Part shown: positions 1-64,000 of the stretch, piece by piece
How the letters are laid out: every line of letters starts with the position of its first letter
How positions within the stretch are numbered: the first letter of the stretch is position 1
From: Streptomonospora nanhaiensis
GTDB taxonomy: Bacteria; Actinomycetota; Actinomycetes; Streptosporangiales; Streptosporangiaceae
Assembly (NCBI RefSeq): GCF_026642255.1
Contig: NZ_CP113264.1
Location: forward strand, 6,200,001-6,264,000
Length of the DNA stretch: 64,000 bases
Reading direction: 5' to 3'
Position numbers and translations under genes: made by a program
Notes under the pieces: model-generated
What the model was told of the DNA's origin: nothing
The model's database searches: none
Seen by the model: only the letters and a program-made list of their open reading frames with translations

Positions 1-1
1 G

Positions 2-427
2 GACGGCATGCCACGGATGCGGGCGGTGAGCTTCTCCGTCGCCCTGACCGAGAACCACCCCCACAACGGCGCCCTGATGGCCATCCCCGGCTCGCACCGC
101 ACGTTCGTCTCGTGCGTGGACCCGGCCCCGAGCCCGCACCACCGGACCCCGCCCAAGACGCGGGGCGTCGGCGTGCCCGACGAGAGCTCGCTCTCGCTGC
201 TCGCCCACCAGCACGGCATCGAGGTGCTGACCGGTCCCGCGGGCGGGGCGACCGTCTTCGACGCCAACTGCATGCACGGCTCCGGCGACAACATCACGCC
301 GCACCCGCGGTCGGACGTGTTCGTGGTGTTCAACAGCGTCGAGAACGCCTGCACCGCGCCGTTCGGCTCCTCGGGGCCGCGCCCGGAGCACATCGCCTCC
401 CGGGACTTCACCCCCGTGGGCCGCTGA
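2..427 (+). CDS. ectD: Ectoine hydroxylase, C-terminal part (cut by window edge)
   Basis: The reading frame is open from base 2 and gives the last 141 residues of an ectoine 5-hydroxylase, a non-heme Fe(II)/2-oxoglutarate dioxygenase that makes the compatible solute 5-hydroxyectoine in the cytoplasm. The fragment opens with the family stretch DGMPRMRA, then has a GALMAIPGSHRTF segment. Near residue 93 comes NCMHGSGDNI, which carries the distal iron-ligand histidine, followed by PRSDVFVVFNSVENA, a hallmark of EctD. The N-terminal iron ligands (HxD) lie outside the window. The gene probably ends an ectABCD cluster to the left, which I cannot see. It converges on the TcpE/MinD-like gene, with two strong hairpins between them. 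Confidence 0.93.
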   Translation, partial: DGMPRMRAVSFSVALTENHPHNGALMAIPGSHRTFVSCVDPAPSPHHRTPPKTRGVGVPDESSLSLLAHQHGIEVLTGPAGGATVFDANCMHGSGDNITPHPRSDVFVVFNSVENACTAPFGSSGPRPEHIASRDFTPVGR

Positions 428-493
428 GCCACCGCCGCGCGGACGGGCCCCGCTCCTGCCCGCGCGGCGGTTCGCCCTGTCCCCGTGCCGTAG

Positions 494-528
494 CGGCGCC
501 CGGAGCCCGTCGAGGGCTCCGGGCGCCG
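494..528. terminator. Hairpin terminator after ectD
   Basis: Perfect 15-bp inverted repeat with the 5-nt loop GTCGA, about 65 nt past the ectD stop and followed by a short T-rich stretch on the plus strand. It most likely ends ectD transcription. Confidence 0.75.
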
Positions 529-547
529 TTCGTCTTCCGGCCCCGGC

Positions 548-571
548 GGCGCTCCCCTGTCGGGGAGCGCC
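548..571. terminator. Hairpin terminator for the opposing operon
   Basis: Perfect 10-bp stem GGCGCTCCCC with a TGTC loop, 19 nt beyond the stop of the minus-strand TcpE/MinD-like gene. Flanking CCCCGG and CCGGGG can extend the stem. Confidence 0.65.
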
Positions 572-589
572 CGGGGCCGGGCCCGGCCG

Positions 590-3500
590 CTACCGGACGA
601 GCGCGTTGACGAGGACGCCGCCGAGCGCACCGTGGGCGCGCTTGGTGGCCGGGCGCAGGGCCCCGACGTCGATCCTGGTGTAGGACGAGCCGAGGTGGTC
701 GTCCCACGGGATGCGGACGATGGCCCGGCAGCGCCCGCGCGCGACCCGCTCGGCGGCGTCGACGTCCTTGAGGCTGCGCTTGCTGACCCCGTTGACGACG
801 AGCACCGAGTTGGCCCGCAGCGCGTTGTAGCCGTTGCCGTCCAGCCAGTCGAACGTCATCGAGACCGCCCGTTCGGCGTCGGCGTTGGCCGGGGCGACCA
901 GTACCAGGCCGTCCGCGACCGGCAGCGCCCGCGCGACGCCGGTGGCCGCGGGGTCCAGCAGGGTGATGCCGTAGAACGAGCCGAGCAGGGACGCGAGCTG
1001 GCCGTAGTCGCGGTCGTCCAGGGTCTGGACGTAGGGGTCGTCCAGGGTCTGGACGACCTCCAGGCCGGTGCCCGACCGGCTGGTGTAGCCGCTCATCCGG
1101 GCGTAGTCGCCGATCGCGTCCGCGTTGGCGAGCAGGGCGGTCAGGGTCTCCGGGGTCTGGGCCCCGACCCTGCGGGAGAGGCCGTTGGGTCCGGGGTTGA
1201 CGTCGACCGCGACGACCAGGTCGTCGCGGTGCGCGGCCAGGGTGTGGCCGATCATCAGGGTGGTGACCGTCTGCCCCGCCCCACCGGTGCACCCCAGGAC
1301 CACGAGGCTGCGCGAGCCCTCCAGCGGGGTGCGCAGCCGCTCGATGTCGCTGGGGGGCAGGTCCGAGCGGACGGGCGCCGCCCCGCCGGTGACGACCTTG
1401 GCGAGGCGTCGCCAGCCCCGGGTGCCGCCGGACTCGCTGCCGCCCGGCTCGCCGCGGAGGGGCTCCTCCGGCTCCCTGACGGGCTCGGAGGGCCGGGGCC
1501 GCTGTGACGGGACGCCGTTGGGCGTGTCGCCCAGGCTCTCCTGCTCGCCCGTGCCGTGGTCGAGTTCCAGCTGGGGCCGGGGGTCCCGGGCGGACGGCTC
1601 GGGCTCGTCGCCCGGGACGGGCTGCCCGAAGAGCTGGCCGAGCTTGCGGGCGTTCTGGGCGACTCGGTGGAAGACGCCGTCACCGGGGTCGGCGCCGTCC
1701 GCGGACCCCGGGTCCGGGCGGGGGTCCTGCCCCGTGTCGGGCGCCCCGGCCCCGTCGCCGGCCTCCCGGGCCGCGTCGGCGGGCGCGGCGGTGCCGGGTC
1801 CGCCGGGTTCCCCCGTCTCCCGCGACCACAGGTCCTCGGATCCGGGGCCCTCCGCCGCGAGGGCGTCGGCCATGCTGGGGTTGCCCCTGGGGTCGCGGGC
1901 GGCGCTCTCGTGCCCGTCCGCGTCGGCGGGGGCGTCCCGCTGATCCGGTGCGGAGGTGTCCTCCCGGGCGGGCGGCACGTCCTCCGCCGCGCCGGTGGCG
2001 CGCATGGTCCACCTGGTCCGCGGGGCCGCCTCGGCGGCGGCCTCCGCCCCGGAACCGGCCGCCTCGGAGCGGGCGATCTCGGAGCGGGTCCCCGCCGGGC
2101 GTACGCCGTCGGCGCGGCCGTCCTCCCCGCGCCCGGCGTCGCGGACCGCGGCCGCGCGGCGGCGGGCCAGGGCCGCGGCCTCGGCCTCCTCCAGGTCGGA
2201 GACCGTGCGCCGGCGCGCCGTTCCCGTGCCGGGGTCCGCGCGCACGTTGCGGTCGGCCCGCTCCGGTTCGTCGCGGACCTCGGCGAAGCTGACGAGCTCG
2301 CCGGTCCCGTGGTCGAGCTGGGTGGGCGGTTTGGCCCCCTCCTCCGGGGCGTCCGGCTCCGGGACCGCCTCCGTCGGCCCGGCCGTCTCCGCCTCCTCCG
2401 GTTCCGGCGCGCGACGCACCGGCTCCGCGGCCTCCGTCCTGGCCGCCTCCGCGCCGGGGTCGTCGGCGGGTCCGGACACGGCGGCGCCGTCCTCGCGCAG
2501 CTCGCCGGCCGGGATGACCGGGTTGCCGCGGTCGCCGACCTTGGGCTGGTCCGGGTGGCGCTTCTTCCCGTCCTCGAACCACTCGCCGGGGTCGCGGGGG
2601 GCGTCCCGTTCGGTGGTGGGGACGGCGTCGGCGAACTTGGGACGGGGCGGCGCCGGGGTGTCCGCCGTGATGAGGTGCCGGTCGAGCACCGACATGTGCG
2701 CGTCCCACTCCGGTCCCCGGTCCTCCGGCTCCTCCTCCGGCCTCCGGGGCATGGCGTCCTGCTCGCCGGTGCCGTGGTCCAGTTCCGGGGCGGGGACCGC
2801 GGCCGCGGTGCGGGCCGCCCCGGCACCGTCCGCGGCGTCGGCCGCGGGCCCCGTTCCGTGAGGCTCCGGGGGGCGCGGGATCCGGGTCTGCGCCTGCTCC
2901 CGTGCGACCGGGGCCTGCGGGGTCTGCGGGGCCTCGGTGACCGTGGCGGAGGCGGCCGGAGCCCCGGGTTCCGCGGTGTCGTGGGCGGCGTCGCCGGTGG
3001 CCCGCGCGTCCTGGCCGGAAGCCGGACCGGTCCCGTGTCCCGGTGCCTGCCCGGCGTCCACGCGGTCCGCCTCCGCCGGGGAGGCGGCGGCCGGGGGCAG
3101 CCACGGCACGGCGGTCTCCGCGGCGGGCCGACCGGTGGCGGCCGCGAAGCGGACCGCGTAGTCGGACAGGTCCGCGTGGTCGGCGGGGCCCTCCTCGGCC
3201 CGCTCCTCGTCCAGGTCCCACGGGGCGGCGTGCGGGCGTCCCCGGCGGCGCGGAACCCGGGGCCCCTCGGGGGCCCGGTCCCCTTCGCCGGGGGCGGGTG
3301 CGGTCCCCGCTTCGGGGAGGCCGATTCCCTGGGCCCGGACGGGGCGCTGCTCCTTGGGGCCCCGTTCGCGCACCTGCTCGGTGCGGCGCTCCTCCAGGTC
3401 CTTCGCGACCCGGATGCCCTGGGTGCGGCCGCGCAGGCGCCGCGCGGCGGGGGTGTCGTCCTGCGGTTCGGGGTCGGGGGCGGACATCACCTCCTCGGCA

Positions 3501-4714
3501 CGGCGGCGCTCCCGTCCCGGTCCCCGGTTCCCGGCGACGGCGTCGGCGACCTCGTCCCGGCTGAGGGCGCCGGTGTCACCGAGGGAGTAGGCGTTCTTGG
3601 AGGTGAGGCCGACGGGGGTCTCGCCGGAGGAGGCGCGCAGGTTGGCGAACCACGCGTCGCTGTCGCGCTGTTCGTCGTTCTCGGTCCGGTGGACCGGCTC
3701 CTCGTCGAACGCGTCCCGTTCGCCGTCGTCGCCGCTCCCGGCCTCCTCCGGGGCGGCGGGGCGCTCCGGTCGCAGGCCCCACCCGAAGTAGTTGAGCACG
3801 CGGCGGCCGACCCCCCGGCGCGGCCCGTCGGGACCGTCCGGCGTGCCGGGGTCCCCGTGGGACCCCGCGGAGGCCTCGGACGCGTGGAACTCCTCGCCCC
3901 GGTCGTCCTCCGGAGCCCGGTCACCGGGTCGCGCGAGGGACGCGACGGCGACCGGTACGCGCTCCTCGCGCGCGGGGGCCCCGGCGTCCCCGGACCCGCC
4001 GGTCCGTTCCGGCGCGGTCCGCTCCCCCGGGAAGGCGACCCGGGAGGGCGCGGCGGGCGCGCTCACGGCGGAGGCCGGGAGCAGGGGTGCGGCGGAGACG
4101 CGGACCGGCTCGCGGTCCCCGCCCCCGGAGCCCCTTCCCGCCGCGGCGGGCGCCGGCGCCTCCTCGACCGCCGACGCGGACGCGGAGACGCGTTCGGCCA
4201 GGCCGGGCAGCGGGGGCGCGGCCGCGGGCACGGGGCGCACGGCCGTGGTCTCCTCGGCCGGGACCGCGGCGGGGGCGGCCTCCACCGCCCGGCGCCCGGC
4301 GCGGCGGCGCCTGGGTACGGCCAGGGGGCCCGCCTCGGGGTCGCGGTGCCACACGCGCACCGCCACGCGGACCTCGGAGGGCTCGTACTCGGGGGCCAGG
4401 CGGGTGTACACCCTGGCCTCGGCGAGGAAGCGCGCCTGGGAGATGAGCAGCTCGGTGAGCCGCTTGCCCTCGATGACCGGCCGCGTCGCCAGCACCGTGA
4501 TCACCCCGGGGGGCACGACCCAGAGCACCAGGTGCCAGCCGTTGCCGAACGCGAAGGGCGCGTTGAGGATGCTGAGCAGGACCACCCAGAGCGCGAACAC
4601 GCCCAGGGCGACCCCGAACGTGCCCACCGGGAGCGGCATGGGCAGCCGGAAATCGTAGAGCTTGTACAGCCGCTTCTCGATACGCCAGATGTTGGTGTAC
4701 GTGGGCAGATCCAC
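590..4714 (-). CDS. TcpE-domain membrane protein fused to MinD/ParA-like ATPase through a long disordered linker
   Basis: 1374 residues, GTG start with GAGGGAGG 8 nt upstream. Residues 1-120 resemble TcpE-type conjugal transfer proteins: MDLPTYTNIWRIEKRLYKLY, then two membrane helices (about 32-50 and 60-76). Residues about 120-1110 are Pro/Glu/Ala/Asp-rich, low in hydrophobics and almost certainly disordered; an LDHGTGE motif recurs near 645, 800 and 1051. Residues about 1130-1374 form a SIMIBI/MinD-like domain with a deviant P-loop, GCTGGAGQTVTT, where glutamine (about 1148) replaces the usual lysine, followed by VDVNPGPNG. It is the last gene of an operon with the TcpC-like and small membrane genes. 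Known family: TcpC/TcpE belong to Gram-positive conjugation. Inferred: a chromosomal envelope or transfer-derived machine; real ATPase activity is doubtful. I see no VirB4 or coupling ATPase here. Confidence 0.75.
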   Translation of the reverse strand: MDLPTYTNIWRIEKRLYKLYDFRLPMPLPVGTFGVALGVFALWVVLLSILNAPFAFGNGWHLVLWVVPPGVITVLATRPVIEGKRLTELLISQARFLAEARVYTRLAPEYEPSEVRVAVRVWHRDPEAGPLAVPRRRRAGRRAVEAAPAAVPAEETTAVRPVPAAAPPLPGLAERVSASASAVEEAPAPAAAGRGSGGGDREPVRVSAAPLLPASAVSAPAAPSRVAFPGERTAPERTGGSGDAGAPAREERVPVAVASLARPGDRAPEDDRGEEFHASEASAGSHGDPGTPDGPDGPRRGVGRRVLNYFGWGLRPERPAAPEEAGSGDDGERDAFDEEPVHRTENDEQRDSDAWFANLRASSGETPVGLTSKNAYSLGDTGALSRDEVADAVAGNRGPGRERRRAEEVMSAPDPEPQDDTPAARRLRGRTQGIRVAKDLEERRTEQVRERGPKEQRPVRAQGIGLPEAGTAPAPGEGDRAPEGPRVPRRRGRPHAAPWDLDEERAEEGPADHADLSDYAVRFAAATGRPAAETAVPWLPPAAASPAEADRVDAGQAPGHGTGPASGQDARATGDAAHDTAEPGAPAASATVTEAPQTPQAPVAREQAQTRIPRPPEPHGTGPAADAADGAGAARTAAAVPAPELDHGTGEQDAMPRRPEEEPEDRGPEWDAHMSVLDRHLITADTPAPPRPKFADAVPTTERDAPRDPGEWFEDGKKRHPDQPKVGDRGNPVIPAGELREDGAAVSGPADDPGAEAARTEAAEPVRRAPEPEEAETAGPTEAVPEPDAPEEGAKPPTQLDHGTGELVSFAEVRDEPERADRNVRADPGTGTARRRTVSDLEEAEAAALARRRAAAVRDAGRGEDGRADGVRPAGTRSEIARSEAAGSGAEAAAEAAPRTRWTMRATGAAEDVPPAREDTSAPDQRDAPADADGHESAARDPRGNPSMADALAAEGPGSEDLWSRETGEPGGPGTAAPADAAREAGDGAGAPDTGQDPRPDPGSADGADPGDGVFHRVAQNARKLGQLFGQPVPGDEPEPSARDPRPQLELDHGTGEQESLGDTPNGVPSQRPRPSEPVREPEEPLRGEPGGSESGGTRGWRRLAKVVTGGAAPVRSDLPPSDIERLRTPLEGSRSLVVLGCTGGAGQTVTTLMIGHTLAAHRDDLVVAVDVNPGPNGLSRRVGAQTPETLTALLANADAIGDYARMSGYTSRSGTGLEVVQTLDDPYVQTLDDRDYGQLASLLGSFYGITLLDPAATGVARALPVADGLVLVAPANADAERAVSMTFDWLDGNGYNALRANSVLVVNGVSKRSLKDVDAAERVARGRCRAIVRIPWDDHLGSSYTRIDVGALRPATKRAHGALGGVLVNALVR

Positions 4715-4732
4715 GTTCCCGGCCTCCCTCGC

Positions 4733-5056
4733 CTATTCCGTCGATACGCCCATCGCTCGGGCGAGCGCCACTGCGATGACCTCGATGATGCCGGGGACGT
4801 AGAACACGATCCCGATGAAGATCGCCAGGATGATGAACTGCGCGAACCGCGTGATCTCCCTCGTGAACAGGAAGAACACCGCCACGATGGACACGATGAC
4901 GAGGAAGAGGGGCCCGAAGAAGCCGCGCAGGAAGTCGGCGAGGCCCCCGGTGTCGGGGGCGTTCTCCGTCGGGGTGGTCTCGACCGCGAGGGTCAGCAGG
5001 TCGGTGGCGCCGACGGCATGGAACACGTCAGGTGTGGATGACAGCAGGGGGAGCAT
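4733..5056 (-). CDS. Small two-helix membrane protein in TcpC/TcpE operon
   Basis: 107 residues. An N-terminal stretch to about residue 37 is followed by two hydrophobic helices (about 47-64 and 70-93) separated by TREITRFAQ, giving a hairpin-like or pilin-like topology similar to the small VirB2/TrbC- or TcpD-like subunits found next to TcpC and TcpE. The match is by size, topology and context only. An RBS (GGAGGA at 5068-5073) lies inside a 12-codon ORF that stops one base before this ATG. The gene is 18 nt upstream of the TcpE/MinD-like gene, so the two are surely co-transcribed. Confidence 0.6.
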   Translation of the reverse strand: MLPLLSSTPDVFHAVGATDLLTLAVETTPTENAPDTGGLADFLRGFFGPLFLVIVSIVAVFFLFTREITRFAQFIILAIFIGIVFYVPGIIEVIAVALARAMGVSTE

Positions 5057-5128
5057 GTCAGGCGCCGTCCTCCGCTGTCGTGACCGGTGTGCTCATGGTT
5101 CTTCTCGTCTCCTTGCCTACTGGCCCCG

Positions 5129-6079
5129 TCACCCGCCGAACGAGCGAGGGGCTCCCTGGATGTCGCGGACGTGCCACTCGGAACCGGAGTCGACGACCGT
5201 GACCAGGTAGTTCTGCGTCACCCGCCCGGCTTCGGCCCCGTCGGGGGCCGGAACGCTCCACGTGACCGTCGCCGCTACCTGTCGTACGTCATCATCCCCG
5301 TTCGGGGACTGTGATGGCACCGCCATATCGGACAGTTCGACGAATTCCAGGCTGTTCTCCGGAAGTGGGGCGATGGTGACGCCCGGTTCGACGTAGCGCT
5401 CCAGGTGCGCGGGCTCCCCCGCGTAGGCCTCGAAGAAGCCCGGCAGCACCTCCGTGAGCTGTTCTGCGGCCTGCGGGTCGGTCTCGAAGGAGGCGTCCTC
5501 CGGCAGGCTCGCCCGGCTGGGCGGGGCGAGGAAGGCCGGGGCGCCGGCCACCACCAGGGAGTCCCCGTCGGCGTAGACGGGCACGTCCAGGCGCATGGGT
5601 TCGCCGTTGACGTCGGCCCGCACGATGATCGAGGCGTTGTGGTCGTCGTGGACGTCCACGGCGACGACGGTGAGGTTGTCCCCGGTGAGGCTGTCGGCGG
5701 GGACCTCGAGTCCGGCCGCCTCGCCCTCGGGGACGAACGCCGCCAGGGCCGACAGCCGCGCCTCGGTGTCGGCGGTGTCGAGGTAGGCGTCGGCGAACCG
5801 GAGCCCGAAGGCCGCGGCCGCCGTCTCCGGGTAGGCGGGCTCCTCCGCCTGCTCGGGTTCCTCGGACGCCGCGGGCAGGGCGAACCCCCCGCGCAGGGGG
5901 AACCAGATGCCGTTGAAGACGACGACGATGATGAACGCCCACAGGACGGCGCGTCCCACGCCGACCCACCAGCGCCCGCCCGACCCGGCACGGGGCCGTC
6001 GGGTTCGGGGGGCGTCGAACTCCATCTCGTCGCCCTCCCGGTCACGTACGGCGGTGCCGCGTCGTGACGCCTTCGCCAT
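5129..6079 (-). CDS. TcpC-like conjugal-transfer family protein
   Basis: 316 residues from the ATG at 6079, chosen because AGGAGG sits 6 nt upstream; an upstream ATG at 6094 has no such site. A basic N-terminus (residues 1-40) precedes one membrane helix (about 41-57, WVGVGRAVLWAFIIVVVFN). The rest (about 60-316) is extracytoplasmic and shows the two successive NTF2-like halves expected of TcpC: ETAAAAFGLRFADAYLD marks the first, and VATVTWSVPAPDG plus the final QNYLVTVVDSGSEW the second. TcpC is the bitopic VirB8-like component of conjugation machines. It is the first gene of the operon that ends with the TcpE/MinD-like protein. Confidence 0.7.
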   Translation of the reverse strand: MAKASRRGTAVRDREGDEMEFDAPRTRRPRAGSGGRWWVGVGRAVLWAFIIVVVFNGIWFPLRGGFALPAASEEPEQAEEPAYPETAAAAFGLRFADAYLDTADTEARLSALAAFVPEGEAAGLEVPADSLTGDNLTVVAVDVHDDHNASIIVRADVNGEPMRLDVPVYADGDSLVVAGAPAFLAPPSRASLPEDASFETDPQAAEQLTEVLPGFFEAYAGEPAHLERYVEPGVTIAPLPENSLEFVELSDMAVPSQSPNGDDDVRQVAATVTWSVPAPDGAEAGRVTQNYLVTVVDSGSEWHVRDIQGAPRSFGG

Positions 6080-6549
6080 CCCCGCCTCCTGCACACAGTT
6101 CCGCGCCGCCCGCTTCGGACGGCGTATCCGCCACGCCCTTGTCTACCCCATCCCTATAGTGAGGCATTGTGGGGGTTGGGAGGGGCCTCCGTGACTCCGC
6201 GTTTCCCCGCCAACAGCGCATTGCGCGCAACGGTAGAACTTCCCAAAAGGTGCATACCACAGCAATGGTTCATGGAACTCAAGGTGGGGCTGTGCACGTC
6301 GGCGCAGTTTTGGTTGGACCGGAAAGCGATTAGTCACTCGGCAGGGAGCAAGTTCTGTCCTCCGGGGGCAGGAAACCGTTGACGGGATGTAACCGGGATC
6401 TCCTTCGGGAGGATCCGAACCCCCTCCGAGGACCCCGGGGACGCCACCGCGGCCCCACCCCTCCCACCGCCCCCGCACGCACAGCGCCCCCGCGGCGGGC
6501 GCCCCGGGGCCCACTCGGCACGGTGCGGTGCGGCGCCTAGGATGGCGCG
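6080..6549. other. Long divergent intergenic region, lower GC
   Basis: 470 bases separate the TcpC-like gene (minus) from the lysoplasmalogenase gene (plus). Bases 6200-6400 are clearly less GC-rich than the surroundings. I see a GTTC-ATG-GAAC inverted repeat near 6270, and a UUCG-loop hairpin at 6396-6416 (GGATC-TCC / GGA-G-GATCC, one bulge). No convincing ORF is present. It probably holds both promoters and perhaps a small RNA. Confidence 0.4.
6538..6543 (+). promoter_or_regulatory. -10 box TAGGAT, leaderless start of lysoplasmalogenase gene
   Basis: TAGGAT ends exactly 6 nt before the ATG at 6550, and no Shine-Dalgarno sequence is possible in between, so transcription should begin at the start codon. 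Confidence 0.6.
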
Positions 6550-7260
6550 ATGCTCCCCCGCCGCCCCCTCGCACGGGCCCTGCTGGCCCTCTACACCGCG
6601 CTGTCCGCCGTCCACCTCGTCGTCCAGTGGTACGGCGCCGACGACTGGTCCCGCCCGACACAGGCGCTGCTGATGCCCGTCCTCGCCGCCGTCCTCCTCG
6701 CAGAGGCCCCCCGGCCGGGCGCACGCCTCGCGGTCCTGGCCGCGACCGCCCTCGGCCTCTCCTGGCTCGGCGACACCGCGCCCGCACTGGCCTCGGGCGA
6801 CACCGCGTTCCTGCTGATGGTGGGGTTCTTCCTCGTCGCGCAGGTCGTGTACGCCGTCGCCTTCGCGCCCCTGCGGTCGGACAGCGTCCTCCACCGCCGC
6901 CGGGCGCTCCTCGTCCCCTACGCCGGAGCCGTGGGGGCGCTGACCCTGGCCTGCGCCCCCGGCGCGGGAGACCTGCTGGTCCCGGTGCTCCTGTACGGAC
7001 TCTGCCTGGGGGCGGCGGCGGTCCTCGCCACCGGGGTGCACCCGCTCGCGGGGGCCGGCGGGGCGCTGTTCCTCGTCTCCGACGGCCTGATCGCCCTCGG
7101 GGCGTTCGTCCCCGGGTTCGGCCTCCCCGGGGACGGCTTCTGGGTGATGCTCACCTACACCGCGGCGCAGGCGCTGCTCGTGCTCGGCGTCCTGGCCCGG
7201 CTGCGGACACCGGACCGGACCGCCCCCGTGCCGGGCGCGGCGCCGGCCGACAGCGCGTGA
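6550..7260 (+). CDS. Lysoplasmalogenase family (YhhN/TMEM86) membrane protein
   Basis: 236 residues, nearly all membrane helices (about eight), with the charged and acidic signatures of the YhhN/TMEM86 family: LGLSWLGDTAPAL around 78-90, FLLMVGFFLVAQVVYAVAF around 94-112 and a late LFLVSDGLIAL. Family members hydrolyse the vinyl-ether bond of lysoplasmalogens in the membrane; in actinobacteria the substrate is not established. A leaderless start is proposed from TAGGAT 6 nt upstream. The gene stands alone and converges on ychF. Confidence 0.8.
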   Translation: MLPRRPLARALLALYTALSAVHLVVQWYGADDWSRPTQALLMPVLAAVLLAEAPRPGARLAVLAATALGLSWLGDTAPALASGDTAFLLMVGFFLVAQVVYAVAFAPLRSDSVLHRRRALLVPYAGAVGALTLACAPGAGDLLVPVLLYGLCLGAAAVLATGVHPLAGAGGALFLVSDGLIALGAFVPGFGLPGDGFWVMLTYTAAQALLVLGVLARLRTPDRTAPVPGAAPADSA

Positions 7261-7315
7261 GGGGCCGCGCGCCGCCGCGGTCACGGCGGTGCGCGGCCCC
7301 TCACGGGTGCCGCGG
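7261..7315. terminator. GC-rich inverted repeat between convergent genes
   Basis: GAGGGGCCGCGC just after the stop (about 7259-7270) pairs with GCGCGGCCCCTC about 20 nt later, a 12-bp stem between the lysoplasmalogenase stop and the ychF stop, usable in both directions. Confidence 0.6.
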
Positions 7316-7329
7316 GGTCCCTGGTCCGG

Positions 7330-8415
7330 TCAGACGTTGAAGCGGAACTCGACCACGTCGCCGTCGGCCATCACGTACTCCTTGCCCTCCATGCGGACCT
7401 TGCCCGCGGCGCGGGCGGTCTGCATGTCGCCCGCGGCCACGAGGTCGTCGTAGGAGACCACCTCGGCCTTGATGAAGCCGCGCTGGAAGTCGGTGTGGAT
7501 GACGCCCGCGGCCTCGGGGGCGGTCGCGCCCTTGCTGATCGTCCAGGCGCGGGCCTCCTTGGGCCCGGCGGTCAGGTAGGTCTGGAGCCCGAGGGTGTCG
7601 AAGCCGACCCGGGCGAGCTGAGCCAGGCCCGACTCGGACTGCCCCAGGGACTCCAGGAGCTCCTGTGCCTCGTCGTCGTCCAGCTCGGCCAGCTCCGCCT
7701 CGATCTTGGCGTCGAGGAAGATCGCCTCGGCGGGGGCGACGAGGGCCTGGAGCTTGCCGCGCAGCGCCTCGTCGGCGAGCTCGTCCGTGTCGAGGTTGAA
7801 CACGTAGATGAACGGCTTGACCGTGAGCAGGCTCAGCTCGCGCAGCCGGTCCAGGTCGATGCCCTCGGCGGCGGACAGCGACGTGCCGCCGTCCAGGACC
7901 TCCTGGGCCTGCCGGGCGGCCTGGAGCAGCTCCTGGGCGCCCTTGTCCTTGGCGTTGCGCTTGGCGTCCTTCTCCAGGCGCGGGAGCGCCTTCTCCAGGG
8001 TCTGGAGATCGGCGAGGATCAGCTCGGTGTTGATGGTCTCGATGTCGCGGGAGGGCTCGACGTCGCCGTCGACGTGCGTGACGTCGGGGTCGTCGAAGGC
8101 CCGGATCACCTGGCAGATGGCGTCGCTCTCGCGGATGTTGGCGAGGAACTTGTTGCCCAGGCCCTCACCGGTGGAGGCGCCGCGCACGATGCCCGCGATG
8201 TCGACGAAGTCCACCGTCGCCGGGAGGACCTTGGCCGAACCGAAGATCTCGGCCAGCTTCCCGAGCCGGCCGTCGGGCACGCCCACGACCCCGACGTTGG
8301 GCTCGATGGTCGCGAACGGGTAGTTCGCCGCCAGAGCGTCGTTCTTGGTCAGGGCGTTGAAGAGGGTGGACTTGCCGACGTTGGGCAGGCCGACGATCCC
8401 GATAGACAGACTCAC
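7330..8415 (-). CDS. ychF: Redox-regulated ATPase/GTPase YchF (OLA1 family)
   Basis: 361 residues from the GTG at 8415, matching the usual 363 of the family; an ORF extension to 8475 adds an unrelated N-terminus. G1 is GLPNVGKST at residues about 7-15, G3 is DIAG, and the C-terminal TGS domain ends with [20 protein letters not shown], typical of YchF. It is a ribosome-associated Obg-family P-loop protein that prefers ATP in studied relatives. There is no RBS; TAGACT lies 8 nt upstream of the start, suggesting a leaderless mRNA. In M. tuberculosis (memory) the homologue Rv1112 is the end of the same gene block. Confidence 0.95.
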
Positions 8416-8837
8416 AAGGCCCGAGTCTATGCGGACCGGCGGGTGGGACGGTCCCCCGCCGCCGGAAAGCGGCACCGATCACCGAAACACGCTGCACAGG
8501 GGACGCTGCTCACAGTAGGTTCGTTCAACGTCTCCGGGGACCGGGGGTGGAAACCGTCCGGGCGGCCGTGTGCCGCGCACCCGGGCACCCGCACCCCGCG
8601 TCCCCGGTCGAAACACGGCCGCTGACACGGGGGAGGCGGCATCCGGTGGACGTCCGGTCCGTGCCGGGCGGGGGCGACGAGGGCCACAGGGGCACGGTGG
8701 GCTCCTCGACCGACCCGGCGCAGCGGGCAGGCGGCACGTCCGGGGGTACCGCGCGGCGGCGCGGCCCCGCCGCGGGGGCGGCGGGGCCTTCCGCTCACCC
8801 TCCTCTGCCGCGGCCACGTTCCTGGGGGAGGACAACT
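8416..8837. other. Intergenic region between ychF and methyltransferase gene
   Basis: 422 bases. It holds the ychF -10 box TAGACT (8424-8429, minus) and a possible plus-strand -10 TAGGTT (8516-8521), which would give the methyltransferase a leader of roughly 310 nt. No ORF with an RBS was found. Confidence 0.35.
8424..8429 (-). promoter_or_regulatory. -10 box TAGACT of ychF
   Basis: Minus-strand TAGACT, 8 nt from the GTG start, with no RBS in between; the same 8-nt geometry is seen for xseA and the Bax-inhibitor-like gene. Confidence 0.45.
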
Positions 8838-9809
8838 GTGGTCACCGAACAACTCCGGGCGCTCGTGCGCCGCTACCCGCTCGTCCGCTTCGCGACACGG
8901 CAGATCCGCGTGCGCCTGCCCAGGCGGCTGGGCGGCCTGGACCCCGCGCACGTCCCGCCGTGGAGCCGCAGCTTCACCTTCGCCCTCCCGCGACTGGCGT
9001 CGGACACCCGCGGGGCCGGGCCGGACAGCCTCACCCTGCGGCTCCCCGGGGACCTGACGGTGCCCCGGCGCCTGGCCGCGTTCGGCCTGGCCCGCCACGA
9101 ACCCGACAGCCTGGCCTGCTTCCTCGCCATGCTCGGCCACACGCGGCCCGGGGCGGTGCTCGACGTCGGGTCGGGGGTGGGGGTCTACTCGGTGCTGGCC
9201 GCCGCGCGCAGCAGCCGGCCCGTGTTCGCGTTCGAGCCCACGCCCGAGATCGCCTCGGCCGCCCGTGCGGTGTCGTCCTCCGCGGACCTGGGGTTCTCGG
9301 TGGTGGAGCTGGCGCTGAGCAACCACAACGGCACCGCCCACCTGCGCCGGGCCAGGAACAACGACATGTGCAACACGCTGGTGCACGCCGCCCGGGGGGA
9401 CCTGTCCCACATCACCGTGGGGGTGAGCACCCTGGCCCGGTGGAGCGAGACCGCGTCCGCCGCCCCGGCGGTCGTGAAGATCGACACGGTCGGCACGGAG
9501 CCCGACGTGGTCGCCGGGGGGCTGGAGGTGCTGCGCCGGTACCGGCCGTGGATGCTGGTCAAGGTCCGGCCGGACCGGGGGGTCGAGGAGCGGCTGATGG
9601 CGCTGCTCGACCCGTTGGAGTACACGTGGTACCCGGTGAGCGGGAGGCCGCCCTACCGGCCGCGTCCGGAGATAGCCGGACGGGCCTCACCCGCCACGGA
9701 GCGGATGTGGCTGTTCACGCCGCAGCCGGTCCCCGCCGGTTTCTGGACGTCGGTGGCCGGTTGGCGCGAGGCGCTCGCGGCCTGCTCCCCGGACTCCAGG
9801 AGCGCCTGA
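8838..9809 (+). CDS. FkbM-family SAM-dependent methyltransferase
   Basis: 323 residues from the GTG at 8838, which has GGAGG 6 nt upstream; the frame stays open further upstream but without an RBS. Residues about 95-110 give the SAM-binding motif I (AVLDVGSGVGVYSVLA), followed by FAFEPTPEIASAA. Near residue 216 is VVKIDTVGTEPDVVAGG, where FkbM proteins normally read KIDVEGAE. The protein probably O-methylates a small molecule or glycan; the substrate is unknown and no biosynthetic cluster is nearby. The N-terminal 70 residues are basic and not part of the core fold. Confidence 0.75.
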   Translation: MVTEQLRALVRRYPLVRFATRQIRVRLPRRLGGLDPAHVPPWSRSFTFALPRLASDTRGAGPDSLTLRLPGDLTVPRRLAAFGLARHEPDSLACFLAMLGHTRPGAVLDVGSGVGVYSVLAAARSSRPVFAFEPTPEIASAARAVSSSADLGFSVVELALSNHNGTAHLRRARNNDMCNTLVHAARGDLSHITVGVSTLARWSETASAAPAVVKIDTVGTEPDVVAGGLEVLRRYRPWMLVKVRPDRGVEERLMALLDPLEYTWYPVSGRPPYRPRPEIAGRASPATERMWLFTPQPVPAGFWTSVAGWREALAACSPDSRSA

Positions 9810-9831
9810 GGGGCAGGCACGGCCCGCGCCG

Positions 9832-9885
9832 GGCCCCTCCCGGCCGCGGCCCCGCGGCGGGGCCGCGGGCTGCCCGGGAGGGGCC
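9832..9885. terminator. Bidirectional hairpin terminator
   Basis: GGCCCCTCCCGG (from 9832) pairs with CCGGGAGGGGCC (to 9885), and an inner CCGCGGCCCCG/CGGGGCCGCGG stem sits within. It lies between the convergent methyltransferase and hydrolase genes. Confidence 0.75.
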
Positions 9886-9893
9886 CCGGTCGG

Positions 9894-10649
9894 CTACAGC
9901 CGCGCCCGGGCCGCCCCGGCCACGGCCCTCCGGGGGGACGGCGCGCGGCCGCGCACCCAGCCGTCCAGGGCGTCGACCAGGGCCGCCGGTTCGTCGCGGT
10001 GGACGCAGTGGCCCGCCCCCTCCACGACCCGTACGGTGAAGCCGCGCTCGGCGAGCTCCCGTGCCGCCCGCGGGTCGACGGTGATGCCGTTCCCCGCGCG
10101 CAGGACGAGGGAGGGGACGGCCGGCCTCTCCGGGAGGAAGTCCCTCCCGGCGACCTCCGAGGCGACGAAGTCGAAGAACGCCGGGTCGAAGGAGGCGAAG
10201 CCGCTGAGCTCCTTCTCGACGTCGGCGTCGCTCCACCTGGGGTTGAGCTGGCGCACGCCCTCGACGTCCGCGGTGGCGAACACCCTGCGCATACGCTCAC
10301 CGGCGTCGTCGGCCATGGGCGGGAGCCGGAACGCCGGGTCGACGTAGACCGCCCGGCGGGGCACGAGCCGCTCGACGGCCAGGGAGAGCGCGACCCCGCC
10401 CATCGAGTGGCCGACGACCGCGTCGAGCCCGGTGGGGAGGGAGTCCGCGAGGTCGTCCCCGAGCGCCTCGACGCTGTAGGGGCCGCGCGGACTGCGCCCG
10501 TGGCCGCGCATGTCCACGCCGAGCACGCGGTGGCCGCGTGCGACGAGTTCGGCCTCGACGGCGTGCCAGGTCCCGTGGTGTGCCATGGCCCCGTGGACGA
10601 GGGCGATGGTGTGGTCTCCGGTACCGCTGCTGTAGGTCTCCAGTCGCAT
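9894..10649 (-). CDS. Alpha/beta hydrolase
   Basis: 251 residues from the ATG at 10649, which has AGGAGG 9 nt upstream. The fold is clear: oxyanion segment ALVHGAMAHHGTW near residue 17, DMRGHGRSPRGP, nucleophile elbow GHSMGG (serine near residue 86), acid region ITVDPRAA and catalytic histidine in GAGHCVHRDEP near 220. The family includes esterases, lactonases and C-C hydrolases; the substrate cannot be told. The gene is divergent from rmuC. Confidence 0.85.
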   Translation of the reverse strand: MRLETYSSGTGDHTIALVHGAMAHHGTWHAVEAELVARGHRVLGVDMRGHGRSPRGPYSVEALGDDLADSLPTGLDAVVGHSMGGVALSLAVERLVPRRAVYVDPAFRLPPMADDAGERMRRVFATADVEGVRQLNPRWSDADVEKELSGFASFDPAFFDFVASEVAGRDFLPERPAVPSLVLRAGNGITVDPRAARELAERGFTVRVVEGAGHCVHRDEPAALVDALDGWVRGRAPSPRRAVAGAARARL

Positions 10650-10961
10650 GGGAGGGGGCCTCCTCGGATAGGGGGACTGCGGGGATCGGGGCCGGTGCGG
10701 AGTTCCGGCCTTCGCGTTCGGACCTCCAGGGTCTCGAAAACTTTTGCACAAGGAAAGAGGATGTCCGGATGCGGACTCGGGTCCGCGACCTCCCACCGCT
10801 CCCCGGAGCCCCGGACGGCGCCGCCGCCTCCGGACCGGTCCTCCGGGGCCGTGCGGCCGCACGGCCCCGGGCGGCGGACATGCCGGACTTGGTCGGCCTG
10901 CCCGCCGATGTCCTGCGTGGCGGGGAGACCGGGGCGCACGGCGGCTGGCACCATGTGCGCC
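10650..10961. other. Divergent intergenic region hydrolase/rmuC
   Basis: 312 bases. An A/T-rich patch (AAAACTTTTGCAC, about 10738-10750) stands out and may mark the hydrolase promoter on the minus strand. The rest is GC-rich with no supported gene. Confidence 0.35.
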
Positions 10962-12374
10962 ATGGACGGTCTCGCACTCGTACTCATGCTCCTGGTCGGC
11001 CTGGCGATCGGCGTCGCCGTGGGATGGATCCTCGCCCGCGGGCGGGAGGCCGAGGCCCGGGCGGAGGCCCGGGCCGCCGAGGAGCGGGCGGCCTACGTCG
11101 AGGAGCAGCTCGGCGACCGGTTCCGCGCCCTGTCCGCGCAGGCCCTGGACCAGACCAACCAGCGCTTCCTGGAGCTCGCGGAGGGACGCCTGCGCGCGGT
11201 CAGCGCCCAGGCCGGCGGCGACCTCGACGAGCGGCGGCGGGCGGTGGAGCGCATGGTGGAACCGCTGACCGAGACGCTGAACCGGGTGGAGCGGCAGCTC
11301 AGGGAGGTGGACGCGGGACGGGTGGCCGCCCACGCGGAGCTGGCCAAGCAGGTGGAGTACGTGCGCGAGGGGTCGGAGCGCCTGGGGGAGCAGACCCGGT
11401 CCCTGGTGACCGCGCTGCGGCGGCCCGAGGCGCGCGGCCGGTGGGGCGAGCTGCAGCTGCGCCGGGTGGCCGAGTTGGCGGGGATGGGCCCCCGCTGCGA
11501 CTTCGAGGAGCAGGCGGCGACACGGGACGGGTCGCAGCGCCCCGACATGGTGGTGCGCCTGGCCGGGGGCAAGAACATCGTCGTGGACTCCAAGGTGCCG
11601 CTCTCCGCGTACCTGGACGCCGTGGAGGCGGGCCGGGAGGAGGCCGCCGAGGAGCGCCTGCGCGCCCACGCGCGGCACCTCCGCACACATGTCGACCAGC
11701 TGGCGGCCAAGTCGTACTGGGCGGCGTTCACCCCGGCCCCGGAGTTCGTGGTGCTGTTCATCCCCGGCGAGGCCTTCCTGGCCCCGGCCCTGGAGCACGA
11801 CCCCGGCCTGTTGGAGCACGCGATGGCGCGACGGGTCCACATCGCCACGCCGACGACGCTGATCTCCCTGTTGCGGACGGCGCAGTACGCGTGGCAGCAG
11901 GAGGCGCTGAGCGAGAACGCGAGGGCGGTGTTCGACCTCGGCAAGCAGCTGCACGAACGGCTGGGCACGCTGGGCGGGCACGTGGAGGCCCTGGGCCGGG
12001 CGCTGACCCGGACCGTGGGCGCCTACAACCAGACGGTGGGGTCGCTGGAGAGCCGCGTGCTCGTGACCGCCCGGCGGTTCGGCGAGCTGGGCCTCGTGGA
12101 CGGCGAGCTGGACCGGCCGACCGGCGTGGAGGAGCGCCCGCGCACGGTGGCCGCCCCCGAGCTGTCGGGGTACGGGGCGGAGGCGTTCGGTGAGGACGGG
12201 CACGCACTCGGCGGACCGCTGCCGGACGGCCCCGCGGGGCGTGACGGGGTCCGCGGGGCGGCTCCCGGAGCGGGAGACCGGGAGGGCTCGGATTTCGACG
12301 GTATTCGGCATGTGGGTAACAAGAGCAATGGTTCGACCGGAAAAGAACCCCGAAAGAGCGTGCACGGGACATGA
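10962..12374 (+). CDS. rmuC: DNA recombination protein RmuC homologue
   Basis: 470 residues from the ATG at 10962 (an in-frame ATG at 10953 is equally possible; neither has a clear RBS). One N-terminal membrane helix (about 3-24) is followed by a long coiled coil (about 25-150) rich in Glu, Arg and Ala. The RmuC domain (about 150-390) includes ARGRWGELQLRRVAELAGM, KNIVVDSKVPLSAYL, SYWAAFTPAPEFVVLFIPGE and ATPTTLISLLRT. RmuC limits inversions at short repeats in E. coli and looks like a nuclease-fold protein. The last 70 residues are a hydrophilic tail without family conservation. Confidence 0.92.
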   Translation: MDGLALVLMLLVGLAIGVAVGWILARGREAEARAEARAAEERAAYVEEQLGDRFRALSAQALDQTNQRFLELAEGRLRAVSAQAGGDLDERRRAVERMVEPLTETLNRVERQLREVDAGRVAAHAELAKQVEYVREGSERLGEQTRSLVTALRRPEARGRWGELQLRRVAELAGMGPRCDFEEQAATRDGSQRPDMVVRLAGGKNIVVDSKVPLSAYLDAVEAGREEAAEERLRAHARHLRTHVDQLAAKSYWAAFTPAPEFVVLFIPGEAFLAPALEHDPGLLEHAMARRVHIATPTTLISLLRTAQYAWQQEALSENARAVFDLGKQLHERLGTLGGHVEALGRALTRTVGAYNQTVGSLESRVLVTARRFGELGLVDGELDRPTGVEERPRTVAAPELSGYGAEAFGEDGHALGGPLPDGPAGRDGVRGAAPGAGDREGSDFDGIRHVGNKSNGSTGKEPRKSVHGT

Positions 12375-12605
12375 ATCCGCAGGTCGGCGCAGGTCCGACG
12401 ATCCACCCGAGGACAACTCGGGCGAGCACCTCCGGAGCGACAGAACCGCCGTGCGCCATGCTGGTGTCCCACGAGTGGGAGGCGTGTTCGCGACGGAAGG
12501 GGCAAGTGACCGAAATGGCGACACGTTCCCCGGAAAAGACGCCCTACGCTTACTAGAAGTGACACACTAAACACTGTGAGCAACACACTTGGGAGGCGAA
12601 CGGCT

Positions 12606-13148
12606 ATGCCCCCGCGGAAGGCGGACGGTCCGGAGCCCGGGCACGCACCGTACTTCGTGCGGCCCGAGGGCCGCGGCCGGGGCGCGCGGAGCGCCCGGAG
12701 GAGAGCGGGCGCCGCCCCGGGCGCCCCGGAGGGGAACCCCGTGCGCCGGCCTCCCCGCCTGACCGGTCGGGGCGGCGTCCTGGTCATCGCCGTGCTGAGC
12801 TTCGCCGGGACCATGATCGCCCAGTGGTCGGGCACCCCCGCCGTGCCGGGCATCGCCTTCACGGTCGCCTGCCTGGCGACGGCGTCCGCGGTCCGCCCCG
12901 CCGACCTGCTCTCGCTGTCGGTCAGCCCGCCCCTGGCGTTCTTCGTGGCGGTGGCCGCCGCCGAGAGCGTGCTGGCCCTGGGCAACGAGGGGTTCGCGCG
13001 GGTCCTGCTCCTGGGCCTCGCCTCGCGGCTGGCCGAGGCGGCCCCCTGGCTCTTCCTGGGCACCGCGCTGGTCCTGGTCATCGGGGTCTTCCGCGGCCTG
13101 CCCGGCAACCTCCGCGACCTGGGCGACGAGCTCAACGGCCGCGGGTAG
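12606..13148 (+). CDS. DUF6542-type membrane protein
   Basis: 180 residues. I prefer the ATG at 12606 (GGGAGG 9 nt upstream) over an in-frame GTG at 12576. The first 55 residues are basic and disordered. From PRLTGRGGVLVIAVLSFAGTM onward come about four membrane helices with the family stretch RPADLLSLSVSPPLAFFVAV, and the end reads GLPGNLRDLGDELNGR. Function is unknown. In mycobacteria (memory) the counterpart Rv1111c also sits between the ychF and ispH/xseA neighbourhoods, so its place is conserved. Confidence 0.7.
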   Translation: MPPRKADGPEPGHAPYFVRPEGRGRGARSARRRAGAAPGAPEGNPVRRPPRLTGRGGVLVIAVLSFAGTMIAQWSGTPAVPGIAFTVACLATASAVRPADLLSLSVSPPLAFFVAVAAAESVLALGNEGFARVLLLGLASRLAEAAPWLFLGTALVLVIGVFRGLPGNLRDLGDELNGRG

Positions 13149-13165
13149 CGCCGGGCGCGTCCGGT

Positions 13166-13181
13166 CGCCCCCCGGGGGGCG
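13166..13181. repeat. 16-bp palindrome between convergent genes
   Basis: CGCCCCCCGGGGGGCG, a perfect palindrome without loop, between the stops of the DUF6542 gene and xseB. It could act as part of a terminator. Confidence 0.4.
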
Positions 13182-13245
13182 GGCCCCCGCTCCCCCGAGG
13201 CGCACTCCCACCGCGCACCGGTCAGCCGCCGGGGGCCCGCGCGGA

Positions 13246-13521
13246 TCAGAAGGGCGTGTCCCCGTCCGCCGGGGGGTCGTCCTCCCGGCGCTCGTCCATG
13301 GCGGCGGCCATCTTGGCCCGGGCGCCCTCCAGCCACTGCTCGCACACGCGGGCCAGCTCCTCGCCCCGCTCCCACAGGGCCAGGGACTCCTTGAGGCTGA
13401 GCCCGCCCGACTCCAGTCGGCGGACCACCGTGTTGAGCTCTTCGCGGCTCTCCTCGTAGCTCAGCTCCGGCACGGCGGCCCCGCCGTCCTTGCCGTCGGT
13501 CTTCGTGCCCTTGGCGGCCAT
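13246..13521 (-). CDS. xseB: Exodeoxyribonuclease VII small subunit
   Basis: 91 residues. The core LSYEESREELNTVVRRLESGGLSLKESLALWERGEELARVCEQWLEGAR (residues about 20-67) is the XseB two-helix hairpin that assembles around XseA. The partner gene ends 2 nt upstream, so the pair is translationally coupled. The enzyme degrades single-stranded DNA to oligonucleotides in mismatch repair and recombination. Confidence 0.95.
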   Translation of the reverse strand: MAAKGTKTDGKDGGAAVPELSYEESREELNTVVRRLESGGLSLKESLALWERGEELARVCEQWLEGARAKMAAAMDERREDDPPADGDTPF

Positions 13522-13523
13522 CT

Positions 13524-14756
13524 CTACTCCCCCTCGGTGGTGTCTTCGGTGTGGACGGACTCCACGGTGGCGGTCAGGCTGTCCTCGGCGAACCTCACCC
13601 GCAGGGACTCCCCCACGTCCGGTTCCGCCGCGGAGCGCACCACCGACCCGTCCGGGCGCTGCACGACGGCGTACCCGCGTGCCAGCGTCGTGGCCGGGGA
13701 CAGGGCGTGCAGACGCGCCCTCGTGTGGCCGAGGCCCTCGCCGGCCCGGTCGAGCGACAGGGTGAGGCTCCGGCGGGCCCGGTCGCGCATGTCCGCGACC
13801 TGCTCCGCGAGCCGGTCGATCTCCCGGACGGGGCTGGCCAGGACCGGACGGGACCGGATGCCCGAGAGCCAGGAGAGCTCGCGCTCCAGCGCGCCCGTGA
13901 GGACCCTGCGCCCCCGGTCGCGCAACTGCCTGATGATCTCCAGCTGCTCTCCCACGTCGGGGACGGTCTTCTTGGCCGCGTCGGTGGGCGTGGAGGCGCG
14001 CACGTCGGCGACGAGGTCCAGGAGCGGGGTGTCCTGTTCGTGGCCGATCGCGCTCACCACGGGCGTGCCCGCCGCCGCGACCGCCCGCACCAGCGCCTCG
14101 TCGGAGAACGGCAGCAGGTCCTCCAGGGAGCCGCCGCCCCGGGCGATCACGATGACGTCGACCTCCGGGTGCGAGTCCAGCTCCTTCAGGGCCTCCAGCA
14201 CCTCGCGGACCGCACGGTCGCCCTGGACGGCGACCTGTCGCACCTCGAAGCGGACGGCGGGCCACCGGCGGCGGCCGTTCTCCAGCACGTCGCGCTCGGC
14301 CGCGGAGTCGCGTCCGCAGACCAGCCCCACCGTGGCGGGGAGGAAGGGCAGGGGCCGCTTGCGCCCCTCGTCGAACAGCCCCTCCGCCGCCAGGGTGCGC
14401 CGCAGCTGCTCCAGCCTGGCCAGGAGTTCGCCCAGGCCCACGTGGCGGATCTCCAGCGCGCGGAGCGAGAAGGTGCCGCGCACCTCGTAGAAGTCGGGTT
14501 TGGCGTGCACGACGACGCGCGCCCCCGCCTCGGGGGACGGGCTCTGCGCGTCCAGCACCGAGGTCTGGCAGACCACCCGCACCGACACGTTCGCGACCGG
14601 GTCGCGCAGCGTGATGTAGGCCATCCGCCCCCGGCGGTTGAGCTCGGCGATCTGCCCCTCGACCCAGATCCGGCCCAGGCGGCCGATCCACTGGCCGACG
14701 GCGTTGAGGACGACTCGTACCGGTTGCGGCGTCTCGGCGGAACTCTCCATGCCCAT
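13524..14756 (-). CDS. xseA: Exodeoxyribonuclease VII large subunit
   Basis: 410 residues. An N-terminal OB-fold (about 10-105, [22 protein letters not shown]) is followed by the catalytic domain with [41 protein letters not shown] and [27 protein letters not shown], all diagnostic of XseA. The C-terminal third is a coiled coil that binds XseB. The start is ATG 14756 or the in-frame ATG at 14750; no RBS is visible, and TAGGCT 8 nt upstream suggests a leaderless mRNA. Confidence 0.96.
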
Positions 14757-14764
14757 GGCAACCG

Positions 14765-14770
14765 AGCCTA
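14765..14770 (-). promoter_or_regulatory. -10 box TAGGCT of xseA
   Basis: Minus-strand TAGGCT, 8 nt from the xseA ATG, same layout as ychF. Confidence 0.45.
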
Positions 14771-14831
14771 GGGGAGGCCGGGGACAGTTCCGGGCAGGCC
14801 GGTCGCCGGGCGCGGCCGCGCCCGGCTCCGG

Positions 14832-15344
14832 TCAGCCCTGCGCGTCCCCGCCCGCGGACACCGTGTTGTCGATGCCGATGTCGGTGATGTCGGGTTCGCC
14901 CTCGGCGTGGTGGACGGTGTTCTCGGCTCCGGTCACGTGGATGGACTCGGCGCCGCCGACGTGGACGGTGAGGGAGTTGCCCGTGACGGTGACCGCGCCG
15001 CACTGGCCGTTGAGGACGACCTCCGCGCCGCTGGCGGTCACGTTGACGTCGCGGCCCTCGCAGTCCTCCGTGACGCTGCCCTCGACCGACGCGATGTTGA
15101 TGTCGCCGGTCCCGTCGTCGATGGTCACGCCGCCGCCCTCGTCGAGGGTCACGTCGCCGTCCTGGTTCCCGACCGTGACGTCGCCGTCCGAGTCGACGGA
15201 GACCTCTCCGTCCTCGCTTCCGACGGAGACGCCGTCGGGGTCGACGCTGACCTCCTGGTCGGTGCCGGGGATGCCGACCGAGCAGCCGGTCAGCCAGAAG
15301 GCCGCCGCAGTGAGGAGCGCAGCGGTGGAAGTCGCGGGACGCAT
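14832..15344 (-). CDS. DUF3060-like lipoprotein
   Basis: 170 residues. The signal peptide ends in a lipobox, LTGC (cysteine near residue 21), so the protein is probably an outer-leaflet lipoprotein. Residues 28-75 are an acidic stretch of short repeats of the type VSVDSDGDVTVGNQDGDVTL. Residues 88-165 look like DUF3060: CEGRDVNVTASGAEVVLNGQCGAVTVTG with paired cysteines and repeated V-G-x-x-N-x-V turns, a probable small beta-helix. Function unknown. It follows xseA on the other side of a 75-nt gap and is not clearly part of that operon. Confidence 0.7.
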   Translation of the reverse strand: MRPATSTAALLTAAAFWLTGCSVGIPGTDQEVSVDPDGVSVGSEDGEVSVDSDGDVTVGNQDGDVTLDEGGGVTIDDGTGDINIASVEGSVTEDCEGRDVNVTASGAEVVLNGQCGAVTVTGNSLTVHVGGAESIHVTGAENTVHHAEGEPDITDIGIDNTVSAGGDAQG

Positions 15345-15457
15345 GGTCGTAGCCCTTCGAGCGGGAAGCGCCGTGGTGCGCTCGTCAGTAGGACGTTCCC
15401 CGCCCCCGTGTGGTTCCGCCGGGTCGCGGCACAGGCGCCTGCCGGGCCCGCCGGCTG

Positions 15458-16207
15458 CTACGCCCCGGCTTCCAGCTTGGCGATGCGGTTGTCGTACATC
15501 TTGATGAACTCGGTGCGCCCTCCGTGCGCGACCTCGTAGGCGCGCAGGTCACGGACCTGCTCGATGCTGAGCTTGCGCAGGCGCGCGCGGACGGACGGGA
15601 GGGTGAGCTCGTCGTAGGTCGGCACGGCGAGGTCCTCGACGGCGGGTGCGGCCTCCTTGCGGACCTTCTCCAGCACCTCGTCGCTGGCGACGGTGGTGTG
15701 CGCCTCCGCGGCGGCCAGCTCCTCGGCGATGGCCGGGGCCTCCTCGGGGACGTCCTCGGTGGCCGGGACGACGGGCTCCGTGCGGACCTGGGCCCCCTCC
15801 TTCTCGGAGGTCTCCGCCTTCTCGGAGGTCTCCGCCTTCTCGGGGGTGGTCTTCTTCTCGGCGGTCCCGGACTCCGGAGCGGGGGTCGCCCCTGCCCCGG
15901 GGGCCTTCTCCCCGGGGGCCTCCGCCGACTCCGCGGCGGGCGCCGCGGCGGCGGGCTCGGGGGTCGAGGCGGGCGCCTTCTCCCCGGCCTCCGGCTCCGC
16001 GGCGGCCGGCTCCGCGGCGGCGGGCTCGGGGGTCGCGGCGGGCGCGGCGGCGGGGGCCGGGCTCCCGGCGGCGGCCTTCTCCCCGGCCGCCTCGGCGGCG
16101 GACGGGGCGGCGGTGTCCGCGGGCTCGGCGGGGGCGGCCGGCTTCTTGCGCCCGAAGATTCCCTTGGCCAGGGTGATCAGTTTCGTGGCGATCGTCGGGT
16201 TCGACAT
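15458..16207 (-). CDS. Lipid-droplet-associated-like protein (DUF8129-type C-terminus)
   Basis: 249 residues from the ATG at 16207 (AGGAG 10 nt upstream). A short N-terminal helix (MSNPTIATKLITLAKGIFG) is followed by about 150 residues of Ala/Pro/Glu repeats. A C-terminal domain (about 195-245) reads YDELTLPSVRARLRKLSIEQVRDLRAYEVAHGGR. That combination matches the actinobacterial proteins annotated as lipid-droplet associated, whose gene (Rv1109c, from memory) is also between xseA and ispH. The linker composition is typical for the family, but its length is unusual. Confidence 0.65.
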   Translation of the reverse strand: MSNPTIATKLITLAKGIFGRKKPAAPAEPADTAAPSAAEAAGEKAAAGSPAPAAAPAATPEPAAAEPAAAEPEAGEKAPASTPEPAAAAPAAESAEAPGEKAPGAGATPAPESGTAEKKTTPEKAETSEKAETSEKEGAQVRTEPVVPATEDVPEEAPAIAEELAAAEAHTTVASDEVLEKVRKEAAPAVEDLAVPTYDELTLPSVRARLRKLSIEQVRDLRAYEVAHGGRTEFIKMYDNRIAKLEAGA

Positions 16208-16501
16208 AGGACGGGGGCTCCTGGGTGGTCTCGGCGGTGGGGTCGGCGGCACGCGTCCAGCAGACCGGGCAAGGCCGAGTCGGGGCGAACCGCCTGTGAC
16301 AGATGCGATGGTGAACCAGGATAGAGGAGGGGGAACACCGCGAGCAGGGGATGGGCGAACGATTTCGCCACTTCGATCCACGACCGGACACATCCTGTTG
16401 CGATACCGTCACCTTGGCCCCGGTGGGGCGCGGATATCCCCGTAACGGTGCCATCGCCCACACCAGGGTCGTACACGGACCAAGCCACCTAGGATGTACG
16501 C
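16208..16501. promoter_or_regulatory. Divergent promoter region, lipid-droplet-like gene / ispH
   Basis: 294 bases. It contains an inverted repeat GGCGAA-CGAT-TTCGCC at 16354-16369 that could be an operator, and the ispH -10 box at its right end. No ORF is supported. Confidence 0.4.
16490..16495 (+). promoter_or_regulatory. -10 box TAGGAT, leaderless start of ispH
   Basis: TAGGAT lies exactly 6 nt before the ispH ATG, and there is no RBS. Confidence 0.6.
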
Positions 16502-17473
16502 ATGACTGCGATGACGACTGCCACGAACCAACGCCGTGTGCTCCTCGCCAACCCCCGGGGTTACTGCGCCGGTGTCGACCGCGCGGTCATCACCGTCGAG
16601 AAGGCCCTGGAGCAGTACGGCGCCCCGATCTACGTGCGCAAGCAGATCGTGCACAACACCCACGTGGTGCGCACCCTGGAGGAGCGCGGCGCGATCTTCG
16701 TCGAGGAGACCGAGGAGGTGCCCGAGGGCGCCATCGTCGTGTTCTCCGCGCACGGCGTCTCCCCCGCCGTCCACGAGGAGGCGGGGAGGCGGCAGCTCAA
16801 GACGATCGACGCGACCTGCCCGCTCGTCACCAAGGTCCACAAGGAAGCCAAGCGCTTCGCGGCGGAGGATCGCGACATCATCCTCATCGGCCACATCGGT
16901 CATGAGGAGGTCGAGGGCACCAGCGGTGAGGCCCCGGAGCACATCCAGATCGTGGAGAGCCCGGACGAGGTCCACAAGGTCCGGGTCCGCAACCCGGACA
17001 ACGTCTCCTGGCTGTCCCAGACCACCCTCTCGGTGGACGAGACCACCCAGACGGTCGACGCCCTGCGCGAGAGGTTCCCGAACCTGCTCGACCCGCCCAG
17101 CGACGACATCTGCTACGCCACCTCCAACCGCCAGGACGCCGTCAAGGCGATGGCGCCCGAGTGCGAGCTGGTCATCGTGGTCGGCTCCGACAACTCGTCG
17201 AACTCGGTCCGCCTGGTCGAGGTCGCCCTGGACGCGGGCGCCGACGCCTCCTACCTGATCGACAACGCGTCCCTCATGGACGAGGCCTGGCTGGAGGGCG
17301 TGACCACGGTCGGCGTCACCAGCGGCGCGTCCGTGCCGGACATCCTGGTGCGCGAGCTGCTCGACAAGCTCGCCGGGCACGGCTACGGCTCCGTCTCCCC
17401 GGTGACGACCGCCGACGAGACGCTGACCTTCTCGCTGCCCAAGGAGCTCCGCCGCGACCTGCGCGCCGAGTAG
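16502..17473 (+). CDS. ispH: 4-hydroxy-3-methylbut-2-enyl diphosphate reductase
   Basis: 323 residues. This [4Fe-4S] enzyme makes IPP and DMAPP in the last step of the MEP isoprenoid pathway. The three cluster cysteines are visible: C22 in [13 protein letters not shown]106 in DATCPLV and C204 in [10 protein letters not shown]. Other family signatures are [19 protein letters not shown] (His84) and [15 protein letters not shown], with the final [11 protein letters not shown]. The leaderless start follows TAGGAT. A perfect 15-bp terminator follows. Its product feeds the cis-prenyltransferase encoded near 39 kb. Confidence 0.98.
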
Positions 17474-17490
17474 CCCCGGCCCCTGCATGC

Positions 17491-17524
17491 CGAACGCCCG
17501 GCGGGTGCGCCCGCCGGGCGTTCG
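17491..17524. terminator. Strong terminator hairpin after ispH
   Basis: Perfect 15-bp stem CGAACGCCCGGCGGG with a TGCG loop, 17 nt past the stop and between the convergent ispH and DUF4245 genes. Confidence 0.85.
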
Positions 17525-17560
17525 CCGTGTCCGGGCCCGGAACGACCTGCGGACCAGGGC

Positions 17561-18133
17561 CTAGCCCTCGGGGGACTCCGAGGGCTCCGCGTCCCCGTCG
17601 CCCTCCGCCGCGGGGAGGTCCTCCAGCCCCTCGGCCAGGTGGGCCAGTTCGTCGAGTTCGGCCGAACCGGAGACGACCAGGGTCACGCCCTCCTCCCGCA
17701 GGACCAGGGCGCCCCAGTCCTCGGAGTCGTAGTGCTCCCACTCGCGTCCGCCGACCGCGACCGTGCCGACCTGCTCGGCCTCCTTGACGCGCTCCGCGAC
17801 GACCTGCTCGGGGTCGGCGTCGCTCTGGGTGAACATGGCGTGGCTGTCGGCCGCCGTGGCGAAACCGACGCTCCACTCGACCGGACCGCTCACGTTGAGG
17901 GTGGAGCTGGTGGGCGTCCACCCCTCGTCGGTCAGCTCGGCCGAGGGCGCCCTCACGGGGTAGTCGGCGGCCTCCCCCAGGACGTCGGCGTCCGGCCGGT
18001 AGTCCACGGTGGGGATGTGCTCGCCCGAGCGCGTGGAGACCACGAACGCCATGATCAGGACGATGCCCACGAGGATCCCGAGGGAGATGGCGTAGTTCTT
18101 GAAGGTCGCGCTGGACCGGCTGTACTCACTCAT
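17561..18133 (-). CDS. DUF4245 membrane-anchored protein
   Basis: 190 residues: one membrane helix near the N-terminus (about 14-34, YAISLGILVGIVLIMAFVV) and an extracytoplasmic domain including VDYRPDADVLGEAADYPVRAP, WSVGFATAADSHAMFTQSDADP and REWEHYDSEDWGALVLREEGVTLVVSG, the DUF4245 pattern. The acidic tail (about 170-190) is disordered. In actinobacteria DUF4245 is repeatedly found next to glpX (Rv1100/Rv1099c from memory), as here, with a TetR gene in between. Function unknown. Confidence 0.8.
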   Translation of the reverse strand: MSEYSRSSATFKNYAISLGILVGIVLIMAFVVSTRSGEHIPTVDYRPDADVLGEAADYPVRAPSAELTDEGWTPTSSTLNVSGPVEWSVGFATAADSHAMFTQSDADPEQVVAERVKEAEQVGTVAVGGREWEHYDSEDWGALVLREEGVTLVVSGSAELDELAHLAEGLEDLPAAEGDGDAEPSESPEG

Positions 18134-18311
18134 GACAGGGTCCAGCTTGCCGCAGGTCCGGGGCCTTTCCGACCCGGGGTGGGCTTAGCGGCGCGCACCC
18201 CCGGCCCCGCGGCGGCCCTGTCCGACCCCCGGGTCCGGCTGTGCGAGCGGGGTCGGCGCGGCGAGGGGCAGCCCGGCGGACGCGGGCCCGGAACGGTCCG
18301 CGGAAGACCGC

Positions 18312-18956
18312 CTAGGCCTCGGGTTCCGCGGTCCGGTGCCGTGGTTCGAGCCGGGTGAGCAGACCGGTGATGTCGTCGGCGAGCCTGCGCGCCTCGGCGT
18401 CGTCGCGGCGCACCACCTCGGCCACGGCCAGCAGCATGGCCCCGCTCACGACGATCAGGAGGGCCTCGTCCACCGGCTCGTCCGCCTTGCGGAACAGCGC
18501 CACGTTGCGGTCGGTCCACTGGGTGAGCCGTGACCGCAGCTGGTGGTCGAACCCGGGAGGGCCGTCACCGCTGAAGAACAGGCGGGTCGTGTCGCCCTCC
18601 TCGATGCATCCGAGGAGGTAGGCGTGCGCGGCGATGTTCATGAGCCGTGTGGGATCGCTCTCACCGCCCGCCCTGGCCTCCACGACCGCCTGGTGGGTCC
18701 GCTCCTGCTGGCGCTGCTGGAACTCCTCGTACAGGGCGAGGTAGAGGTCCGCCTTGCCGGTGAAGTGGTGGTAGAGGCTCCCGACGCTGGCCCCCGCCAC
18801 CGAGACGACCTCGCTGACACCGGCCTTGGCGAAACCCACCGTGTGGAAGACCTGGGCCGCCGCCCTGAGCAGGGCGCTGCGGGTGGCCGCTCCGCGTGGG
18901 GAGACCCGCGCGGGCTTCACCAGCTTCTCCGGCTTGTCCGTCTTGTCCACTGTCAC
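18312..18956 (-). CDS. TetR-family transcriptional regulator
   Basis: 214 residues from the GTG at 18956 (GGAG 7 nt upstream). Residues about 20-66 form the TetR helix-turn-helix: RSALLRAAAQVFHTVGFAKAGVSEVVSVAGASVGSLYHHFTGKADLY. The C-terminal ligand domain (about 75-205) is divergent; it ends with DDITGLLTRLEPRH. It is divergent from glpX with 176 bases between, so it may control glpX, itself or both. The ligand is unknown. Confidence 0.85.
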   Translation of the reverse strand: MTVDKTDKPEKLVKPARVSPRGAATRSALLRAAAQVFHTVGFAKAGVSEVVSVAGASVGSLYHHFTGKADLYLALYEEFQQRQQERTHQAVVEARAGGESDPTRLMNIAAHAYLLGCIEEGDTTRLFFSGDGPPGFDHQLRSRLTQWTDRNVALFRKADEPVDEALLIVVSGAMLLAVAEVVRRDDAEARRLADDITGLLTRLEPRHRTAEPEA

Positions 18957-19132
18957 ACCCTCACTCCAGTCCGGCCGCTCCGGTCCGGATCCCGCCAGAG
19001 TAGACCTTCGCGCCCTCCGGACGACCGGCTCGGGCGGCCGCGCGGGTACCCGGGGCCGCTCGGGGATCACGTCGGGTGACTACCCTAAGACCTGTCCCCC
19101 CGCCCTGTTCCCTGTCGGAAGGTGTCACGTCC

Positions 19133-20155
19133 ATGTCGCAGCCCAGTAGCCCGTCCGCGCAGCCCGCGGCGCCCGACCGCAACCTCGCGCTGGAGCTGGT
19201 CCGCGTCACAGAGACCGCGGCGCTCGCCGCCGCCCGCTGGGTCGGCAAGGGCGACAAGATCGGCGCCGACGGCGCCGCCGTGCGCGGCATGCGGCACATG
19301 ATCAGCACCGTGTCGATGAACGGCACGGTCGTGATCGGCGAGGGCGAGAAGGACAACGCCCCGATGCTCTACAACGGCGAGCGCGTGGGCGACGGCGGCG
19401 GCCACGACTGGGATGTAGCCGTCGACCCCGTCGACGGGACGACCCTGACCGCCATGGGCATGCCCAACGCCATCGCGGTGATCGCGATGAGCCCGCGCAA
19501 CACCATGTTCGACCCGTCCGCGGTGTTCTACATGGAGAAGCTGGCCGCGGGCCCGGAGGCGGCGGACGTGGTGGACATCGCCGCCCCCGTCGCCGACAAC
19601 GTCCGCGCGGTGGCCCGCGCCAAGGGCAAGTCGCCGCAGGACGTGACGGTGGTCATCCTCGACCGCCCCCGCCACAAGCAGCTCGTGCAGGACGTGCGCG
19701 ACGCGGGCGCCCGCATCAAGTTCATCAGCGACGGCGATGTGGCCGGCGCGATCATGGCGGCCCGTGCCGGCACCGGCGTCGACCTGCTCCTGGGCATCGG
19801 CGGCACCCCGGAGGGCATCATCACGGCCTGCGCCATGAAGTGCCTGGGCGGCGTCATCCAGGGCCGCCTGTGGCCGAAGGACGACGACGAGCGCCGCAAG
19901 GCCCTCGACGCCGGGCACGACCTGGGCCGCGTGCTGTACACCGACGACCTGGTCTCGTCCGACGACGTGTTCTTCGCCGCGACGGGCATCACCGACGGCG
20001 AGCTGGTCGGCGGCGTGCGGTACGAGTCCTCGCGTGTCATCACCGACTCCCTCGTCATGCGCGGCCGCAGCGGCACCGTCCGCCAGGTGCTCAGCGAGCA
20101 CCGCCTGAGCAAGCTGTCCGCGTACAGCGGCGTGGACCTCACCTCCGCGCCCTGA
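19133..20155 (+). CDS. glpX: Class II fructose-1,6-bisphosphatase
   Basis: 340 residues from the ATG at 19133, with GGAAGG about 10 nt upstream. The GlpX signatures are present: [36 protein letters not shown] (metal site), [14 protein letters not shown] and [23 protein letters not shown]. This is the essential gluconeogenic phosphatase of actinobacteria. The partner gene fumC lies further right, as in mycobacteria. TACCCT at 19081-19086 could be its -10 box. Confidence 0.97.
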
Positions 20156-20164
20156 CCCGGCGTC

Positions 20165-20196
20165 CCGGGCCCGGACACCCCTCGTCCGGCGCCCGG
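20165..20196. terminator. Hairpin after glpX
   Basis: CCGGGC-CCGGAC pairs with GTCCGG-C-GCCCGG (one bulge), 10 nt past the glpX stop. Confidence 0.6.
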
Positions 20197-20376
20197 GCCC
20201 GGCGCCCGGTGGCAGGATCCCGCCGCTCCCCCGGCCGGTGGGGGCGGCGCGGGCGCCCTCTCCCCGACCGGCCGTCCGAAAGTGGCGCGGAACGCGAACC
20301 ACACCGGGGTGGACAGGCATCAGACCCGGCGTTGGCTGCGCGGTCGCGCGCGAAGAATTTCCCCGTCGGAGGTCCG

Positions 20377-22077
20377 ATGTCCCACCCCGATCCCTCACAG
20401 CAGCCCCAGTGGCAGCATCAGCCGCCCGGGCGGCCCGGGCAGGGTTTCCCTCCGCCGCAGGGCCCCGTCCCCGGTCAGCAGTACGCCGCTCCGGGTGTTC
20501 CGGGCGGCGTGCCCGGCGCCCCGGGCGGCGGTGTTCCCGGGGGCCCGCCCCCCGGCCAGTACTCCGGCGGGTACGGCCCGCCTCCGGGCGGTGGCGGCGG
20601 GCGCAACCGCTGGCTGATCCCCGCCGCGGCGGGCGTGGCGCTCGTCGTGATGGGCGGAACCGTCTGGGCCACCGTCTCCCTGGTGAGCTTCGGCGGTCCG
20701 CAGCCCGAGTCCGTGCTCCCCGGCAGCTCCGTCGCGTTCGGCAAGGTCGACCTGTCGATCGACGGGTCCCAGGCCATGGAGCTGATCCGGTTCGTCGACC
20801 AGCTCCCGGCGGAGATGACCGAGGAGATGGACGAGCCCGACGGCGACATGACGGAGCTGTTCGCGGAGGTCTTCGTCGAGGCCTTCCCCGAGTCCCGCCA
20901 GGCCGACGTGGAGGAGTGGATCGGCCAGCGCGCCGGCGTCTCCGTGTGGCCGACCGCCGACGCCGCGGCCGAGGTCGACGAGGGCTCCGGCCTCGCGATG
21001 GCGCTGGCGCTGGCGGTCGAGGACGAGCGGCGCGCCGAGGAGGAGCTGGCCTCCCTCGCGAGCGGCGACGACACCCTCCACTTCGAGATGACCAACGGCT
21101 TCGCCCTGCTCTCCACCTCCGAGGCGGCGCTGGCCGACCGGGCCGCCCAGGTGGACGAGCACGGGTCCCTGGAGGACTCCGACGTCTACTCCGGCGACGT
21201 GGCCGACGTGCCCGGCGGAAGCCTGGCCGTGGGCTGGACGGATTTCACGCGCCTCATGGAGGTGGAGGGCGTCGCCGCGGAGATCCAGAGCGGGATGGCC
21301 GCCGAGACCGGTGAGGTGAGCGGCCGGGCCACCGCGTCGCTGCGGATCGACGGCGACTACCTGGAGGCGCGGGCGGACGTCTTCGACTTCGAGGTGGACA
21401 GCGCCGACCTGGCCTGGCTGGCCGAGACGCCGGGCGCGAGCGTGGCGGCGATGGAGTCGCTGCCGGAGAGCACCGTCATGGCGTTCGGCGCCAGCGGCCT
21501 GGACACGGCTCTGACCGACGCCTACGAGAGCGACGAGATCCCGTTCCTGAGCGGCAGCGGCGAGATGCAGGAGATGGAGCGCGAGTTCAACGCCATGGGC
21601 GCTCCGCTGCCGGAGGGCTTCACGAACCTGCTGGGCTCGTCCACGGCGTTCGGCGTCACCGGCATGGACCTGGACAGCTTCTTCGGCTCGGCCTACGGCG
21701 GCGGCGAGGAGTTCTCGTTCCAGTACCGCGCGGTCGGCGGCGACGAGGGCGTCCTGGGCGACTTCGTCGAGAACGTGGCCGCCTCCGACCCGTACGCCAC
21801 TCCCCCGGGTGTGGCCACCGACGGGGACGCCGTCGTCGTGGCGAGCGGCAGCAGCGCCACCGGGCGCCTGGGCGACGACCCGGTGTTCCAGCAGACCATG
21901 CAGGAGATGGACGACGCCGTGGTCGCCGGCTACTTCGACATGCGCCAGGTGCTGACGGACACCGAGGTGCAGAACCCCGCCGAGTGGGGGGCGATGGGCC
22001 TGGCCGTGAGCGTCACCGAGGAGGGTCGGCGCAGCGGCGTCGAACTGCGCTGGTCCCCCAGCGGCGGCGGCGAGTGA
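20377..22077 (+). CDS. DUF3352-like membrane-anchored protein
   Basis: 566 residues from the ATG at 20377, where GGAGG sits 5 nt upstream. Residues 1-75 are Gly/Pro/Gln-rich and cytoplasmic; one membrane helix lies at about 79-105. The large extracytoplasmic part (about 110-566) resembles DUF3352: LPGSSVAFGKVDLSIDGSQ, repeated QRAGVSVWPTADAA and DRAAQVDEHGSLEDSD segments, and a C-terminal GYFDMRQVLTD. It is acidic with no cysteines seen. Function unknown; by topology it is an envelope protein. Convergent with the ABC exporter genes. Confidence 0.6.
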   Translation: MSHPDPSQQPQWQHQPPGRPGQGFPPPQGPVPGQQYAAPGVPGGVPGAPGGGVPGGPPPGQYSGGYGPPPGGGGGRNRWLIPAAAGVALVVMGGTVWATVSLVSFGGPQPESVLPGSSVAFGKVDLSIDGSQAMELIRFVDQLPAEMTEEMDEPDGDMTELFAEVFVEAFPESRQADVEEWIGQRAGVSVWPTADAAAEVDEGSGLAMALALAVEDERRAEEELASLASGDDTLHFEMTNGFALLSTSEAALADRAAQVDEHGSLEDSDVYSGDVADVPGGSLAVGWTDFTRLMEVEGVAAEIQSGMAAETGEVSGRATASLRIDGDYLEARADVFDFEVDSADLAWLAETPGASVAAMESLPESTVMAFGASGLDTALTDAYESDEIPFLSGSGEMQEMEREFNAMGAPLPEGFTNLLGSSTAFGVTGMDLDSFFGSAYGGGEEFSFQYRAVGGDEGVLGDFVENVAASDPYATPPGVATDGDAVVVASGSSATGRLGDDPVFQQTMQEMDDAVVAGYFDMRQVLTDTEVQNPAEWGAMGLAVSVTEEGRRSGVELRWSPSGGGE

Positions 22078-22117
22078 GCCGGCGCGCGCCCCGGTAGGGC
22101 GCGCGGGGCGGCAGGAC

Positions 22118-22156
22118 GGACGGCGCGGGAGCCCCTGGGGACGGCCCGCGCCGTCC
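22118..22156. terminator. Bidirectional terminator hairpin
   Basis: Perfect 12-bp stem GGACGGCGCGGG / CCCGCGCCGTCC with a 15-nt loop, between the convergent DUF3352 and ABC permease genes. Confidence 0.75.
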
Positions 22157-22211
22157 GCGTGCCGCAACCCCCCCGGGGGACGGGGCGGCCCGCGCCCCGT
22201 CCGGGGTGTTC

Positions 22212-23039
22212 TCAGCCGACGACGCGCCGTCGCATCTGGAAGCCTGCCAGGAACCACATCAGCACGATGAACCCCAGCAGCACCCCGACGTGGAGGAGCG
22301 CCGCACCGGCGCCGAGCCCTCCGAACACCGAGCCGCGGATCAGCTCGACCGCGTGGTAGAGCGGGTTGGCCATGGCGGCGTTCTGCACCCAGGCGGGCAG
22401 CTCCGTGAGCGGGAAGAACGTGCCCGCGACCAGGAACAGCGGAGTGAACAGGCCGCTGAACACGTAGTCCATGGACCGCACCGACGTGATCACCGCGGAG
22501 ATCCAGATGCCGAAGAGCGCGAACGCGAACCCGGCCAGGAACGCGATGAACGGCACCAGGAGCATGCCCGGGCCGGGTCGGAGCCCGAAGCCGACGGCGA
22601 CCAGCAGGGGGACGCAGCCGTACACGCCCGAGCGCATCGCCAGCCACAGGGCCTCGCCGGTGACGAGCTCGCGCACGTCCACCGGGGCGGCGAGGATGCC
22701 CTCGTAGGTGTGCAGGAAGCGCCGCTTGATGAAGGTGTTGATGACGGCGGGCATCATCGACTGGAACATCACGGACACCGCCACGATGCCGGTGCCGAGG
22801 AAGTCGATGTAGCTGAACCCGGCGAGGGTGCCGATGAGGGCGCCCATCCCGAATCCGAAGCAGAGCAGGTAGAGGGTCGGCTCGACGACGGCGGCGAACG
22901 TGGTGGCGCGCCAGGACTGGCCGTACAGGATCCACTCGCGGGCGACGACGCCGATCACGGCGTCGGCCTCGATCCGTCCGGGGCGCGCGTGGACCTCGGG
23001 CCGGGCGTCGTCCCTGGCCCGGTCGTGCTGGATGCTCAT
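22212..23039 (-). CDS. ABC-2 type exporter permease
   Basis: 275 residues with six membrane helices and an N-terminal cytoplasmic stretch; typical of the DrrB/NodJ group. Family features include EPTLYLLCFGFGMGALIG, SYIDFLGTGIVAVSVMFQSMMPAV and, in the second half, LFLVAGTFFPLTELPAWVQNAAMANPLYHAVELIRG. The start overlaps the stop of the ATPase gene by four bases (ATGA). Together they make a two-gene exporter for a lipid, glycan or drug; the substrate is unknown. Confidence 0.92.
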   Translation of the reverse strand: MSIQHDRARDDARPEVHARPGRIEADAVIGVVAREWILYGQSWRATTFAAVVEPTLYLLCFGFGMGALIGTLAGFSYIDFLGTGIVAVSVMFQSMMPAVINTFIKRRFLHTYEGILAAPVDVRELVTGEALWLAMRSGVYGCVPLLVAVGFGLRPGPGMLLVPFIAFLAGFAFALFGIWISAVITSVRSMDYVFSGLFTPLFLVAGTFFPLTELPAWVQNAAMANPLYHAVELIRGSVFGGLGAGAALLHVGVLLGFIVLMWFLAGFQMRRRVVG

Positions 23040-24013
23040 TCGACGCTCTCTCCGGTCAGGGTCACGAACACGTCCTCCAGGGTGCTGGCCCGGCGGTGGG
23101 GGGTCCCCAGCCGGTCGCGGAGGGAGTCGGGCAGCTCCTCGGCACGCAGGACCGACAGGGTGACGCCGGTCCGGCGGGTGGTGAAGCCGTGCTCGCGGAC
23201 GCGGCGTTCGAGGACGTCGGCGCCCTCGTCCCCCGGGGTGTACTCCTCGACGGTGGAGCCCGCGTACTTGGCGACGAGGTCGGCGGGGGTGCCGCGCTCG
23301 ACCACCGCGCCCTTCGCCATGAGCGCCACCTCGTCGGAGAGGCGTTCGGCCTCCTCGATGTAGTGGGTGGACATCAGGACGGTGACGCCCTCGTCGCGCA
23401 GCGCGGAGATGACGCCCCACAGGTCCTGGCGCACCTGCGGGTCGAGGCCGACGGTGGGCTCGTCCATGAGGACGAGCTCGGGTCTGTGGAGGAGGGCGCG
23501 GACGATGAGGAGGCGGCGGCGCATGCCCCCGGACAGGTCGTCCACGAGCGTGTCGCCCCGGTCGCCGAGCTGGGCGAGGCGCATGGCGCGGGCGACCGCC
23601 TCCTTGCGCCGGGCGCGCGGAACCCGGTAGAGGAAGGAGAACATCCGCAGGTTCTGCTCGACGGTGAGCTCCTCGTCGAGGTTGTCGTGCTGGGGGACGA
23701 CGCCCATGCGGGCGCGGGCCCACTTGGACTCGGCGGGGATCGGGTGCCCGAGGATGCGGATCTCGCCCTCGTCCGCGAGGGACTGGGCGGTCAGCATCTT
23801 CATGGTCGTGGACTTGCCCGCGCCGTTGGGGCCGAGGAGTCCGAGGACGACGCCCTGGGGGACCTCCAGGTCGAGCCCGTCGACGGCGGTGAGCGTTCCG
23901 AAGCGCTTGACGACGCCGCGGAGCAGCAGTGCGGGCACGTCCGGCGGGGGTGTGTCGACGGGGGTGGAGGACGCGCTCCCGGGCAGGCGGCGGCCGGGCA
24001 CAGGTGTGGTCAT
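23036..24013 (-). CDS. ABC exporter ATPase (DrrA/NodI type)
   Basis: 325 residues. Walker A GPNGAGKST with lysine 67, Q-loop VVPQHDNLD, signature LSGGMRRRL, Walker B LVLMDEPTVGLD and the H-loop STHYIEEAERLSDEV. The C-terminal 80 residues (VEEYTPGDEGADVLERRVREHGF and STLEDVFVTLTGE) are those of DrrA/NodI exporters. Start ATG 24013; there is no RBS, and TACGGT lies 6 nt upstream, so the mRNA is probably leaderless. Operon with the permease. Confidence 0.95.
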   Translation of the reverse strand: MTTPVPGRRLPGSASSTPVDTPPPDVPALLLRGVVKRFGTLTAVDGLDLEVPQGVVLGLLGPNGAGKSTTMKMLTAQSLADEGEIRILGHPIPAESKWARARMGVVPQHDNLDEELTVEQNLRMFSFLYRVPRARRKEAVARAMRLAQLGDRGDTLVDDLSGGMRRRLLIVRALLHRPELVLMDEPTVGLDPQVRQDLWGVISALRDEGVTVLMSTHYIEEAERLSDEVALMAKGAVVERGTPADLVAKYAGSTVEEYTPGDEGADVLERRVREHGFTTRRTGVTLSVLRAEELPDSLRDRLGTPHRRASTLEDVFVTLTGESVE

Positions 24014-24019
24014 GGCCCA

Positions 24020-24025
24020 ACCGTA
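24020..24025 (-). promoter_or_regulatory. -10 box TACGGT, leaderless start of ABC exporter operon
   Basis: Minus-strand TACGGT, exactly 6 nt from the ATG at 24013. Confidence 0.55.
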
Positions 24026-24177
24026 GGCACCGGGTGCCCGGAATTCCAACGGGTTTACGCCCGCCGCGCGGACGCCGCACGGCCTGTTCGCGCGCCCCCG
24101 GAGGCCGGGCGCCGCAGGCGGGGGCCGCCCCGGCGACCCCCCGCGCCGCGCCCGCCCCGGGGGCCGCGGAAAACCCG

Positions 24178-24207
24178 TTGCGCCCGCTCGGAGCCCCTGC
24201 CTACCAT
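24178..24207 (+). promoter_or_regulatory. Candidate promoter of the RNHCP leader
   Basis: TTGCGC (about 24178-24183) and TACCAT (about 24202-24207) are 18 nt apart, with an AAAA run just upstream of the -35 box. An AT-rich stretch at that place is what WhiB7/WblC-type promoters show, but this is only a resemblance. Confidence 0.35.
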
Positions 24208-24213
24208 CGTCAC

Positions 24214-24235
24214 TTCCGGGCCGGGGAGCCCGGAA
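24214..24235 (+). promoter_or_regulatory. Early leader hairpin
   Basis: Perfect 8-bp stem TTCCGGGC / GCCCGGAA with a six-base loop, placed near the 5-prime end of the proposed RNHCP leader RNA. Confidence 0.5.
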
Positions 24236-24286
24236 CCGGAGACGATTCCCGGGGGCCGACGCCCCACGGGTCAAGGACAGGTGTTG

Positions 24287-24343
24287 ATGAACCGGAACGC
24301 GCCGAGCGCGCCTCACATCCCTGCGGGCCCCCGCACCGTCTGA
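24287..24343 (+). CDS. Putative 18-residue leader peptide upstream of RNHCP genes
   Basis: ATG at 24287 with AAGGA 9 nt upstream (GTG 24281 and TTG 24284 are in frame); the peptide is MNRNAPSAPHIPAGPRTV and stops at 24341-24343. The nine bases 24301-24309 (GCCGAGCGC) inside it are exactly complementary to 24367-24375, which directly precede the RBS-masking hairpin. A ribosome on the leader ORF would therefore alter folding downstream. Such an arrangement is typical of translation- or transcription-attenuated genes. The peptide is not known to me; conservation in relatives would decide. Confidence 0.4.
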   Translation: MNRNAPSAPHIPAGPRTV

Positions 24344-24375
24344 CGCGGCGCCCCTTCCGTCGAGAAGCGCTCGGC
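24301..24375 (+). promoter_or_regulatory. Long-range stem: leader ORF pairs with region before the RNHCP RBS
   Basis: GCCGAGCGC (24301-24309) and GCGCTCGGC (24367-24375) are perfect 9-base complements. The first arm lies within the leader ORF; the second abuts the arm that masks the RBS. Confidence 0.5.
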
Positions 24376-24378
24376 CTG

Positions 24379-24411
24379 CTCCTGCTGCCTCGTACCACTT
24401 CCAGCAAGGAG
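24379..24411 (+). promoter_or_regulatory. RBS-sequestering hairpin of the first RNHCP gene
   Basis: CTCCTGCTG (24379-24387) pairs with CAGCAAGGAG (24402-24411) through nine base pairs and one bulged A. The right arm contains the Shine-Dalgarno AAGGAG (24406-24411), 6 nt before the GTG at 24418, so translation should be blocked when the hairpin forms. Confidence 0.6.
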
Positions 24412-24417
24412 TTCCGG

Positions 24418-24795
24418 GTGTCCACCACCGATTCACCGTACGAACCCAGTCCCACCCTGCGCACCAGCACCTTCACGTGCCTGCGCTGCGGCCTGTCCGT
24501 GTCCGCCCTCGCGCCCGGGGGAGAACGGCGCGACCACTGCCCGAGCTGCCTGACCTCGCGCCACGTCGTCGACCAGGTCCGGGGCGGCCGCTCCGACTGC
24601 GGCGGGCGCATGGTCCCCGTCTCCGTCGCGGTCGTGCGCGACGGGGCCTGGATGCTCGTCCACCGCTGCACGCTGTGCGACGAGCTGGCCGGGAGCTCCG
24701 TCTCCCGGGACGACAACCACCTCGTCCTCATGAGGATCGCGGTGCGGCCCCTCGCCGACCCGCCGTTCCCGCTCGACCTGTTCGGGGAGGTGTGA
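24418..24795 (+). CDS. RNHCP-domain zinc-binding protein, copy 1
   Basis: 125 residues from the GTG at 24418 with AAGGAG 6 nt upstream. Cysteine pairs C21-x2-C24, C41-x2-C44 (within RRDHCPSC) and C84-x2-C87 (HRCTLCDEL), plus C61, suggest a zinc-ribbon-like fold. The RNHCP family is named after the Arg-Asn-His-Cys-Pro signature, which here reads RDHCP. Function is not established; the fold and basic residues hint at a nucleic-acid or ribosome partner, which is inference only. It forms an operon with copy 2, starting three bases before. Confidence 0.75.
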   Translation: MSTTDSPYEPSPTLRTSTFTCLRCGLSVSALAPGGERRDHCPSCLTSRHVVDQVRGGRSDCGGRMVPVSVAVVRDGAWMLVHRCTLCDELAGSSVSRDDNHLVLMRIAVRPLADPPFPLDLFGEV

Positions 24796-24797
24796 GC

Positions 24798-25208
24798 GTG
24801 GGACGGCGCAACGTGCGTGACCGGCGGCCCCAGCGGGCGAAGACCGTCCGGCACGCCGCCGGCGAGTCCGGGTCGTTCCGGTGCGCGGGGTGCCGTCTGG
24901 AGGTCCCCCTCGCCGCACCGGGGACCAGCCACCGGAACCACTGCCCGAACTGCCTGGCCAGCCTGCACGTGGACCGCCGGATTCCCGGTGACCGCGCCGC
25001 GGACTGCCGGGGCAGGATGGTCGCGCTGAGCCTCTCCTCGCGTCCCGACGGGGAGTGGATGCTCATCCACCGCTGCGTTCGCTGCGGCGAACTCGGCTCC
25101 AACCGCGTGGCCGGGGACGACAACCCCCGCGCCCTGGTCCGGTTGGCGGTCCGCCCGCTCGCGGCCGCCTCCGACGCGGTGGCGAGGCGGGTGCTGCTCC
25201 GCCTGTAG
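24798..25208 (+). CDS. RNHCP-domain zinc-binding protein, copy 2
   Basis: 136 residues from the GTG at 24798, supported by GGGGAGG 7 nt upstream; a GTG at 24792 would overlap the stop of copy 1. It keeps the exact RNHCP signature (HRNHCPNC, about 45-52), C29-x2-C32 and HRCVRCGELGSNRVAGDDNPR. It is about 35-40 percent identical to copy 1 by eye, so the two arose by tandem duplication. The N-terminus is more basic (VGRRNVRDRRPQRAKTVRH). Function unknown; a hairpin at 25241-25274 follows the operon. Confidence 0.75.
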   Translation: MGRRNVRDRRPQRAKTVRHAAGESGSFRCAGCRLEVPLAAPGTSHRNHCPNCLASLHVDRRIPGDRAADCRGRMVALSLSSRPDGEWMLIHRCVRCGELGSNRVAGDDNPRALVRLAVRPLAAASDAVARRVLLRL

Positions 25209-25240
25209 GGGCGGCGCCGACGGGGTTCCGGAGGCGCCGT

Positions 25241-25274
25241 GGGCGGGTCCGGCCGGGAACAGGCCGGCCCGCCC
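25241..25274. terminator. Terminator hairpin after RNHCP operon
   Basis: GGGCGGG-T-CCGGCC pairs with GGCCGG-CCCGCCC (one bulge), about 30 nt past the stop of copy 2 and before the convergent secreted-protein gene. Confidence 0.65.
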
Positions 25275-25308
25275 GCGGCTCCCGGGCCGGCCGGCCCGCG
25301 TGCGCCTC

Positions 25309-26487
25309 TCAGCCGTCCAGGGGCGTGAAGGGGTCGGGGGTCCCCGCCGTCCACCGGTTCAGGTGGGCGACCCCGGTCTCCAGCGTGACCCCGTCCCCGG
25401 TGCGCCGGCCGCGTTCGACGACGTAGAAGCGACCGTCGTCCAGGGAGACCAGGCCGTACTGGCCTCCGGTGTCCCAGCCCCGGACCCCCGACTCCCCGTG
25501 GAGCATGCCGTCCCGGCGCAGCGGGAGCAGCAGGCCCTGCTCGTCGTCCTCCTGGCCGCGGACCGTGCCCCGCACCGGGGGCCGGGAGCCGTCGACCACG
25601 AAGAGGGAGTAGTTGGGGAAGTGCGGCTTGACGCCCTCGTAGACCGCCATGAACCAGTCGCCGGTGCGCGCGTCGTACTCCAGGTTCTGCACGCCGTAGG
25701 TGGTGTTTCCGGTGTACACGAAGTACTTGCCCCCGACCCGGGGCGGGCCGCTGGTGTGGGGGGCGTCCTGGTCGAGCGGGCGCTCGTACCGCCTCCACGA
25801 GGAGGTGTCGTACTGGAGCAGGACCTGGTGGTCGTTGTCGGCGCGCCCGGGGTGGGAGTAGACGCCGTAGGCGACCGTCAGCACCTCGCGGCCGCCGCCG
25901 CGGCCGAACTCGGGGCCGAAGGCCACCCCGTCGATGCCGCTGGACCCGTAGCGGTGGTCGGCCGTGTCGGCGACGTTGCCGTCGAACACGCCGTCGCCGT
26001 CCATGTCCGCGGTGTAGTCCTCGACGACCTCGTCCAGGTGGACGGTGGTCAGGACGCGGTCGTCCTCCGCGTCCATGCCCGGCCGCGTGATGCGGTCGCC
26101 GTCGAAGATCGCGATGTAGAACGCCTCGGCCGCCTTGTACTCCAGCGATCCGTAGACGCGCCCGTCCCGGTCGTTGAAGTCGAGGTCGCCGAGGTGGCCC
26201 GTGAGGCCGGTGACCGTGCCGATCACCCGGCCGTCCAGGTCGGTCTTGACGACGGTGTCGGTGAAGGAGAAGTACATGTGCCCCTTCTCCTCGTCGAGCG
26301 CGGCGCCCTGGACGTGCCCGGACGGCCACGCGCCGCCGTCCACGGACAGGGGCGGCCCTCCCCCGGGCTCCCGCTCCCGGGAGTCGGCCGCCGCCGTGGC
26401 GGGCGCCAGCACCGCCGCCACCGCGAGCGCCGCCCCGAGCGCGCCCGCCGCCCGGGCCCCTCTCCTCCAAGTACCGGTTCCGCGCAT
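25309..26487 (-). CDS. Secreted protein of unknown function, probable beta-propeller
   Basis: 392 residues from the ATG at 26487. A Sec signal peptide (about 1-36) has a basic start, a hydrophobic Ala/Val core and an ATAAADS cleavage region. The mature part contains WPSGHVQGAALDEEKGHMYFSFTDTVVKTDLDGRVIGTV, repeats of LDEEKG/DxDGR type, VFDGNVADTADHRYGSSGIDGVAFGP and YFVYTGNTTYGVQNLEYDARTGDW. Repeated blade-like strands with Asp/Gly turns suggest a beta-propeller, possibly calcium-binding (DMDGDGVFDG). I do not recognise an enzyme motif. It is divergent from the DUF1707 gene. Confidence 0.6.
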   Translation of the reverse strand: MRGTGTWRRGARAAGALGAALAVAAVLAPATAAADSREREPGGGPPLSVDGGAWPSGHVQGAALDEEKGHMYFSFTDTVVKTDLDGRVIGTVTGLTGHLGDLDFNDRDGRVYGSLEYKAAEAFYIAIFDGDRITRPGMDAEDDRVLTTVHLDEVVEDYTADMDGDGVFDGNVADTADHRYGSSGIDGVAFGPEFGRGGGREVLTVAYGVYSHPGRADNDHQVLLQYDTSSWRRYERPLDQDAPHTSGPPRVGGKYFVYTGNTTYGVQNLEYDARTGDWFMAVYEGVKPHFPNYSLFVVDGSRPPVRGTVRGQEDDEQGLLLPLRRDGMLHGESGVRGWDTGGQYGLVSLDDGRFYVVERGRRTGDGVTLETGVAHLNRWTAGTPDPFTPLDG

Positions 26488-26645
26488 CCCGTTCCCGCCC
26501 TCCACGCCCTCACCGTGTGCTGTCGGTAGGAAGCTATGCGCGTCCGGTGAACCGCGCGAGACCCCCAAGGGAACCCGGCGCGCACAACTGCGGGAGCCGC
26601 CGCCCCGCGGGGCCGCGACCGCGTCCCGGTCCGCCGGGCACGCAC

Positions 26646-26651
26646 TAGGGT
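26646..26651 (+). promoter_or_regulatory. -10 box TAGGGT, leaderless start of DUF1707 gene
   Basis: TAGGGT, exactly 6 nt from the GTG at 26658; no RBS. Confidence 0.6.
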
Positions 26652-26657
26652 GGCGGT

Positions 26658-27260
26658 GTGAGTGAGGAAGTGTCCCCCGAGCGGCTCCGCGCCTCCGACA
26701 CGGACCGCGAGCGCGTACTGAAGGCCCTGCGCGACGCCGCCGCCGACGGCCGCATCGACCTGGAGGAGTTCGAGGAGCGCTCCTCACTCGTGCACGGGGC
26801 CCTCACCCTGGGCGAGCTCCCCGGGATCACCGCCGACCTCCTCCCCGTCGAGCGCCAGCCCATCCGCCTGGACCCGCAGCCCCTGGTCGGGCTGTTCGGC
26901 AACACCGCGCGCCGGGGGCGCTGGGTCGCCTACCCGGGCGAGTACGCGGTCGCCGTCGTCGGACGGGTGGAGGTGGACATGCGCGAGGCCCTCCTCATGC
27001 ACAACCACCACCGGATGACCGTGACCGCCGTCCTGGGCCGTGTGGAGATCGACGTCCCCGAGGGCGTCGAGGTGCGCCTGACCGGCTGGTCGTTCCTGGG
27101 GCGGCGCACCACCACCGCCCGCCGCTCCGGCATGTCCGACCCCCCGGTGCTGGAGATCGACGGTTTCTCGCTCTTCGGGGTGGTCCGCGTGCGCGCGCCG
27201 AGGCGCCGCCGCTTCCTCGGCCGGCTCCGCCGGGCGCCCCGCCGCGGCATCGGCTCCTGA
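26658..27260 (+). CDS. DUF1707 (SHOCT-like) protein with LiaF-like C-terminal domain
   Basis: 200 residues. Residues 7-60 are the DUF1707 helix pair: ERLRASDTDRERVLKALRDAAADGRIDLEEFEERSSLVHGA. Residues about 85-180 look like the all-beta domain that follows DUF1707 in many actinobacterial proteins: GRVEVDMREALLMHNHHRMTVTAVLGRVEIDVPEGVEV. Such proteins are linked with envelope-stress signalling in some species; here the role is only inferred. The last 20 residues are highly basic. Leaderless start. Confidence 0.75.
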   Translation: MSEEVSPERLRASDTDRERVLKALRDAAADGRIDLEEFEERSSLVHGALTLGELPGITADLLPVERQPIRLDPQPLVGLFGNTARRGRWVAYPGEYAVAVVGRVEVDMREALLMHNHHRMTVTAVLGRVEIDVPEGVEVRLTGWSFLGRRTTTARRSGMSDPPVLEIDGFSLFGVVRVRAPRRRRFLGRLRRAPRRGIGS

Positions 27261-27393
27261 ACACGTCCGTTTCCACCTGCGGCGATGTCAACATGACGCG
27301 TGCAACACCGCCAAGCCCGGGTGAGGTGACGGTGTGCCCGGATGCGTCTGGCAGGCTTTGTGTCACAGGTTTTCCCAGGAGAGATGGGTTGCA

Positions 27394-28782
27394 ATGAGTG
27401 AGTTCCGTATCGAGCACGACTCGATGGGTGAGGTCAAGGTCCCGGCCGAGGCCAAGTGGCGGGCTCAGACGCAGCGCGCCGTCGAGAACTTCCCGATCTC
27501 GGGCCAGGGCCTCGAAGGCGCCCACATCGCCGCCCTCGGCCAGATCAAGGCCGCCGCGGCCAAGGTGAACGCCGAGCTCGGCGTCATCGGCGAGGACCTC
27601 GGCAAGGCGATCCGCGAGGCCGCCCTGGAGGTGGCGGACGGCAAGTGGAACGACGAGTTCCCGATCGACGTCTTCCAGACCGGTTCCGGCACCTCCAGCA
27701 ACATGAACACCAACGAGGTCGTGGCGACCGTCGCCAAGGAGCGCACCGGCCTCGACGTCCACCCCAACGACCACGTCAACGCCTCCCAGTCGTCCAACGA
27801 CGTGTTCCCCTCCTCCATCCACATCGCCGCCACGGCCGCCGTGCAGAACGACCTGGTACCGGCGCTGCGGCACCTGGAGGGCGAGCTGTCCCGCAAGGCG
27901 GAGGAGTTCGCGTCCGTCGTCAAGAGCGGCCGCACCCACCTGATGGACGCCACCCCGGTGACCCTCGGCCAGGAGTTCGCCGGGTACGCCGCCCAGGTGC
28001 GCTACGGTGTGGAGCGCCTGGAGGCCTCCCTCCCGCGCGTGGCCGAGCTCCCGCTCGGCGGCACCGCCGTCGGCACCGGCATCAACACCCCCGAGGGCTT
28101 CTCGGCCCGTGTCATCGCCGAGATCGCGTCCCACACCGGCCTGCCCCTCACCGAGGCCCGCGACCACTTCGAGGCGCAGGGCGCACGCGACGGCCTGGTC
28201 GAGCTGTCCGGCCAGCTGCGGACCGTCGCGGTCGGCTTCGCGAAGATCGCCAACGACATCCGCTGGATGGGTTCCGGCCCGACCACGGGCCTGGGCGAGA
28301 TCTTCCTGCCCGACCTCCAGCCCGGTTCCTCGATCATGCCCGGCAAGGTCAACCCGGTCCTGTGCGAGGCCGTCCTCCAGGTGTCCTCGCAGGTCGTGGG
28401 CAACGACGCGGCGGTGGCCTTCGGCGGTGCGAGCGGCAACTTCGAGCTGAACGTGCAGCTGCCGATGATCGCCCGCAACCTGCTGGAGTCGATCCGGCTG
28501 CTGTCCAACGTCTCGCGGGTGTTCGCCGACCGCTGCGTCGCGGGCATCGAGGCCAACGCCGAGCAGTGCCGCGTCTACGCCGAGTCCTCGCCGTCGATCG
28601 TCACCCCGCTCAACCGCTACATCGGCTACGAGGAGGCCGCCAAGGTCGCCAAGCAGTCGCTCAAGGAGAAGAAGACCATCCGCGAGGTGGTCCTGGAGCG
28701 CGGCTACGTCGAGGCGGGCAAGCTCACCGAGGAGCAGCTGGACGACGCCCTCGACGTGCTGAAGATGACCAACTCCCGGTAG
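27394..28782 (+). CDS. fumC: Class II fumarate hydratase
   Basis: 462 residues from the ATG at 27394 (AGGAGA about 12 nt upstream). Converts fumarate to malate in the TCA cycle. Signatures: [64 protein letters not shown] and the catalytic loop [12 protein letters not shown] near residues 311-322. It neighbours glpX at a distance with other genes inserted, as in the mycobacterial fum-glpX pair. A short GCGGGG/CCCCGC hairpin follows. Confidence 0.98.
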
Positions 28783-28799
28783 GCGGGGGCCGTCCCCGC
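28783..28799. terminator. Short hairpin after fumC
   Basis: GCGGGG / CCCCGC with a GCCGT loop immediately after the stop. Confidence 0.4.
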
Positions 28800-28997
28800 G
28801 GGCGGCGGTCCGCGGTGTCCACGGGGCGCTCCGCGCGGGCGGGGCGCCCCGCCGCCGGGCGGCGGCCGGTCCGCGGGGGCGACGGCCGTGCGGCGCTCCG
28901 GTTCCACTCACCTGCCCCCCGGGAACCTTCCACACGCGGGAGGCGTCCGACATCCTTGTCAGAGCACCCGAAAGGCCCGCCTTCGAGAGGGCAGTAC

Positions 28998-30953
28998 ATG
29001 TCGAGCAACAGCGACAGCGACAGCGAACAGATCGTCGCGGACCGCTACATCCTGCGCCGTGAACTCGGACGCGGCGGTATGGGCGTGGTCTGGGAAGCCT
29101 TCGACCCGTCCCTGGACCGCGTCGTCGCGATCAAGCAGGTGCTCCTCCCCGACCACTTCACCGAATCCGAGCGCGCCGACGCGCACGGGCGGGTCCGCCG
29201 CGAGGCGCGTTCGGCGGCGCGCATCAGCCATCCCACGGTGATCACCGTCCACGACGTCTTCGAGTACGACGGCGACCCGTGGGTGGTCATGGAGCTCGTG
29301 GAGGGCGGGTCCCTCCAGGACCGGCTCAACGAACAGGGCGCCCTCCCGCCCGACACCGTCGCGGAGATCGCGGAGTCCCTGCTCAAGGCGGTGCAGGCGG
29401 CGAACGCGGCCGGAGTCCTGCACCGGGACATCAAGCCGGGCAACATCATGATGTCCCTGGACGGCCGGGTGATCCTCACCGACTTCGGCATCGCCACCAT
29501 GGAGGGCGGTCCCAGCATCACCCGGACGGGTGCGCTGATCGGCTCCCCGGAGTACATGCCGCCGGAGCGCCTGGAGGGCGGGCCCGCGGAGCACCGGGGC
29601 GACCTGTGGAGCATCGGCGTGACCCTGTTCGCGGCGGTGGAGGGCACGTCGCCGTTCCGCCGGGACAGCCTCACCGCGGCCATCGCCGCCGTCATCTCGG
29701 CGCCCCTTCCGCCGATGACGCGTGCCGGACGGCTGGAGCCGGTCATCACCGGCCTCCTGGAGCGCGACCCGGACCGGCGGCTGACGGTGGAGGGCGCGCT
29801 GGCGCTCCTGCGCGGACGCGGGACCTCCGGCGGGGGCGTCGGCCCGGCGGGCGCCGCCGGAGCCGCCGGAGCCGCGGGGGTCGCGGCGGGCGCGGCGGGC
29901 ACAGGCCCCGGCACCGCCCCGGGCGCCGGCGGCTCCCCGTACGCCCACGGTTTCCGGAGCGGCGGGTACCCCGCTGCCGGGCCGCGGGCCGGCGGCCGCT
30001 CCACGGGCCCCGGGACGGCCGGCCACGGCCCGGGGACGCCCCTCCCCCAGGGCCGGCCCCGTCCCGCGGGTCCGGTGACGCCGCAGACCCCCTTCCCGCC
30101 CGGCCGACGCCCGGCCGCCCCGTACGGGCACTCCGGCGGGGGTGGCACGGGCGGCCGCGGAGGGGCCACGGCCCCCCTCCACTCGGGGGGCCACGGCGGC
30201 TCCGGGCGGTCCGGTTCCGGGGCCGCCTCGACGGCCAGGGTGCTGTTCGGCGTCGGCGCCGGCCTGCTGGCCCTCCTCCTCGTCTCCGTGGTCGCGGTGG
30301 CCGTGGTCCTGAGGTCGGGCGGCGCCGCGGGGGAGGCCGCCCCCCAGGAGGCGCCGACGCAGGGCGGCGCGCCTCCGGAGGAGCCGTCCCCGTCCGCGGA
30401 GCCCGGCGGCGGCAGCGGCGAGCAGGCCGCCGCGGCCGAGGGGGACGACGGCGGGGAGCCGCCCTCCTACGACGAGCTGGACACGTTCAGCTCGCAGTGG
30501 TTCGACGTGGCCCACCCGGCGGGCTGGGAGGTCGACGACAGCGAGATCGACAACAGCCTCGCGGTGTTCGTCGCCCCCGGCAGGGACCACCAGGTGTGGG
30601 TGACCGGGTGGACGGAGGAGGAGTTCACGGGGACGAGCGCCGAGTACCTCCGGCAGACCAACGGCGGCACCGACGCGGACCAGGACATCACGACGGACTA
30701 CTCCGAGCTGGAGCTGGAGGAGTTCGACGAGGACGACTACGGGGAGGGCTGGGACGTCGCGATGGTGGAGTCCGACTTCACCAACGAGTCGTGGGCGACA
30801 CCGGAGCGCCGCTTCTGGTCCTACGCGATCAGCGTGGACCACGAGGGCAGCAGGGTCTTCTACATGGTGAGCGTCAACGTCCCGCGCGAGGACGGGGACT
30901 TCTACGACGACCTCCACGAGGAGGTCGTGGAGACCTTCACCCCGCACCTCTGA
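28998..30953 (+). CDS. Membrane Ser/Thr protein kinase (PknB-like)
   Basis: 651 residues from the ATG at 28998 (GAGGG 6-7 nt upstream). Kinase domain about 17-280: glycine loop GRGGMGVV, lysine 46 (VVAIK), catalytic loop HRDIKPGN (His142-Asp144), DFG at 162-164 and GSPEYMPPERLEGG. A Gly/Ala/Pro-rich linker (about 285-410) leads to one membrane helix (about 413-440). The extracellular domain (about 470-651) carries a PsbP/LpqN-like segment: FDVAHPAGWEVDDSE and FWSYAISVDHEGSRVFYMVSVNVP. A two-arm hairpin terminator follows. Regulation and ligand are unknown; the extracellular part may sense envelope signals. Confidence 0.93.
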   Translation: MSSNSDSDSEQIVADRYILRRELGRGGMGVVWEAFDPSLDRVVAIKQVLLPDHFTESERADAHGRVRREARSAARISHPTVITVHDVFEYDGDPWVVMELVEGGSLQDRLNEQGALPPDTVAEIAESLLKAVQAANAAGVLHRDIKPGNIMMSLDGRVILTDFGIATMEGGPSITRTGALIGSPEYMPPERLEGGPAEHRGDLWSIGVTLFAAVEGTSPFRRDSLTAAIAAVISAPLPPMTRAGRLEPVITGLLERDPDRRLTVEGALALLRGRGTSGGGVGPAGAAGAAGAAGVAAGAAGTGPGTAPGAGGSPYAHGFRSGGYPAAGPRAGGRSTGPGTAGHGPGTPLPQGRPRPAGPVTPQTPFPPGRRPAAPYGHSGGGGTGGRGGATAPLHSGGHGGSGRSGSGAASTARVLFGVGAGLLALLLVSVVAVAVVLRSGGAAGEAAPQEAPTQGGAPPEEPSPSAEPGGGSGEQAAAAEGDDGGEPPSYDELDTFSSQWFDVAHPAGWEVDDSEIDNSLAVFVAPGRDHQVWVTGWTEEEFTGTSAEYLRQTNGGTDADQDITTDYSELELEEFDEDDYGEGWDVAMVESDFTNESWATPERRFWSYAISVDHEGSRVFYMVSVNVPREDGDFYDDLHEEVVETFTPHL

Positions 30954-30965
30954 CCGGGCCCCGGG

Positions 30966-31006
30966 CACACGACGGCCCCCGCGGTGTCCCGCGGGGGCCG
31001 TGTGTG
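30966..31006. terminator. Strong terminator after the kinase gene
   Basis: 13-bp stem ACGGCCCCCGCGG / CCGCGGGGGCCGT with a TGTC loop; one bulged G, then CACAC/GTGTG extends it. It also serves the convergent transglycosylase operon. Confidence 0.85.
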
Positions 31007-31013
31007 CTCGGGA

Positions 31014-31670
31014 TCAGTACCAGCCGATGGACTGGGAGTGGGCCCACGCCTCACACGGGGTGCCGTAGCGCCCCTTGATGTAGTCGATGCCCCACGCGAT
31101 CTGGGTGGCGGGGTTCGTCTGCCAGTCGTCGCCGTGGGAGGCCATCTTGCTGCCGGGCAGCGACTGGGGGATGCCGTACGCGCCCGAACTCGGGTTCGAG
31201 GCGGTGTGGTTCCAGTTGCTCTCCTTCTCCCACAGGGGTTCGAGGCAGCCGGAGAACTGGTCCTCGCCCCAGCCCTCCGCGAGGACCATGTCGAGGGCGA
31301 TCGACTTGGGGTCCCCGGTGAACTCGGGAACCTCCTCCTCTTCCTCCTCTTCCTCTTCCTCCTCGATGTCGCTCCCGTCGCCCTGGGCCGTTCTGACCCC
31401 GGCGCCGAGGGCGGCCTCGCTCTCTCCCCGGGCCTGCTGTCGCAGCTCCTGGAGTTCTTCCTGCGTCAGCTCGGCGGAGGCGAAGAACTCGTCCTCCCCG
31501 GTTTCGGTGTCGGCTGCGGATTCCTCGCTGTCCGGAACGGCGGCGCTGGCCGCCATTTCCGGGTCGACCCCGTCGTCCGCGAACGCGGAGACGGCGAACG
31601 TCGCACCCGCGACGAGGGTCGCCGCACCGATCACCGCTGTACTGCGCAGCGACATTCGGTTGAGTAGCAC
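31014..31670 (-). CDS. Secreted transglycosylase-like protein, copy 2
   Basis: 218 residues from the GTG at 31670; alignment with copy 1 and GGGAAAGG 5 nt upstream support this start over the ATG at 31655. Signal peptide about 1-31 (ends VSAFADDG). The middle (about 35-120) is acidic and includes 11 consecutive glutamates near residue 109. The C-terminal domain (about 130-218) has the goose-type/SLT signature: CLEPLWEKESNWNHTASNPSSGAYGIPQSLPGSK, catalytic Glu in EKESNW, and the closing PCEAWAHSQSIGWY. It likely cuts peptidoglycan during growth or germination. Overlapping with copy 1 in one operon. Confidence 0.8.
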   Translation of the reverse strand: MLLNRMSLRSTAVIGAATLVAGATFAVSAFADDGVDPEMAASAAVPDSEESAADTETGEDEFFASAELTQEELQELRQQARGESEAALGAGVRTAQGDGSDIEEEEEEEEEEEVPEFTGDPKSIALDMVLAEGWGEDQFSGCLEPLWEKESNWNHTASNPSSGAYGIPQSLPGSKMASHGDDWQTNPATQIAWGIDYIKGRYGTPCEAWAHSQSIGWY

Positions 31671-31676
31671 GATTGC

Positions 31677-31708
31677 CTTTCCCAAGAGGGGGTTATTGGC
31701 AGGGAAAG
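31677..31708 (-). promoter_or_regulatory. Hairpin that can mask the RBS of transglycosylase copy 2
   Basis: CTTTCCC (31677-31683, plus) and GGGAAAG (31702-31708, plus) are 7-bp complements. On the minus-strand mRNA the right arm contains the GGGAAAGG Shine-Dalgarno of copy 2, so copy 2 may depend on ribosomes arriving from copy 1. Confidence 0.5.
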
Positions 31709-31713
31709 CCCCA

Positions 31714-32403
31714 TTAATACCAGTTGTTCGCCTGGGAGTGGGACCAGGCGCCGCAGGGGTTCCCGTACCGGTCCTTGATGTAGTCGATGCCCCACGCGAT
31801 CTGGGTGGCGGGGTTGGTCCGCCAGTCGTCGCCGTGGGAGGCCATCTTGCTGCCGGGCAGGGACTGCGGAATGCCGTAGGCGCCCGAACCCGGGTTCTCC
31901 GCGGTGTGGTCCCAGTTGCTCTCCTTCTCCCACAGGGGTTCGAGGCAGCCGGAGAACTGGTCCTCGCCCCACCCCTCCGCGAGGACCATCTCCAGGGCGA
32001 TCTCCTTGGCCGAGCCCGCCGGGACGGCGGCCGCGCCGCCGCCGGAGGGGTCCGCGGGGTCCGCGCCGCCGCCGGAGGCGGTGGCGCCGGGTTCGGGCTC
32101 CGGTTCGGGCTCGGGGATGTCGCTCCCCGTCCCGCTGGCGGACCGGAGGCCCTCCTCCGCGGCCGCCGCGGCCTGCCGGCGGCTCTCCTCGCGCTCCTCC
32201 CCGCCGACCGCGGAGGGCTCGGCGAAGAAGTCGTCGGCGCCGTCCCCGGACTCCTGGTCGGGGACCACCGCGGCGGACGTGAGCCGTTCGGGCTCCACCG
32301 CCCCGGTCTGCGCGAACGCCGCCACCGTGAAGGCGCTTCCCGCGACCACGGCCGCGGCTCCGACGGCGCTCGCACGGCGCAGTGAGGTTCGGTCGATCAG
32401 CAA
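31714..32403 (-). CDS. Secreted transglycosylase-like protein, copy 1
   Basis: 229 residues from a TTG at 32403 (AAAGGG 7 nt upstream; LLIDRTSLRRA aligns with VLLNRMSLRST of copy 2). Signal peptide about 1-32. The linker is shorter in Glu and richer in Gly/Ala/Pro than copy 2. Catalytic domain almost identical to copy 2 (about 85 percent over the last 90 residues by eye): CLEPLWEKESNWDHTAENPGSGAYGIPQSLPGSK, then SHSQANNWY. Two cysteines flank the domain and could pair. It is the first gene of the pair, 43 nt before copy 2. Confidence 0.8.
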   Translation of the reverse strand: MLIDRTSLRRASAVGAAAVVAGSAFTVAAFAQTGAVEPERLTSAAVVPDQESGDGADDFFAEPSAVGGEEREESRRQAAAAAEEGLRSASGTGSDIPEPEPEPEPGATASGGGADPADPSGGGAAAVPAGSAKEIALEMVLAEGWGEDQFSGCLEPLWEKESNWDHTAENPGSGAYGIPQSLPGSKMASHGDDWRTNPATQIAWGIDYIKDRYGNPCGAWSHSQANNWY

Positions 32404-32815
32404 GGAGTGGCCCTTTCGCGTAGACGCACACGTGCCTTCGTGGGGCTGTTCGTGTGCGGTGCTTCGCCGCCGCTGACCACGTGGTCCGGACTGTGCGCGG
32501 AGGGGACGGGTCTTCTTCCGTTCGACCGACCGCGGCGGGGGACTTCCACGTGGGAGGGAGTGTTCTGTGCAGCGGACTCAGCCTGCATCATCGTCACGGC
32601 CAAGTAACGCCAGTTTTACTATGCCTTGGGTCACATCACGGAATGTGCCTGCATTGCGGCCCTCTCACCTGCACATCGCCACGAAGAGTCAAGTTCCGGT
32701 CAAGCGGTTCCACGTGTGCTCCACGTCTCCGCACCGGGGGACGCGGCTCTCGTCACCGCCCGGTCTGAGTACGTGTACCGATGCGCGCGGGCGGGGCCGG
32801 GGACAGGATGGCGGT
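32404..32815. other. Divergent intergenic region transglycosylases / giant membrane protein
   Basis: 412 bases, A/T-richer at 32570-32700. I looked for the c-di-AMP (ydaO) riboswitch that often precedes cell-wall hydrolases in actinobacteria and did not find its core sequences. No supported ORF; both promoters must lie here. Confidence 0.4.
32804..32809 (+). promoter_or_regulatory. -10 box CAGGAT, leaderless start of giant membrane protein
   Basis: CAGGAT, exactly 6 nt before the ATG at 32816; no RBS. Confidence 0.45.
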
Positions 32816-35800
32816 ATGAACGCCCCAGGATCCCCACCGTCCCCCGCGGGTCCACGGCTCCACTGCCCGGACTGCCGCGCCCCGCTCCCGGTCGGCGTGC
32901 GCGCGTGCCCGCGGTGCGGGCTGGCACTCGTCGGCGACACCGCCCGGCGCCTCTGGCTGATCGACTCCGAGATCGCGGAGATCGACGGCCGCAGGCACCG
33001 CCTGCTCGGCGAGCGCGCCGTCACGATGCGCCTGCTGCGCGGCGAGTCGCTCCCGGGGCGGCCGGGCACGCCCCTTCCCGGGCGCGCGCCCGCCGACGGC
33101 CGCCCCGGAGCCGTCCGGGCCGAGGACGGCCCGCGGCCGCCGCTCGGCTCCGCCGCCCCGGGGGGCCCGGCCCCCGCGTCCGCCGGACACGGCTCCGAGC
33201 CCGTCGGCGAGGTCACCCGGCGCTCCGCCCAGAACGTCGTCCTCGGGCTGGGCGGCCTCCTCGTCGGCATCGCCGCCCTGGTGTTCGCCGTCTGGTCCTG
33301 GAGCGACCTGGGCACCGGCGCCCGCGCGGGCGTCCTCGGCGCCACGACCCTGGCCTTCGCCCTCCTGGCCCTCCCGCTGCACCGGCGCGGCCTCAGGGCG
33401 ACCGCCGAGACCTTCGGAGCCGTCGCCGCCGCCCTGCTGTGCGTCGACGCCCTCGCCCTGGGCCTGCTCCTCTCCGACCGGATCTCCAACGGGCCCGGCT
33501 ACTCGGCCGCCGCGCTGGCGGCCGTCGGCGCGCTGACGGCGCTCTACCCGCTCCTCGTGCCGCTGCGGTCCCCGCGCGTCGTCGCCGCGCTCGTGGCCCA
33601 GCCGGTCCCGGTGCTGCTGGTGGCGGCGGCGCCCGGGGACGGGCTCCTGCCCTGGACCCTGCCCGCGCTCGCCGCCACCGCCCTCGCCGACCTGCTGCTG
33701 GTCCGCCTGCTCGGCGGCCCGCGCGGGGGCGTCCCCGTCCGCACCCTCCACGTGACCGCGACGGTCCTGTGGGGGTTCTCCCTCGCCCTCTCCGCGGTTC
33801 TCGTGCTCGCGGTCCCCGCGGCCGGCGACGCCGGCTCCTGGTGGGCCCTGGCGGCGGCCCTGCTGGTGTCCGGCGTGACGGGGCTGCTGTTCACCCGGCG
33901 CCCGCTGCCCTCCCTCCCCCCGGCCGGCGCCGGGCCGTCGGCGGTGCACGCCGTCGTCGCGCTCCTCGCCCTGGGGGCGGCGCCCCTGGCGGCCGGGCCC
34001 GCCCACCTCCCCGTCCTCCCGCGCGTCCCGGGCACGTTCTGGTCCGAGGCCCCCGGCACCGCGACCGCCGCGGCCGCCGGGGTCCTGGGGCTCACCGGTC
34101 CCGGCGCGCCCCCGCTGTCCGGAGCCGCCTGGCTGGCGGCCGTCGCGGCCGCCGCCGTCCTCGCCCTGGCGGCCGCGGCCCTGCTGCGCCGCGACCTCCT
34201 GGCGCACACCTCGGCCCTGCTGGCCCCGCCGACCCTGCTGGCCGTCCCCCTGCTGCTGCCCCTGCCCCTGGCGGTCGCGGTCGTGTGGGCCCTGCTCGTG
34301 GGCGCCGCGCTGGTCCTCGGCACCGCCCTCCTCCCCCGGCGGGGCGCGGGCCGGGTGTCCGCGGCCTCGGGGAGCCTCACCGTCGCCACGGGGGTCCTGT
34401 GGTCCCTGCCGGACCAGTACACGTCCCTGGCCGCGCTCCTCCTGGCGGGCGCGGTCCCGCTGGTCGGCCTCCTGCTGTTCCGCCGCGCCGACCGCGCGGG
34501 CGACGCCCCCGCCTCCCTGTACGGGGCGTGCCTGCTGCTGTGGGCGCTGGCCCTGGCGGCCGGGACGGTCTTCCTGGCGGCGCTGACCCTCGGCGGGGAC
34601 GCGGCGCGTCCCGCCTGGTGGCTCCTCGCCGCCTCCACCCTGCTGGCGGGCGCGACCGCCCTGCTGTTCGGCAGGGTCCGCCGGCCGTTCGCCTCCCCCG
34701 CGGCCGGAACGGCGCCCGGAGGCGGTCGTGCGGCGGCCCGGACCCCCGCCCCGGACACCGCCGACCCCCGGACGGCCTTCACCCTGTTCGGCCTCCTGCT
34801 CCTGCCCTCCGCCCCGCTGCTCGCCGGAGGGGGCCGTGACCCCGGGCTGGCGGCGCTCCCCGGCCCGTACGCCCCCTGGACCGCCCCGGCGTCGGCGATG
34901 CTCGACCCCGCCCACCGGGTGCTGGGGCTCTCGGCCCCCTCCGGGACGGCCGCCGCGCTGGGCGCCGCGCTCGGCGTGCTCGTCGCCGGCGCGCTGGTGG
35001 TGGCCCTGGTCCTCGTGGTCGACCGGAGGTGGACGGTGACCGCGGCCTCGCTCGCCGCGCCCACCTCCCTGGTGCCGCTGCCGGTGCTCCTGGGCCTGCC
35101 GTACGCGGCGGCGGTGGTGTGGACGGTGTTCGTGGGAGCCGCGTTGCTGCTGGGCGTCACGCTCTCCGGCCGCTCCGGACTCGGCTGGGTGCCGACGGCG
35201 ACCGGTTCGGCGACCCTCGTGCTGGGCCTGCTCTGGTCGCTCCCCGAGTACCGCACGACGCTGTCGGCGATCGTGCTGGTCGCGGCGGCCTCCCTGGTGT
35301 CGGCGCTGCTCCTGCGCCGCGTGGACTCCCCCGGAGCCGCGGCCCGCACCGCGCCCCTCGTCCCGGGGGCCCTCGCCCTCCTCGCCGGCGGGGCCTCCCT
35401 GGCGGCCTCCTTCACGCGGCCGGGGCCGCCCGAACCCGTGGCGTGGTGGTTGTCGGCCGCGGCCCTGCTGTGCGTCGGCGCCGCCTCGGTGGCCTCGGCC
35501 CGGCCGCACCGCCCCGGGGCGCCCCGGCCGGCCCTCGGCCCCGTGCCGCGGCCCGCGCTCCGGGCGGCGCCCCTCACCCTGCTCGGGCTCCTGCTGCTGG
35601 GGGCCGTCCCGCTCGTGGCCGGTCCCCGGTCGCTGCCCGCGCTCGCCGCGGCCTCCCGGGCGTACCCCCCGGGGACGGCCCCGCTCCCGGCCCTGACGGA
35701 CCCCGCGTACGCCGTCCTCGGCCTCGCCCCGCTGCCGGGACCGGTCGCCGCGGCGGCGGTCGCCGGGGTCCTGGTGTCCGGGCTGCTCTCCGTCGGCGCG

Positions 35801-36940
35801 GTCGCCGTGCTGGCCCGCAGGTGGACGCCGCACGCCGTCGCCCTGGTCGCGCCGCCCGCGCTGGCCCCGCTGCCCGTGGTCGCCGGCGCGCCGTTCCTCC
35901 TCGCCCTGCTGTGGGTGCTGGCTGTGGGATCCGCTCTCGTGGTGTGGTCCGCGCTGCTGCGGGACGGGCGCACGAGCCCGCTGCCGGGGCTGACCGGCCT
36001 CCTCACCCTGGCGCTGGGGCTGGGCTGGGCGCTCGCCGAGGAGCACACGGTCGCGGCCGCGCTGATGGCCGCCGCGGTGGTCGCGTCGGTGGCCGCCGCA
36101 CTGGCGCGGACGCCCGTCCCGGCCCTGGGCGGCACCGCGGCCGCCACGGCCCTCACCGGCGCGTTCGCCCTCGCCCTGCCCCTGGCCCTGGACGCGCCGG
36201 CGGAGTACGCGGCGCTGGCGCCCATCGCCCTGGTCGCCGCCGTGGCCGCGGTCGTGCCGAGGCTGCGCGGGGCGCTGGTGCCCGCCGCGGAGGTCCCCGC
36301 GTGCCTGTGGGCGGTGCTGGCGCTGGCCGTCTCCCTCGGCGCGGGGGCGCGGCCGGAACTGGTGGCGCTCGCGCTGGCCCTGGTCGGCGTGATCGCGTCG
36401 GCCACCGCCGTGCGGCCCGGCCGGTCGGGGTTCGCGGTGGTCGGCGGCCTGCTGATGTTCGCCGCCCTGTGGACCGCGCTCGCGGCGTGGGACGTGACGG
36501 TGCCCGAGGCGTACACGGCGCCGCCGGCGTTCGCCGCCCTGGTCATCGGCTGGGAGTGGAGCCGCAGGGCGCCCGCCCCGCCGTCGAGCTGGGCCGCCTA
36601 CGGCGGCGGTCTGGCGCTGTTGTTCCTGCCGACGGTGGTCCTGGTGCTCACCGGGGACGGCATGGCGTGGCGGGTGCCGGCCGTGCTGGTGCTCGGGGTG
36701 GCCGTCACCGTGTGGGGGCTGGCGGGCCGGCTCCGGGCGCCCCTGGCCCTGGGAGGGCTGGTGCTGGTGGCCACGTCGGCGCGGGCGTTCGGGCCGCCCC
36801 TGTGGGACCTGGCCCGGCTCGCGCCGAACTGGGTGCCGTTCGCGGTCGTGGGCCTGCTCCTCCTCGCCGTCGGCGCCCGCTACGAGGCGAGCCTGGCGAG
36901 GCTGCGGAGCCTGGGCCGGCTGGTGTCGGGCATGCGCTGA
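32816..36940 (+). CDS. Giant polytopic membrane protein (SCO7613-type)
   Basis: 1374 residues. An N-terminal zinc ribbon (HCPDCRAPLPVGVRACPRCG, about 16-35) is followed by a helical segment (TARRLWLIDSEIAEIDGRRHRLLGERA) and about 70 linker residues. From about 140 on the protein is almost entirely membrane helices, I estimate 30 or more, with internal repetition: VLGLxxLPG... YAVLG modules and VLxxGLLxSLPEx/WALAEEHT segments recur. It resembles the membrane proteins annotated as SCO7613 C-terminal domain containing. No transport motif is recognisable. Leaderless start. Confidence 0.65.
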   Translation: MNAPGSPPSPAGPRLHCPDCRAPLPVGVRACPRCGLALVGDTARRLWLIDSEIAEIDGRRHRLLGERAVTMRLLRGESLPGRPGTPLPGRAPADGRPGAVRAEDGPRPPLGSAAPGGPAPASAGHGSEPVGEVTRRSAQNVVLGLGGLLVGIAALVFAVWSWSDLGTGARAGVLGATTLAFALLALPLHRRGLRATAETFGAVAAALLCVDALALGLLLSDRISNGPGYSAAALAAVGALTALYPLLVPLRSPRVVAALVAQPVPVLLVAAAPGDGLLPWTLPALAATALADLLLVRLLGGPRGGVPVRTLHVTATVLWGFSLALSAVLVLAVPAAGDAGSWWALAAALLVSGVTGLLFTRRPLPSLPPAGAGPSAVHAVVALLALGAAPLAAGPAHLPVLPRVPGTFWSEAPGTATAAAAGVLGLTGPGAPPLSGAAWLAAVAAAAVLALAAAALLRRDLLAHTSALLAPPTLLAVPLLLPLPLAVAVVWALLVGAALVLGTALLPRRGAGRVSAASGSLTVATGVLWSLPDQYTSLAALLLAGAVPLVGLLLFRRADRAGDAPASLYGACLLLWALALAAGTVFLAALTLGGDAARPAWWLLAASTLLAGATALLFGRVRRPFASPAAGTAPGGGRAAARTPAPDTADPRTAFTLFGLLLLPSAPLLAGGGRDPGLAALPGPYAPWTAPASAMLDPAHRVLGLSAPSGTAAALGAALGVLVAGALVVALVLVVDRRWTVTAASLAAPTSLVPLPVLLGLPYAAAVVWTVFVGAALLLGVTLSGRSGLGWVPTATGSATLVLGLLWSLPEYRTTLSAIVLVAAASLVSALLLRRVDSPGAAARTAPLVPGALALLAGGASLAASFTRPGPPEPVAWWLSAAALLCVGAASVASARPHRPGAPRPALGPVPRPALRAAPLTLLGLLLLGAVPLVAGPRSLPALAAASRAYPPGTAPLPALTDPAYAVLGLAPLPGPVAAAAVAGVLVSGLLSVGAVAVLARRWTPHAVALVAPPALAPLPVVAGAPFLLALLWVLAVGSALVVWSALLRDGRTSPLPGLTGLLTLALGLGWALAEEHTVAAALMAAAVVASVAAALARTPVPALGGTAAATALTGAFALALPLALDAPAEYAALAPIALVAAVAAVVPRLRGALVPAAEVPACLWAVLALAVSLGAGARPELVALALALVGVIASATAVRPGRSGFAVVGGLLMFAALWTALAAWDVTVPEAYTAPPAFAALVIGWEWSRRAPAPPSSWAAYGGGLALLFLPTVVLVLTGDGMAWRVPAVLVLGVAVTVWGLAGRLRAPLALGGLVLVATSARAFGPPLWDLARLAPNWVPFAVVGLLLLAVGARYEASLARLRSLGRLVSGMR

Positions 36941-36965
36941 GGGGCCGGAACCGGCACGCGCGGAC

Positions 36966-37006
36966 GGCGGTCCGGGCCCGGCCTCCCCGGCCGGGCCCGG
37001 ACCGCC
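36966..37006. terminator. Strong bidirectional terminator
   Basis: Perfect 18-bp stem GGCGGTCCGGGCCCGGCC with loop TCCCC, between the giant membrane protein gene and convergent phoH2. Confidence 0.88.
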
Positions 37007-37012
37007 CTCGCG

Positions 37013-38362
37013 TCAGTTCTCCAGCAGCTCGGTGACCAGGGCGGCGATCGGTGACCGCTCCGACCGGGTCAGGGTGATGTGCGCGAACAGCGGGTGGCCC
37101 TTGAGCTTCTCGATCACCGCGACCACGCCGTCGTGGCGCCCCACCCTCAGGTTGTCGCGCTGGGCGATGTCGTGGGTGAGCACCACCCGCGAGTTCTCCC
37201 CGAGCCGGGACAGGACGGTGAGGAGCACGCCGCGCTCCAGTGACTGGGCCTCGTCCACGATCACGAACGCGTCGTGCAGCGAGCGGCCCCGGATGTGCGT
37301 GAGCGGGAGGACCTCCAGCATCCCCCGGTCCACGACCTCCTCGATGACGTCCTCGCTGGTCACGGCGGACAGGGTGTCGTGCACCGCCTGGCCCCACGGT
37401 GTCATCTTGTCGTTCTCGGTGCCGGGCAGGTAGCCGAGTTCCTGGCCCCCGACCGCGTACAGGGGCCGGAACACCATCACCTTGCGGTGCTGGCGGCGCT
37501 CCAGGACGGACTCCAGCCCGGCGCACAGCGCCAGCGCCGACTTGCCGGTGCCCGCGCGCCCGCCCAGCGACACGATGCCGACCTCGGGGTCGGTGAGCAG
37601 GTCGAGGGCGATCCGCTGCTCGGCGCTGCGCCCGTGCAGACCGAACACGTCCCGGTCCCCGCGCACCACCTTGACCGACTTGTCGGGCCGCACCCGGCCG
37701 AGCGCCTTGCCCCGCTCGGACACGAGCACCAGCCCTGTGTGACAGGGGAGCTCCCTGGCCTCCTCGATCTCACTGGTACCGCTCTCGAACAGCTCACCGA
37801 TCTGGTGGGCGGGCACGTCCAGTTCGGCCATGCCCGTCCAGCCGTGCTCGATGGCGAGCTCGGCGCGGTACTCGTCGGCCGGGAGGCCGATCGAGGCGGC
37901 CTTGATCCGCATCGGCAGATCCTTGCTCACCAGCACGACGTTCCCGCCCTCCTCCTGGAGGTTGCGGGCCACCGTCAGGATCCGGGTGTCGCTGTCGCCG
38001 AGCCGGAAGCCCGCCGGCAGGATCTTCGGATCACTGTGGTTGAGCTCCACACGGAGCGTTCCGCCCTGGTCGTTCACCGGTACCGGGACGTCCAGTCGGC
38101 CGTTGGCGACCCGCAGGTCGTCGAGGCGGCGCAGCGCGTTGCGAGCGAAGTACCCGAGTTCCGGGTGGTGTCGCTTGCTCTCCAGCTCGGTGATCACCAC
38201 CACGGGGATGACCACCTCGTGCTCGGCGAACCTGGCCATGGCCATCGGGTCGGCGAGCAGGACACTGGTGTCGAGCACATGGACGCGCCTTCCCCGGCCT
38301 ACCTCCGTGTGGGGGTCGGCGGGGGACTGGGTGTCACGGCGATCGGTCGAGGAACTAGCCAC
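37013..38362 (-). CDS. phoH2: PIN-PhoH protein (PhoH2-type RNA helicase/RNase)
   Basis: 449 residues from the GTG at 38362 (GGGGAG 6 nt upstream). PIN domain about 27-155: [13 protein letters not shown] and [16 protein letters not shown] supply acidic residues of the nuclease site; [14 protein letters not shown] and [11 protein letters not shown] follow. The PhoH ATPase domain (about 240-449) has Walker [14 protein letters not shown] with lysine 274 and Walker [13 protein letters not shown]. Known PhoH2 proteins unwind and cut RNA. In M. tuberculosis (memory) phoH2 (Rv1095) is in the same block, where it pairs with an upstream antitoxin-like ORF; see the small ORF at 38487. Confidence 0.93.
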
Positions 38363-38486
38363 TCGTTCTCCCCTTGGGCACCGCGGGGGCGCCCTACTGT
38401 CACGGGATCATGGAGGACCGGGACCTGGCCCCAGAGGGCCGGGTCCGGCCCTCCTCGTCGACGTTCCGCGAGGGCGGAGGAGATCA

Positions 38487-38663
38487 ATGAGCCGGGGCCT
38501 CCCGAACGGGTGGATGCACACCACCCGCTTGTTCCGACGCTACGCGCCCGCGACCCCGTTTCCAAGGGTCCCGCCCCGCCGCGCGGTGAACACCGCGTTA
38601 ATGGGCAGGCCGACCGGGGGGACCGGGGGTCAGGAGCCGAAGCGCCGGTTGCGCGCGCCGTAG
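38487..38663 (+). CDS. Doubtful 58-residue ORF with a good RBS
   Basis: ATG with GGAGGAGATCA just upstream, a strong Shine-Dalgarno. The product (MSRGLPNGWMHTTRLFRRYA at the start, then basic and Pro/Arg-rich) resembles nothing I know and overlaps the 3-prime end of the cis-prenyltransferase gene. Codon use does not stand out. It could be a real small protein, but it is more likely chance. Confidence 0.2.
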   Translation: MSRGLPNGWMHTTRLFRRYAPATPFPRVPPRRAVNTALMGRPTGGTGGQEPKRRLRAP

Positions 38664-39391
38664 GAGCGCAGTGCACGGAGGAAGTCCACCCTGCGGAACG
38701 CGGGCCAGTAGACCTCGCAGAAGTAGAACTCCGAGTGCACGCTCTGCCACAGCATGAAGCCCGAGAGGCGCTGCTCCCCCGAGGTGCGGATGAGCAGGTC
38801 GGGATCGGGCTGGCCGCGCGTGTAGAGATGCCGTGCGATGTCCTCGATGTCCAGGCGCTCGGCAAGCTCCTGGATACCGGTGCCCTTGGCCGCCTCCTCG
38901 TGGAGGAGGGACCGAACCGCATCAGCGATCTCACGTCTACCTCCATACCCGACGGCGACGTTGACAACCAGGCCGGGGTTGCCGGATGTCGCCTCTTCCG
39001 CCTCCTTCAGGGCGCGGGCGGTGGAGTCGGGCAGCACGTCGAGCGCGCCGACGGGGCGCGTGTTCCACCCCTCCTCGCGGAGCCGGGCGATGGTCTGCTC
39101 GATGATGCGCACCAGCGGGCCCAGTTCGGACTCGTCGCGGGTGAGGTTGTCGGTGGACAGCATCCACAGGGTGACCACCTGCACACCGACCTCGTCGCAC
39201 CAGCGCAGCACCTCGAAGATCTTGTTCGCGCCGGCCTGGTGGCCCTCCTCGGCCGCACGGAGGCCGCTGCTCTTCGCCCATCGGCGGTTGCCGTCCATGG
39301 CGACACCGACGTGGCGGGGAATCTCCTGGCTGGTCAGCTGGCGTTCGAGCCGCCGCTCGTAGAGCCAGTACAGGGGGTCTCGGAGCCCCAT
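38630..39391 (-). CDS. uppS: Isoprenyl (cis-prenyl) diphosphate synthase
   Basis: 253 residues. Family motifs: HVGVAMDGNRRWA with the magnesium-binding Asp33, TLWMLSTDNLTRDESEL, VNVAVGYGGRREIADA and RTSGEQRLSGFMLWQSVHSEFYF. It condenses IPP in cis to make the lipid carrier for peptidoglycan or a short Z-farnesyl product; the length and the mycobacterial neighbourhood (Rv1086 from memory) favour a short- to medium-chain product, but I cannot tell. Start ATG with AGAGG upstream. Confidence 0.94.
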   Translation of the reverse strand: MGLRDPLYWLYERRLERQLTSQEIPRHVGVAMDGNRRWAKSSGLRAAEEGHQAGANKIFEVLRWCDEVGVQVVTLWMLSTDNLTRDESELGPLVRIIEQTIARLREEGWNTRPVGALDVLPDSTARALKEAEEATSGNPGLVVNVAVGYGGRREIADAVRSLLHEEAAKGTGIQELAERLDIEDIARHLYTRGQPDPDLLIRTSGEQRLSGFMLWQSVHSEFYFCEVYWPAFRRVDFLRALRSYGARNRRFGS

Positions 39392-39483
39392 TGGCGAAAC
39401 CTCTCAGAGCTGGATCAAAGACAGCACACTCCTGTGAAGGATGTGCCGACGGGGATTCCTCCAGAGTAGTTCGCCCCGGGGCG

Positions 39484-40095
39484 CTACGTCACAGCCAGGG
39501 ACTTGCGCACGTGCTTGCGGCCCTGGTGGATCCGGGACTTGACGGTGCCCAGGGCGAGGTTGAGCTCGGAGGCGATCTCGTTGTAGTCCATCTGGCACAG
39601 GTCGCGCAGGACCAGGGGGGCGACCAGGTTGGGGCGGTCCTTCTCCAGCTGGTCCAGTGCCTCGAGGAGGTCGATGCGGGAGCCGGCGATGACGCTGGTG
39701 GTCCGGGGGTCGCGCTGGTGGGGCATGCGCTCGGCCTCGGTGGGGAACTCGGCGGACCTGCGCTTCATCGACCGGTAGGTCTGGCGGGCGGAGTTGGAGA
39801 CCACCGTGTACAGCCAGGTGGTGAAGAGTGAGTCGCCCTTGAAGCTGTCGATCTTGCGGGCCACGCGGAGCAGCGCGTCCTGGCAGGCCTCCTCCGCGTC
39901 CTGGCGGTAGGGGAGGAAGCGCGCGCACCGGCGGAGCACCTCGGGCTGGATGCGCCGGAGGAGGTCGTCCAGGGCCGCGGCGTCGCCGTGCTTGGCCCGT
40001 CGCGCGAGGTCCTCCAGCTCCTCGTCGACGTTGCTCGCCACCCGCCGCCGGGGCGCCGGGGTCTCCTCGTTCTCCGTGTGGTCACTACTGCGCAT
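39484..40095 (-). CDS. ECF-type RNA polymerase sigma factor
   Basis: 203 residues from the ATG at 40095 (GGGAGA 8 nt upstream). Region 2 (about 40-105): LLRRIQPEVLRRCARFLPYRQDAEEACQDALLRVARKID, then TWLYTVVSNSARQTYRSMKRR. Region 4 (about 140-195): LDQLEKDRPNLVAPLVLRDLCQMDYNEIASELNLALGTVKSRIHQGRKHVR. No anti-sigma gene is adjacent; instead a Ser/Thr kinase gene is divergent. The N-terminus has a 20-residue acidic tail. Regulation by phosphorylation is possible but not shown. Confidence 0.95.
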   Translation of the reverse strand: MRSSDHTENEETPAPRRRVASNVDEELEDLARRAKHGDAAALDDLLRRIQPEVLRRCARFLPYRQDAEEACQDALLRVARKIDSFKGDSLFTTWLYTVVSNSARQTYRSMKRRSAEFPTEAERMPHQRDPRTTSVIAGSRIDLLEALDQLEKDRPNLVAPLVLRDLCQMDYNEIASELNLALGTVKSRIHQGRKHVRKSLAVT

Positions 40096-40217
40096 GGCTG
40101 GTCTCTCCCTGACTGACGGCGGACGTCCGGCCGTCCTGTTCGGACGCGTGTGCGCCCATCGGTTACGAGGGTCACACGTCAACGGGACGTCCACGGATCC
40201 CCTTCGGCTCCGTCCTC

Positions 40218-40229
40218 GCGAAGCTTCGC
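40218..40229. promoter_or_regulatory. 12-bp palindrome between sigma factor and kinase
   Basis: GCGAAGCTTCGC is a perfect palindrome midway between the divergent ECF sigma and kinase genes, a candidate operator or twin-promoter element. Confidence 0.4.
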
Positions 40230-40412
40230 ATCTCGCCGCGACCATTCGCATGGCGCACAGAACCCGTCGGGGGCTCCCCCCAGTTTCCACGCCACGGGGG
40301 TCTCGGCGCTACCCGGAGAGGGGATCATATCCGCGGGAGACAACATGAAGGCGTAGATGGTGTATTAGTGGGCAACGAACGCGTATCCACCCCCCTAGAC
40401 ACCGAGGCGGAA

Positions 40413-41780
40413 ATGAGCCAACCGGAGGCCTTCGGACGGTACCGCGTCATCCGGCGCCTGGGTTCCGGCTCCTTCGCCACGGTCTGGCTGGCGCAGGACG
40501 ATCTGCTCAACTACCCGGTGGCCATCAAGGTACTCGCCGAGAACTGGGCGCACCAGATGGACATCCAGCACCGGTTCCTGGAGGAGGCGCGCATCCTGCG
40601 CCAGACCGACTCCACGTGGCTGGTGGCGGTGCACGACGTCGACGTGCTGCCCGACGGGCGCCCCTACATGGTGATGACCTACGCCGACCAGGGAAGCGTG
40701 ACCGACCTCATCCGCCGGGGCCAGCTGCCCCTGGACGAGGCCCTGCGGCTGCTGACGGAGATCGGCCAGGGCATCACCGTGCTGCACAACCACGGCACGA
40801 TCCACCGCGACATCAAGCCCTCCAACGTCCTGCTCCAGTCCTCCCCCGTGGGGCAGCGGGTCCTGGTCGCGGACCTGGGGTTCGCGAAGGCCATCGACGA
40901 GGCCTCGGGGTTCACGGCGGCGGCGGGCACCCCCGGCTACATGTCGCCCGAGCAGAGCATCCCCGGCGGCGACCTGGACGTCCGGTCCGACGTGTACTCG
41001 CTGGGCGCGGTCGCCTACGAGCTGATCACCGGGCGCCCGCCGTCCCGCCCGCCCGTCAAGGTCCCGCCTGGCCGGATCCGGCCAGGCCTGCCCCGCGCCC
41101 TCGACGAGCTCATCCTCTCCGCGCTCTCGGTGGACCGGGAGAGCAGGCCGGCGGACGCCAAGACCTTCACCGACCGCGTCAGGGCGATCCGTACGGAGCC
41201 CGACCTGCCCAAGGCGGACCCGTGGTGGCAGCGCTACCAGATGCCCTGGCGGCGCACGGTCACCCTGGCGGCCTCCCTGCTGCTGGTGGCGGCGGGCGCG
41301 ACCGCGTCCACCGGCGCCCCGGGCATGGCGCTGACCACGGTGAGGGACGCCAGCCAGAACATCCTCGTGAACGTGCCCTCGGTGTGGGCGCGCGAGTTCC
41401 ACACCGACCTCGCCGCCGGTCCGGCCGCGGCCGGGGCCGGCGCGGGACCGGGGCTGCTGGTGGCGACCGACGCGGACGACTGGCACTCCACCGAGGTGCC
41501 CTCCTACGGGGTGTACGCGACGGTGATGCCCGGCTCCCGCAGGCTCAGCGGCGTCTCCGGGGCCGACCCGTGCGGGGGCTCCCCGGAGGAGCGCGAGCTG
41601 CACACCCCCACCTGGGAGGGCACCGTGTGGGACTGGCCCGAGTGCAACGGCGGCGGCGCGTTCACCAGCGCCGCCGTGCACCAGCCGGGCGTGCCCACGA
41701 CCGTGTACATGGAGATCCGGCAGCCCGCCTACCGCCCGGACGTGGTGAACGACATCATCGGCGGTACCCGGCTGGTCTGA
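40413..41780 (+). CDS. Membrane Ser/Thr protein kinase 2
   Basis: 455 residues from the ATG at 40413 (GAGG 5 nt upstream); an in-frame GTG at 40368 is possible. Kinase domain about 8-280: GSGSFATVW, lysine 39 (VAIK), catalytic loop HRDIKPSN (Asp133) and AADLGFAKA, where DLG replaces the common DFG. One membrane helix follows (about 290-310, RTVTLAASLLLVAAGATAS). The extracellular part (about 330-455) has a Cys pair (DPCGGSPE...WPECNGG) and no known sensor fold. Divergent from the ECF sigma gene across about 315 bases, which suggests a functional link. Confidence 0.9.
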   Translation: MSQPEAFGRYRVIRRLGSGSFATVWLAQDDLLNYPVAIKVLAENWAHQMDIQHRFLEEARILRQTDSTWLVAVHDVDVLPDGRPYMVMTYADQGSVTDLIRRGQLPLDEALRLLTEIGQGITVLHNHGTIHRDIKPSNVLLQSSPVGQRVLVADLGFAKAIDEASGFTAAAGTPGYMSPEQSIPGGDLDVRSDVYSLGAVAYELITGRPPSRPPVKVPPGRIRPGLPRALDELILSALSVDRESRPADAKTFTDRVRAIRTEPDLPKADPWWQRYQMPWRRTVTLAASLLLVAAGATASTGAPGMALTTVRDASQNILVNVPSVWAREFHTDLAAGPAAAGAGAGPGLLVATDADDWHSTEVPSYGVYATVMPGSRRLSGVSGADPCGGSPEERELHTPTWEGTVWDWPECNGGGAFTSAAVHQPGVPTTVYMEIRQPAYRPDVVNDIIGGTRLV

Positions 41781-41808
41781 CCGGGGGGCGCGTGTCCGCG
41801 CCCCCCGG
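41781..41808. terminator. Terminator hairpin after kinase 2
   Basis: Perfect 12-bp stem CCGGGGGGCGCG with loop TGTC, immediately after the stop and before the convergent DUF255 gene. Confidence 0.85.
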
Positions 41809-41811
41809 CGG

Positions 41812-43890
41812 TCAGGGCGTCCGGGAGAGCAGCTGGGCCCGGAGCTCCTCGGGCGAGGTGACCGGGAGCTTGCAGACGAACCCCTCGCACACGTAGGCGG
41901 TGGGAGCTCCTCCGACCCGCACCCGGTCGCGCAGCAGCGGCACGCCGCCGTCGTCGAGGCCGTCGCCCCGGGACAGCGCCGTACCGAGGGGCGCCCAGGT
42001 CAGGGCGGTGCGCACCAGCTCCTCCGTCCGGGGGTCGCCGGGGTCGCCGACCACCGCGACGGCGCGCGGCCCCGACAGGGCGGCCTCGCCCGCGGCCAGG
42101 CCCCACCCGGCGAACCGCGCCGCCTTCTCGGCCAGCAGTGCCACCGGCGCCAGGGCGCCCTCGGCCGCCGTCCTGTGTCGTTGCGAACCGGTCAGCGCGG
42201 CGTGGGTCACGAGCGCGGACGCGGCGGCGGAGCGCCCCGAGGGGGTCGCGTTGTCGGTGGGGTCCTGCGGGCGGCTGAAGAGCTTCTCCGCGTCGTCCGC
42301 GGTGTCGAAGAACCCGCCCGCGCCGTCGCCGAAGTGCTCCAGGACGGCGTCCAGGAGCTGTCCGGCCCCGTGCGCGTAGCGCGGATCGCCGGTCACCCCG
42401 TGCAGGGCCAGCAGACCCTCCGCCACGTCGGCGTAGTCCTCCAGGACCCCGGCGCTGCCGCCCGCCCTTCCGTCCCGGGACGTGCGCACCAGGCGGCCGT
42501 CCCGCAGGTGGACGGTGAGCAGCAGCTCCGCCGCGTCGCGGGCGGCCTCCACCAGGTCGGGGCGCTCCAGCAGCGCCCCCGCCTCCGCCAGTCCGGCGAT
42601 CGCCAGCCCGTTCCAGGCGGCCACCACCTTGTCGTCGCGGGCGGGAGCGACCCGCTCCGCCCGGGCGGCCAGCAGGGCCTCGCGGACCCGCTGGAAGCGC
42701 CACGTGTCGGCGGGAGGGACCGGCAGCCGGAGCACGGAGGCGCCCCGCTCGAAGGTGCCCTCCTCCGTCACCTCGAACACCCCGGCCGCGAAGGCGGCGT
42801 CGTCCGCGTCCAGGACCTCGCGCAGCTGGGCGGGGGACCACACGTAGTAGGTGCCCTCCTCGCCCTCGCTGTCGGCGTCCAGCGCCGAGGCGAACCCGCC
42901 CTCGGGGGTGCGCAGGTCGCGCAGCATCCAGTCGGCGGTCTCCTCCGCCACCCGCAGCAGCAGGGCGCGGGTGGCGGGCTCCGAGGTCCCGGCGCCCCGG
43001 CGGACGGGGCGCCGACCCATGCGGAGGTAGGCGCGCAGCAGCAGCGCGTTGTCGTACAGCATCTTCTCGAAGTGGGGCACCACCCACGCGCGGTCCACGG
43101 AGTAGCGGGCGAACCCGCCTCCGAGCTGGTCGTACAGGCCGCCCCGGGCCATGGCCAGGGCGGTGCCGGTGGCCATCAGCCGCGCGGGGGTGGCCTCGCC
43201 CGGGGCCCCGGCGCCTCCGCCGGAGGCCCCCTCCGCGGGGAAGGGCCGGGTGCGCTCGTCCTGCGCCGTGAGGAAGGACAGCAGCATCGACGGCGGGAAC
43301 TTGGGCGCGTCGCCGAAGCCGCCCTCCGCGCTGTCGTAGTCGCGCACCAGGGCGTGGACGGCCAGGTCCAGCTGGTCGGCGGAGGGCGGCGGCGCGGAGG
43401 GCAGGGTGCGCGGGGCGCCGAGCGCGTCCACGACCCGCTTGCCCTGGTCGAGGAGTTCGGGGCGCTTGTCGCGCCAGGCGGTCGCCACGCCCTCCAGCAG
43501 CCGCTGGAAGTGGTCGCGCGGGAAGTAGGTCCCGCAGTAGAACGGGGCGCCCTCGGGTGTGGCGAACACGGTCATGGGCCACCCGCCCTGGCCGGTCATG
43601 GCCTGGGTGGCCTCCATGTAGACGGCGTCGACGTCCGGGCGCTCCTCGCGGTCCACCTTGACGTTGACGAAGTGGGCGTTCATGCGCGCGGCGGTCGCCT
43701 CGTCCTCGAAGGACTCGTGGGCCATCACGTGGCACCAGTGGCAGGCCGCGTAGCCGACGGAGACGAGGACGGGAACGTCGCGCCGGCGCGCCTCCGCGAA
43801 GGCCTCCTCACCCCAGGGCCACCACTCCACGGGGTTCTCGGCGTGCTGCAACAGGTACGGGCTGGTCGCTTCGCTCAAGCGGTTGGGCAT
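41812..43890 (-). CDS. DUF255 thioredoxin-like protein (YyaL/SPATA20 family)
   Basis: 692 residues, ATG at 43890. The N-terminal thioredoxin-like domain (about 5-165) begins with [25 protein letters not shown] and has C50-H-W-C53 in [18 protein letters not shown], followed by [15 protein letters not shown] and [14 protein letters not shown] six-hairpin glycosidase-like domain follows (about 180-690). Function unproven; usually linked to redox or sugar chemistry. Gene order with mca and a small protein matches Rv1082-Rv1084 (memory). Likely leaderless: CACAGT is 6 nt upstream. Confidence 0.9.
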
Positions 43891-43896
43891 GCCCCC

Positions 43897-43902
43897 ACTG
43901 TG
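43897..43902 (-). promoter_or_regulatory. -10 box CACAGT, leaderless start of DUF255 gene
   Basis: Minus-strand CACAGT, exactly 6 nt from the ATG at 43890. Confidence 0.4.
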
Positions 43903-44053
43903 CCACCCGCGGCCCGGGTCCGCCCGGTTCGCCCCGGAGCGGGAGCCCCCCCTCCCGGAAACCGCCCCGCCGGGTCATGGCGGGGAACGGTCCCCGGGGA
44001 GCGCTCCCGCCGCCCCGGGGCCCCGCGGGACCGGCCGCCGGGCTCCCGGGGCG

Positions 44054-44338
44054 TCAGGCCCTGGGCTCCCCGGCGCCGTCGGGGGCGGCGGAGGCGGCCA
44101 CCCCGGCCGCCCCGTCGTCGGAGGCCCGGGCGGTGCCGCCGGCCTCCGGCGACCCGTCGCCCTCCTTGGGCAGGGCGCGGAGCTTGCCCGTCAGGCTCCT
44201 CATGAGGAAGTACAGCACGACGCCGATCGCGAAGATGACGAGGAAGCCCATGACCCCGGGTGTCACGGTGTTCTTGTCCAGCGAGAAGTCGTTGGCCGCC
44301 ACCGCCGCGGAGGTGAGAAGGGTATTCATGCCGCTCAT
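44054..44338 (-). CDS. Small single-helix membrane protein coupled to mca
   Basis: 94 residues. One membrane helix (about 28-46, VMGFLVIFAIGVVLYFLMRSL) and a disordered Ala/Gly/Asp tail. Its ATG overlaps the mca stop (ATGA), so it is translated after Mca. A short membrane protein at this place is conserved in mycobacteria (Rv1083, memory). Function unknown. Confidence 0.75.
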   Translation of the reverse strand: MSGMNTLLTSAAVAANDFSLDKNTVTPGVMGFLVIFAIGVVLYFLMRSLTGKLRALPKEGDGSPEAGGTARASDDGAAGVAASAAPDGAGEPRA

Positions 44339-45213
44339 ACTCTCACTGCTTCTCGGACACCCGCGAAGAGGTCCTTCTCAGGGACCTCGGTGTCCACCAG
44401 CGAGCGCACCAGGTGGTAGTCCTCGGTCGGCCAGGCCTCGGCCAGGACCTCGTTGGGGACGGCGAACCAGAAGCCGTTCGGGTCCACCTGGGTCTCGTGC
44501 GCCTTGAGCGCCTCGTTCGCGACGTCGAACTGCTCGCTGCAGTGCACCCGGGTGGTGATCTCCCACCTGGGGTACTCGCGCTCGTTGATCCGCTTCATCC
44601 AGTCCTCGAAGGGGTTCTCGATGCCGCGCTCGGCCAGGACGGTCGCCAGTGCCTCGAACCGCTCCGGCGGGAACGAGACGAAGTAGTACAGCTTCAGCGG
44701 CTGCCAGGGGTCCCCCGCCTCCGGGTAGGCGTCGGGGTCGCCCGCGGCGTCGAAGGCGTGCATCGACACCTTGTGGGTCATGATGTGGTCGGGGTGCGGG
44801 TAGCCGCCGTTCTCGTCGTAGGTGAGGATCACGTGCGGGCGGAACCGGCGGATGGACTCCACCAGGGGCGCGGAGGCCTCCTCCACCGGCAGGGTCGCGA
44901 AGCACCCCTCCGGCAGCGGCGGCAGCGGGTCGCCCTCGGGCAGGCCGGAGTCGACGAACCCGGCGAACTCCTGCTGGATGCCGAGGATCTCGCGGGCCCG
45001 GTTCATCTCCTCGCGGCGGACCGCCGCGATGTTCTCGCGGATCTCGGGACGCTCCATGGCGGGGTTGAGGATGTCGCCTCGTTCGCCACCGGTCATGGTG
45101 ACGACGAGCACGTCGACGCCCTCGTCCACGTAGCGCGCCATCGTGGCCGCGCCCTTGCTGGACTCGTCATCGGGGTGGGCATGGACGGCCATAAGCCGCA
45201 GGCGCTCGGACAA
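44335..45213 (-). CDS. mca: Mycothiol S-conjugate amidase
   Basis: 292 residues from the TTG at 45213 (AAGGAG 9 nt upstream), which gives the family start SERLRLMAVHAHPDDESSKGAATMA; the ORF extends upstream to 45279 without support. Zinc ligands are in HAHPDDE (His13, Asp16) and GGYPHPDHIMTH. Signatures LVVTMTGGERGDILNP and HVILTYDENGGYPHPDH match Mca rather than MshB. It cleaves mycothiol S-conjugates of toxins, the first step of detoxification; this implies a mycothiol-producing host. Confidence 0.95.
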   Translation of the reverse strand: MSERLRLMAVHAHPDDESSKGAATMARYVDEGVDVLVVTMTGGERGDILNPAMERPEIRENIAAVRREEMNRAREILGIQQEFAGFVDSGLPEGDPLPPLPEGCFATLPVEEASAPLVESIRRFRPHVILTYDENGGYPHPDHIMTHKVSMHAFDAAGDPDAYPEAGDPWQPLKLYYFVSFPPERFEALATVLAERGIENPFEDWMKRINEREYPRWEITTRVHCSEQFDVANEALKAHETQVDPNGFWFAVPNEVLAEAWPTEDYHLVRSLVDTEVPEKDLFAGVREAVRV

Positions 45214-45369
45214 CGAAGGGTTCTCCTTGACTCGGTGAACACGGGCACGGGGCGTGGCTGTCCGGCCTCCCCGGGGCACGGCTTCGACGACTCACGCACG
45301 GGCCGCGTAGGGGGGCTGGCAGGTCGGGGATATCTTAGACAACACCGTCCCCTTGTTCGGAGATTCCCG

Positions 45370-45810
45370 ATGCAGCCCACCCCGGAAGAAGACGCCGTGA
45401 ACAGTGCCGACACCCCGGCCGACACGGCCGAACCCGTCGCGCCCGCGCTACGCAGGCACCACGGCAACGGCCCCGTCTTCTTCGTCATCGCGACCGTGTT
45501 CGCGGTCCTGTGCGCGGTCGGCTGGGGCTACTCCGTGATGAGCTACAGGGGGCTCGGGGGCGGCGTGTACCACCAGGTGGTCTCCTACTCCCTGGAGTCC
45601 CCGGACGAGGTCACGGTCAACTACGAGGTGAACAGCCGGGACGGGGCCGAGTGCCTGATCGTGGCACTGGACGAGCAGCACGTCGAGGTGGGGCAGAAGC
45701 GCTCCGAGGCGGAGGCGGGGAACCGGATGGTCACCGCGACCGTTGAGACGGTTCGTCAGGCTTCCGCGGTACAAGTGGCCTCGTGCAGGGAACAAGGTTC
45801 GCAGGACTGA
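45370..45810 (+). CDS. DUF4307 membrane protein
   Basis: 146 residues from the ATG at 45370 (GGAGA 6 nt upstream). One membrane helix (about 37-56, FFVIATVFAVLCAVGWGYSVM) follows a disordered cytoplasmic tail. The extracytoplasmic domain (about 60-140) includes VVSYSLESPDEVTVNYEVNSRDGAECLIVALDEQHVEVG, the DUF4307 pattern. It stands between mca and greA exactly as Rv1081c does in mycobacteria (memory). Function unknown. Confidence 0.82.
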   Translation: MQPTPEEDAVNSADTPADTAEPVAPALRRHHGNGPVFFVIATVFAVLCAVGWGYSVMSYRGLGGGVYHQVVSYSLESPDEVTVNYEVNSRDGAECLIVALDEQHVEVGQKRSEAEAGNRMVTATVETVRQASAVQVASCREQGSQD

Positions 45811-45951
45811 TCGACCGATCCCTCCCCGCACTGGTCCCCGGTGCCGCCGCCACGCCTGCGAGATCCCTTGTGCCACCACACACGGTGATATTCTCGTAAG
45901 TTCAGCTTCGGCCGCCTGGTGGCCCTTGCTACTAGTACACAAGGAGTTCCA

Positions 45952-46452
45952 GTGACCCAGACCCGCGATGACAACGTCACCTGGCTCACCCAGGAGGCGT
46001 ATGACCGGCTCAAGTCTGAGCTGGACACCCTGTCGGGCCGTGGGCGGATCGAGATCGCGGAGAAGATCGAGGCCGCCCGCGAGGAGGGCGACCTCAAGGA
46101 GAACGGCGGCTACCACGCCGCCAAGGAGGAGCAGGGCAAGATGGAGGCCCGCATCCTCCAGCTCACCGGGATCCTGCGCACCGCACGCGTCGGCGAGGCC
46201 CCGCGCACCGAGGGCGTGGTCGGCCCCGGCATGACCGTCACCGTCAAGTTCGACGGGGACGAGGAGGAGGTCACCTTCCTGCTCGCCTCCCGCGAGGAGA
46301 GCGGATCTCCGATCGACGTGTACTCCCCGAAGTCCCCTCTCGGGTCCGCCATCAACGGCAAGCGCATCGGTGAGAGCGTGAGCTACACGCTCCCGAACGG
46401 CAAGAGCCTGGGGGTCGAGATCATCGACGCCGTCCCCTACAGCGGCATGTGA
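45952..46452 (+). CDS. greA: Transcription elongation factor GreA
   Basis: 166 residues from the GTG at 45952 (AAGGAG 5 nt upstream). The N-terminal coiled coil (about 1-75) has WLTQEAYDRLKSELDTLSGRGRIEIAEKIEAAREEGDLKENGGYHAAKEEQGKMEARI, with acidic residues at the tip that enter the RNA polymerase channel. The C-terminal domain (about 85-166) ends PLGSAINGKRIGESVSYTLPNGKSLGVEIIDA. It rescues backtracked RNA polymerase. A perfect terminator follows. Confidence 0.97.
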   Translation: MTQTRDDNVTWLTQEAYDRLKSELDTLSGRGRIEIAEKIEAAREEGDLKENGGYHAAKEEQGKMEARILQLTGILRTARVGEAPRTEGVVGPGMTVTVKFDGDEEEVTFLLASREESGSPIDVYSPKSPLGSAINGKRIGESVSYTLPNGKSLGVEIIDAVPYSGM

Positions 46453-46471
46453 GGCACAGGCGGAACAGGTT

Positions 46472-46496
46472 GGGGGGCGGCCGAGGGCCGCCCCCC
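46472..46496. terminator. Terminator after greA
   Basis: Perfect 11-bp stem GGGGGGCGGCC with loop GAG, 20 nt past the stop. Confidence 0.85.
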
Positions 46497-46680
46497 GCCG
46501 CGTTCGGGGAGTCCCGCGCCGGCCGCGCGGACCGGTGCGGTCGGAGGTTCTGGGGCGCCGCGACGCATCCGTCCGGGCTCCCGGCGCGTCGTAGTCTCTG
46601 AGTACCGGGAGGCCCGGCGGGTCCGGCCCGCGGCCTCCTGCGCCCTTCCCCGACCGACGAACAGAGGAACCGACCCCGCG

Positions 46681-47241
46681 ATGCCCACCCCCCACTGGAA
46701 CCCCCAGGAACCCCGGCCCGGTTCGTACGTCCCGACCAGCGGCTGGGGACCGGCGTCCGCGCCCCCGGGCGCCGACCGGGGAGGACCGGGGACGGTCGGC
46801 CTGGGGCGCCGCCTGGCCGCCCGCGCCATCGACTACGCGCTGGTGGTGGTCGCCGCCTGGGCGTTCTTCCTCTTCATGGCCCTGGTGACGGCGGTGCTCA
46901 CCCTGGGCGCCGACACCACCGACGCCCAGGGGGAGCTGTGGGCCCTGCTGTTCTTCTTCGGCTGGGGCCTGCTCCTGTTCTTCTACGACTGGCTGTACCT
47001 GGTCGCCTGGGGGCGGACGATCGGCAAGATGGCGGTCGGCATCAGGGTGGTGAGCGCCGCGGACGGGGGGAGGCTCACCCAGGGCCAGGCCCTGGGCCGT
47101 GCGGCGTTCTTCGGCCTGCCCCAGACCCTGCCGCTGGTGGGGAACCTGTTCTCCCTGGCGGAGGCGCTGCCCATCCACTTCGACCCCCGGTCCCGCGCCC
47201 TGCACGACAGGGCCGCCGGGACGGTCGTCGTCCGCGTCTGA
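46681..47241 (+). CDS. RDD-family membrane protein
   Basis: 186 residues. A Pro/Gly-rich N-terminal tail (1-37) precedes the RDD domain (about 38-180): GLGRRLAARAIDYALVVVAAWAFFLF, two further helices, WGRTIGKMAVGIRVVSAADG and DPRSRALHDRAAGTVVV. The tail resembles the proline-rich antigen Pra of mycobacteria (Rv1078, memory), which lies near cbs and metB; here the gene is next to greA. Possible role in sodium or envelope homeostasis, not shown. Confidence 0.88.
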   Translation: MPTPHWNPQEPRPGSYVPTSGWGPASAPPGADRGGPGTVGLGRRLAARAIDYALVVVAAWAFFLFMALVTAVLTLGADTTDAQGELWALLFFFGWGLLLFFYDWLYLVAWGRTIGKMAVGIRVVSAADGGRLTQGQALGRAAFFGLPQTLPLVGNLFSLAEALPIHFDPRSRALHDRAAGTVVVRV

Positions 47242-47282
47242 GCCGGGGACGGCCCGGGTCCGCCCCGGCGCGGTCCGCGGCT

Positions 47283-47322
47283 CCCGGCGGAGGCCCCGGG
47301 GCGCCGGGGCCTCCGTGCCGGG
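47283..47322. terminator. Bidirectional terminator, RDD gene / secreted-protein gene
   Basis: Perfect 11-bp core stem (47289-47299 with 47304-47314) plus an outer CCCGGC/GCCGGG stem with a two-base bulge. Confidence 0.82.
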
Positions 47323-47324
47323 GG

Positions 47325-48632
47325 CTACCGGCGGGCGCAGTCGGGGGCGTCGGCGCCGCCGTCGGCGAACGCCGCGGGGACGTAGTTGCCGGGGCCGATC
47401 CGGTACCAGGCGCTGCTGGTCCCGAACGGGCCCGTCGCCTCGTCCCCGACCGTCTGGCAGGCGACGTCGACGTTGGCCTTGTGCGCCGCGAGCCCCACGG
47501 GGTCGTGTTCCAGGCCGGGGCCGCCGCGCACGACCACCGGGTCGCTCTGGGTCACCGTGGTGATCTCCGCGCGCTGCCGGTAGTCGGCGGTCCACAGGTA
47601 GTCGACCTCCACCCAGGCGTTGGTGGGGAGCTGGAGCCCCTCCCGGAAGGCGCCGTCGGCCAGGTCGATCCCGGCGGGGTTGCGGACCTTGCGCCCGAAC
47701 CCGTCCAGCCCCCCGTTGTACCCGTCCGTGTACGCCGCCTCCGCCTGGGGCCGCCCCCGCTCCAGGTCGTTCCAGGACTCGCGGTCCTCGTTCCAGTGGT
47801 CGTCCCCGGTGTTCCAGGGGCCCACGTCCCAGACGGGGAGGTAGGCGCAGCGCGGCTCGTGCTCGGGGGTCTCGTTCTTGCCCTCGGGACCCAGCGCTCC
47901 CGTGGTGCACACCCGCACCGTGTACTCGCCGCCGCCCCGCGTGGCCAGGCCTCGACGGGAGGGCAGGGCCACGAAGTGGTCGTCCTTCCGGACCGTGTGG
48001 CCGTTGGCGGTGGTCCCGCCCACCAGGCCGATGCGCGTCGCGAAGAGCCGCGCCGAGAACGGTTCGGCAGGCCGGGCTCCGTGGGCGCCGCCGTCCCGCT
48101 CCCCACCGCCCGGTCGGCCCGCGCCGCTCGCGAGCGGGCGCACCCGCAGACCGGTGAGGGCCGTGTCACCGCCCTCGACCTCCACCCGCAGCTGCACCTG
48201 GGTGACGTCCTCGGGCAGGGTCACCCGGCCGCCGCTCCCCGGTGCGGGGTACCACTCGGTCCACATCCCGTCCGGGCGGACCCCCCGCACCTCGGCCAGG
48301 AGGTGCTCGACGTCGCCGTCCGCCCGCACCCGCACGTCGACGGAGTCGGTGGGCCCGTCCAGGGCCTGCTCCGGGAAGGTCGCCAGGCCCGTGCGGCCGC
48401 GCTGCCCCTCCCTGCGCAGCGAGGCCCCGCCGCCGTCCGCCTCACCGACGTCCGTCCGCAGGGCGCCCGACTCCAGCACCAGGCCGACCCGGTCCGCGGA
48501 GTCCAGGTCCTGTCGCAGCCAGCCGCCCTCCGCGAAGGCGGGTGCCGGCGCCGCGAGGGGCACGAGGAGCGCCGCGGCGCCCAGGGCCGCCAGGGTCCGG
48601 GCGGTGGTGCGCTCGCACCGTCTGTCCGACAT
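47325..48632 (-). CDS. Secreted protein with two conserved C-terminal domains, probable cell-wall function
   Basis: 435 residues from the ATG at 48632 (GGAAGG 5 nt upstream). Signal peptide about 1-34 (ends APAFAEGG). N-terminal beta domain (about 40-170) of galactose-binding-like character. A second domain (about 190-345) has SARLFATRIGLVGGTTANGHTVRKDDHFVALPSRRGL and CAYLPVWDVGPWNTGDDHWNEDRESWNDLERG, known to me from actinobacterial secreted proteins. The last 60 residues have two Cys (VACQTV, DCARR) and an SH3-like look. Enzymatic role unknown; TCAGTAA direct repeats precede the gene. Confidence 0.6.
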   Translation of the reverse strand: MSDRRCERTTARTLAALGAAALLVPLAAPAPAFAEGGWLRQDLDSADRVGLVLESGALRTDVGEADGGGASLRREGQRGRTGLATFPEQALDGPTDSVDVRVRADGDVEHLLAEVRGVRPDGMWTEWYPAPGSGGRVTLPEDVTQVQLRVEVEGGDTALTGLRVRPLASGAGRPGGGERDGGAHGARPAEPFSARLFATRIGLVGGTTANGHTVRKDDHFVALPSRRGLATRGGGEYTVRVCTTGALGPEGKNETPEHEPRCAYLPVWDVGPWNTGDDHWNEDRESWNDLERGRPQAEAAYTDGYNGGLDGFGRKVRNPAGIDLADGAFREGLQLPTNAWVEVDYLWTADYRQRAEITTVTQSDPVVVRGGPGLEHDPVGLAAHKANVDVACQTVGDEATGPFGTSSAWYRIGPGNYVPAAFADGGADAPDCARR

Positions 48633-48669
48633 CTGTACCTTCCCTCACCAAACACCGAGAGTGATCAAA

Positions 48670-48686
48670 TCAGTAACTCTCAGTAA
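48670..48686. repeat. Direct repeat TCAGTAA x2 upstream of secreted-protein gene
   Basis: TCAGTAA occurs twice with a period of 10 bases (one helical turn); a TGATCA palindrome lies 3 nt before. A plausible activator or repressor site for the minus-strand gene. Confidence 0.4.
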
Positions 48687-48899
48687 GCGCCCTGGTGTGC
48701 GCACACTCAAGGAGCTTGTGGCGGGTGTTGGTGTTACGGCAGTAAAAGTCCGGCTCGCAGCCCGGGGACGGCCGTGGGCCGACCAGGGCGCTGCCGGTGC
48801 GGCGCGAAGGGCCGCCCCCGCCGGTCCCGGCGCCCCGGCCCGCCACGGACACGGGGTCACGGCGGAGGAACGGGGCCGCGGACCCCTGCGGCCGACGCG

Positions 48900-50051
48900 C
48901 TAGGCGAAGGCGAGCAGGCAGGCGGTGAACCCGTGCACGTGGTTGACGCCGCCGACCGGCCCGATCTCCCCCGCCGCGAAGAAGCCGGCGACGGCCTCGA
49001 CGCCCAGCACGCGGTGCACGGCGAGGACGTCGTGGTCGGCGTGGGGGAAGAGCGCGGCCCCGCGGCCGTTGCAGGAGAAGAGCAGTCCGGCGCCGACGGC
49101 GTGCTCCGCCCCGAAGTCGGCGAGCCGCCGGGCGAGGTCCTCGTCCGCGGTGCCCGCGTCGCGGACCTGGAAGCGGACGGTCTGGCCGACGTCCACCATG
49201 TCGCCGACGGTGAGCCCGCCGAGCTCGGGATCGGCCCCGACCACGCTGCGGATCAGGAAGTCGCCCTGCCCGTGGTGGTCGGCGTACTCGTCCATGGCGA
49301 TGCCGAGGTGCAGACCGTGTCCGGCGAGTTCGCGGTCCTCGTCCGAGAGCTCCTCGACGAGCTCCTCGAGCTTGTCGTAGGCGTTGACCCCCGCGAGTTC
49401 GAGGATGAGGTTGCCCTCGGACTTGGTGACGGTCATCGCCGGGCCGACGGGGCGGCAGCCCTGGCTGACGACGGTGCCGAGGACGTTGGCGCCGCCGAGC
49501 AGGAGGCCGATGGCCCCGTGCTCCGCGACGTCGCCCTCGCAGAACAGGCGGACGGACTCCTCCCCCCGCATGCCGTCGGCCATGCCCCCGACGAGGGGAA
49601 GCCCGTTGAGCGCGACCGTGGACTCGCGCACGAACGCCTGGGTGGGGAACTCGTAGGGGTTGGTCAGCAGGATGGCGGCCCGGTCGTCGGGGCCGGGCTC
49701 GCGCATGCCGACGACCGCGAGGTGGTCGCCCTCGATCACGGTGTCCAGGCGGAACGGGGTGATCTCCACCCCGGGCAGACCGGCGCACCACACGCTCACC
49801 GAGCCCTGCCCCTCGACGCCGCGTCCGCCGCCGATGACCCCGGTGGAACTGCACCCGAGGGTGGTCGCGCCCCCCGCCAGCGCCATGACGCGCTTGCCCG
49901 CGAGGGTGACCTCCTCGGGGTCGGCGCCGCAGACGAAGAAGCACACCAGGTCGGCCGCCCCGTCGACCTGCTCCAGAGCGCCGAGGACGGCGCGCTCGGC
50001 CGCGTTCACGAGGTCGGCCCCCGTCGTCAGTGCATTGCCGAACCGTGCCAC
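48900..50051 (-). CDS. FIST-domain sensory protein
   Basis: 383 residues from a GTG at 50051 (GGAGG 9 nt upstream). FIST_N (about 20-200): VCFFVCGADPEEVTLAGKRVMALAGGATTLGCSSTGVIGGGRG and TNPYEFPTQAFVRESTVALNGLPLVGGMADGMRG. FIST_C (about 225-365): KSEGNLILELAGVNAYDKLEELVEELSD and GLLFSCNGRGAALFPHADHDVLAVHRVLG. FIST domains bind small ligands, mostly amino acids, in signalling proteins. No transmembrane helix and no output domain are present in the protein. Neighbours: a MoxR ATPase and a VWA protein, divergent. Confidence 0.9.
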   Translation of the reverse strand: MARFGNALTTGADLVNAAERAVLGALEQVDGAADLVCFFVCGADPEEVTLAGKRVMALAGGATTLGCSSTGVIGGGRGVEGQGSVSVWCAGLPGVEITPFRLDTVIEGDHLAVVGMREPGPDDRAAILLTNPYEFPTQAFVRESTVALNGLPLVGGMADGMRGEESVRLFCEGDVAEHGAIGLLLGGANVLGTVVSQGCRPVGPAMTVTKSEGNLILELAGVNAYDKLEELVEELSDEDRELAGHGLHLGIAMDEYADHHGQGDFLIRSVVGADPELGGLTVGDMVDVGQTVRFQVRDAGTADEDLARRLADFGAEHAVGAGLLFSCNGRGAALFPHADHDVLAVHRVLGVEAVAGFFAAGEIGPVGGVNHVHGFTACLLAFA

Positions 50052-50283
50052 CAGCCGCCACCTCCGGTTTCACCGGCCGCCCGGGCCGTTCGCAGGACTC
50101 CACCGTCACGTCCCATTCTTCCATCCCGGCGGCCACCGGGGGATCTTCCGGTGAACAGGGCCGGGCACCGGCCCCGGTGGCGGGGCCGCCGGACGGGGAC
50201 GCTCTGATCGGGGTCCCTTTCCCCAGCCGGGCCGCGGAAACCCCGGGCGGGGGATACTCCCGTCACCCCGCCCCGGTTGCGGA

Positions 50284-50289
50284 TAGGTT
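50284..50289 (+). promoter_or_regulatory. -10 box TAGGTT, leaderless start of MoxR gene
   Basis: TAGGTT, exactly 6 nt before the GTG at 50296. Confidence 0.6.
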
Positions 50290-50295
50290 CGGTGG

Positions 50296-51705
50296 GTGAG
50301 CGCACCCCCCGAACTCCCCCGGACCCGCGCGGCGCTGCGCGAGTACGGCCACGTCCACCGTTCCGTCTCCGCCGAGGTGCGGGAGAACCTGCTCCGCCTG
50401 ATGGGCTCCGGCGGACCTCGCTTCCCCGGGGTGCTCGGCTTCGACTCGACGGTGCTCCCGCAGGTGGAGCGCGCCCTGCTGGCCGGGCACGACCTCGTGC
50501 TGCTCGGCGAGCGGGGGCAGGGCAAGACCCGGCTGATCCGCTCCCTGGTGGGCCTGCTGGACGAGTGGTCCCCGGCGGTCGCCGGGTGCCAGGTGAACGA
50601 CCACCCCTACGCGCCGGTGTGCCCGGTGTGCGTGCGGCGCTCGGCGGAGGAGGGGGACCGCCTGCCCGTGGTGTGGCGGCACCGGCGGGAGCGGTACGGG
50701 GAGAAGCTCGGCACCCCCGACACGGGCGTGGGCGAGCTCGTGGGCGACGTGGACCCGGCCCGGCTGGCCGAGGGGCGCTCCCTGGGCGACCCGGAGACCG
50801 TCCACTACGGCCTCGTGCCGCGCGCGAACCGCGGCGTGTTCTGCGTGAACGAGCTCCCCGACCTGCCCGCCCGCGCGCAGGTGGCCCTGTTCAACGTGCT
50901 GGAGGAGCGCGACCTCCAGGTGCGGGGCTACAGCCTGCGGCTCCCCCTGGACCTCCTGGTGGTCGCGAGTGCCAACCCCGAGGACTACACGAGCCGGGGC
51001 CGGATCGTCACCCCGCTCAAGGACCGCTTCGGCGCGCAGGTGCGGACCCACTACCCGCTCACGCTGGAGGACGAGCTGGCGCTGGTGCGCCAGGAGGCGG
51101 TGCTGCCGGAGGGCACGGCGGTGCCCGCCCACGTGTGGGAGACCGCGGCGCGGTTCACCCGGCTGGTGCGCGCCTCCAAGCGGGTGGACGCCAGGTCGGG
51201 GGTGTCCGTGCGCTTCGCCGTCGCGGCGGCCGAGACGGCGGCGGCGTCGGCGCTGCGCCGGTCCGCCCTGACGGGCGGGGAGGCCCCGGTGGCGCGCGTG
51301 TGCGACCTGGCGGCGGCGGTGGAGCCGCTGCTGGGCAAGGTCGAGTTCGAGCTGGGGACCGAGGGCCGGGAGCCGGAGGTCCTGCACGCGCTGCTGGGAC
51401 GGGCGACGGCGGAGGCGTTCCGGGAGCGGCTGGGCGGGACGAACCTGTCCGCGCTCGTCGAGCGGTTCACCGGCGGCGCCACCGTGGAGTCCGGCGACCT
51501 GGTGGGCGCCGCCGAGCTGCTGCGCCGGGTCGGCGCCGTGCCGGGGCTCGCGGCGATGATCGCCGGCGCCGCCCCGGAGTCGGAGGACGGCCCGCCCACG
51601 CCCGGCCTGGCCGCCGCGGTGGTGGAGTTCGCGCTGGAGGGCCTGTACCTGGAGCGCCGCCTGTCCAAGGACGTGCTGCCCGGCGGCGGGGTCTACCGGT
51701 TCTAG
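50296..51705 (+). CDS. MoxR/Mg-chelatase-I-like AAA+ ATPase
   Basis: 469 residues. Walker A GERGQGKTR with lysine 77; the Walker B equivalent is GVFCVNELPDL, Asn-Glu in place of the common Asp-Glu; sensor I is VVASANPEDYTSRGRIVTPLKDRFGAQVRTHYP. An insertion with two CxxC-like cysteines (CPVCVRR, about 115) sits between Walker A and B. The helical C-terminal region is Ala-rich. It is the AAA+ partner of the VWA protein encoded next, as in the mycobacterial Rv0958-Rv0959 pair (memory) and RavA-ViaA-like systems that insert metals or remodel proteins. Leaderless start. Confidence 0.88.
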   Translation: MSAPPELPRTRAALREYGHVHRSVSAEVRENLLRLMGSGGPRFPGVLGFDSTVLPQVERALLAGHDLVLLGERGQGKTRLIRSLVGLLDEWSPAVAGCQVNDHPYAPVCPVCVRRSAEEGDRLPVVWRHRRERYGEKLGTPDTGVGELVGDVDPARLAEGRSLGDPETVHYGLVPRANRGVFCVNELPDLPARAQVALFNVLEERDLQVRGYSLRLPLDLLVVASANPEDYTSRGRIVTPLKDRFGAQVRTHYPLTLEDELALVRQEAVLPEGTAVPAHVWETAARFTRLVRASKRVDARSGVSVRFAVAAAETAAASALRRSALTGGEAPVARVCDLAAAVEPLLGKVEFELGTEGREPEVLHALLGRATAEAFRERLGGTNLSALVERFTGGATVESGDLVGAAELLRRVGAVPGLAAMIAGAAPESEDGPPTPGLAAAVVEFALEGLYLERRLSKDVLPGGGVYRF

Positions 51706-51880
51706 GCCGTGCCCCGCGGGTCGTTCCGGGCCCGCGTCCGCCGGGCTGCCTCCCGCCGCGCCGACCGCGCCCGGACAGCAGGCCCCGGGCCGGCCGGGAG
51801 CACCCGCGGACCACGCCCCGGGCGGCCCGGCGCGACCGCGGGTCCACCGGGATCGGCGCCGCCGGAGCGCGCACCGGGCG

Positions 51881-51886
51881 TAGGGT
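51881..51886 (+). promoter_or_regulatory. Candidate -10 box TAGGGT for the VWA gene
   Basis: TAGGGT in the 232-base gap between MoxR and VWA genes would give a leader of about 45 nt. Confidence 0.35.
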
Positions 51887-51937
51887 CGTGGCCGACGCGC
51901 CCGGTCGGTGGGCCGGGAGGATCGGGGGGCGGCACGG

Positions 51938-53110
51938 GTGAGGTTCCGGTACCGGGAGTACGACGGCGGACCCGATCCCCTGGACGGGCCGGAGGAGGAG
52001 CCCCGGCCGACGGAGGGGACCGCCGCCCCGCATGAGCGGCCGGTCGGCGGCGCGGACCCCGCCGCCGGGCCGGAGCCGCTGGAGTCCCCGGCCCTGGAGG
52101 GGGTGCGGATCAGCTACGGGGAGGACGGGCCCGCGGCCCCGGACGGACCGGCCGCCGTCGCCGCCGGCGGGTGGGGGGACGGCTCCTCCCGCCCGCAGGT
52201 GCCCGGGGACCCGGCCGCGCCGGGGGACGGCGCCGGGAGGGACCGGTCCCGGCCGGAGCCACCGGACTGGGGACCGCGCGAGATCCGTCGGCTGGGCGAA
52301 CTCGCCCTGCGCGACATCGAGGCGGCGGGGCGCCGGCGCGGCGTCCGCGGCGGCGGCCTCCGGGGCGGCGCCGGACCGGGCGGCGAGGCGACCGGCGGCC
52401 ACCTGCCCCGCGACGAGGCCGGGGACCTGGCGCTGGACGCGGTCGCCACGGCGCGCGAGGCGGTCCTGCGCCGGGCGCGGCCCGGGGAGCGCTCCGCGGT
52501 CCTGCGCCCGCAGGACGTGCGGGTGGTGGAGACCGAACCGGCGGAGGCCGCCGCCGTGGCCCTGCTGGTGGACCTGTCGCACTCGATGACGACCCGCGGG
52601 CTGCACGGGGCCGCCACCGGGACGGCCCTGGCCCTGGACGCGCTGGTCCGGGTCCGCCGTCCCCGGGACAGGCTGCGGCTGGTCGGGTTCGGGGACAGGG
52701 CCCGGGAGATGACCCCGGCGGAGCTGGCGGCCCACGACTGGAGCCGCGTCCCGGGCACGAACCTGCACCACGCGCTGCGGCTGGCGCGCGGCCACCTGCG
52801 GCGCCACCGCGACCTGCGCCCGCAGGTGATGGTGGTGACCGACGGGGAGCCGACCGCCCACCTGGGCGAGGACGGCGGCGCGCGGTTCTCCTGGCCGCCG
52901 GATCCCCGCACCGGGGAGCTGACGCTGGCCGAGCTGGACGCCGCGCTGCGGGAGGGGGCGGAGGTGGCGTTCTTCGTCCTGGCGGACGATCCGCGGCTGC
53001 GCGCGTTCCTGGAGCGCGTGGAGCGGCGCCGGGGCGTCCGGGTGGTGCGCGCCGACGCCGGGGGGCTGGGCCCCCTCGTGGTCGACCGCTACCTGGGGCG
53101 CCGGGGCTGA
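51938..53110 (+). CDS. VWA-domain protein, partner of the MoxR ATPase
   Basis: 390 residues from the GTG at 51938; an in-frame GTG at 51908 also exists, but VRFRYREYDGGPDPLDGP looks like the conserved start of this family. Residues 20-115 are acidic and Pro-rich. Residues about 205-390 are a von Willebrand A domain with an intact MIDAS: DLSHSM (Asp212, Ser214, Ser216), the Thr in GTNLHHAL and the Asp in VTDGEPT. It binds a divalent metal and probably acts as adaptor for the MoxR protein. Downstream is an inverted repeat at 53158. Confidence 0.88.
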   Translation: MRFRYREYDGGPDPLDGPEEEPRPTEGTAAPHERPVGGADPAAGPEPLESPALEGVRISYGEDGPAAPDGPAAVAAGGWGDGSSRPQVPGDPAAPGDGAGRDRSRPEPPDWGPREIRRLGELALRDIEAAGRRRGVRGGGLRGGAGPGGEATGGHLPRDEAGDLALDAVATAREAVLRRARPGERSAVLRPQDVRVVETEPAEAAAVALLVDLSHSMTTRGLHGAATGTALALDALVRVRRPRDRLRLVGFGDRAREMTPAELAAHDWSRVPGTNLHHALRLARGHLRRHRDLRPQVMVVTDGEPTAHLGEDGGARFSWPPDPRTGELTLAELDAALREGAEVAFFVLADDPRLRAFLERVERRRGVRVVRADAGGLGPLVVDRYLGRRG

Positions 53111-53157
53111 TCCTGCGCCCGGGGGCGCACGGACCGGCGGCGCCGGGCAGGGGTGCG

Positions 53158-53180
53158 GCGCCCCGGCCGGTCCGGGGCGC
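53158..53180. terminator. Hairpin after VWA gene
   Basis: Perfect 9-bp stem GCGCCCCGG / CCGGGGCGC with loop CCGGT. Confidence 0.65.
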
Positions 53181-53212
53181 GGAGGGCAGGCCGTGCGGAG
53201 GGCAGGTCGTGC
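53181..53212. repeat. Two tandem 16-bp units
   Basis: GGAGGGCAGGCCGTGC followed directly by GGAGGGCAGGTCGTGC (15 of 16 identical), in the gap between the VWA and GntR genes. Confidence 0.6.
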
Positions 53213-53298
53213 CACCCGCGCCGTCCCGCGGGCGGCGGGCCCCGTTCGCGGGGTCCGCGCCGCGCGGTCCCGCCGTGCCCGGGCCGCGGCCGCGCGGG

Positions 53299-54111
53299 TC
53301 AGCGCTCGAAGATGTTGACGTCCGAGGCCATCAGCAGGAGTTCCTCGGGCGCCCGGCCCCCGGAGTAGAGGAGCTGGTGGCGGTTGGCGGGCATGACCGT
53401 CTCGGTGAACCTCAGAGGGGTCTCCCCGTCGTAGGCGACGCGTTCCTGGACGAGCAGGGGGATCCCCGGTCCCAGGCCGAAGGACTCGGCCTCGTCCTGG
53501 GAGGGCATCCGGGCGCCGACGATGTCCCAGTTCCAGTCCTCCCGGTAGCCGAGCTCCTGGAGCACCGCCGCCACCCCCTGCTCCAGCCGGTCGGGGGACA
53601 TGAGGGGGGTGTTGTTCGCGATGCTGAAGGGGAAGTGGGTCACCTGGGACTGCCACAGGCTGCCCTCGACGAACCGGTCGGAGGCCCGGATGACGACCAG
53701 CCCCCCGTGGGGGCCGTCCCCCGCGTCGCCGCGGCGGAGCCGCCTGGCCACCTTGGGCCGCATGGTGTCGAGGCTGACCTTGATCTTCTCGTCGATCTGG
53801 TCGTATCCGGCCTCGCGCAGGTGCGGCTGGTAGCCGGCGTCGAAGCGTTCGGAGTCGCTGCCGCCCGTGATGGGGGTGGCGAGGTGGACGATGGGCCGGT
53901 GGTCGGCGACGAAGGCCCCGCGGCCCGCCTGGATGGCGATGCGGCCCTCGTCCTGGAGGATGCGCATGCCCAGGCGTGCGGTGGCGCGGGAGACGTCGAG
54001 CTGCTCGGCGAGCTCCTCCTCCCCCGGCAGCCGTTCTCCCGGTTTGTAGTCGCCCCTGGTCAGCGCCTCCCGCAGGTGGTCCGCGACCTCGGTCTTCCTC
54101 GACGTGCTCAT
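53299..54111 (-). CDS. GntR-family (HutC/UTRA) regulator B
   Basis: 270 residues. Winged HTH about 5-70: EVADHLREALTRGDYKPGERLPGEEELAEQLDVSRATARLGMRILQDEGRIAIQAGRGAFV. UTRA ligand domain about 85-250: VVIRASDRFVEGSLWQSQVTHFPFSIAN, AVLQELGYREDWNWDIVGARMPSQDEAESFGLGPGIPLLVQERVAYDGETPLRFTETVMPA. It is paralogous to regulator A, 8 nt upstream, and surely co-transcribed. The inducer is unknown, probably a sugar phosphate, amino sugar or related small molecule. Confidence 0.92.
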   Translation of the reverse strand: MSTSRKTEVADHLREALTRGDYKPGERLPGEEELAEQLDVSRATARLGMRILQDEGRIAIQAGRGAFVADHRPIVHLATPITGGSDSERFDAGYQPHLREAGYDQIDEKIKVSLDTMRPKVARRLRRGDAGDGPHGGLVVIRASDRFVEGSLWQSQVTHFPFSIANNTPLMSPDRLEQGVAAVLQELGYREDWNWDIVGARMPSQDEAESFGLGPGIPLLVQERVAYDGETPLRFTETVMPANRHQLLYSGGRAPEELLLMASDVNIFER

Positions 54112-54119
54112 GCGTGTGC

Positions 54120-54851
54120 TCAGTCCCGGCGGTAGGCGTTCATGTTGCCGTGTTCGTACTGGTAGCGGATGCTGTGCCCCGCGTAGACCGTCTCCACCAC
54201 GCGGATCGGCCTCTCCTCCGAGAGGTCGGTCCTGTGGACCTCCAGCACCGGTACCCCGGGCGGGAGTTCGAGCTGCCCGGCCTCGTGGGGGCTGGGCATG
54301 CGGGTCGTGAGCTCGTCCACGAAGCCGACCTGGCGGTGGCCGTGGTCGGCGAGCACGGCGAGGGCGCTCTCCACGTCCTCGGGCAGCATGAGCGGGGTGC
54401 CGTTGACGAGGTCCATGGGGTAGTGGGCGGAACTGACGGAGCCCGAGATCTCACCGGAGAACCGGTACATCCGGCGGACGACCGTCATGTCGCCCTCGGG
54501 CACGCGCAGGCGGCTCGCGATGTCGGGGGTGGCGCTGAGGAGCTGGAGCTCCTCCAGCATCTGGCCCGTCATGCCGGATTCGTTGAGTCCGGCGGAGCCG
54601 TCCCTGGTGCGGTTGGCGTAGAAGGTCTCGGGGACGACGTCCTGGACGAAGTGCCCCCTGCCGGGCCGGCTGACGATCAGGCCCTGGTTGCGCAGCATGC
54701 CCAGGGCCAGCCTGATCGTGTTGCGGGAGGCGTCGAAGCGCTCCTCGAGCTGCTTCTCCGAGGGCAGCTGCCCGCCGAGCGGCAGGCTTCTCTCCTGGAT
54801 CTCGCGCCTCAGAGTCCGCGCGATCTGTCGATATCTGCTTTCTGCCCGCAT
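54120..54851 (-). CDS. GntR-family (HutC/UTRA) regulator A
   Basis: 243 residues from the ATG at 54851 (GAGGG 7 nt upstream). Winged HTH about 5-70: YRQIARTLRREIQERSLPLGGQLPSEKQLEERFDASRNTIRLALGMLRNQGLIVSRPGRGHFV. UTRA about 90-240: VVRRMYRFSGEISGSVSSAHYPMDLVNG, GFVDELTTRMPSPHEAGQLELPPGVPVLEVHRTDLSEERPIRVVETVYAG. First gene of a two-regulator operon; candidate operators overlap its own promoter, suggesting autoregulation. A 79-residue membrane protein gene is divergent. Confidence 0.93.
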   Translation of the reverse strand: MRAESRYRQIARTLRREIQERSLPLGGQLPSEKQLEERFDASRNTIRLALGMLRNQGLIVSRPGRGHFVQDVVPETFYANRTRDGSAGLNESGMTGQMLEELQLLSATPDIASRLRVPEGDMTVVRRMYRFSGEISGSVSSAHYPMDLVNGTPLMLPEDVESALAVLADHGHRQVGFVDELTTRMPSPHEAGQLELPPGVPVLEVHRTDLSEERPIRVVETVYAGHSIRYQYEHGNMNAYRRD

Positions 54852-54869
54852 AAGTCAGCCCTCGCTGGG

Positions 54870-54899
54870 GTACTAGACCAACAACCTAGCTTGTACCAA
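54870..54899 (-). promoter_or_regulatory. Promoter of the GntR operon
   Basis: On the minus strand TTGGTA (54894-54899) and TAGTAC (54870-54875) are spaced by 18 nt, a good -35/-10 pair about 20 nt upstream of the ATG at 54851. Confidence 0.55.
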
Positions 54900-54920
54900 C
54901 AAGGTGATCGGTACACCAAC
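54870..54920. repeat. Three ACCAAC repeats overlapping the GntR promoter
   Basis: ACCAACA at 54877-54883 and 54895-54901 and ACCAAC at 54915-54920, each preceded by GTAC within five bases. They cover both promoter boxes, so a protein bound here would block transcription; GntR/HutC operators often contain such GT/AC arms. Confidence 0.5.
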
Positions 54921-55155
54921 CGAACAGGTCCATCCGGTTCTGCTGAACCTATCGTAGGTGAAGGCCACCCCCAGTACACGGTGTCGCCGCCGATGAGACA
55001 CCCGAAAGAGCAGCGCACGGCGGACCGCAACCCGCCGGGCCGCACACCCGAGCACCACCGACAACGGATACAGCACTCGTGAGACACCACCCCGCGCCCC
55101 CTCACCCCGTACGGGGGCGTACGAAGCACTAGAGACTTCCCCTGAGGAGACCAGC

Positions 55156-55395
55156 ATGATCCCGATCGCCGTCACACTCGTCGGAGTCGTCCTTCTGGGC
55201 CTGGCCGTGGGCTTCCTGCTCGCCGTCTCCATCGGCATCCGCCGCCGGGACAGCCGGGGCGCCTACCGCTCCCTGCGGGGCGACGACCCCATCGCCCTCT
55301 CCCGTACCGGCCGCCTCGTCGTCGGGCTCCGCTTCACCAACGAGAAGCCCGCCGGGACCGCCCCTCCCCAGGACCGCGCCTCCACCCCGGTCTGA
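55156..55395 (+). CDS. Small membrane protein, 79 residues
   Basis: ATG with GAGGAG 6 nt upstream, so translation is well supported. One N-terminal membrane helix (about 4-27, IAVTLVGVVLLGLAVGFLLAVSIG) precedes a basic soluble tail RRRDSRGAYRSLRGDDPIALSRTGRLVVGLRFTNEKP. No family recognised. It is divergent from the GntR operon and could be its target. Confidence 0.65.
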   Translation: MIPIAVTLVGVVLLGLAVGFLLAVSIGIRRRDSRGAYRSLRGDDPIALSRTGRLVVGLRFTNEKPAGTAPPQDRASTPV

Positions 55396-55597
55396 ACCGG
55401 GAGGCCGGGACCGGCCGCACGGTGCACCCGCCGCACGGCGCGGGAGCACACCGGTCGACAGCCCCTCGGGGCGCCGCGGCGGCGGGCCCGCAGGAGAGCC
55501 CGCCGCAGAGAAGCCACGGCACCGGGGACGCGGCCCCGGAGAGGCGCCGTGACGGGCCCGGCGGCGACGCCGGAGGGCCAGCACGGCAGAAGGCGGT

Positions 55598-56743
55598 CTA
55601 GTCCCCCAGGGCCTGGAGCAGGTCCGCCACCAGGTCGGCGCCGGACTCGATGCCCACGGAGATCCGCACCAGGTCGGCCGGGACCTCCAGCGGGGAGCCG
55701 GCGGTGGACGCGTGCGTCATCCGCCCGGGGTGCTCGATCAGGGACTCCACCCCGCCCAGGGACTCGCCCAGCGTGAAGACCTCGGTCCGCTCGCACAGCT
55801 CCAGCGCGGCCTTCTCCCCGTCGCGCAGGGCGAAGGAGACCATCCCGCCGAAGGCCCGCATCTGCCGCTCGGCCACCTTGTGCCCGGGGTGGGCGTCCAG
55901 CCCGGGGTAGTAGACCCTGCGGACCGCCGGGTGGCCCTCCAGCACCGCCACGACCTGCTCCGCGTTGGCGCTGTGCCTGTCCATCCGCACACCCAGGGTC
56001 TTGACCCCGCGCAGGGTCAGCCAGGAGTCGAAGGGCCCCGGCACGGCGCCCATGGTGTTCTGGTGGAAGGCCAGCCGCTCGCCCAGCTCTGCGTCGGAGA
56101 CGACCAGGGCGCCCCCGACCACGTCGGAGTGCCCGCCCAGGTACTTGGTGGTGGAGTGCACGACCACGTCCGCGCCCAGGGTCAGCGGCTGCTGGAGGTA
56201 GGGCGAGGCGAAGGTGTTGTCGACGACGTGCAGCGCGCCCGCGTCGTGGGCGATCTGCGCGACCGCCTCGATGTCGGTGATGTTCAGCAGGGGGTTGGTG
56301 GGCGTCTCGGTCCAGACGACCCTGGTCTCGGGCCGGACGGCCGCGCGCACCGCCTCGGGGTCGGACTGGTCGACCGCGTCCCACCGCACGCCCCAGCGCT
56401 CGACCACCTTGGAGACGAGGCGGAACGTGCCGCCGTAGGCGTCGCCCGGGATGACGATGTGGTCGCCCGGCGACAGGACCGTGCGCAGCAGGGTGTCCTC
56501 CGCCGCCATCCCGGAGGCGAACGCGAGGCCGCGCGTACCGGCCTCCAGCGCCGCCAGGCACTCCTCCAGCGCGGCGCGCGTGGGGTTGCCGGTGCGGGAG
56601 TACTCGTACCCCTGGCGCAGCCCGCCCACGCCGTCCTGGGCGTAGGTGCTGGTCTGGTAGATCGGCACCACCACGGCGCCGGTCCCGGCGTCCGGTTCCT
56701 GCCCCGCGTGGATGGCCAGTGTTTCAAACCCGTCGAACTTCAT
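55598..56743 (-). CDS. metB: Cystathionine gamma-synthase / gamma-lyase
   Basis: 381 residues. A PLP-dependent Cys/Met metabolism enzyme: LAIHAGQEPDAGTGAVVVPIYQTSTYAQ, YEYSRTGNPTRAALEECLAALE, ETPTNPLLNITDI and STTKYLGGHSDVVGG with the PLP lysine near residue 200. Next to cbs it suggests reverse transsulfuration, so it may act as cystathionine gamma-lyase as well as synthase. A leaderless start follows TATTGT 6 nt upstream. Confidence 0.95.
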   Translation of the reverse strand: MKFDGFETLAIHAGQEPDAGTGAVVVPIYQTSTYAQDGVGGLRQGYEYSRTGNPTRAALEECLAALEAGTRGLAFASGMAAEDTLLRTVLSPGDHIVIPGDAYGGTFRLVSKVVERWGVRWDAVDQSDPEAVRAAVRPETRVVWTETPTNPLLNITDIEAVAQIAHDAGALHVVDNTFASPYLQQPLTLGADVVVHSTTKYLGGHSDVVGGALVVSDAELGERLAFHQNTMGAVPGPFDSWLTLRGVKTLGVRMDRHSANAEQVVAVLEGHPAVRRVYYPGLDAHPGHKVAERQMRAFGGMVSFALRDGEKAALELCERTEVFTLGESLGGVESLIEHPGRMTHASTAGSPLEVPADLVRISVGIESGADLVADLLQALGD

Positions 56744-56749
56744 GGGGCC

Positions 56750-56755
56750 ACAATA
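56750..56755 (-). promoter_or_regulatory. -10 box TATTGT, leaderless start of metB
   Basis: Minus-strand TATTGT, exactly 6 nt from the ATG at 56743. Confidence 0.55.
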
Positions 56756-56843
56756 GTGCCCGCGGCCTCCCCGGAACCCGTGTTCAGCTGGGCCGGAGCG
56801 CTCCGGACGGGGCCCTTCGCCGGGGCGTTCCGCCCGGCCGGGG

Positions 56844-57584
56844 TCAGACCGGCGGGAAGCGGGTGGCGGACCCCGGCGCCGGCGGCTCCACCGGGATCTC
56901 CGGGGGCAGGCCGGTGACGGGGGTGGGCACCCGGGTGGGGGTCCCGGTCTCGCGCAGCGGGGGCTCCCACCCGAGTTCGGCGTCGTAGGTGCGCACGACC
57001 TTGCCGGGGACGCCGGCGATGACGGCGTGGTCGGGGTAGGCGCCGGGTCGGACCACCGTGCCCGCCGCCACGACGGAGTTGCGGCCCAGGTGGACCCCGG
57101 GGAGGATGACCGCGTTCGCGCCGATCCAGGTGCCGTCGCCGATGCTGACGGGGTCGTCCACGGGCCACTGGAGGCCGACGGGGATCTCGGTGTTGGCGTA
57201 GGCGTGGTTCTGGTCGGTGATGTAGACGTAGGGGCCCGTGTACACGTGGTCGCCGATGTCCACGGACTTGTGGGCGACGATGTGGGAGCCGCGGCCGATG
57301 GCGCAGCCCGACCCGATCCGCACGACGGAGCCCTCGCCCAGGTCGTAGTCCGGGCCCATCCCCGCGGCGAGGGTCATGTCGCCGCCCAGGACGGTGTGCA
57401 CGCCGATCTCGATCCAGGGCTCGCCGTAGAGGGTGGCCGTGGGGAAGGCGATCGCGGAGCCCGTCCCGAAGCGCGCGAACTTCCGGGCGGCCGCGGAGCC
57501 GGCGCGGATTTCGGCTCTGCTCCGGGCGTAGGACCAGACGGAGCGGATGATCCAGGACAACAGCCGAGACACGCGTGCTCCCAT
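56844..57584 (-). CDS. Hexapeptide-repeat (LbH) acyltransferase
   Basis: 246 residues. Left-handed beta-helix repeats occur between about 55 and 190 (VRIGSGCAIGRGSHIVAHKSVDIGDHVYTGPYVYI, VSIGDGTWIGANAVILPGVHLGRNSVVAAGTVVRPGAYPDHAVIAGVPGKVVR), typical of O-acetyltransferases; the closest architectural group is the maltose/galactoside-type. His in TDQNHAY is a possible catalytic base. Extended N- and C-termini are not conserved. The TTAC-N6-GTAA palindrome lies just before the start codon, so expression is probably regulated. The substrate is unknown. Confidence 0.85.
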   Translation of the reverse strand: MGARVSRLLSWIIRSVWSYARSRAEIRAGSAAARKFARFGTGSAIAFPTATLYGEPWIEIGVHTVLGGDMTLAAGMGPDYDLGEGSVVRIGSGCAIGRGSHIVAHKSVDIGDHVYTGPYVYITDQNHAYANTEIPVGLQWPVDDPVSIGDGTWIGANAVILPGVHLGRNSVVAAGTVVRPGAYPDHAVIAGVPGKVVRTYDAELGWEPPLRETGTPTRVPTPVTGLPPEIPVEPPAPGSATRFPPV

Positions 57585-57587
57585 TTA

Positions 57588-57601
57588 TTACCTGCCAGTA
57601 A
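57588..57601. promoter_or_regulatory. Palindrome TTACTGGCAGGTAA near the acyltransferase start
   Basis: Read on the minus strand: TTAC-TGGCAG-GTAA, with outer TA pairs extending the arms to 6 bp. It sits only 4 nt upstream of the ATG and 12 of 14 positions match the site at 60595. Candidate TetR-family operator. Confidence 0.5.
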
Positions 57602-57659
57602 TACTGCCGCGAACATTAGCAGTGTCCGAGTATGCGTCGATATGCCCGGGACTCACGCA

Positions 57660-57705
57660 CCGGGGCCCCCGGACGCGTCGCGGAAGACGCGTCCGGGGGC
57701 CCCGG
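57660..57705. terminator. Terminator after cbs, 20-bp stem
   Basis: Perfect 20-bp stem starting CCGGGGCCCC..., with a six-base loop GCGGAA, between the cbs stop and the acyltransferase gene. It is the longest perfect stem in the window. Confidence 0.9.
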
Positions 57706-57759
57706 AGGCCCTGCGGTCGTTCGGCCGCCCGCCGGAGCGGGCGCGGCGGGCGCCGCCCG

Positions 57760-59127
57760 CTAGCCGGCCAGGTGGGCGAGCAGGTCCTGGCGGGTGAGAA
57801 TGCCCACCGGCTTGCCGTCGCGCAGCACCACCAGGGCGCCGGAGCCGCGCAGCAGGCGCACGCAGTCGCTGACGGGCGTACCGGTGCCGACCGTGGCGAG
57901 CGGCTTGCCCATGTGCGTCTCGACCGCGTCGTCCAGCTGCGCCCGGCCGTCGAACAGCGCGTCCAGGAGGTCGCGCTCGGCGATGGAGCCGACCACCTCG
58001 GCGGCCATGACCGGGGGCTCCTCCTTCATGACGGGGAGCTGGGAGACGCCGTACTCCCGCATGATCGCGACCGCGGTGCCCACCGTCTCGTCCGGGTGGC
58101 TGTGCACGAAGTCGGGCAGCTCTCCGCCCTTCTCCCCGAGCACGTTGCCGGCCGTGGCCTCCTCCGTCTCGGCGGTCAGGAAGCCGTAGTCGGACATCCA
58201 CTCGTCGTTGAAGATCTTGCCGAGGTACCCGCGCCCGCCGTCGGGGAGCAGCACGACGATGACGTCGTCGGGGCCCGCGTCCTTGGCCACGCGCAGCGCG
58301 GCCTCGACGGCCAGCCCGCAGGAGCCGCCCACCAGGAGGGCCTCCTCACGGGCGAGGCGGCGGGTCATCAGGAAGGAGTCCTTGTCGCTGACGGCCACGA
58401 TCTCGTCGCACACGGAGGTGTCGTAGGTGCCGGGCCAGATGTCCTCGCCCACGCCCTCGACCAGGTACGGGCGGCCCGTGCCCCCGGAGTACACCGAGCC
58501 CTCGGGGTCGGCGCCGACGATCTTCACGGAGCCCCCGGAGACCTCCTTGAGGTACTTGCCGGTGCCGCTGATGGTCCCGCCGGTGCCGATGCCCGCGACG
58601 AAGTGGGTGATCCGGCCCTCGGTCTGGTCCCAGATCTCGGGGCCGGTCGCGTGGTAGTGCGACTCGGGGTTGTTCCGGTTCTCGTACTGGTTGGGCTTCC
58701 AGGCGCCGGGGATCTCGGCGGCCAGCCGGTCCGAGACCGAGTAGTAGGACTCGGGGTGCTCGGGGGCGACCGTGGTGGGGCACACCACGACCTCGGCCCC
58801 GTAGGCGCGGAGCACGGACAGCTTGTCCGGCCCGACCTTGTCCGGGCACACGAAGACGCAGCGGTAGCCCTTCTCCTGCGCGACGATCGCCAGGCCGATG
58901 CCGGTGTTGCCGGAGGTGGGCTCGACGATGGTCCCGCCGGGCCGGAGGTCCCCGCTCTTCTCCGCCGCCTCGACCATGCGGAGCGCGATGCGGTCCTTGA
59001 CCGAGCCCCCCGGGTTGAAGTACTCGACCTTGGCCAGGATCGTCGGCGCGAGCCCCTCCGTGACCTTCCGCAACCGGACGAGAGGGGTGTCCCCCACCAG
59101 GTCGATCAGTGAGTCGTGTACCCGCAC
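57760..59127 (-). CDS. cbs: Cystathionine beta-synthase
   Basis: 455 residues from the GTG at 59127 (GAGGGAG 5 nt upstream). The PLP fold has lysine 44 in GGSVKDR and the phosphate cradle EPTSGNTGIG, then GIGTGGTISGTGKYLKE and DGGRGYLGKIFNDEWM. Two C-terminal CBS domains (about 335-455) include VGTAVAIMREYGVSQLPVM and PVSDCVRLLRGSGALVVLRDGKPVGILTRQDLL, which usually bind an adenosyl ligand. Together with metB it runs reverse transsulfuration from homocysteine to cysteine. No heme-binding N-terminus. Confidence 0.96.
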   Translation of the reverse strand: MRVHDSLIDLVGDTPLVRLRKVTEGLAPTILAKVEYFNPGGSVKDRIALRMVEAAEKSGDLRPGGTIVEPTSGNTGIGLAIVAQEKGYRCVFVCPDKVGPDKLSVLRAYGAEVVVCPTTVAPEHPESYYSVSDRLAAEIPGAWKPNQYENRNNPESHYHATGPEIWDQTEGRITHFVAGIGTGGTISGTGKYLKEVSGGSVKIVGADPEGSVYSGGTGRPYLVEGVGEDIWPGTYDTSVCDEIVAVSDKDSFLMTRRLAREEALLVGGSCGLAVEAALRVAKDAGPDDVIVVLLPDGGRGYLGKIFNDEWMSDYGFLTAETEEATAGNVLGEKGGELPDFVHSHPDETVGTAVAIMREYGVSQLPVMKEEPPVMAAEVVGSIAERDLLDALFDGRAQLDDAVETHMGKPLATVGTGTPVSDCVRLLRGSGALVVLRDGKPVGILTRQDLLAHLAG

Positions 59128-59502
59128 TTGTGCTCCCTCGGCATCGTGGCGACCGGGTCTTCGGCCCGCCTGGTCCTCGCCCCGGCGGCGAGTCCGGGGC
59201 CGTGGGCCGGTCCGGCCCGTCTCACCCCGACTCTAACGTTTCCCACCAGGGGGTTCGGCGGGCGGAATACGGCGCGGACCCGGTGCCCGCGCACGTCCGG
59301 GGGCGGCCCTCCGCCGAGGCCGCGGAGGGGCTGCCGGTGCGCACGGTGCGCGGACGGGGTCGCCCGGACGCCCGTTCCCCCTCACCCCGGGGTTCGGACG
59401 GTGTGCCGCCCGGGTACGTGACCCGGGGGTTCCCCGCCGGTAACCTCGCAGGTAACCGGCTCGCCCCAGGGCAGGCGGGTCCGAGGACTCGGAGGTCGTC
59501 CT
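59128..59502. other. Divergent intergenic region cbs / SGNH hydrolase
   Basis: 375 bases. A minus-strand -10 box TAGAGT (59230-59235) may serve cbs. On the right, GGTAACC occurs twice, 12 bases apart (59439-59457). No supported ORF. Confidence 0.45.
59439..59457. repeat. Direct repeat GGTAACC x2 upstream of SGNH hydrolase gene
   Basis: GGTAACC-TCGCA-GGTAACC, period 12, about 46 nt before the GTG at 59503; possible operator. Confidence 0.4.
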
Positions 59503-60555
59503 GTGCTGCGAGCCGCACGCGCACGGCGGATCGCCGCTGCCACCGCGTTCGGTGGCGGCGGGCTCACACTCGTGGGGGGCGGCACGGTCGCCCTCCTCTA
59601 CCTCCAGGCGAGGCTGGCCCGCCGCGCGGTCGGCACGACGCGGTGGGACCGGCCGGTCGTCAACGGCGTCTACGGCGGGGGCGGGGGCACGCCGCTCCGG
59701 ATGCTGATGATGGGCGACTCCACCGCCGCCGGGTTCGCGGTCGCCAGGGCCGACCAGACCCCCGGCGTCCTGCTCGCCTCCGGGATCGCGGCGGCGTCGG
59801 AGCGCCCGGTCCGCCTGCGCTGCACGGCCTCCCCCGGCGCCACCTCCGCGAACCTGTCCGCCCAGGTCGAACGCGCACGGGCCCTGGAACCGGGTTCGCG
59901 CTACGACGTAGCGGTGGTCTTCATCGGCGCCAACGACGTCATCCGCCGCATCCGGCCCAACGACGCCGTCGCCCGGCTGCGCGAGACCGTGCAGGCCCTG
60001 GTCGGCCGAGGGACCGCCGTGGTCGTGGCGACCTGCCCGGACCTGGGCACGGTCCGCCCCATCGGCTGGCCGCTGCGCTCGATCGCCCGACGCGCCTCGC
60101 GACAGCTCGCCGCGGCGCAGACGATCGCCGTGACCGAGGTCGGCGGCCGCACCGTGTCCCTGAGCGACATCCTCTCCGACGACTTCCGGACGGACCCTTC
60201 ATCGATGTTCGGGCCCGACCGATTTCATCCGTCAGCTCGCGGGTACGCGCAGGCCGCATGCGCCGTCCTCCCCTCCGCCTGCGCCGCCCTCGGGCTGCTC
60301 CCGGAACTGGAGGAGGCCCGTCGCACACGCGGCATCCTGCCGGTGGACCGGGCGGCCGTGGTCGCCGCCGAGACCCCGGGCACGGAGGTCTCGCGCGCGG
60401 CGTCCCACGTCGACGGACAGGCGCCGGGGACGCGCGGGCGCTGGGCCGCGCTCATCCGGAGCCCCTTCCGGCTGCGGGCGAACGGCGACCGCGAGGAGCG
60501 CCCCGCGGAGTTGGGGGCGGGGGACGCCGGACGGCCTTCGGGCGAGCCCTCCTGA
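59503..60555 (+). CDS. SGNH/GDSL hydrolase, secreted or membrane-anchored
   Basis: 350 residues from the GTG at 59503 (GGAGG 7 nt upstream). An N-terminal basic stretch and a hydrophobic segment (about 10-30) anchor or export the protein. SGNH blocks: MLMMGDSTAAG (catalytic Ser), block III VVFIGANDVIRR, and the block V Asp-His pair in DRFHPSARGYAQ. The last 70 residues are disordered. It is a lipid- or glycan-esterase; its mycobacterial counterpart would be Rv1075c (memory), next to cbs and fadA as here. Confidence 0.9.
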   Translation: MLRAARARRIAAATAFGGGGLTLVGGGTVALLYLQARLARRAVGTTRWDRPVVNGVYGGGGGTPLRMLMMGDSTAAGFAVARADQTPGVLLASGIAAASERPVRLRCTASPGATSANLSAQVERARALEPGSRYDVAVVFIGANDVIRRIRPNDAVARLRETVQALVGRGTAVVVATCPDLGTVRPIGWPLRSIARRASRQLAAAQTIAVTEVGGRTVSLSDILSDDFRTDPSSMFGPDRFHPSARGYAQAACAVLPSACAALGLLPELEEARRTRGILPVDRAAVVAAETPGTEVSRAASHVDGQAPGTRGRWAALIRSPFRLRANGDREERPAELGAGDAGRPSGEPS

Positions 60556-60594
60556 ACGCCGACCCCGGGTGGCGGGCGGAGGCCCCGGACGGGT

Positions 60595-60608
60595 TTACTG
60601 GTCGGTAA
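60595..60608. promoter_or_regulatory. Palindrome TTACTGGTCGGTAA upstream of thiolase gene
   Basis: TTAC-TGGTCG-GTAA, about 90 nt before the ATG at 60699; 12 of 14 positions match the minus-strand site at 57588. Candidate operator for a fatty-acid or branched-acid responsive TetR regulator. Confidence 0.5.
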
Positions 60609-60698
60609 CAAGACATGCTGTGACCTGTCCCGGCGCGCCGACCGCCGAGTCCGGACCCACAGCCCGCACGCAGCACCTCAACGATAGGGACGAAGCCC

Positions 60699-61919
60699 AT
60701 GCCCGAAGCAGTCATCGTCGCCACAGCCCGTTCCCCGATCGGCCGCGCCTTCAAGGGCTCGCTCAAGGACATCCGCCCGGACGACCTGACCGCCCAGATC
60801 ATCGGCGCCGCCCTGGCCAAGGTGCCCCAGCTCGACCCCTCGGGCATCGACGACCTGATGCTCGGCTGCGGCCTGCCCGGCGGCGAGCAGGGCTTCAACA
60901 TGGCCCGCATCGTGGCCGTCCAGCTCGGCCTGGACACCGTCCCCGGCACCACCGTGACGCGCTACTGCTCCTCCTCGCTCCAGACGACCCGGATGGCCTA
61001 CCACGCCATCAAGGCGGGCGAGGGCGACGTGTTCGTCTCCGCCGGCGTCGAGACCGTCAGCCGCTTCGCCCACGGCAGCAGCGACAACCCGCAGAACGAG
61101 AACCCGCTCTTCGCCGACGCCAAGGCGCGCACCGAGAAGCGCAAGGAGGGCGGCGCCGCGGCCTGGACCGACCCGCGCGAGGAGGGCGCGCTGCCCGACG
61201 CCTACATCGAGATGGGCCAGACCGCCGAGAACGTCGCCCAGATCACCGGCGTCTCCCGGCAGCGCCAGGACGAGTTCGCGGTGCGCTCGCAGAACCTCGC
61301 CGAGAAGTCCCTCGACAACGGCTTCTGGGAGCGCGAGATCACCCCGGTGACCCTGCCCGACGGCAGCGTGGTCAGCACCGACGACGGCATCCGCCGCGGC
61401 ACCACCTACGAGAAGGTCGCCGGCCTCAAGCCGGTGTTCCGCCCCGACGGCACCGTCACCGCGGGCAACGCCTGCCCCCTCAACGACGGCGCCTCCGCCG
61501 TGGTCGTCATGAGCGACACCAGGGCGGCGCAGCTGGGCATCACCCCGCTGGCCCGTATCGTGTCCACCGGCGTGACCGGCCTGAGCCCGGAGATCATGGG
61601 CCTGGGTCCGGTCGAGGCCTCCCGGCAGGCCCTCGCCCGTGCCAACATGGCCATCGGCGACATCGACCTGGTCGAGATCAACGAGGCCTTCGCCGCGCAG
61701 GTGCTGCCCTCCGCCGACCAGCTGGGCATCGACATCGACGGCACCCTCAACGTCAACGGCGGCGGCATCGCGGTCGGCCACCCGTTCGGCAGCACCGGCG
61801 CCCGCATCACCGGCACGCTGATCAACGGCCTCCAGTTCCACGACAGGACGTTCGGCCTGGAGACCATGTGCGTCGGCGGCGGCCAGGGCATGGCGGCGAT
61901 CTTCGAGCGCCTCAGCTAG
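60699..61919 (+). CDS. fadA: Acetyl-CoA C-acyltransferase (thiolase)
   Basis: 406 residues. Catalytic Cys90 in RYCSSSLQTTRMA, then GHPFGSTGARITG with His361 and the second Cys391 in CVGGGQGMAA, the two active-site residues of thiolases; NVNGGGIAVGHP is also visible. The degradative type (beta-oxidation) is favoured over the biosynthetic one by remembered mycobacterial context (FadA3). A plausible operator lies upstream. The last part of the gene is followed by a hairpin at 61929. Confidence 0.96.
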   Translation: MPEAVIVATARSPIGRAFKGSLKDIRPDDLTAQIIGAALAKVPQLDPSGIDDLMLGCGLPGGEQGFNMARIVAVQLGLDTVPGTTVTRYCSSSLQTTRMAYHAIKAGEGDVFVSAGVETVSRFAHGSSDNPQNENPLFADAKARTEKRKEGGAAAWTDPREEGALPDAYIEMGQTAENVAQITGVSRQRQDEFAVRSQNLAEKSLDNGFWEREITPVTLPDGSVVSTDDGIRRGTTYEKVAGLKPVFRPDGTVTAGNACPLNDGASAVVVMSDTRAAQLGITPLARIVSTGVTGLSPEIMGLGPVEASRQALARANMAIGDIDLVEINEAFAAQVLPSADQLGIDIDGTLNVNGGGIAVGHPFGSTGARITGTLINGLQFHDRTFGLETMCVGGGQGMAAIFERLS

Positions 61920-61928
61920 GCCTTCCCG

Positions 61929-61949
61929 GGGGCCGGCCGCGCCGGCCCC
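61929..61949. terminator. Terminator hairpin after thiolase gene
   Basis: 9-bp perfect stem GGGGCCGGC with loop CGC, 10 nt past the stop. Confidence 0.7.
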
Positions 61950-62229
61950 GCCGAGGTCCCCCGTCCCCTCCTCACATCGGGGGAGAAAGGGGGCCTTCGT
62001 GCATATGTGGGCATTTGCGACACTTCACCCATGGACGTCGAAGAACTTCCCCTCCGCCGGACCACGGGCGATTACGCACCTGCACATCCGCGATCGTCTG
62101 TCATTGGGCTCCGGGCAAACGTTCCCGCACCGGCAAGGTAAAAGCTGGCGACCGGGGCTTGTCCGGAACGTGTTCCTGATGCAGGGTCGCAGGTAAGTGC
62201 CACACACCACAGCGCTGCCGGAGGTGCCT
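61950..62229. other. Intergenic region before DUF4287 gene
   Basis: 280 bases, A/T-richer around 61990-62150 than the flanks (GCATATGTGGGCATTTGCG). It must hold the promoter of the next gene; I found no RNA motif I could name. Confidence 0.35.
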
Positions 62230-62481
62230 ATGTCGGTAACCCACTCGCCGGAGGTCCACGCCAAGCTCATCGAACGCATCCCGGTCGTCACCGGCCGGGG
62301 ACTCCACGAGTGGTTCGCCGCCCTCGACAAGGGACCGGGACTGCTCCGCTGCCAGGACAGGTCCAACTGGCTCGCGGACGAGTACGAGCTCCCCCAGTGG
62401 TACGCGCAGGCCATCGTGCTGGAGCACGACCGCCGCCGCAGGAACCGTTCGATCCCCGCACCGCGCGGCGAGAACGCCTGA
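62230..62481 (+). CDS. DUF4287-like small protein
   Basis: 83 residues, ATG with GGAGG 5 nt upstream (62220-62224). SPEVHAKLIERIPVVTGRGLHEWFAALDKGPGLLRCQDRSNWLADEYELPQWYAQAIVLEHDRRRR resembles the DUF4287 family of short cytoplasmic proteins. No enzyme residues. Conserved in actinobacteria, function unknown. Stop near a strong bidirectional terminator. Confidence 0.75.
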   Translation: MSVTHSPEVHAKLIERIPVVTGRGLHEWFAALDKGPGLLRCQDRSNWLADEYELPQWYAQAIVLEHDRRRRNRSIPAPRGENA

Positions 62482-62521
62482 CCACGGGTCCCGCGTCCGA
62501 ACACCGCACGCGACACGACGA

Positions 62522-62558
62522 AGGGGCCGCCACCCGGAACACCCGGGTGGCGGCCCCT
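62522..62558. terminator. Strong bidirectional terminator
   Basis: Perfect 16-bp stem AGGGGCCGCCACCCGG with loop AACAC, between the convergent DUF4287 and Bax-inhibitor genes. Confidence 0.9.
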
Positions 62559-62599
62559 CGCCACGCGACGAAAACCTGTCGGCCGCCGGCCGACGGTCG

Positions 62600-63511
62600 C
62601 TACTCGGCGAAGATCGTCTTGATCATCCAGAGCAGGCGCAGGATCTCGATGTAGAGCCAGACCAGGGAGACGGTCAGGCCGAAGGCGAACTGCCAGGCGA
62701 ACTTGTCGGGGATCCCGGCGTTCAGGCCCTCCTCGATGCCCCGGAACTCCAGGGCGAGGGTGCAGGCCGCGATGACGACGAACACGAGGCCGACGACCAG
62801 GCCCAGCGGGCTGGGCTCGCGGATGCCGATGCCGCCGGAGATGAAGAAGCTGGCCACGAAGTTCACCAGCATGAGCGCGGCCGCGCCCAGGGTGGCGTAC
62901 ATGACGACCTTCATGAAGCCGTCGGTCACCTTGATGATGCGGAACTTGTACAGCGCCAGCATCACGGCGAACACGACGACCGTGCCCAGGACCGCCTGGG
63001 TCACGAGGGCGCCGCCCGCGCCCGCGTCACCGGTCGTCGCCTCCAGGGACGAGGCCAGGAGCGCGGAGAGCCCGCCGACGAGCAGACCCTCCAGGGCCGC
63101 GTAGGCGAGGATCGCGACGGGGTTGGTGATCTGCTTGAAGGCGATGACCAGCCCGAGCACCAGGCCGCCGAGGGCGCCGACGATCATCAGGCCCATGGTG
63201 AGGCCCGGGGCGAAGGGGTCGAAGAGGAAGTAGTTGACGACGGCGAAGAGCGCGACGACACCGAGGGTCATCCCGGTGCGCACGACGACGTCGTCGATGG
63301 TCATCCGCTGGCCGCCGGCGCCCTGGACGGGACCGCCCGGGTACCCCTGCTGGGGGTAGCCCTGCTGGGGGTACTGCTGGCCGTAGCCCTGCTGCGGGTA
63401 CGGTTGTCCGTACCCCGGCTGACCGTAGCCCTGCTGACCGTACCCCTGGTGGGGGGCCCCGGCCGGGGCCTGCTGAAGTGCCCGCTTGAGGACGGGGTTG
63501 GAACTCCGCAT
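62600..63511 (-). CDS. Bax inhibitor-1/YccA-like membrane protein
   Basis: 303 residues from the ATG at 63511 (an in-frame ATG at 63517 is also possible); MRSSNPVLKRA is the family start as I recall it. Residues 15-63 are a Gly/Tyr/Gln/Pro repeat (QGYGQQGYGQPGYGQPYPQ). Seven membrane helices follow, with the BI-1 type end: GIEEGLNAGIPDKFAWQFAFGLTVSLVWLYIEILRLL. Possible calcium or stress role by family; not shown. TACTAG at 63520-63525, 8 nt upstream, suggests a leaderless mRNA. Confidence 0.9.
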   Translation of the reverse strand: MRSSNPVLKRALQQAPAGAPHQGYGQQGYGQPGYGQPYPQQGYGQQYPQQGYPQQGYPGGPVQGAGGQRMTIDDVVVRTGMTLGVVALFAVVNYFLFDPFAPGLTMGLMIVGALGGLVLGLVIAFKQITNPVAILAYAALEGLLVGGLSALLASSLEATTGDAGAGGALVTQAVLGTVVVFAVMLALYKFRIIKVTDGFMKVVMYATLGAAALMLVNFVASFFISGGIGIREPSPLGLVVGLVFVVIAACTLALEFRGIEEGLNAGIPDKFAWQFAFGLTVSLVWLYIEILRLLWMIKTIFAE

Positions 63512-63517
63512 CCGCAT

Positions 63518-63846
63518 GTCTAGTAATGGCCTTTCACGCGTGGATTGCTGCCCACAAGGTAACGTACGGGGCCGACACGGGGTTCCACAGGACAGGTCAC
63601 CGTTGGGAAACGGGGCGGGCCGCCGACGGCGGTGCCGCATCGCGCGGAAGAGGCCCCTCGCGGACCGGCCGCTGCGGGACCGCGGCCCCGGGCGCGGCCG
63701 TGCGGCACACCCGTCCGCAGGCCCCGCGTTCGATCGTCGGAGCCCCGGCAGCGCACGTGGTCGCCCCGGGGCCCGGGTCGCCCGGACAGCACCCGGGCCC
63801 GTGGCCGGGATGCCGTCCGGCCACGGGCCCGGGGTCGAACGCCGGG
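63518..63846. other. Intergenic region with terminator of proline dehydrogenase
   Basis: 329 bases. The Bax-inhibitor -10 (63520-63525), GC-rich filler and the 17-bp terminator stem; no ORF with an RBS. Confidence 0.4.
63792..63833. terminator. Strong terminator after proline dehydrogenase gene
   Basis: Perfect 17-bp stem CCCGGGCCCGTGGCCGG with an 8-nt loop, 14 nt past the stop of the minus-strand gene. Confidence 0.88.
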
Positions 63847-64000
63847 CTAGTTGCGGGTCACCAGCGAGCGTGCCAGGAAGAGCACGTTGGCCGGGCGCTC
63901 CGCCAGGCGCCGCATGTAGTAGCCGTACCACTCGGTGCCGTACGGCATGTAGACGCGCATCCTCTTGCCCTCGGCGGCGAGGCGAACCTGCTCGGCGTCG
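63847..64000 (-). CDS. Proline dehydrogenase, C-terminal end (cut by window edge)
   Basis: The last 50 or so codons of a minus-strand gene: LAAEGKRMRVYMPYGTEWYGYYMRRLAERPANVLFLARSLVTRN, which matches the C-terminal end of monofunctional proline dehydrogenases, with the substrate arginine pair in YMRRLAERPAN. The enzyme oxidises proline to pyrroline-5-carboxylate with FAD. The rest lies outside the window. Confidence 0.8.
   Translation of the reverse strand, partial: DAEQVRLAAEGKRMRVYMPYGTEWYGYYMRRLAERPANVLFLARSLVTRN

Follow-up and report, generated by a model that had tools for sequence, protein, structure and literature searches.

Attenuators of the ermC/ermB and cat types consist of a short leader ORF and of leader segments pairing as 1:2 and 3:4, with the Shine-Dalgarno sequence (SD) of the controlled gene located in segment 4. 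For ermC, masking of the ribosome binding site (RBS) in the leader structure is described in the text of PMC13410324. In the toiL leader of Escherichia coli topAI, the sequence of an upstream ORF (uORF) pairs around the downstream RBS, and relief has been proposed to occur when drugs stall ribosomes (sections of PMC12121999). In Streptomyces, the uORFs of are5sc and tiaA, with the peptides MLV and MVGDDDISG and with ABCF targets, answer ribosome drugs (sections of PMC12421871). Promoters dependent on WblC (WhiB7) in Streptomyces coelicolor are composed of GAAAWY, 3 bp, TKGMNN, 16-19 bp and TANNNT, and transcripts start 7-8 bp downstream (text sections of PMC7157823).

Here, a leader ahead of two tandem RNHCP genes (PF12647) was analysed in a 64,000-nucleotide stretch of DNA from Streptomonospora nanhaiensis, referred to as the window. 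The leader shares with the ermC/ermB and cat types the short leader ORF, the pairings 1:2 and 3:4 and the SD in segment 4, but no strong 2:3 alternative was found in it and its target is not a known resistance gene. As in toiL, uORF sequence pairs around the downstream RBS, whereas sequence, host and target differ, and the RNHCP leader has three helices, a WblC-type promoter and a relief that is putative (compared with sections of PMC12121999). It has in common with are5sc and tiaA, which answer ribosome drugs, that an actinomycete uORF is involved; those systems differ in their peptides, in a predicted terminator/antiterminator switch and in their ABCF targets (sections of PMC12421871). The promoter architecture of the WblC regulon is found again, exactly so in the window, while RNHCP is not named in sections 8, 10 and 12 of PMC7157823. 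Within the open-access literature searched, neither a paper on RNHCP or PF12647 nor an earlier report of the leader was found. The type of control is known and the leader is real and widely conserved; the interest lies in an unstudied protein family that is tied to translation stress.

The leader ahead of the tandem RNHCP genes

The original prediction comprised an 18-codon ORF, a 9-base complement, a nine-pair stem over the RBS and an 8-bp hairpin, and all four are present in the window at the positions listed below together with the promoter and the genes.

24169..24174, + strand: WblC/WhiB7 box GAAAAC (GAAAWY), 3 bp upstream of the -35 element
24178..24183, + strand: -35 element TTGCGC (TKGMNN)
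24202..24207, + strand: -10 element TACCAT (TANNNT), 18-bp spacer, predicted transcription start at about 24214-24215
24214..24235, + strand: 8-bp hairpin at the predicted 5′ end of the transcript
24273..24277, + strand: SD of the leader ORF, AAGGA
24287..24343, + strand: leader ORF, MNRNAPSAPHIPAGPRTV and stop codon
24292..24298, + strand: segment 0, uORF codons 2-4, CCGGAAC, partner of 24411-24417 in the minimum free energy (MFE) fold
24301..24309, + strand: segment 1, uORF codons 5-8, partner of segment 2
24312..24314, + strand: extension of segment 1, CUC, possible partner of GAG at 24362-24364
24362..24364, + strand: segment 2′, GAG, in many relatives GAGGC
24367..24375, + strand: segment 2, GCGCUCGGC, possible partner of segment 1 or of CCGGGUG at 24414-24420
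24379..24387, + strand: segment 3, anti-SD, CUCCUGCUG
24402..24411, + strand: segment 4, CAGCAAGGAG, containing the RNHCP1 SD AAGGAG at 24406-24411
24411..24420, + strand: segment 5, GUUCCGGGUG, ending with and including the RNHCP1 GUG start codon
24418..24795, + strand: RNHCP1 (PF12647), 125 aa, GTG start
24798..25208, + strand: RNHCP2 (PF12647), 136 aa, starting 2 nt past the RNHCP1 stop codon

The 18 codons of the leader ORF were recomputed from the window sequence. Positions 24301-24309 (GCCGAGCGC) are the exact reverse complement of 24367-24375 over 9 nt, and 24379-24387 (CTCCTGCTG) forms nine pairs with 24402-24411, one A being bulged and AAGGAG being covered. In the MFE fold of this leader, helices 0:5, 1:2 and 3:4 meet in a three-way junction. 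In the 8-bp hairpin, 24214-24221 pairs with 24228-24235; a counterpart of the same sequence at the same place was not seen in eight Nocardiopsis relatives, the 5′ ends of which were folded and judged by eye. In DNA of this GC content, a 9-nt complement is by itself just slightly out of the ordinary: one as long turned up in 57 of 2000 dinucleotide shuffles of this sequence. The fold of 24287-24425 gave a z-score of -2.06, and 7 of 200 shuffles folded as well. A complement of at least 8 nt between the uORF and the downstream region was present in 69 of 87 unique leaders versus 239 of 1740 shuffles; it is this conservation across leaders, and not the single sequence, that places the structure beyond chance. 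With Rfam 15, no match in the window exceeded its gathering score, one match with an E-value of 9.6 being far below it.

Conservation of the leader ORF and of the helices

A PF12647 search of 60 genomes, 37 of them from the window's genus, found tandem pairs in 24 of these 37, its own included, and two more pairs (G060, G061) from a wider search brought the Nocardiopsis pairs to 26. Further pairs were collected from 394 genomes of the class, 246 of the Streptomyces group, 200 of the family and 78 of the Nocardia group, so that the domain-derived set consisted of 117 tandem loci (26 Nocardiopsis, 16 others and 75 from additional regions). A uORF was regarded as recognised if a uORF start and a core with at most three mismatches from GCGCCGAGCGCGCCTC were present. 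The leader was present in all 26 Nocardiopsis tandem loci. The ORF and the stem pairing, on the conservation of which the original prediction depended, were indeed conserved among relatives: the alignment of their leaders contained a recognised uORF in 98 of the 117 tandem loci, distributed over the Nocardiopsis, Streptomyces and Nocardia groups and relatives, and both stems with some compensatory changes. The exact leader pattern occurred in 14 of 40 genomes of the genus, once in each and always with tandem RNHCP genes. A collection of 84,980 species contained 57 stretches with this pattern, 26 of which had RNHCP downstream; by record title these were 9 Nocardiopsis, 8 Streptomyces, 4 Nocardia, 3 Glycomyces, 1 Microtetraspora and 1 Actinomadura.

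Two of the records are possibly mislabelled: the leader of L100 (titled Glycomyces fuscus) matches one in G003 of the window's genus, and that of L114 (titled Microtetraspora glauca) matches one in G497 of the Streptomyces group. No uORF core was recognisable in two Nocardia loci (L198, L203). The uORF has diverged in a Streptomyces subclade (L061-L063, L144, L145, L161, L162, L165, L167, L172), where it reads MPRxVTPSLPRR in L061, L063, L162 and L172; segment 2 is altered as well (GTGCTCGGTAC in many) and, as judged by eye, still complementary to the uORF. In L051 the leader core has diverged and the first RNHCP gene (G271:C17) carries an in-frame TGA within the domain.

The coding character of the uORF was assessed in 96 leaders. 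A stop codon between the core and segment 2 was found in the uORF frame of 95 leaders, compared with 25 and 27 leaders for the +1 and +2 frames. The start codon was ATG in 89, GTG in 5 and TTG in 2 cases, and 90 leaders had an SD-like 4-mer before the uORF. The consensus peptide was M-x-R-x-A-P-S-A-P, with Arg at codon 3 in 79 leaders and with A in 87, P in 93, S in 73, A in 91 and P in 88 leaders at codons 5-9. Codon 7 encodes S, R, G or C, and where it encodes R, G or C the neighbouring P and A are mostly kept, a pattern in favour of selection acting on both peptide and RNA. These features indicate that the leader ORF is under selection for translation. An untranslated uORF, with complementarities that arise from high GC content, would agree with the 57 shuffles mentioned above; however, stop codons specific to one frame, a uORF motif and position kept across genera, and compensatory changes make this explanation very improbable.

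Helices were counted from per-sequence duplex folds of 87 unique leaders, in which registers can shift; helix 1:2 had a mean of 14.1 pairs, extended via codons 9-10 to the conserved GAG(GC) before segment 2, and helix 3:4 a mean of 8.8 pairs with compensatory pair types. At several columns of helix 1:2, double changes that keep the pairing were present, and some synonymous changes of uORF codons were compensated in segment 2 or 2′. For example, U-A stands in place of C-G where a synonymous Ser codon is used (AGC>AGT; L160, L168, L171), and in place of G-C where the Ala codon has changed synonymously (GCG>GCT; L146, L149). In helix 3:4, C-G replaced U-A in six leaders of three groups. Uncompensated mismatches also occurred, among them C-U in 8 and A-C in 5 of the 87 leaders at two columns. 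RNAalifold on a 40-sequence alignment recovered helix 1:2 unaided; its covariation term was 0.02, and double changes affected 2 of the 8 pairs. Helix 3:4 was not recovered from this alignment.

When partners were swapped between genomes, 0 of 3000 swaps matched the cognate 1:2 or 3:4 duplexes, also within genus groups. This test controls relatedness only in part, and its specificity is incomplete: 0:4, a control pair, likewise reached 0 of 3000 within groups, and 1:5 came to 72 of 3000. Segments 0 and 2 are both widely complementary to the region before the RNHCP1 start, and the two pairings compete there; no covariation of 0:5 or 2:5 was detected by swaps within genus groups, and across all leaders 9 of 3000 swaps were as good for 0:5 and 1356 of 3000 for 2:5 (885 within groups). 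The 2:3 duplex amounted to -6.1 kcal/mol, had a weak swap signal (18 of 3000) and seldom formed in truncated folds; a strong switch of the ermC 2:3 type was not evident from these three analyses. Judged from the aligned leaders, the uORF pairs within a repressive structure, the stem of which covers the downstream RBS.

The WblC-type promoter

The window promoter GAAAAC-CCG-TTGCGC-18-TACCAT (24169-24207) is an exact match to the WblC consensus given in the text of PMC7157823, and by the 7-8 bp rule of this source the transcript is predicted to start near 24214. The attenuator would not be compatible with a start downstream of 24340; the predicted start lies well ahead of this position. Of 105 leaders, 43 had a strict WblC promoter and 59 had at least the relaxed form; none of 2100 shuffles and none of 105 reverse strands gave a match. 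Among the 26 Nocardiopsis leaders the counts were 18 (strict) and 25 (relaxed), and all but one of the 46 leaders without even the relaxed promoter are outside Nocardiopsis. The genome of the window encodes eight WhiB proteins, one of which (L224) has an RGRPRK AT-hook, which we take to mark it as a WblC homologue. By eye, the region upstream of L224 contains AAAAAT-AGG-TTGCCG ... TAGTCT, that is, a box deviating from the consensus by one letter, a -35 element and TANNNT.

In 27 single-copy RNHCP loci, box and -35 element were found in 8, the full strict promoter in 1 and neither in 19, and other leaders were present where examined. From the counts across leaders and single-copy loci, the link to WblC is firm for the Nocardiopsis tandem genes and partial elsewhere, and by sequence the WblC-type promoter is not a general property of the RNHCP family. 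Comparative evidence shows, at the level of predicted elements, the uORF frame, both helices and the class of the promoter.

The single-copy locus L005 (G040), from another family of the same order, has a full strict WblC promoter just upstream of the gene, near locus base 1368. Single-copy genes of the genus g82 (L041-L044, L046) have, by eye, a different leader, some 100 nt ahead of the RNHCP gene, in which a short ORF (roughly MxxRxATxxPSCTxQG) overlaps the RNHCP start and a GCRCGAC/GTCGTGC hairpin lies beside the SD; a WblC-like box and a -35 element are present in four of these five loci. A third leader type precedes the single-copy genes of L045, L047 and L048, with CGAGCGCCGTCG / GGCGGNNGGCGGCGC complementarity by eye.

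Proposed control, alternatives and the RNHCP proteins

We consider it probable that the leader is a uORF-dependent, toiL-like translational attenuator of the tandem RNHCP genes within the WblC translation-stress response. The mRNA would be transcribed from the WblC (WhiB7)-type promoter, WblC supplying the transcript under the same stress. In drug-free cells the uORF would be translated in passing and the RNA would close behind the ribosome into the three-way junction, with segment 0 on the start-codon region, codons 5-10 on segments 2′ and 2, and segment 3 over the RNHCP1 SD. A ribosome arrested at the uORF start or at the A-P-S-A codons would hold segments 0 and 1 open and loosen the lock on the RBS, whereupon RNHCP1 would be made and RNHCP2 afterwards by coupling. 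The leader appears to restrain the two RNHCP genes as long as protein synthesis runs undisturbed. What we infer is that ribosome arrest is the signal, together with the polarity of the response and the drug class. The A-P-S-A-P peptide may serve as an arrest sequence and would offer sites for arrest of the chloramphenicol type. To our knowledge it is no known arrest motif. Chloramphenicol arrest is described to require Ala, or to a lesser degree Ser or Thr, as the penultimate residue of the chain (sections of PMC8145938). By this rule, A5, S7 and A8 would place P-site stops at codons 6, 8 and 9, the first two of which lie within the codon range of modelled relief and the third outside it.

The effect of a stalled ribosome was modelled by masking the uORF accordingly and computing the energy needed to open the RBS. 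If every pair could form, this cost remained near 14-15 kcal/mol and changed on average by -0.6 to +0.8 kcal/mol (93 leaders). In a restricted ensemble, with pairing limited to the named segments (87 leaders), a P site at codon 1 lowered the cost by a mean of 2.4 kcal/mol (lower in 63 leaders, higher in 12) and codons 5-8 lowered it by 1.4-1.9 kcal/mol, while it rose by a mean of 1.0 kcal/mol at codon 3 and 1.3-1.7 kcal/mol at codons 9-11. For 24 Nocardiopsis leaders the changes were -3.1 at codon 1, -1.9 at codon 3, -2.1 to -2.8 at codons 5-8 and +1.7 to +1.8 at codons 9-11. The window's own leader gained essentially no relief at codon 1 or codons 5-8 in the restricted model (12.8 without a ribosome and 12.7 with its P site at codon 1, then 11.4, 14.1 and 13.3 at codons 2, 3 and 5-8). 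Helix 3:4 persisted under stalling in truncated folds. The attenuator of the original prediction is supported in part, as to a translated leader ORF, conserved stems, masking of the RBS and, via the WblC-type promoter, a link to translation stress; its exposure of the RBS by a stalled ribosome fared less well, with mean changes below 1 kcal/mol when all pairs were allowed and a mean relief of 1.4-2.4 kcal/mol in the restricted model only. According to the model, a stalled ribosome is a plausible inducer.

The same calculations bear on a response of opposite polarity, in which normal uORF translation would keep segment 1 away, leaving segment 2 to enclose hairpin 3:4 by pairing with the start-codon region as CGCUCGG:CCGGGUG, with the genes off; on failed uORF initiation, helix 1:2 would form, segment 5 would be released and the genes would be switched on. 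Masking of the uORF frees segment 2, which can then pair with the start-codon region instead: with a ribosome at codon 3 or 6, the 2:5 pairing took up about half of the ensemble compared with 0.01 in the free state, and the raised opening cost at codons 3 and 9-11 as well as the CCGGGTG common before the RNHCP start across genera fit this reading. Yet 2:5 lacks covariation, given the many swaps that were as good, several relatives have other start regions, and segment 5 is occupied by segment 0 when no ribosome is present, which would leave the RBS closed. We therefore regard opposite polarity as rather unlikely. Somewhat less likely still is mainly transcriptional control, with the uORF and helices governing Rho-dependent or pause-coupled termination before or within RNHCP1. 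Ribosome-mediated attenuation is described for the WblC and ARE5 genes of Streptomyces (sections of PMC12421871), and repressed translation can bring about Rho termination, as in toiL (sections of PMC12121999); the gene-adjacent stem, however, holds the SD and is not followed by a U-run, and so is not an intrinsic terminator. A leader answering shortage of zinc or another metal would suit RNHCP as a Cys/His-rich putative zinc protein, invariant Cys pairs and an HCPxC motif being found in 29 aligned RNHCP proteins, but the promoter is of the WblC class and a uORF that takes part in the structure around the RBS speaks for translation, which leaves this reading highly improbable. Between the two stresses named by the original prediction, translation stress is favoured for RNHCP, on account of the WblC-type promoter and the WblC homologue, whereas metal stress gained no positive support here.

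The two RNHCP proteins of the window score 109.8 and 122.1 bits against PF12647 (curated cut-off 24). The conserved Cys and His residues suggest that zinc may be bound. A sequence search of the PDB gave no relative of RNHCP1, and fold comparison gave no convincing match. Coming back to the toiL-like attenuator, the conserved translation-sensing leader and the WblC-type promoter would place the tandem RNHCP genes in the cell's response to antibiotics that target the ribosome, which hints that RNHCP proteins may help soil bacteria to cope with ribosome-blocking antibiotics. More speculatively, RNHCP pairs could be a widespread actinomycete factor for ribosome protection or rescue, for which WblC supplies the mRNA while the three-way-junction leader permits translation only upon an A-P-S-A-P arrest that reads out drugs of the peptidyl-transferase centre; we hold this wider proposal to be possible but doubtful. 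A divergent gene for an ABC transporter ATP-binding protein (window 23036-24013, - strand), with a likely start about 155 bp from the WblC-like box, lies apparently within an ABC exporter operon, as judged from ORF translations only.
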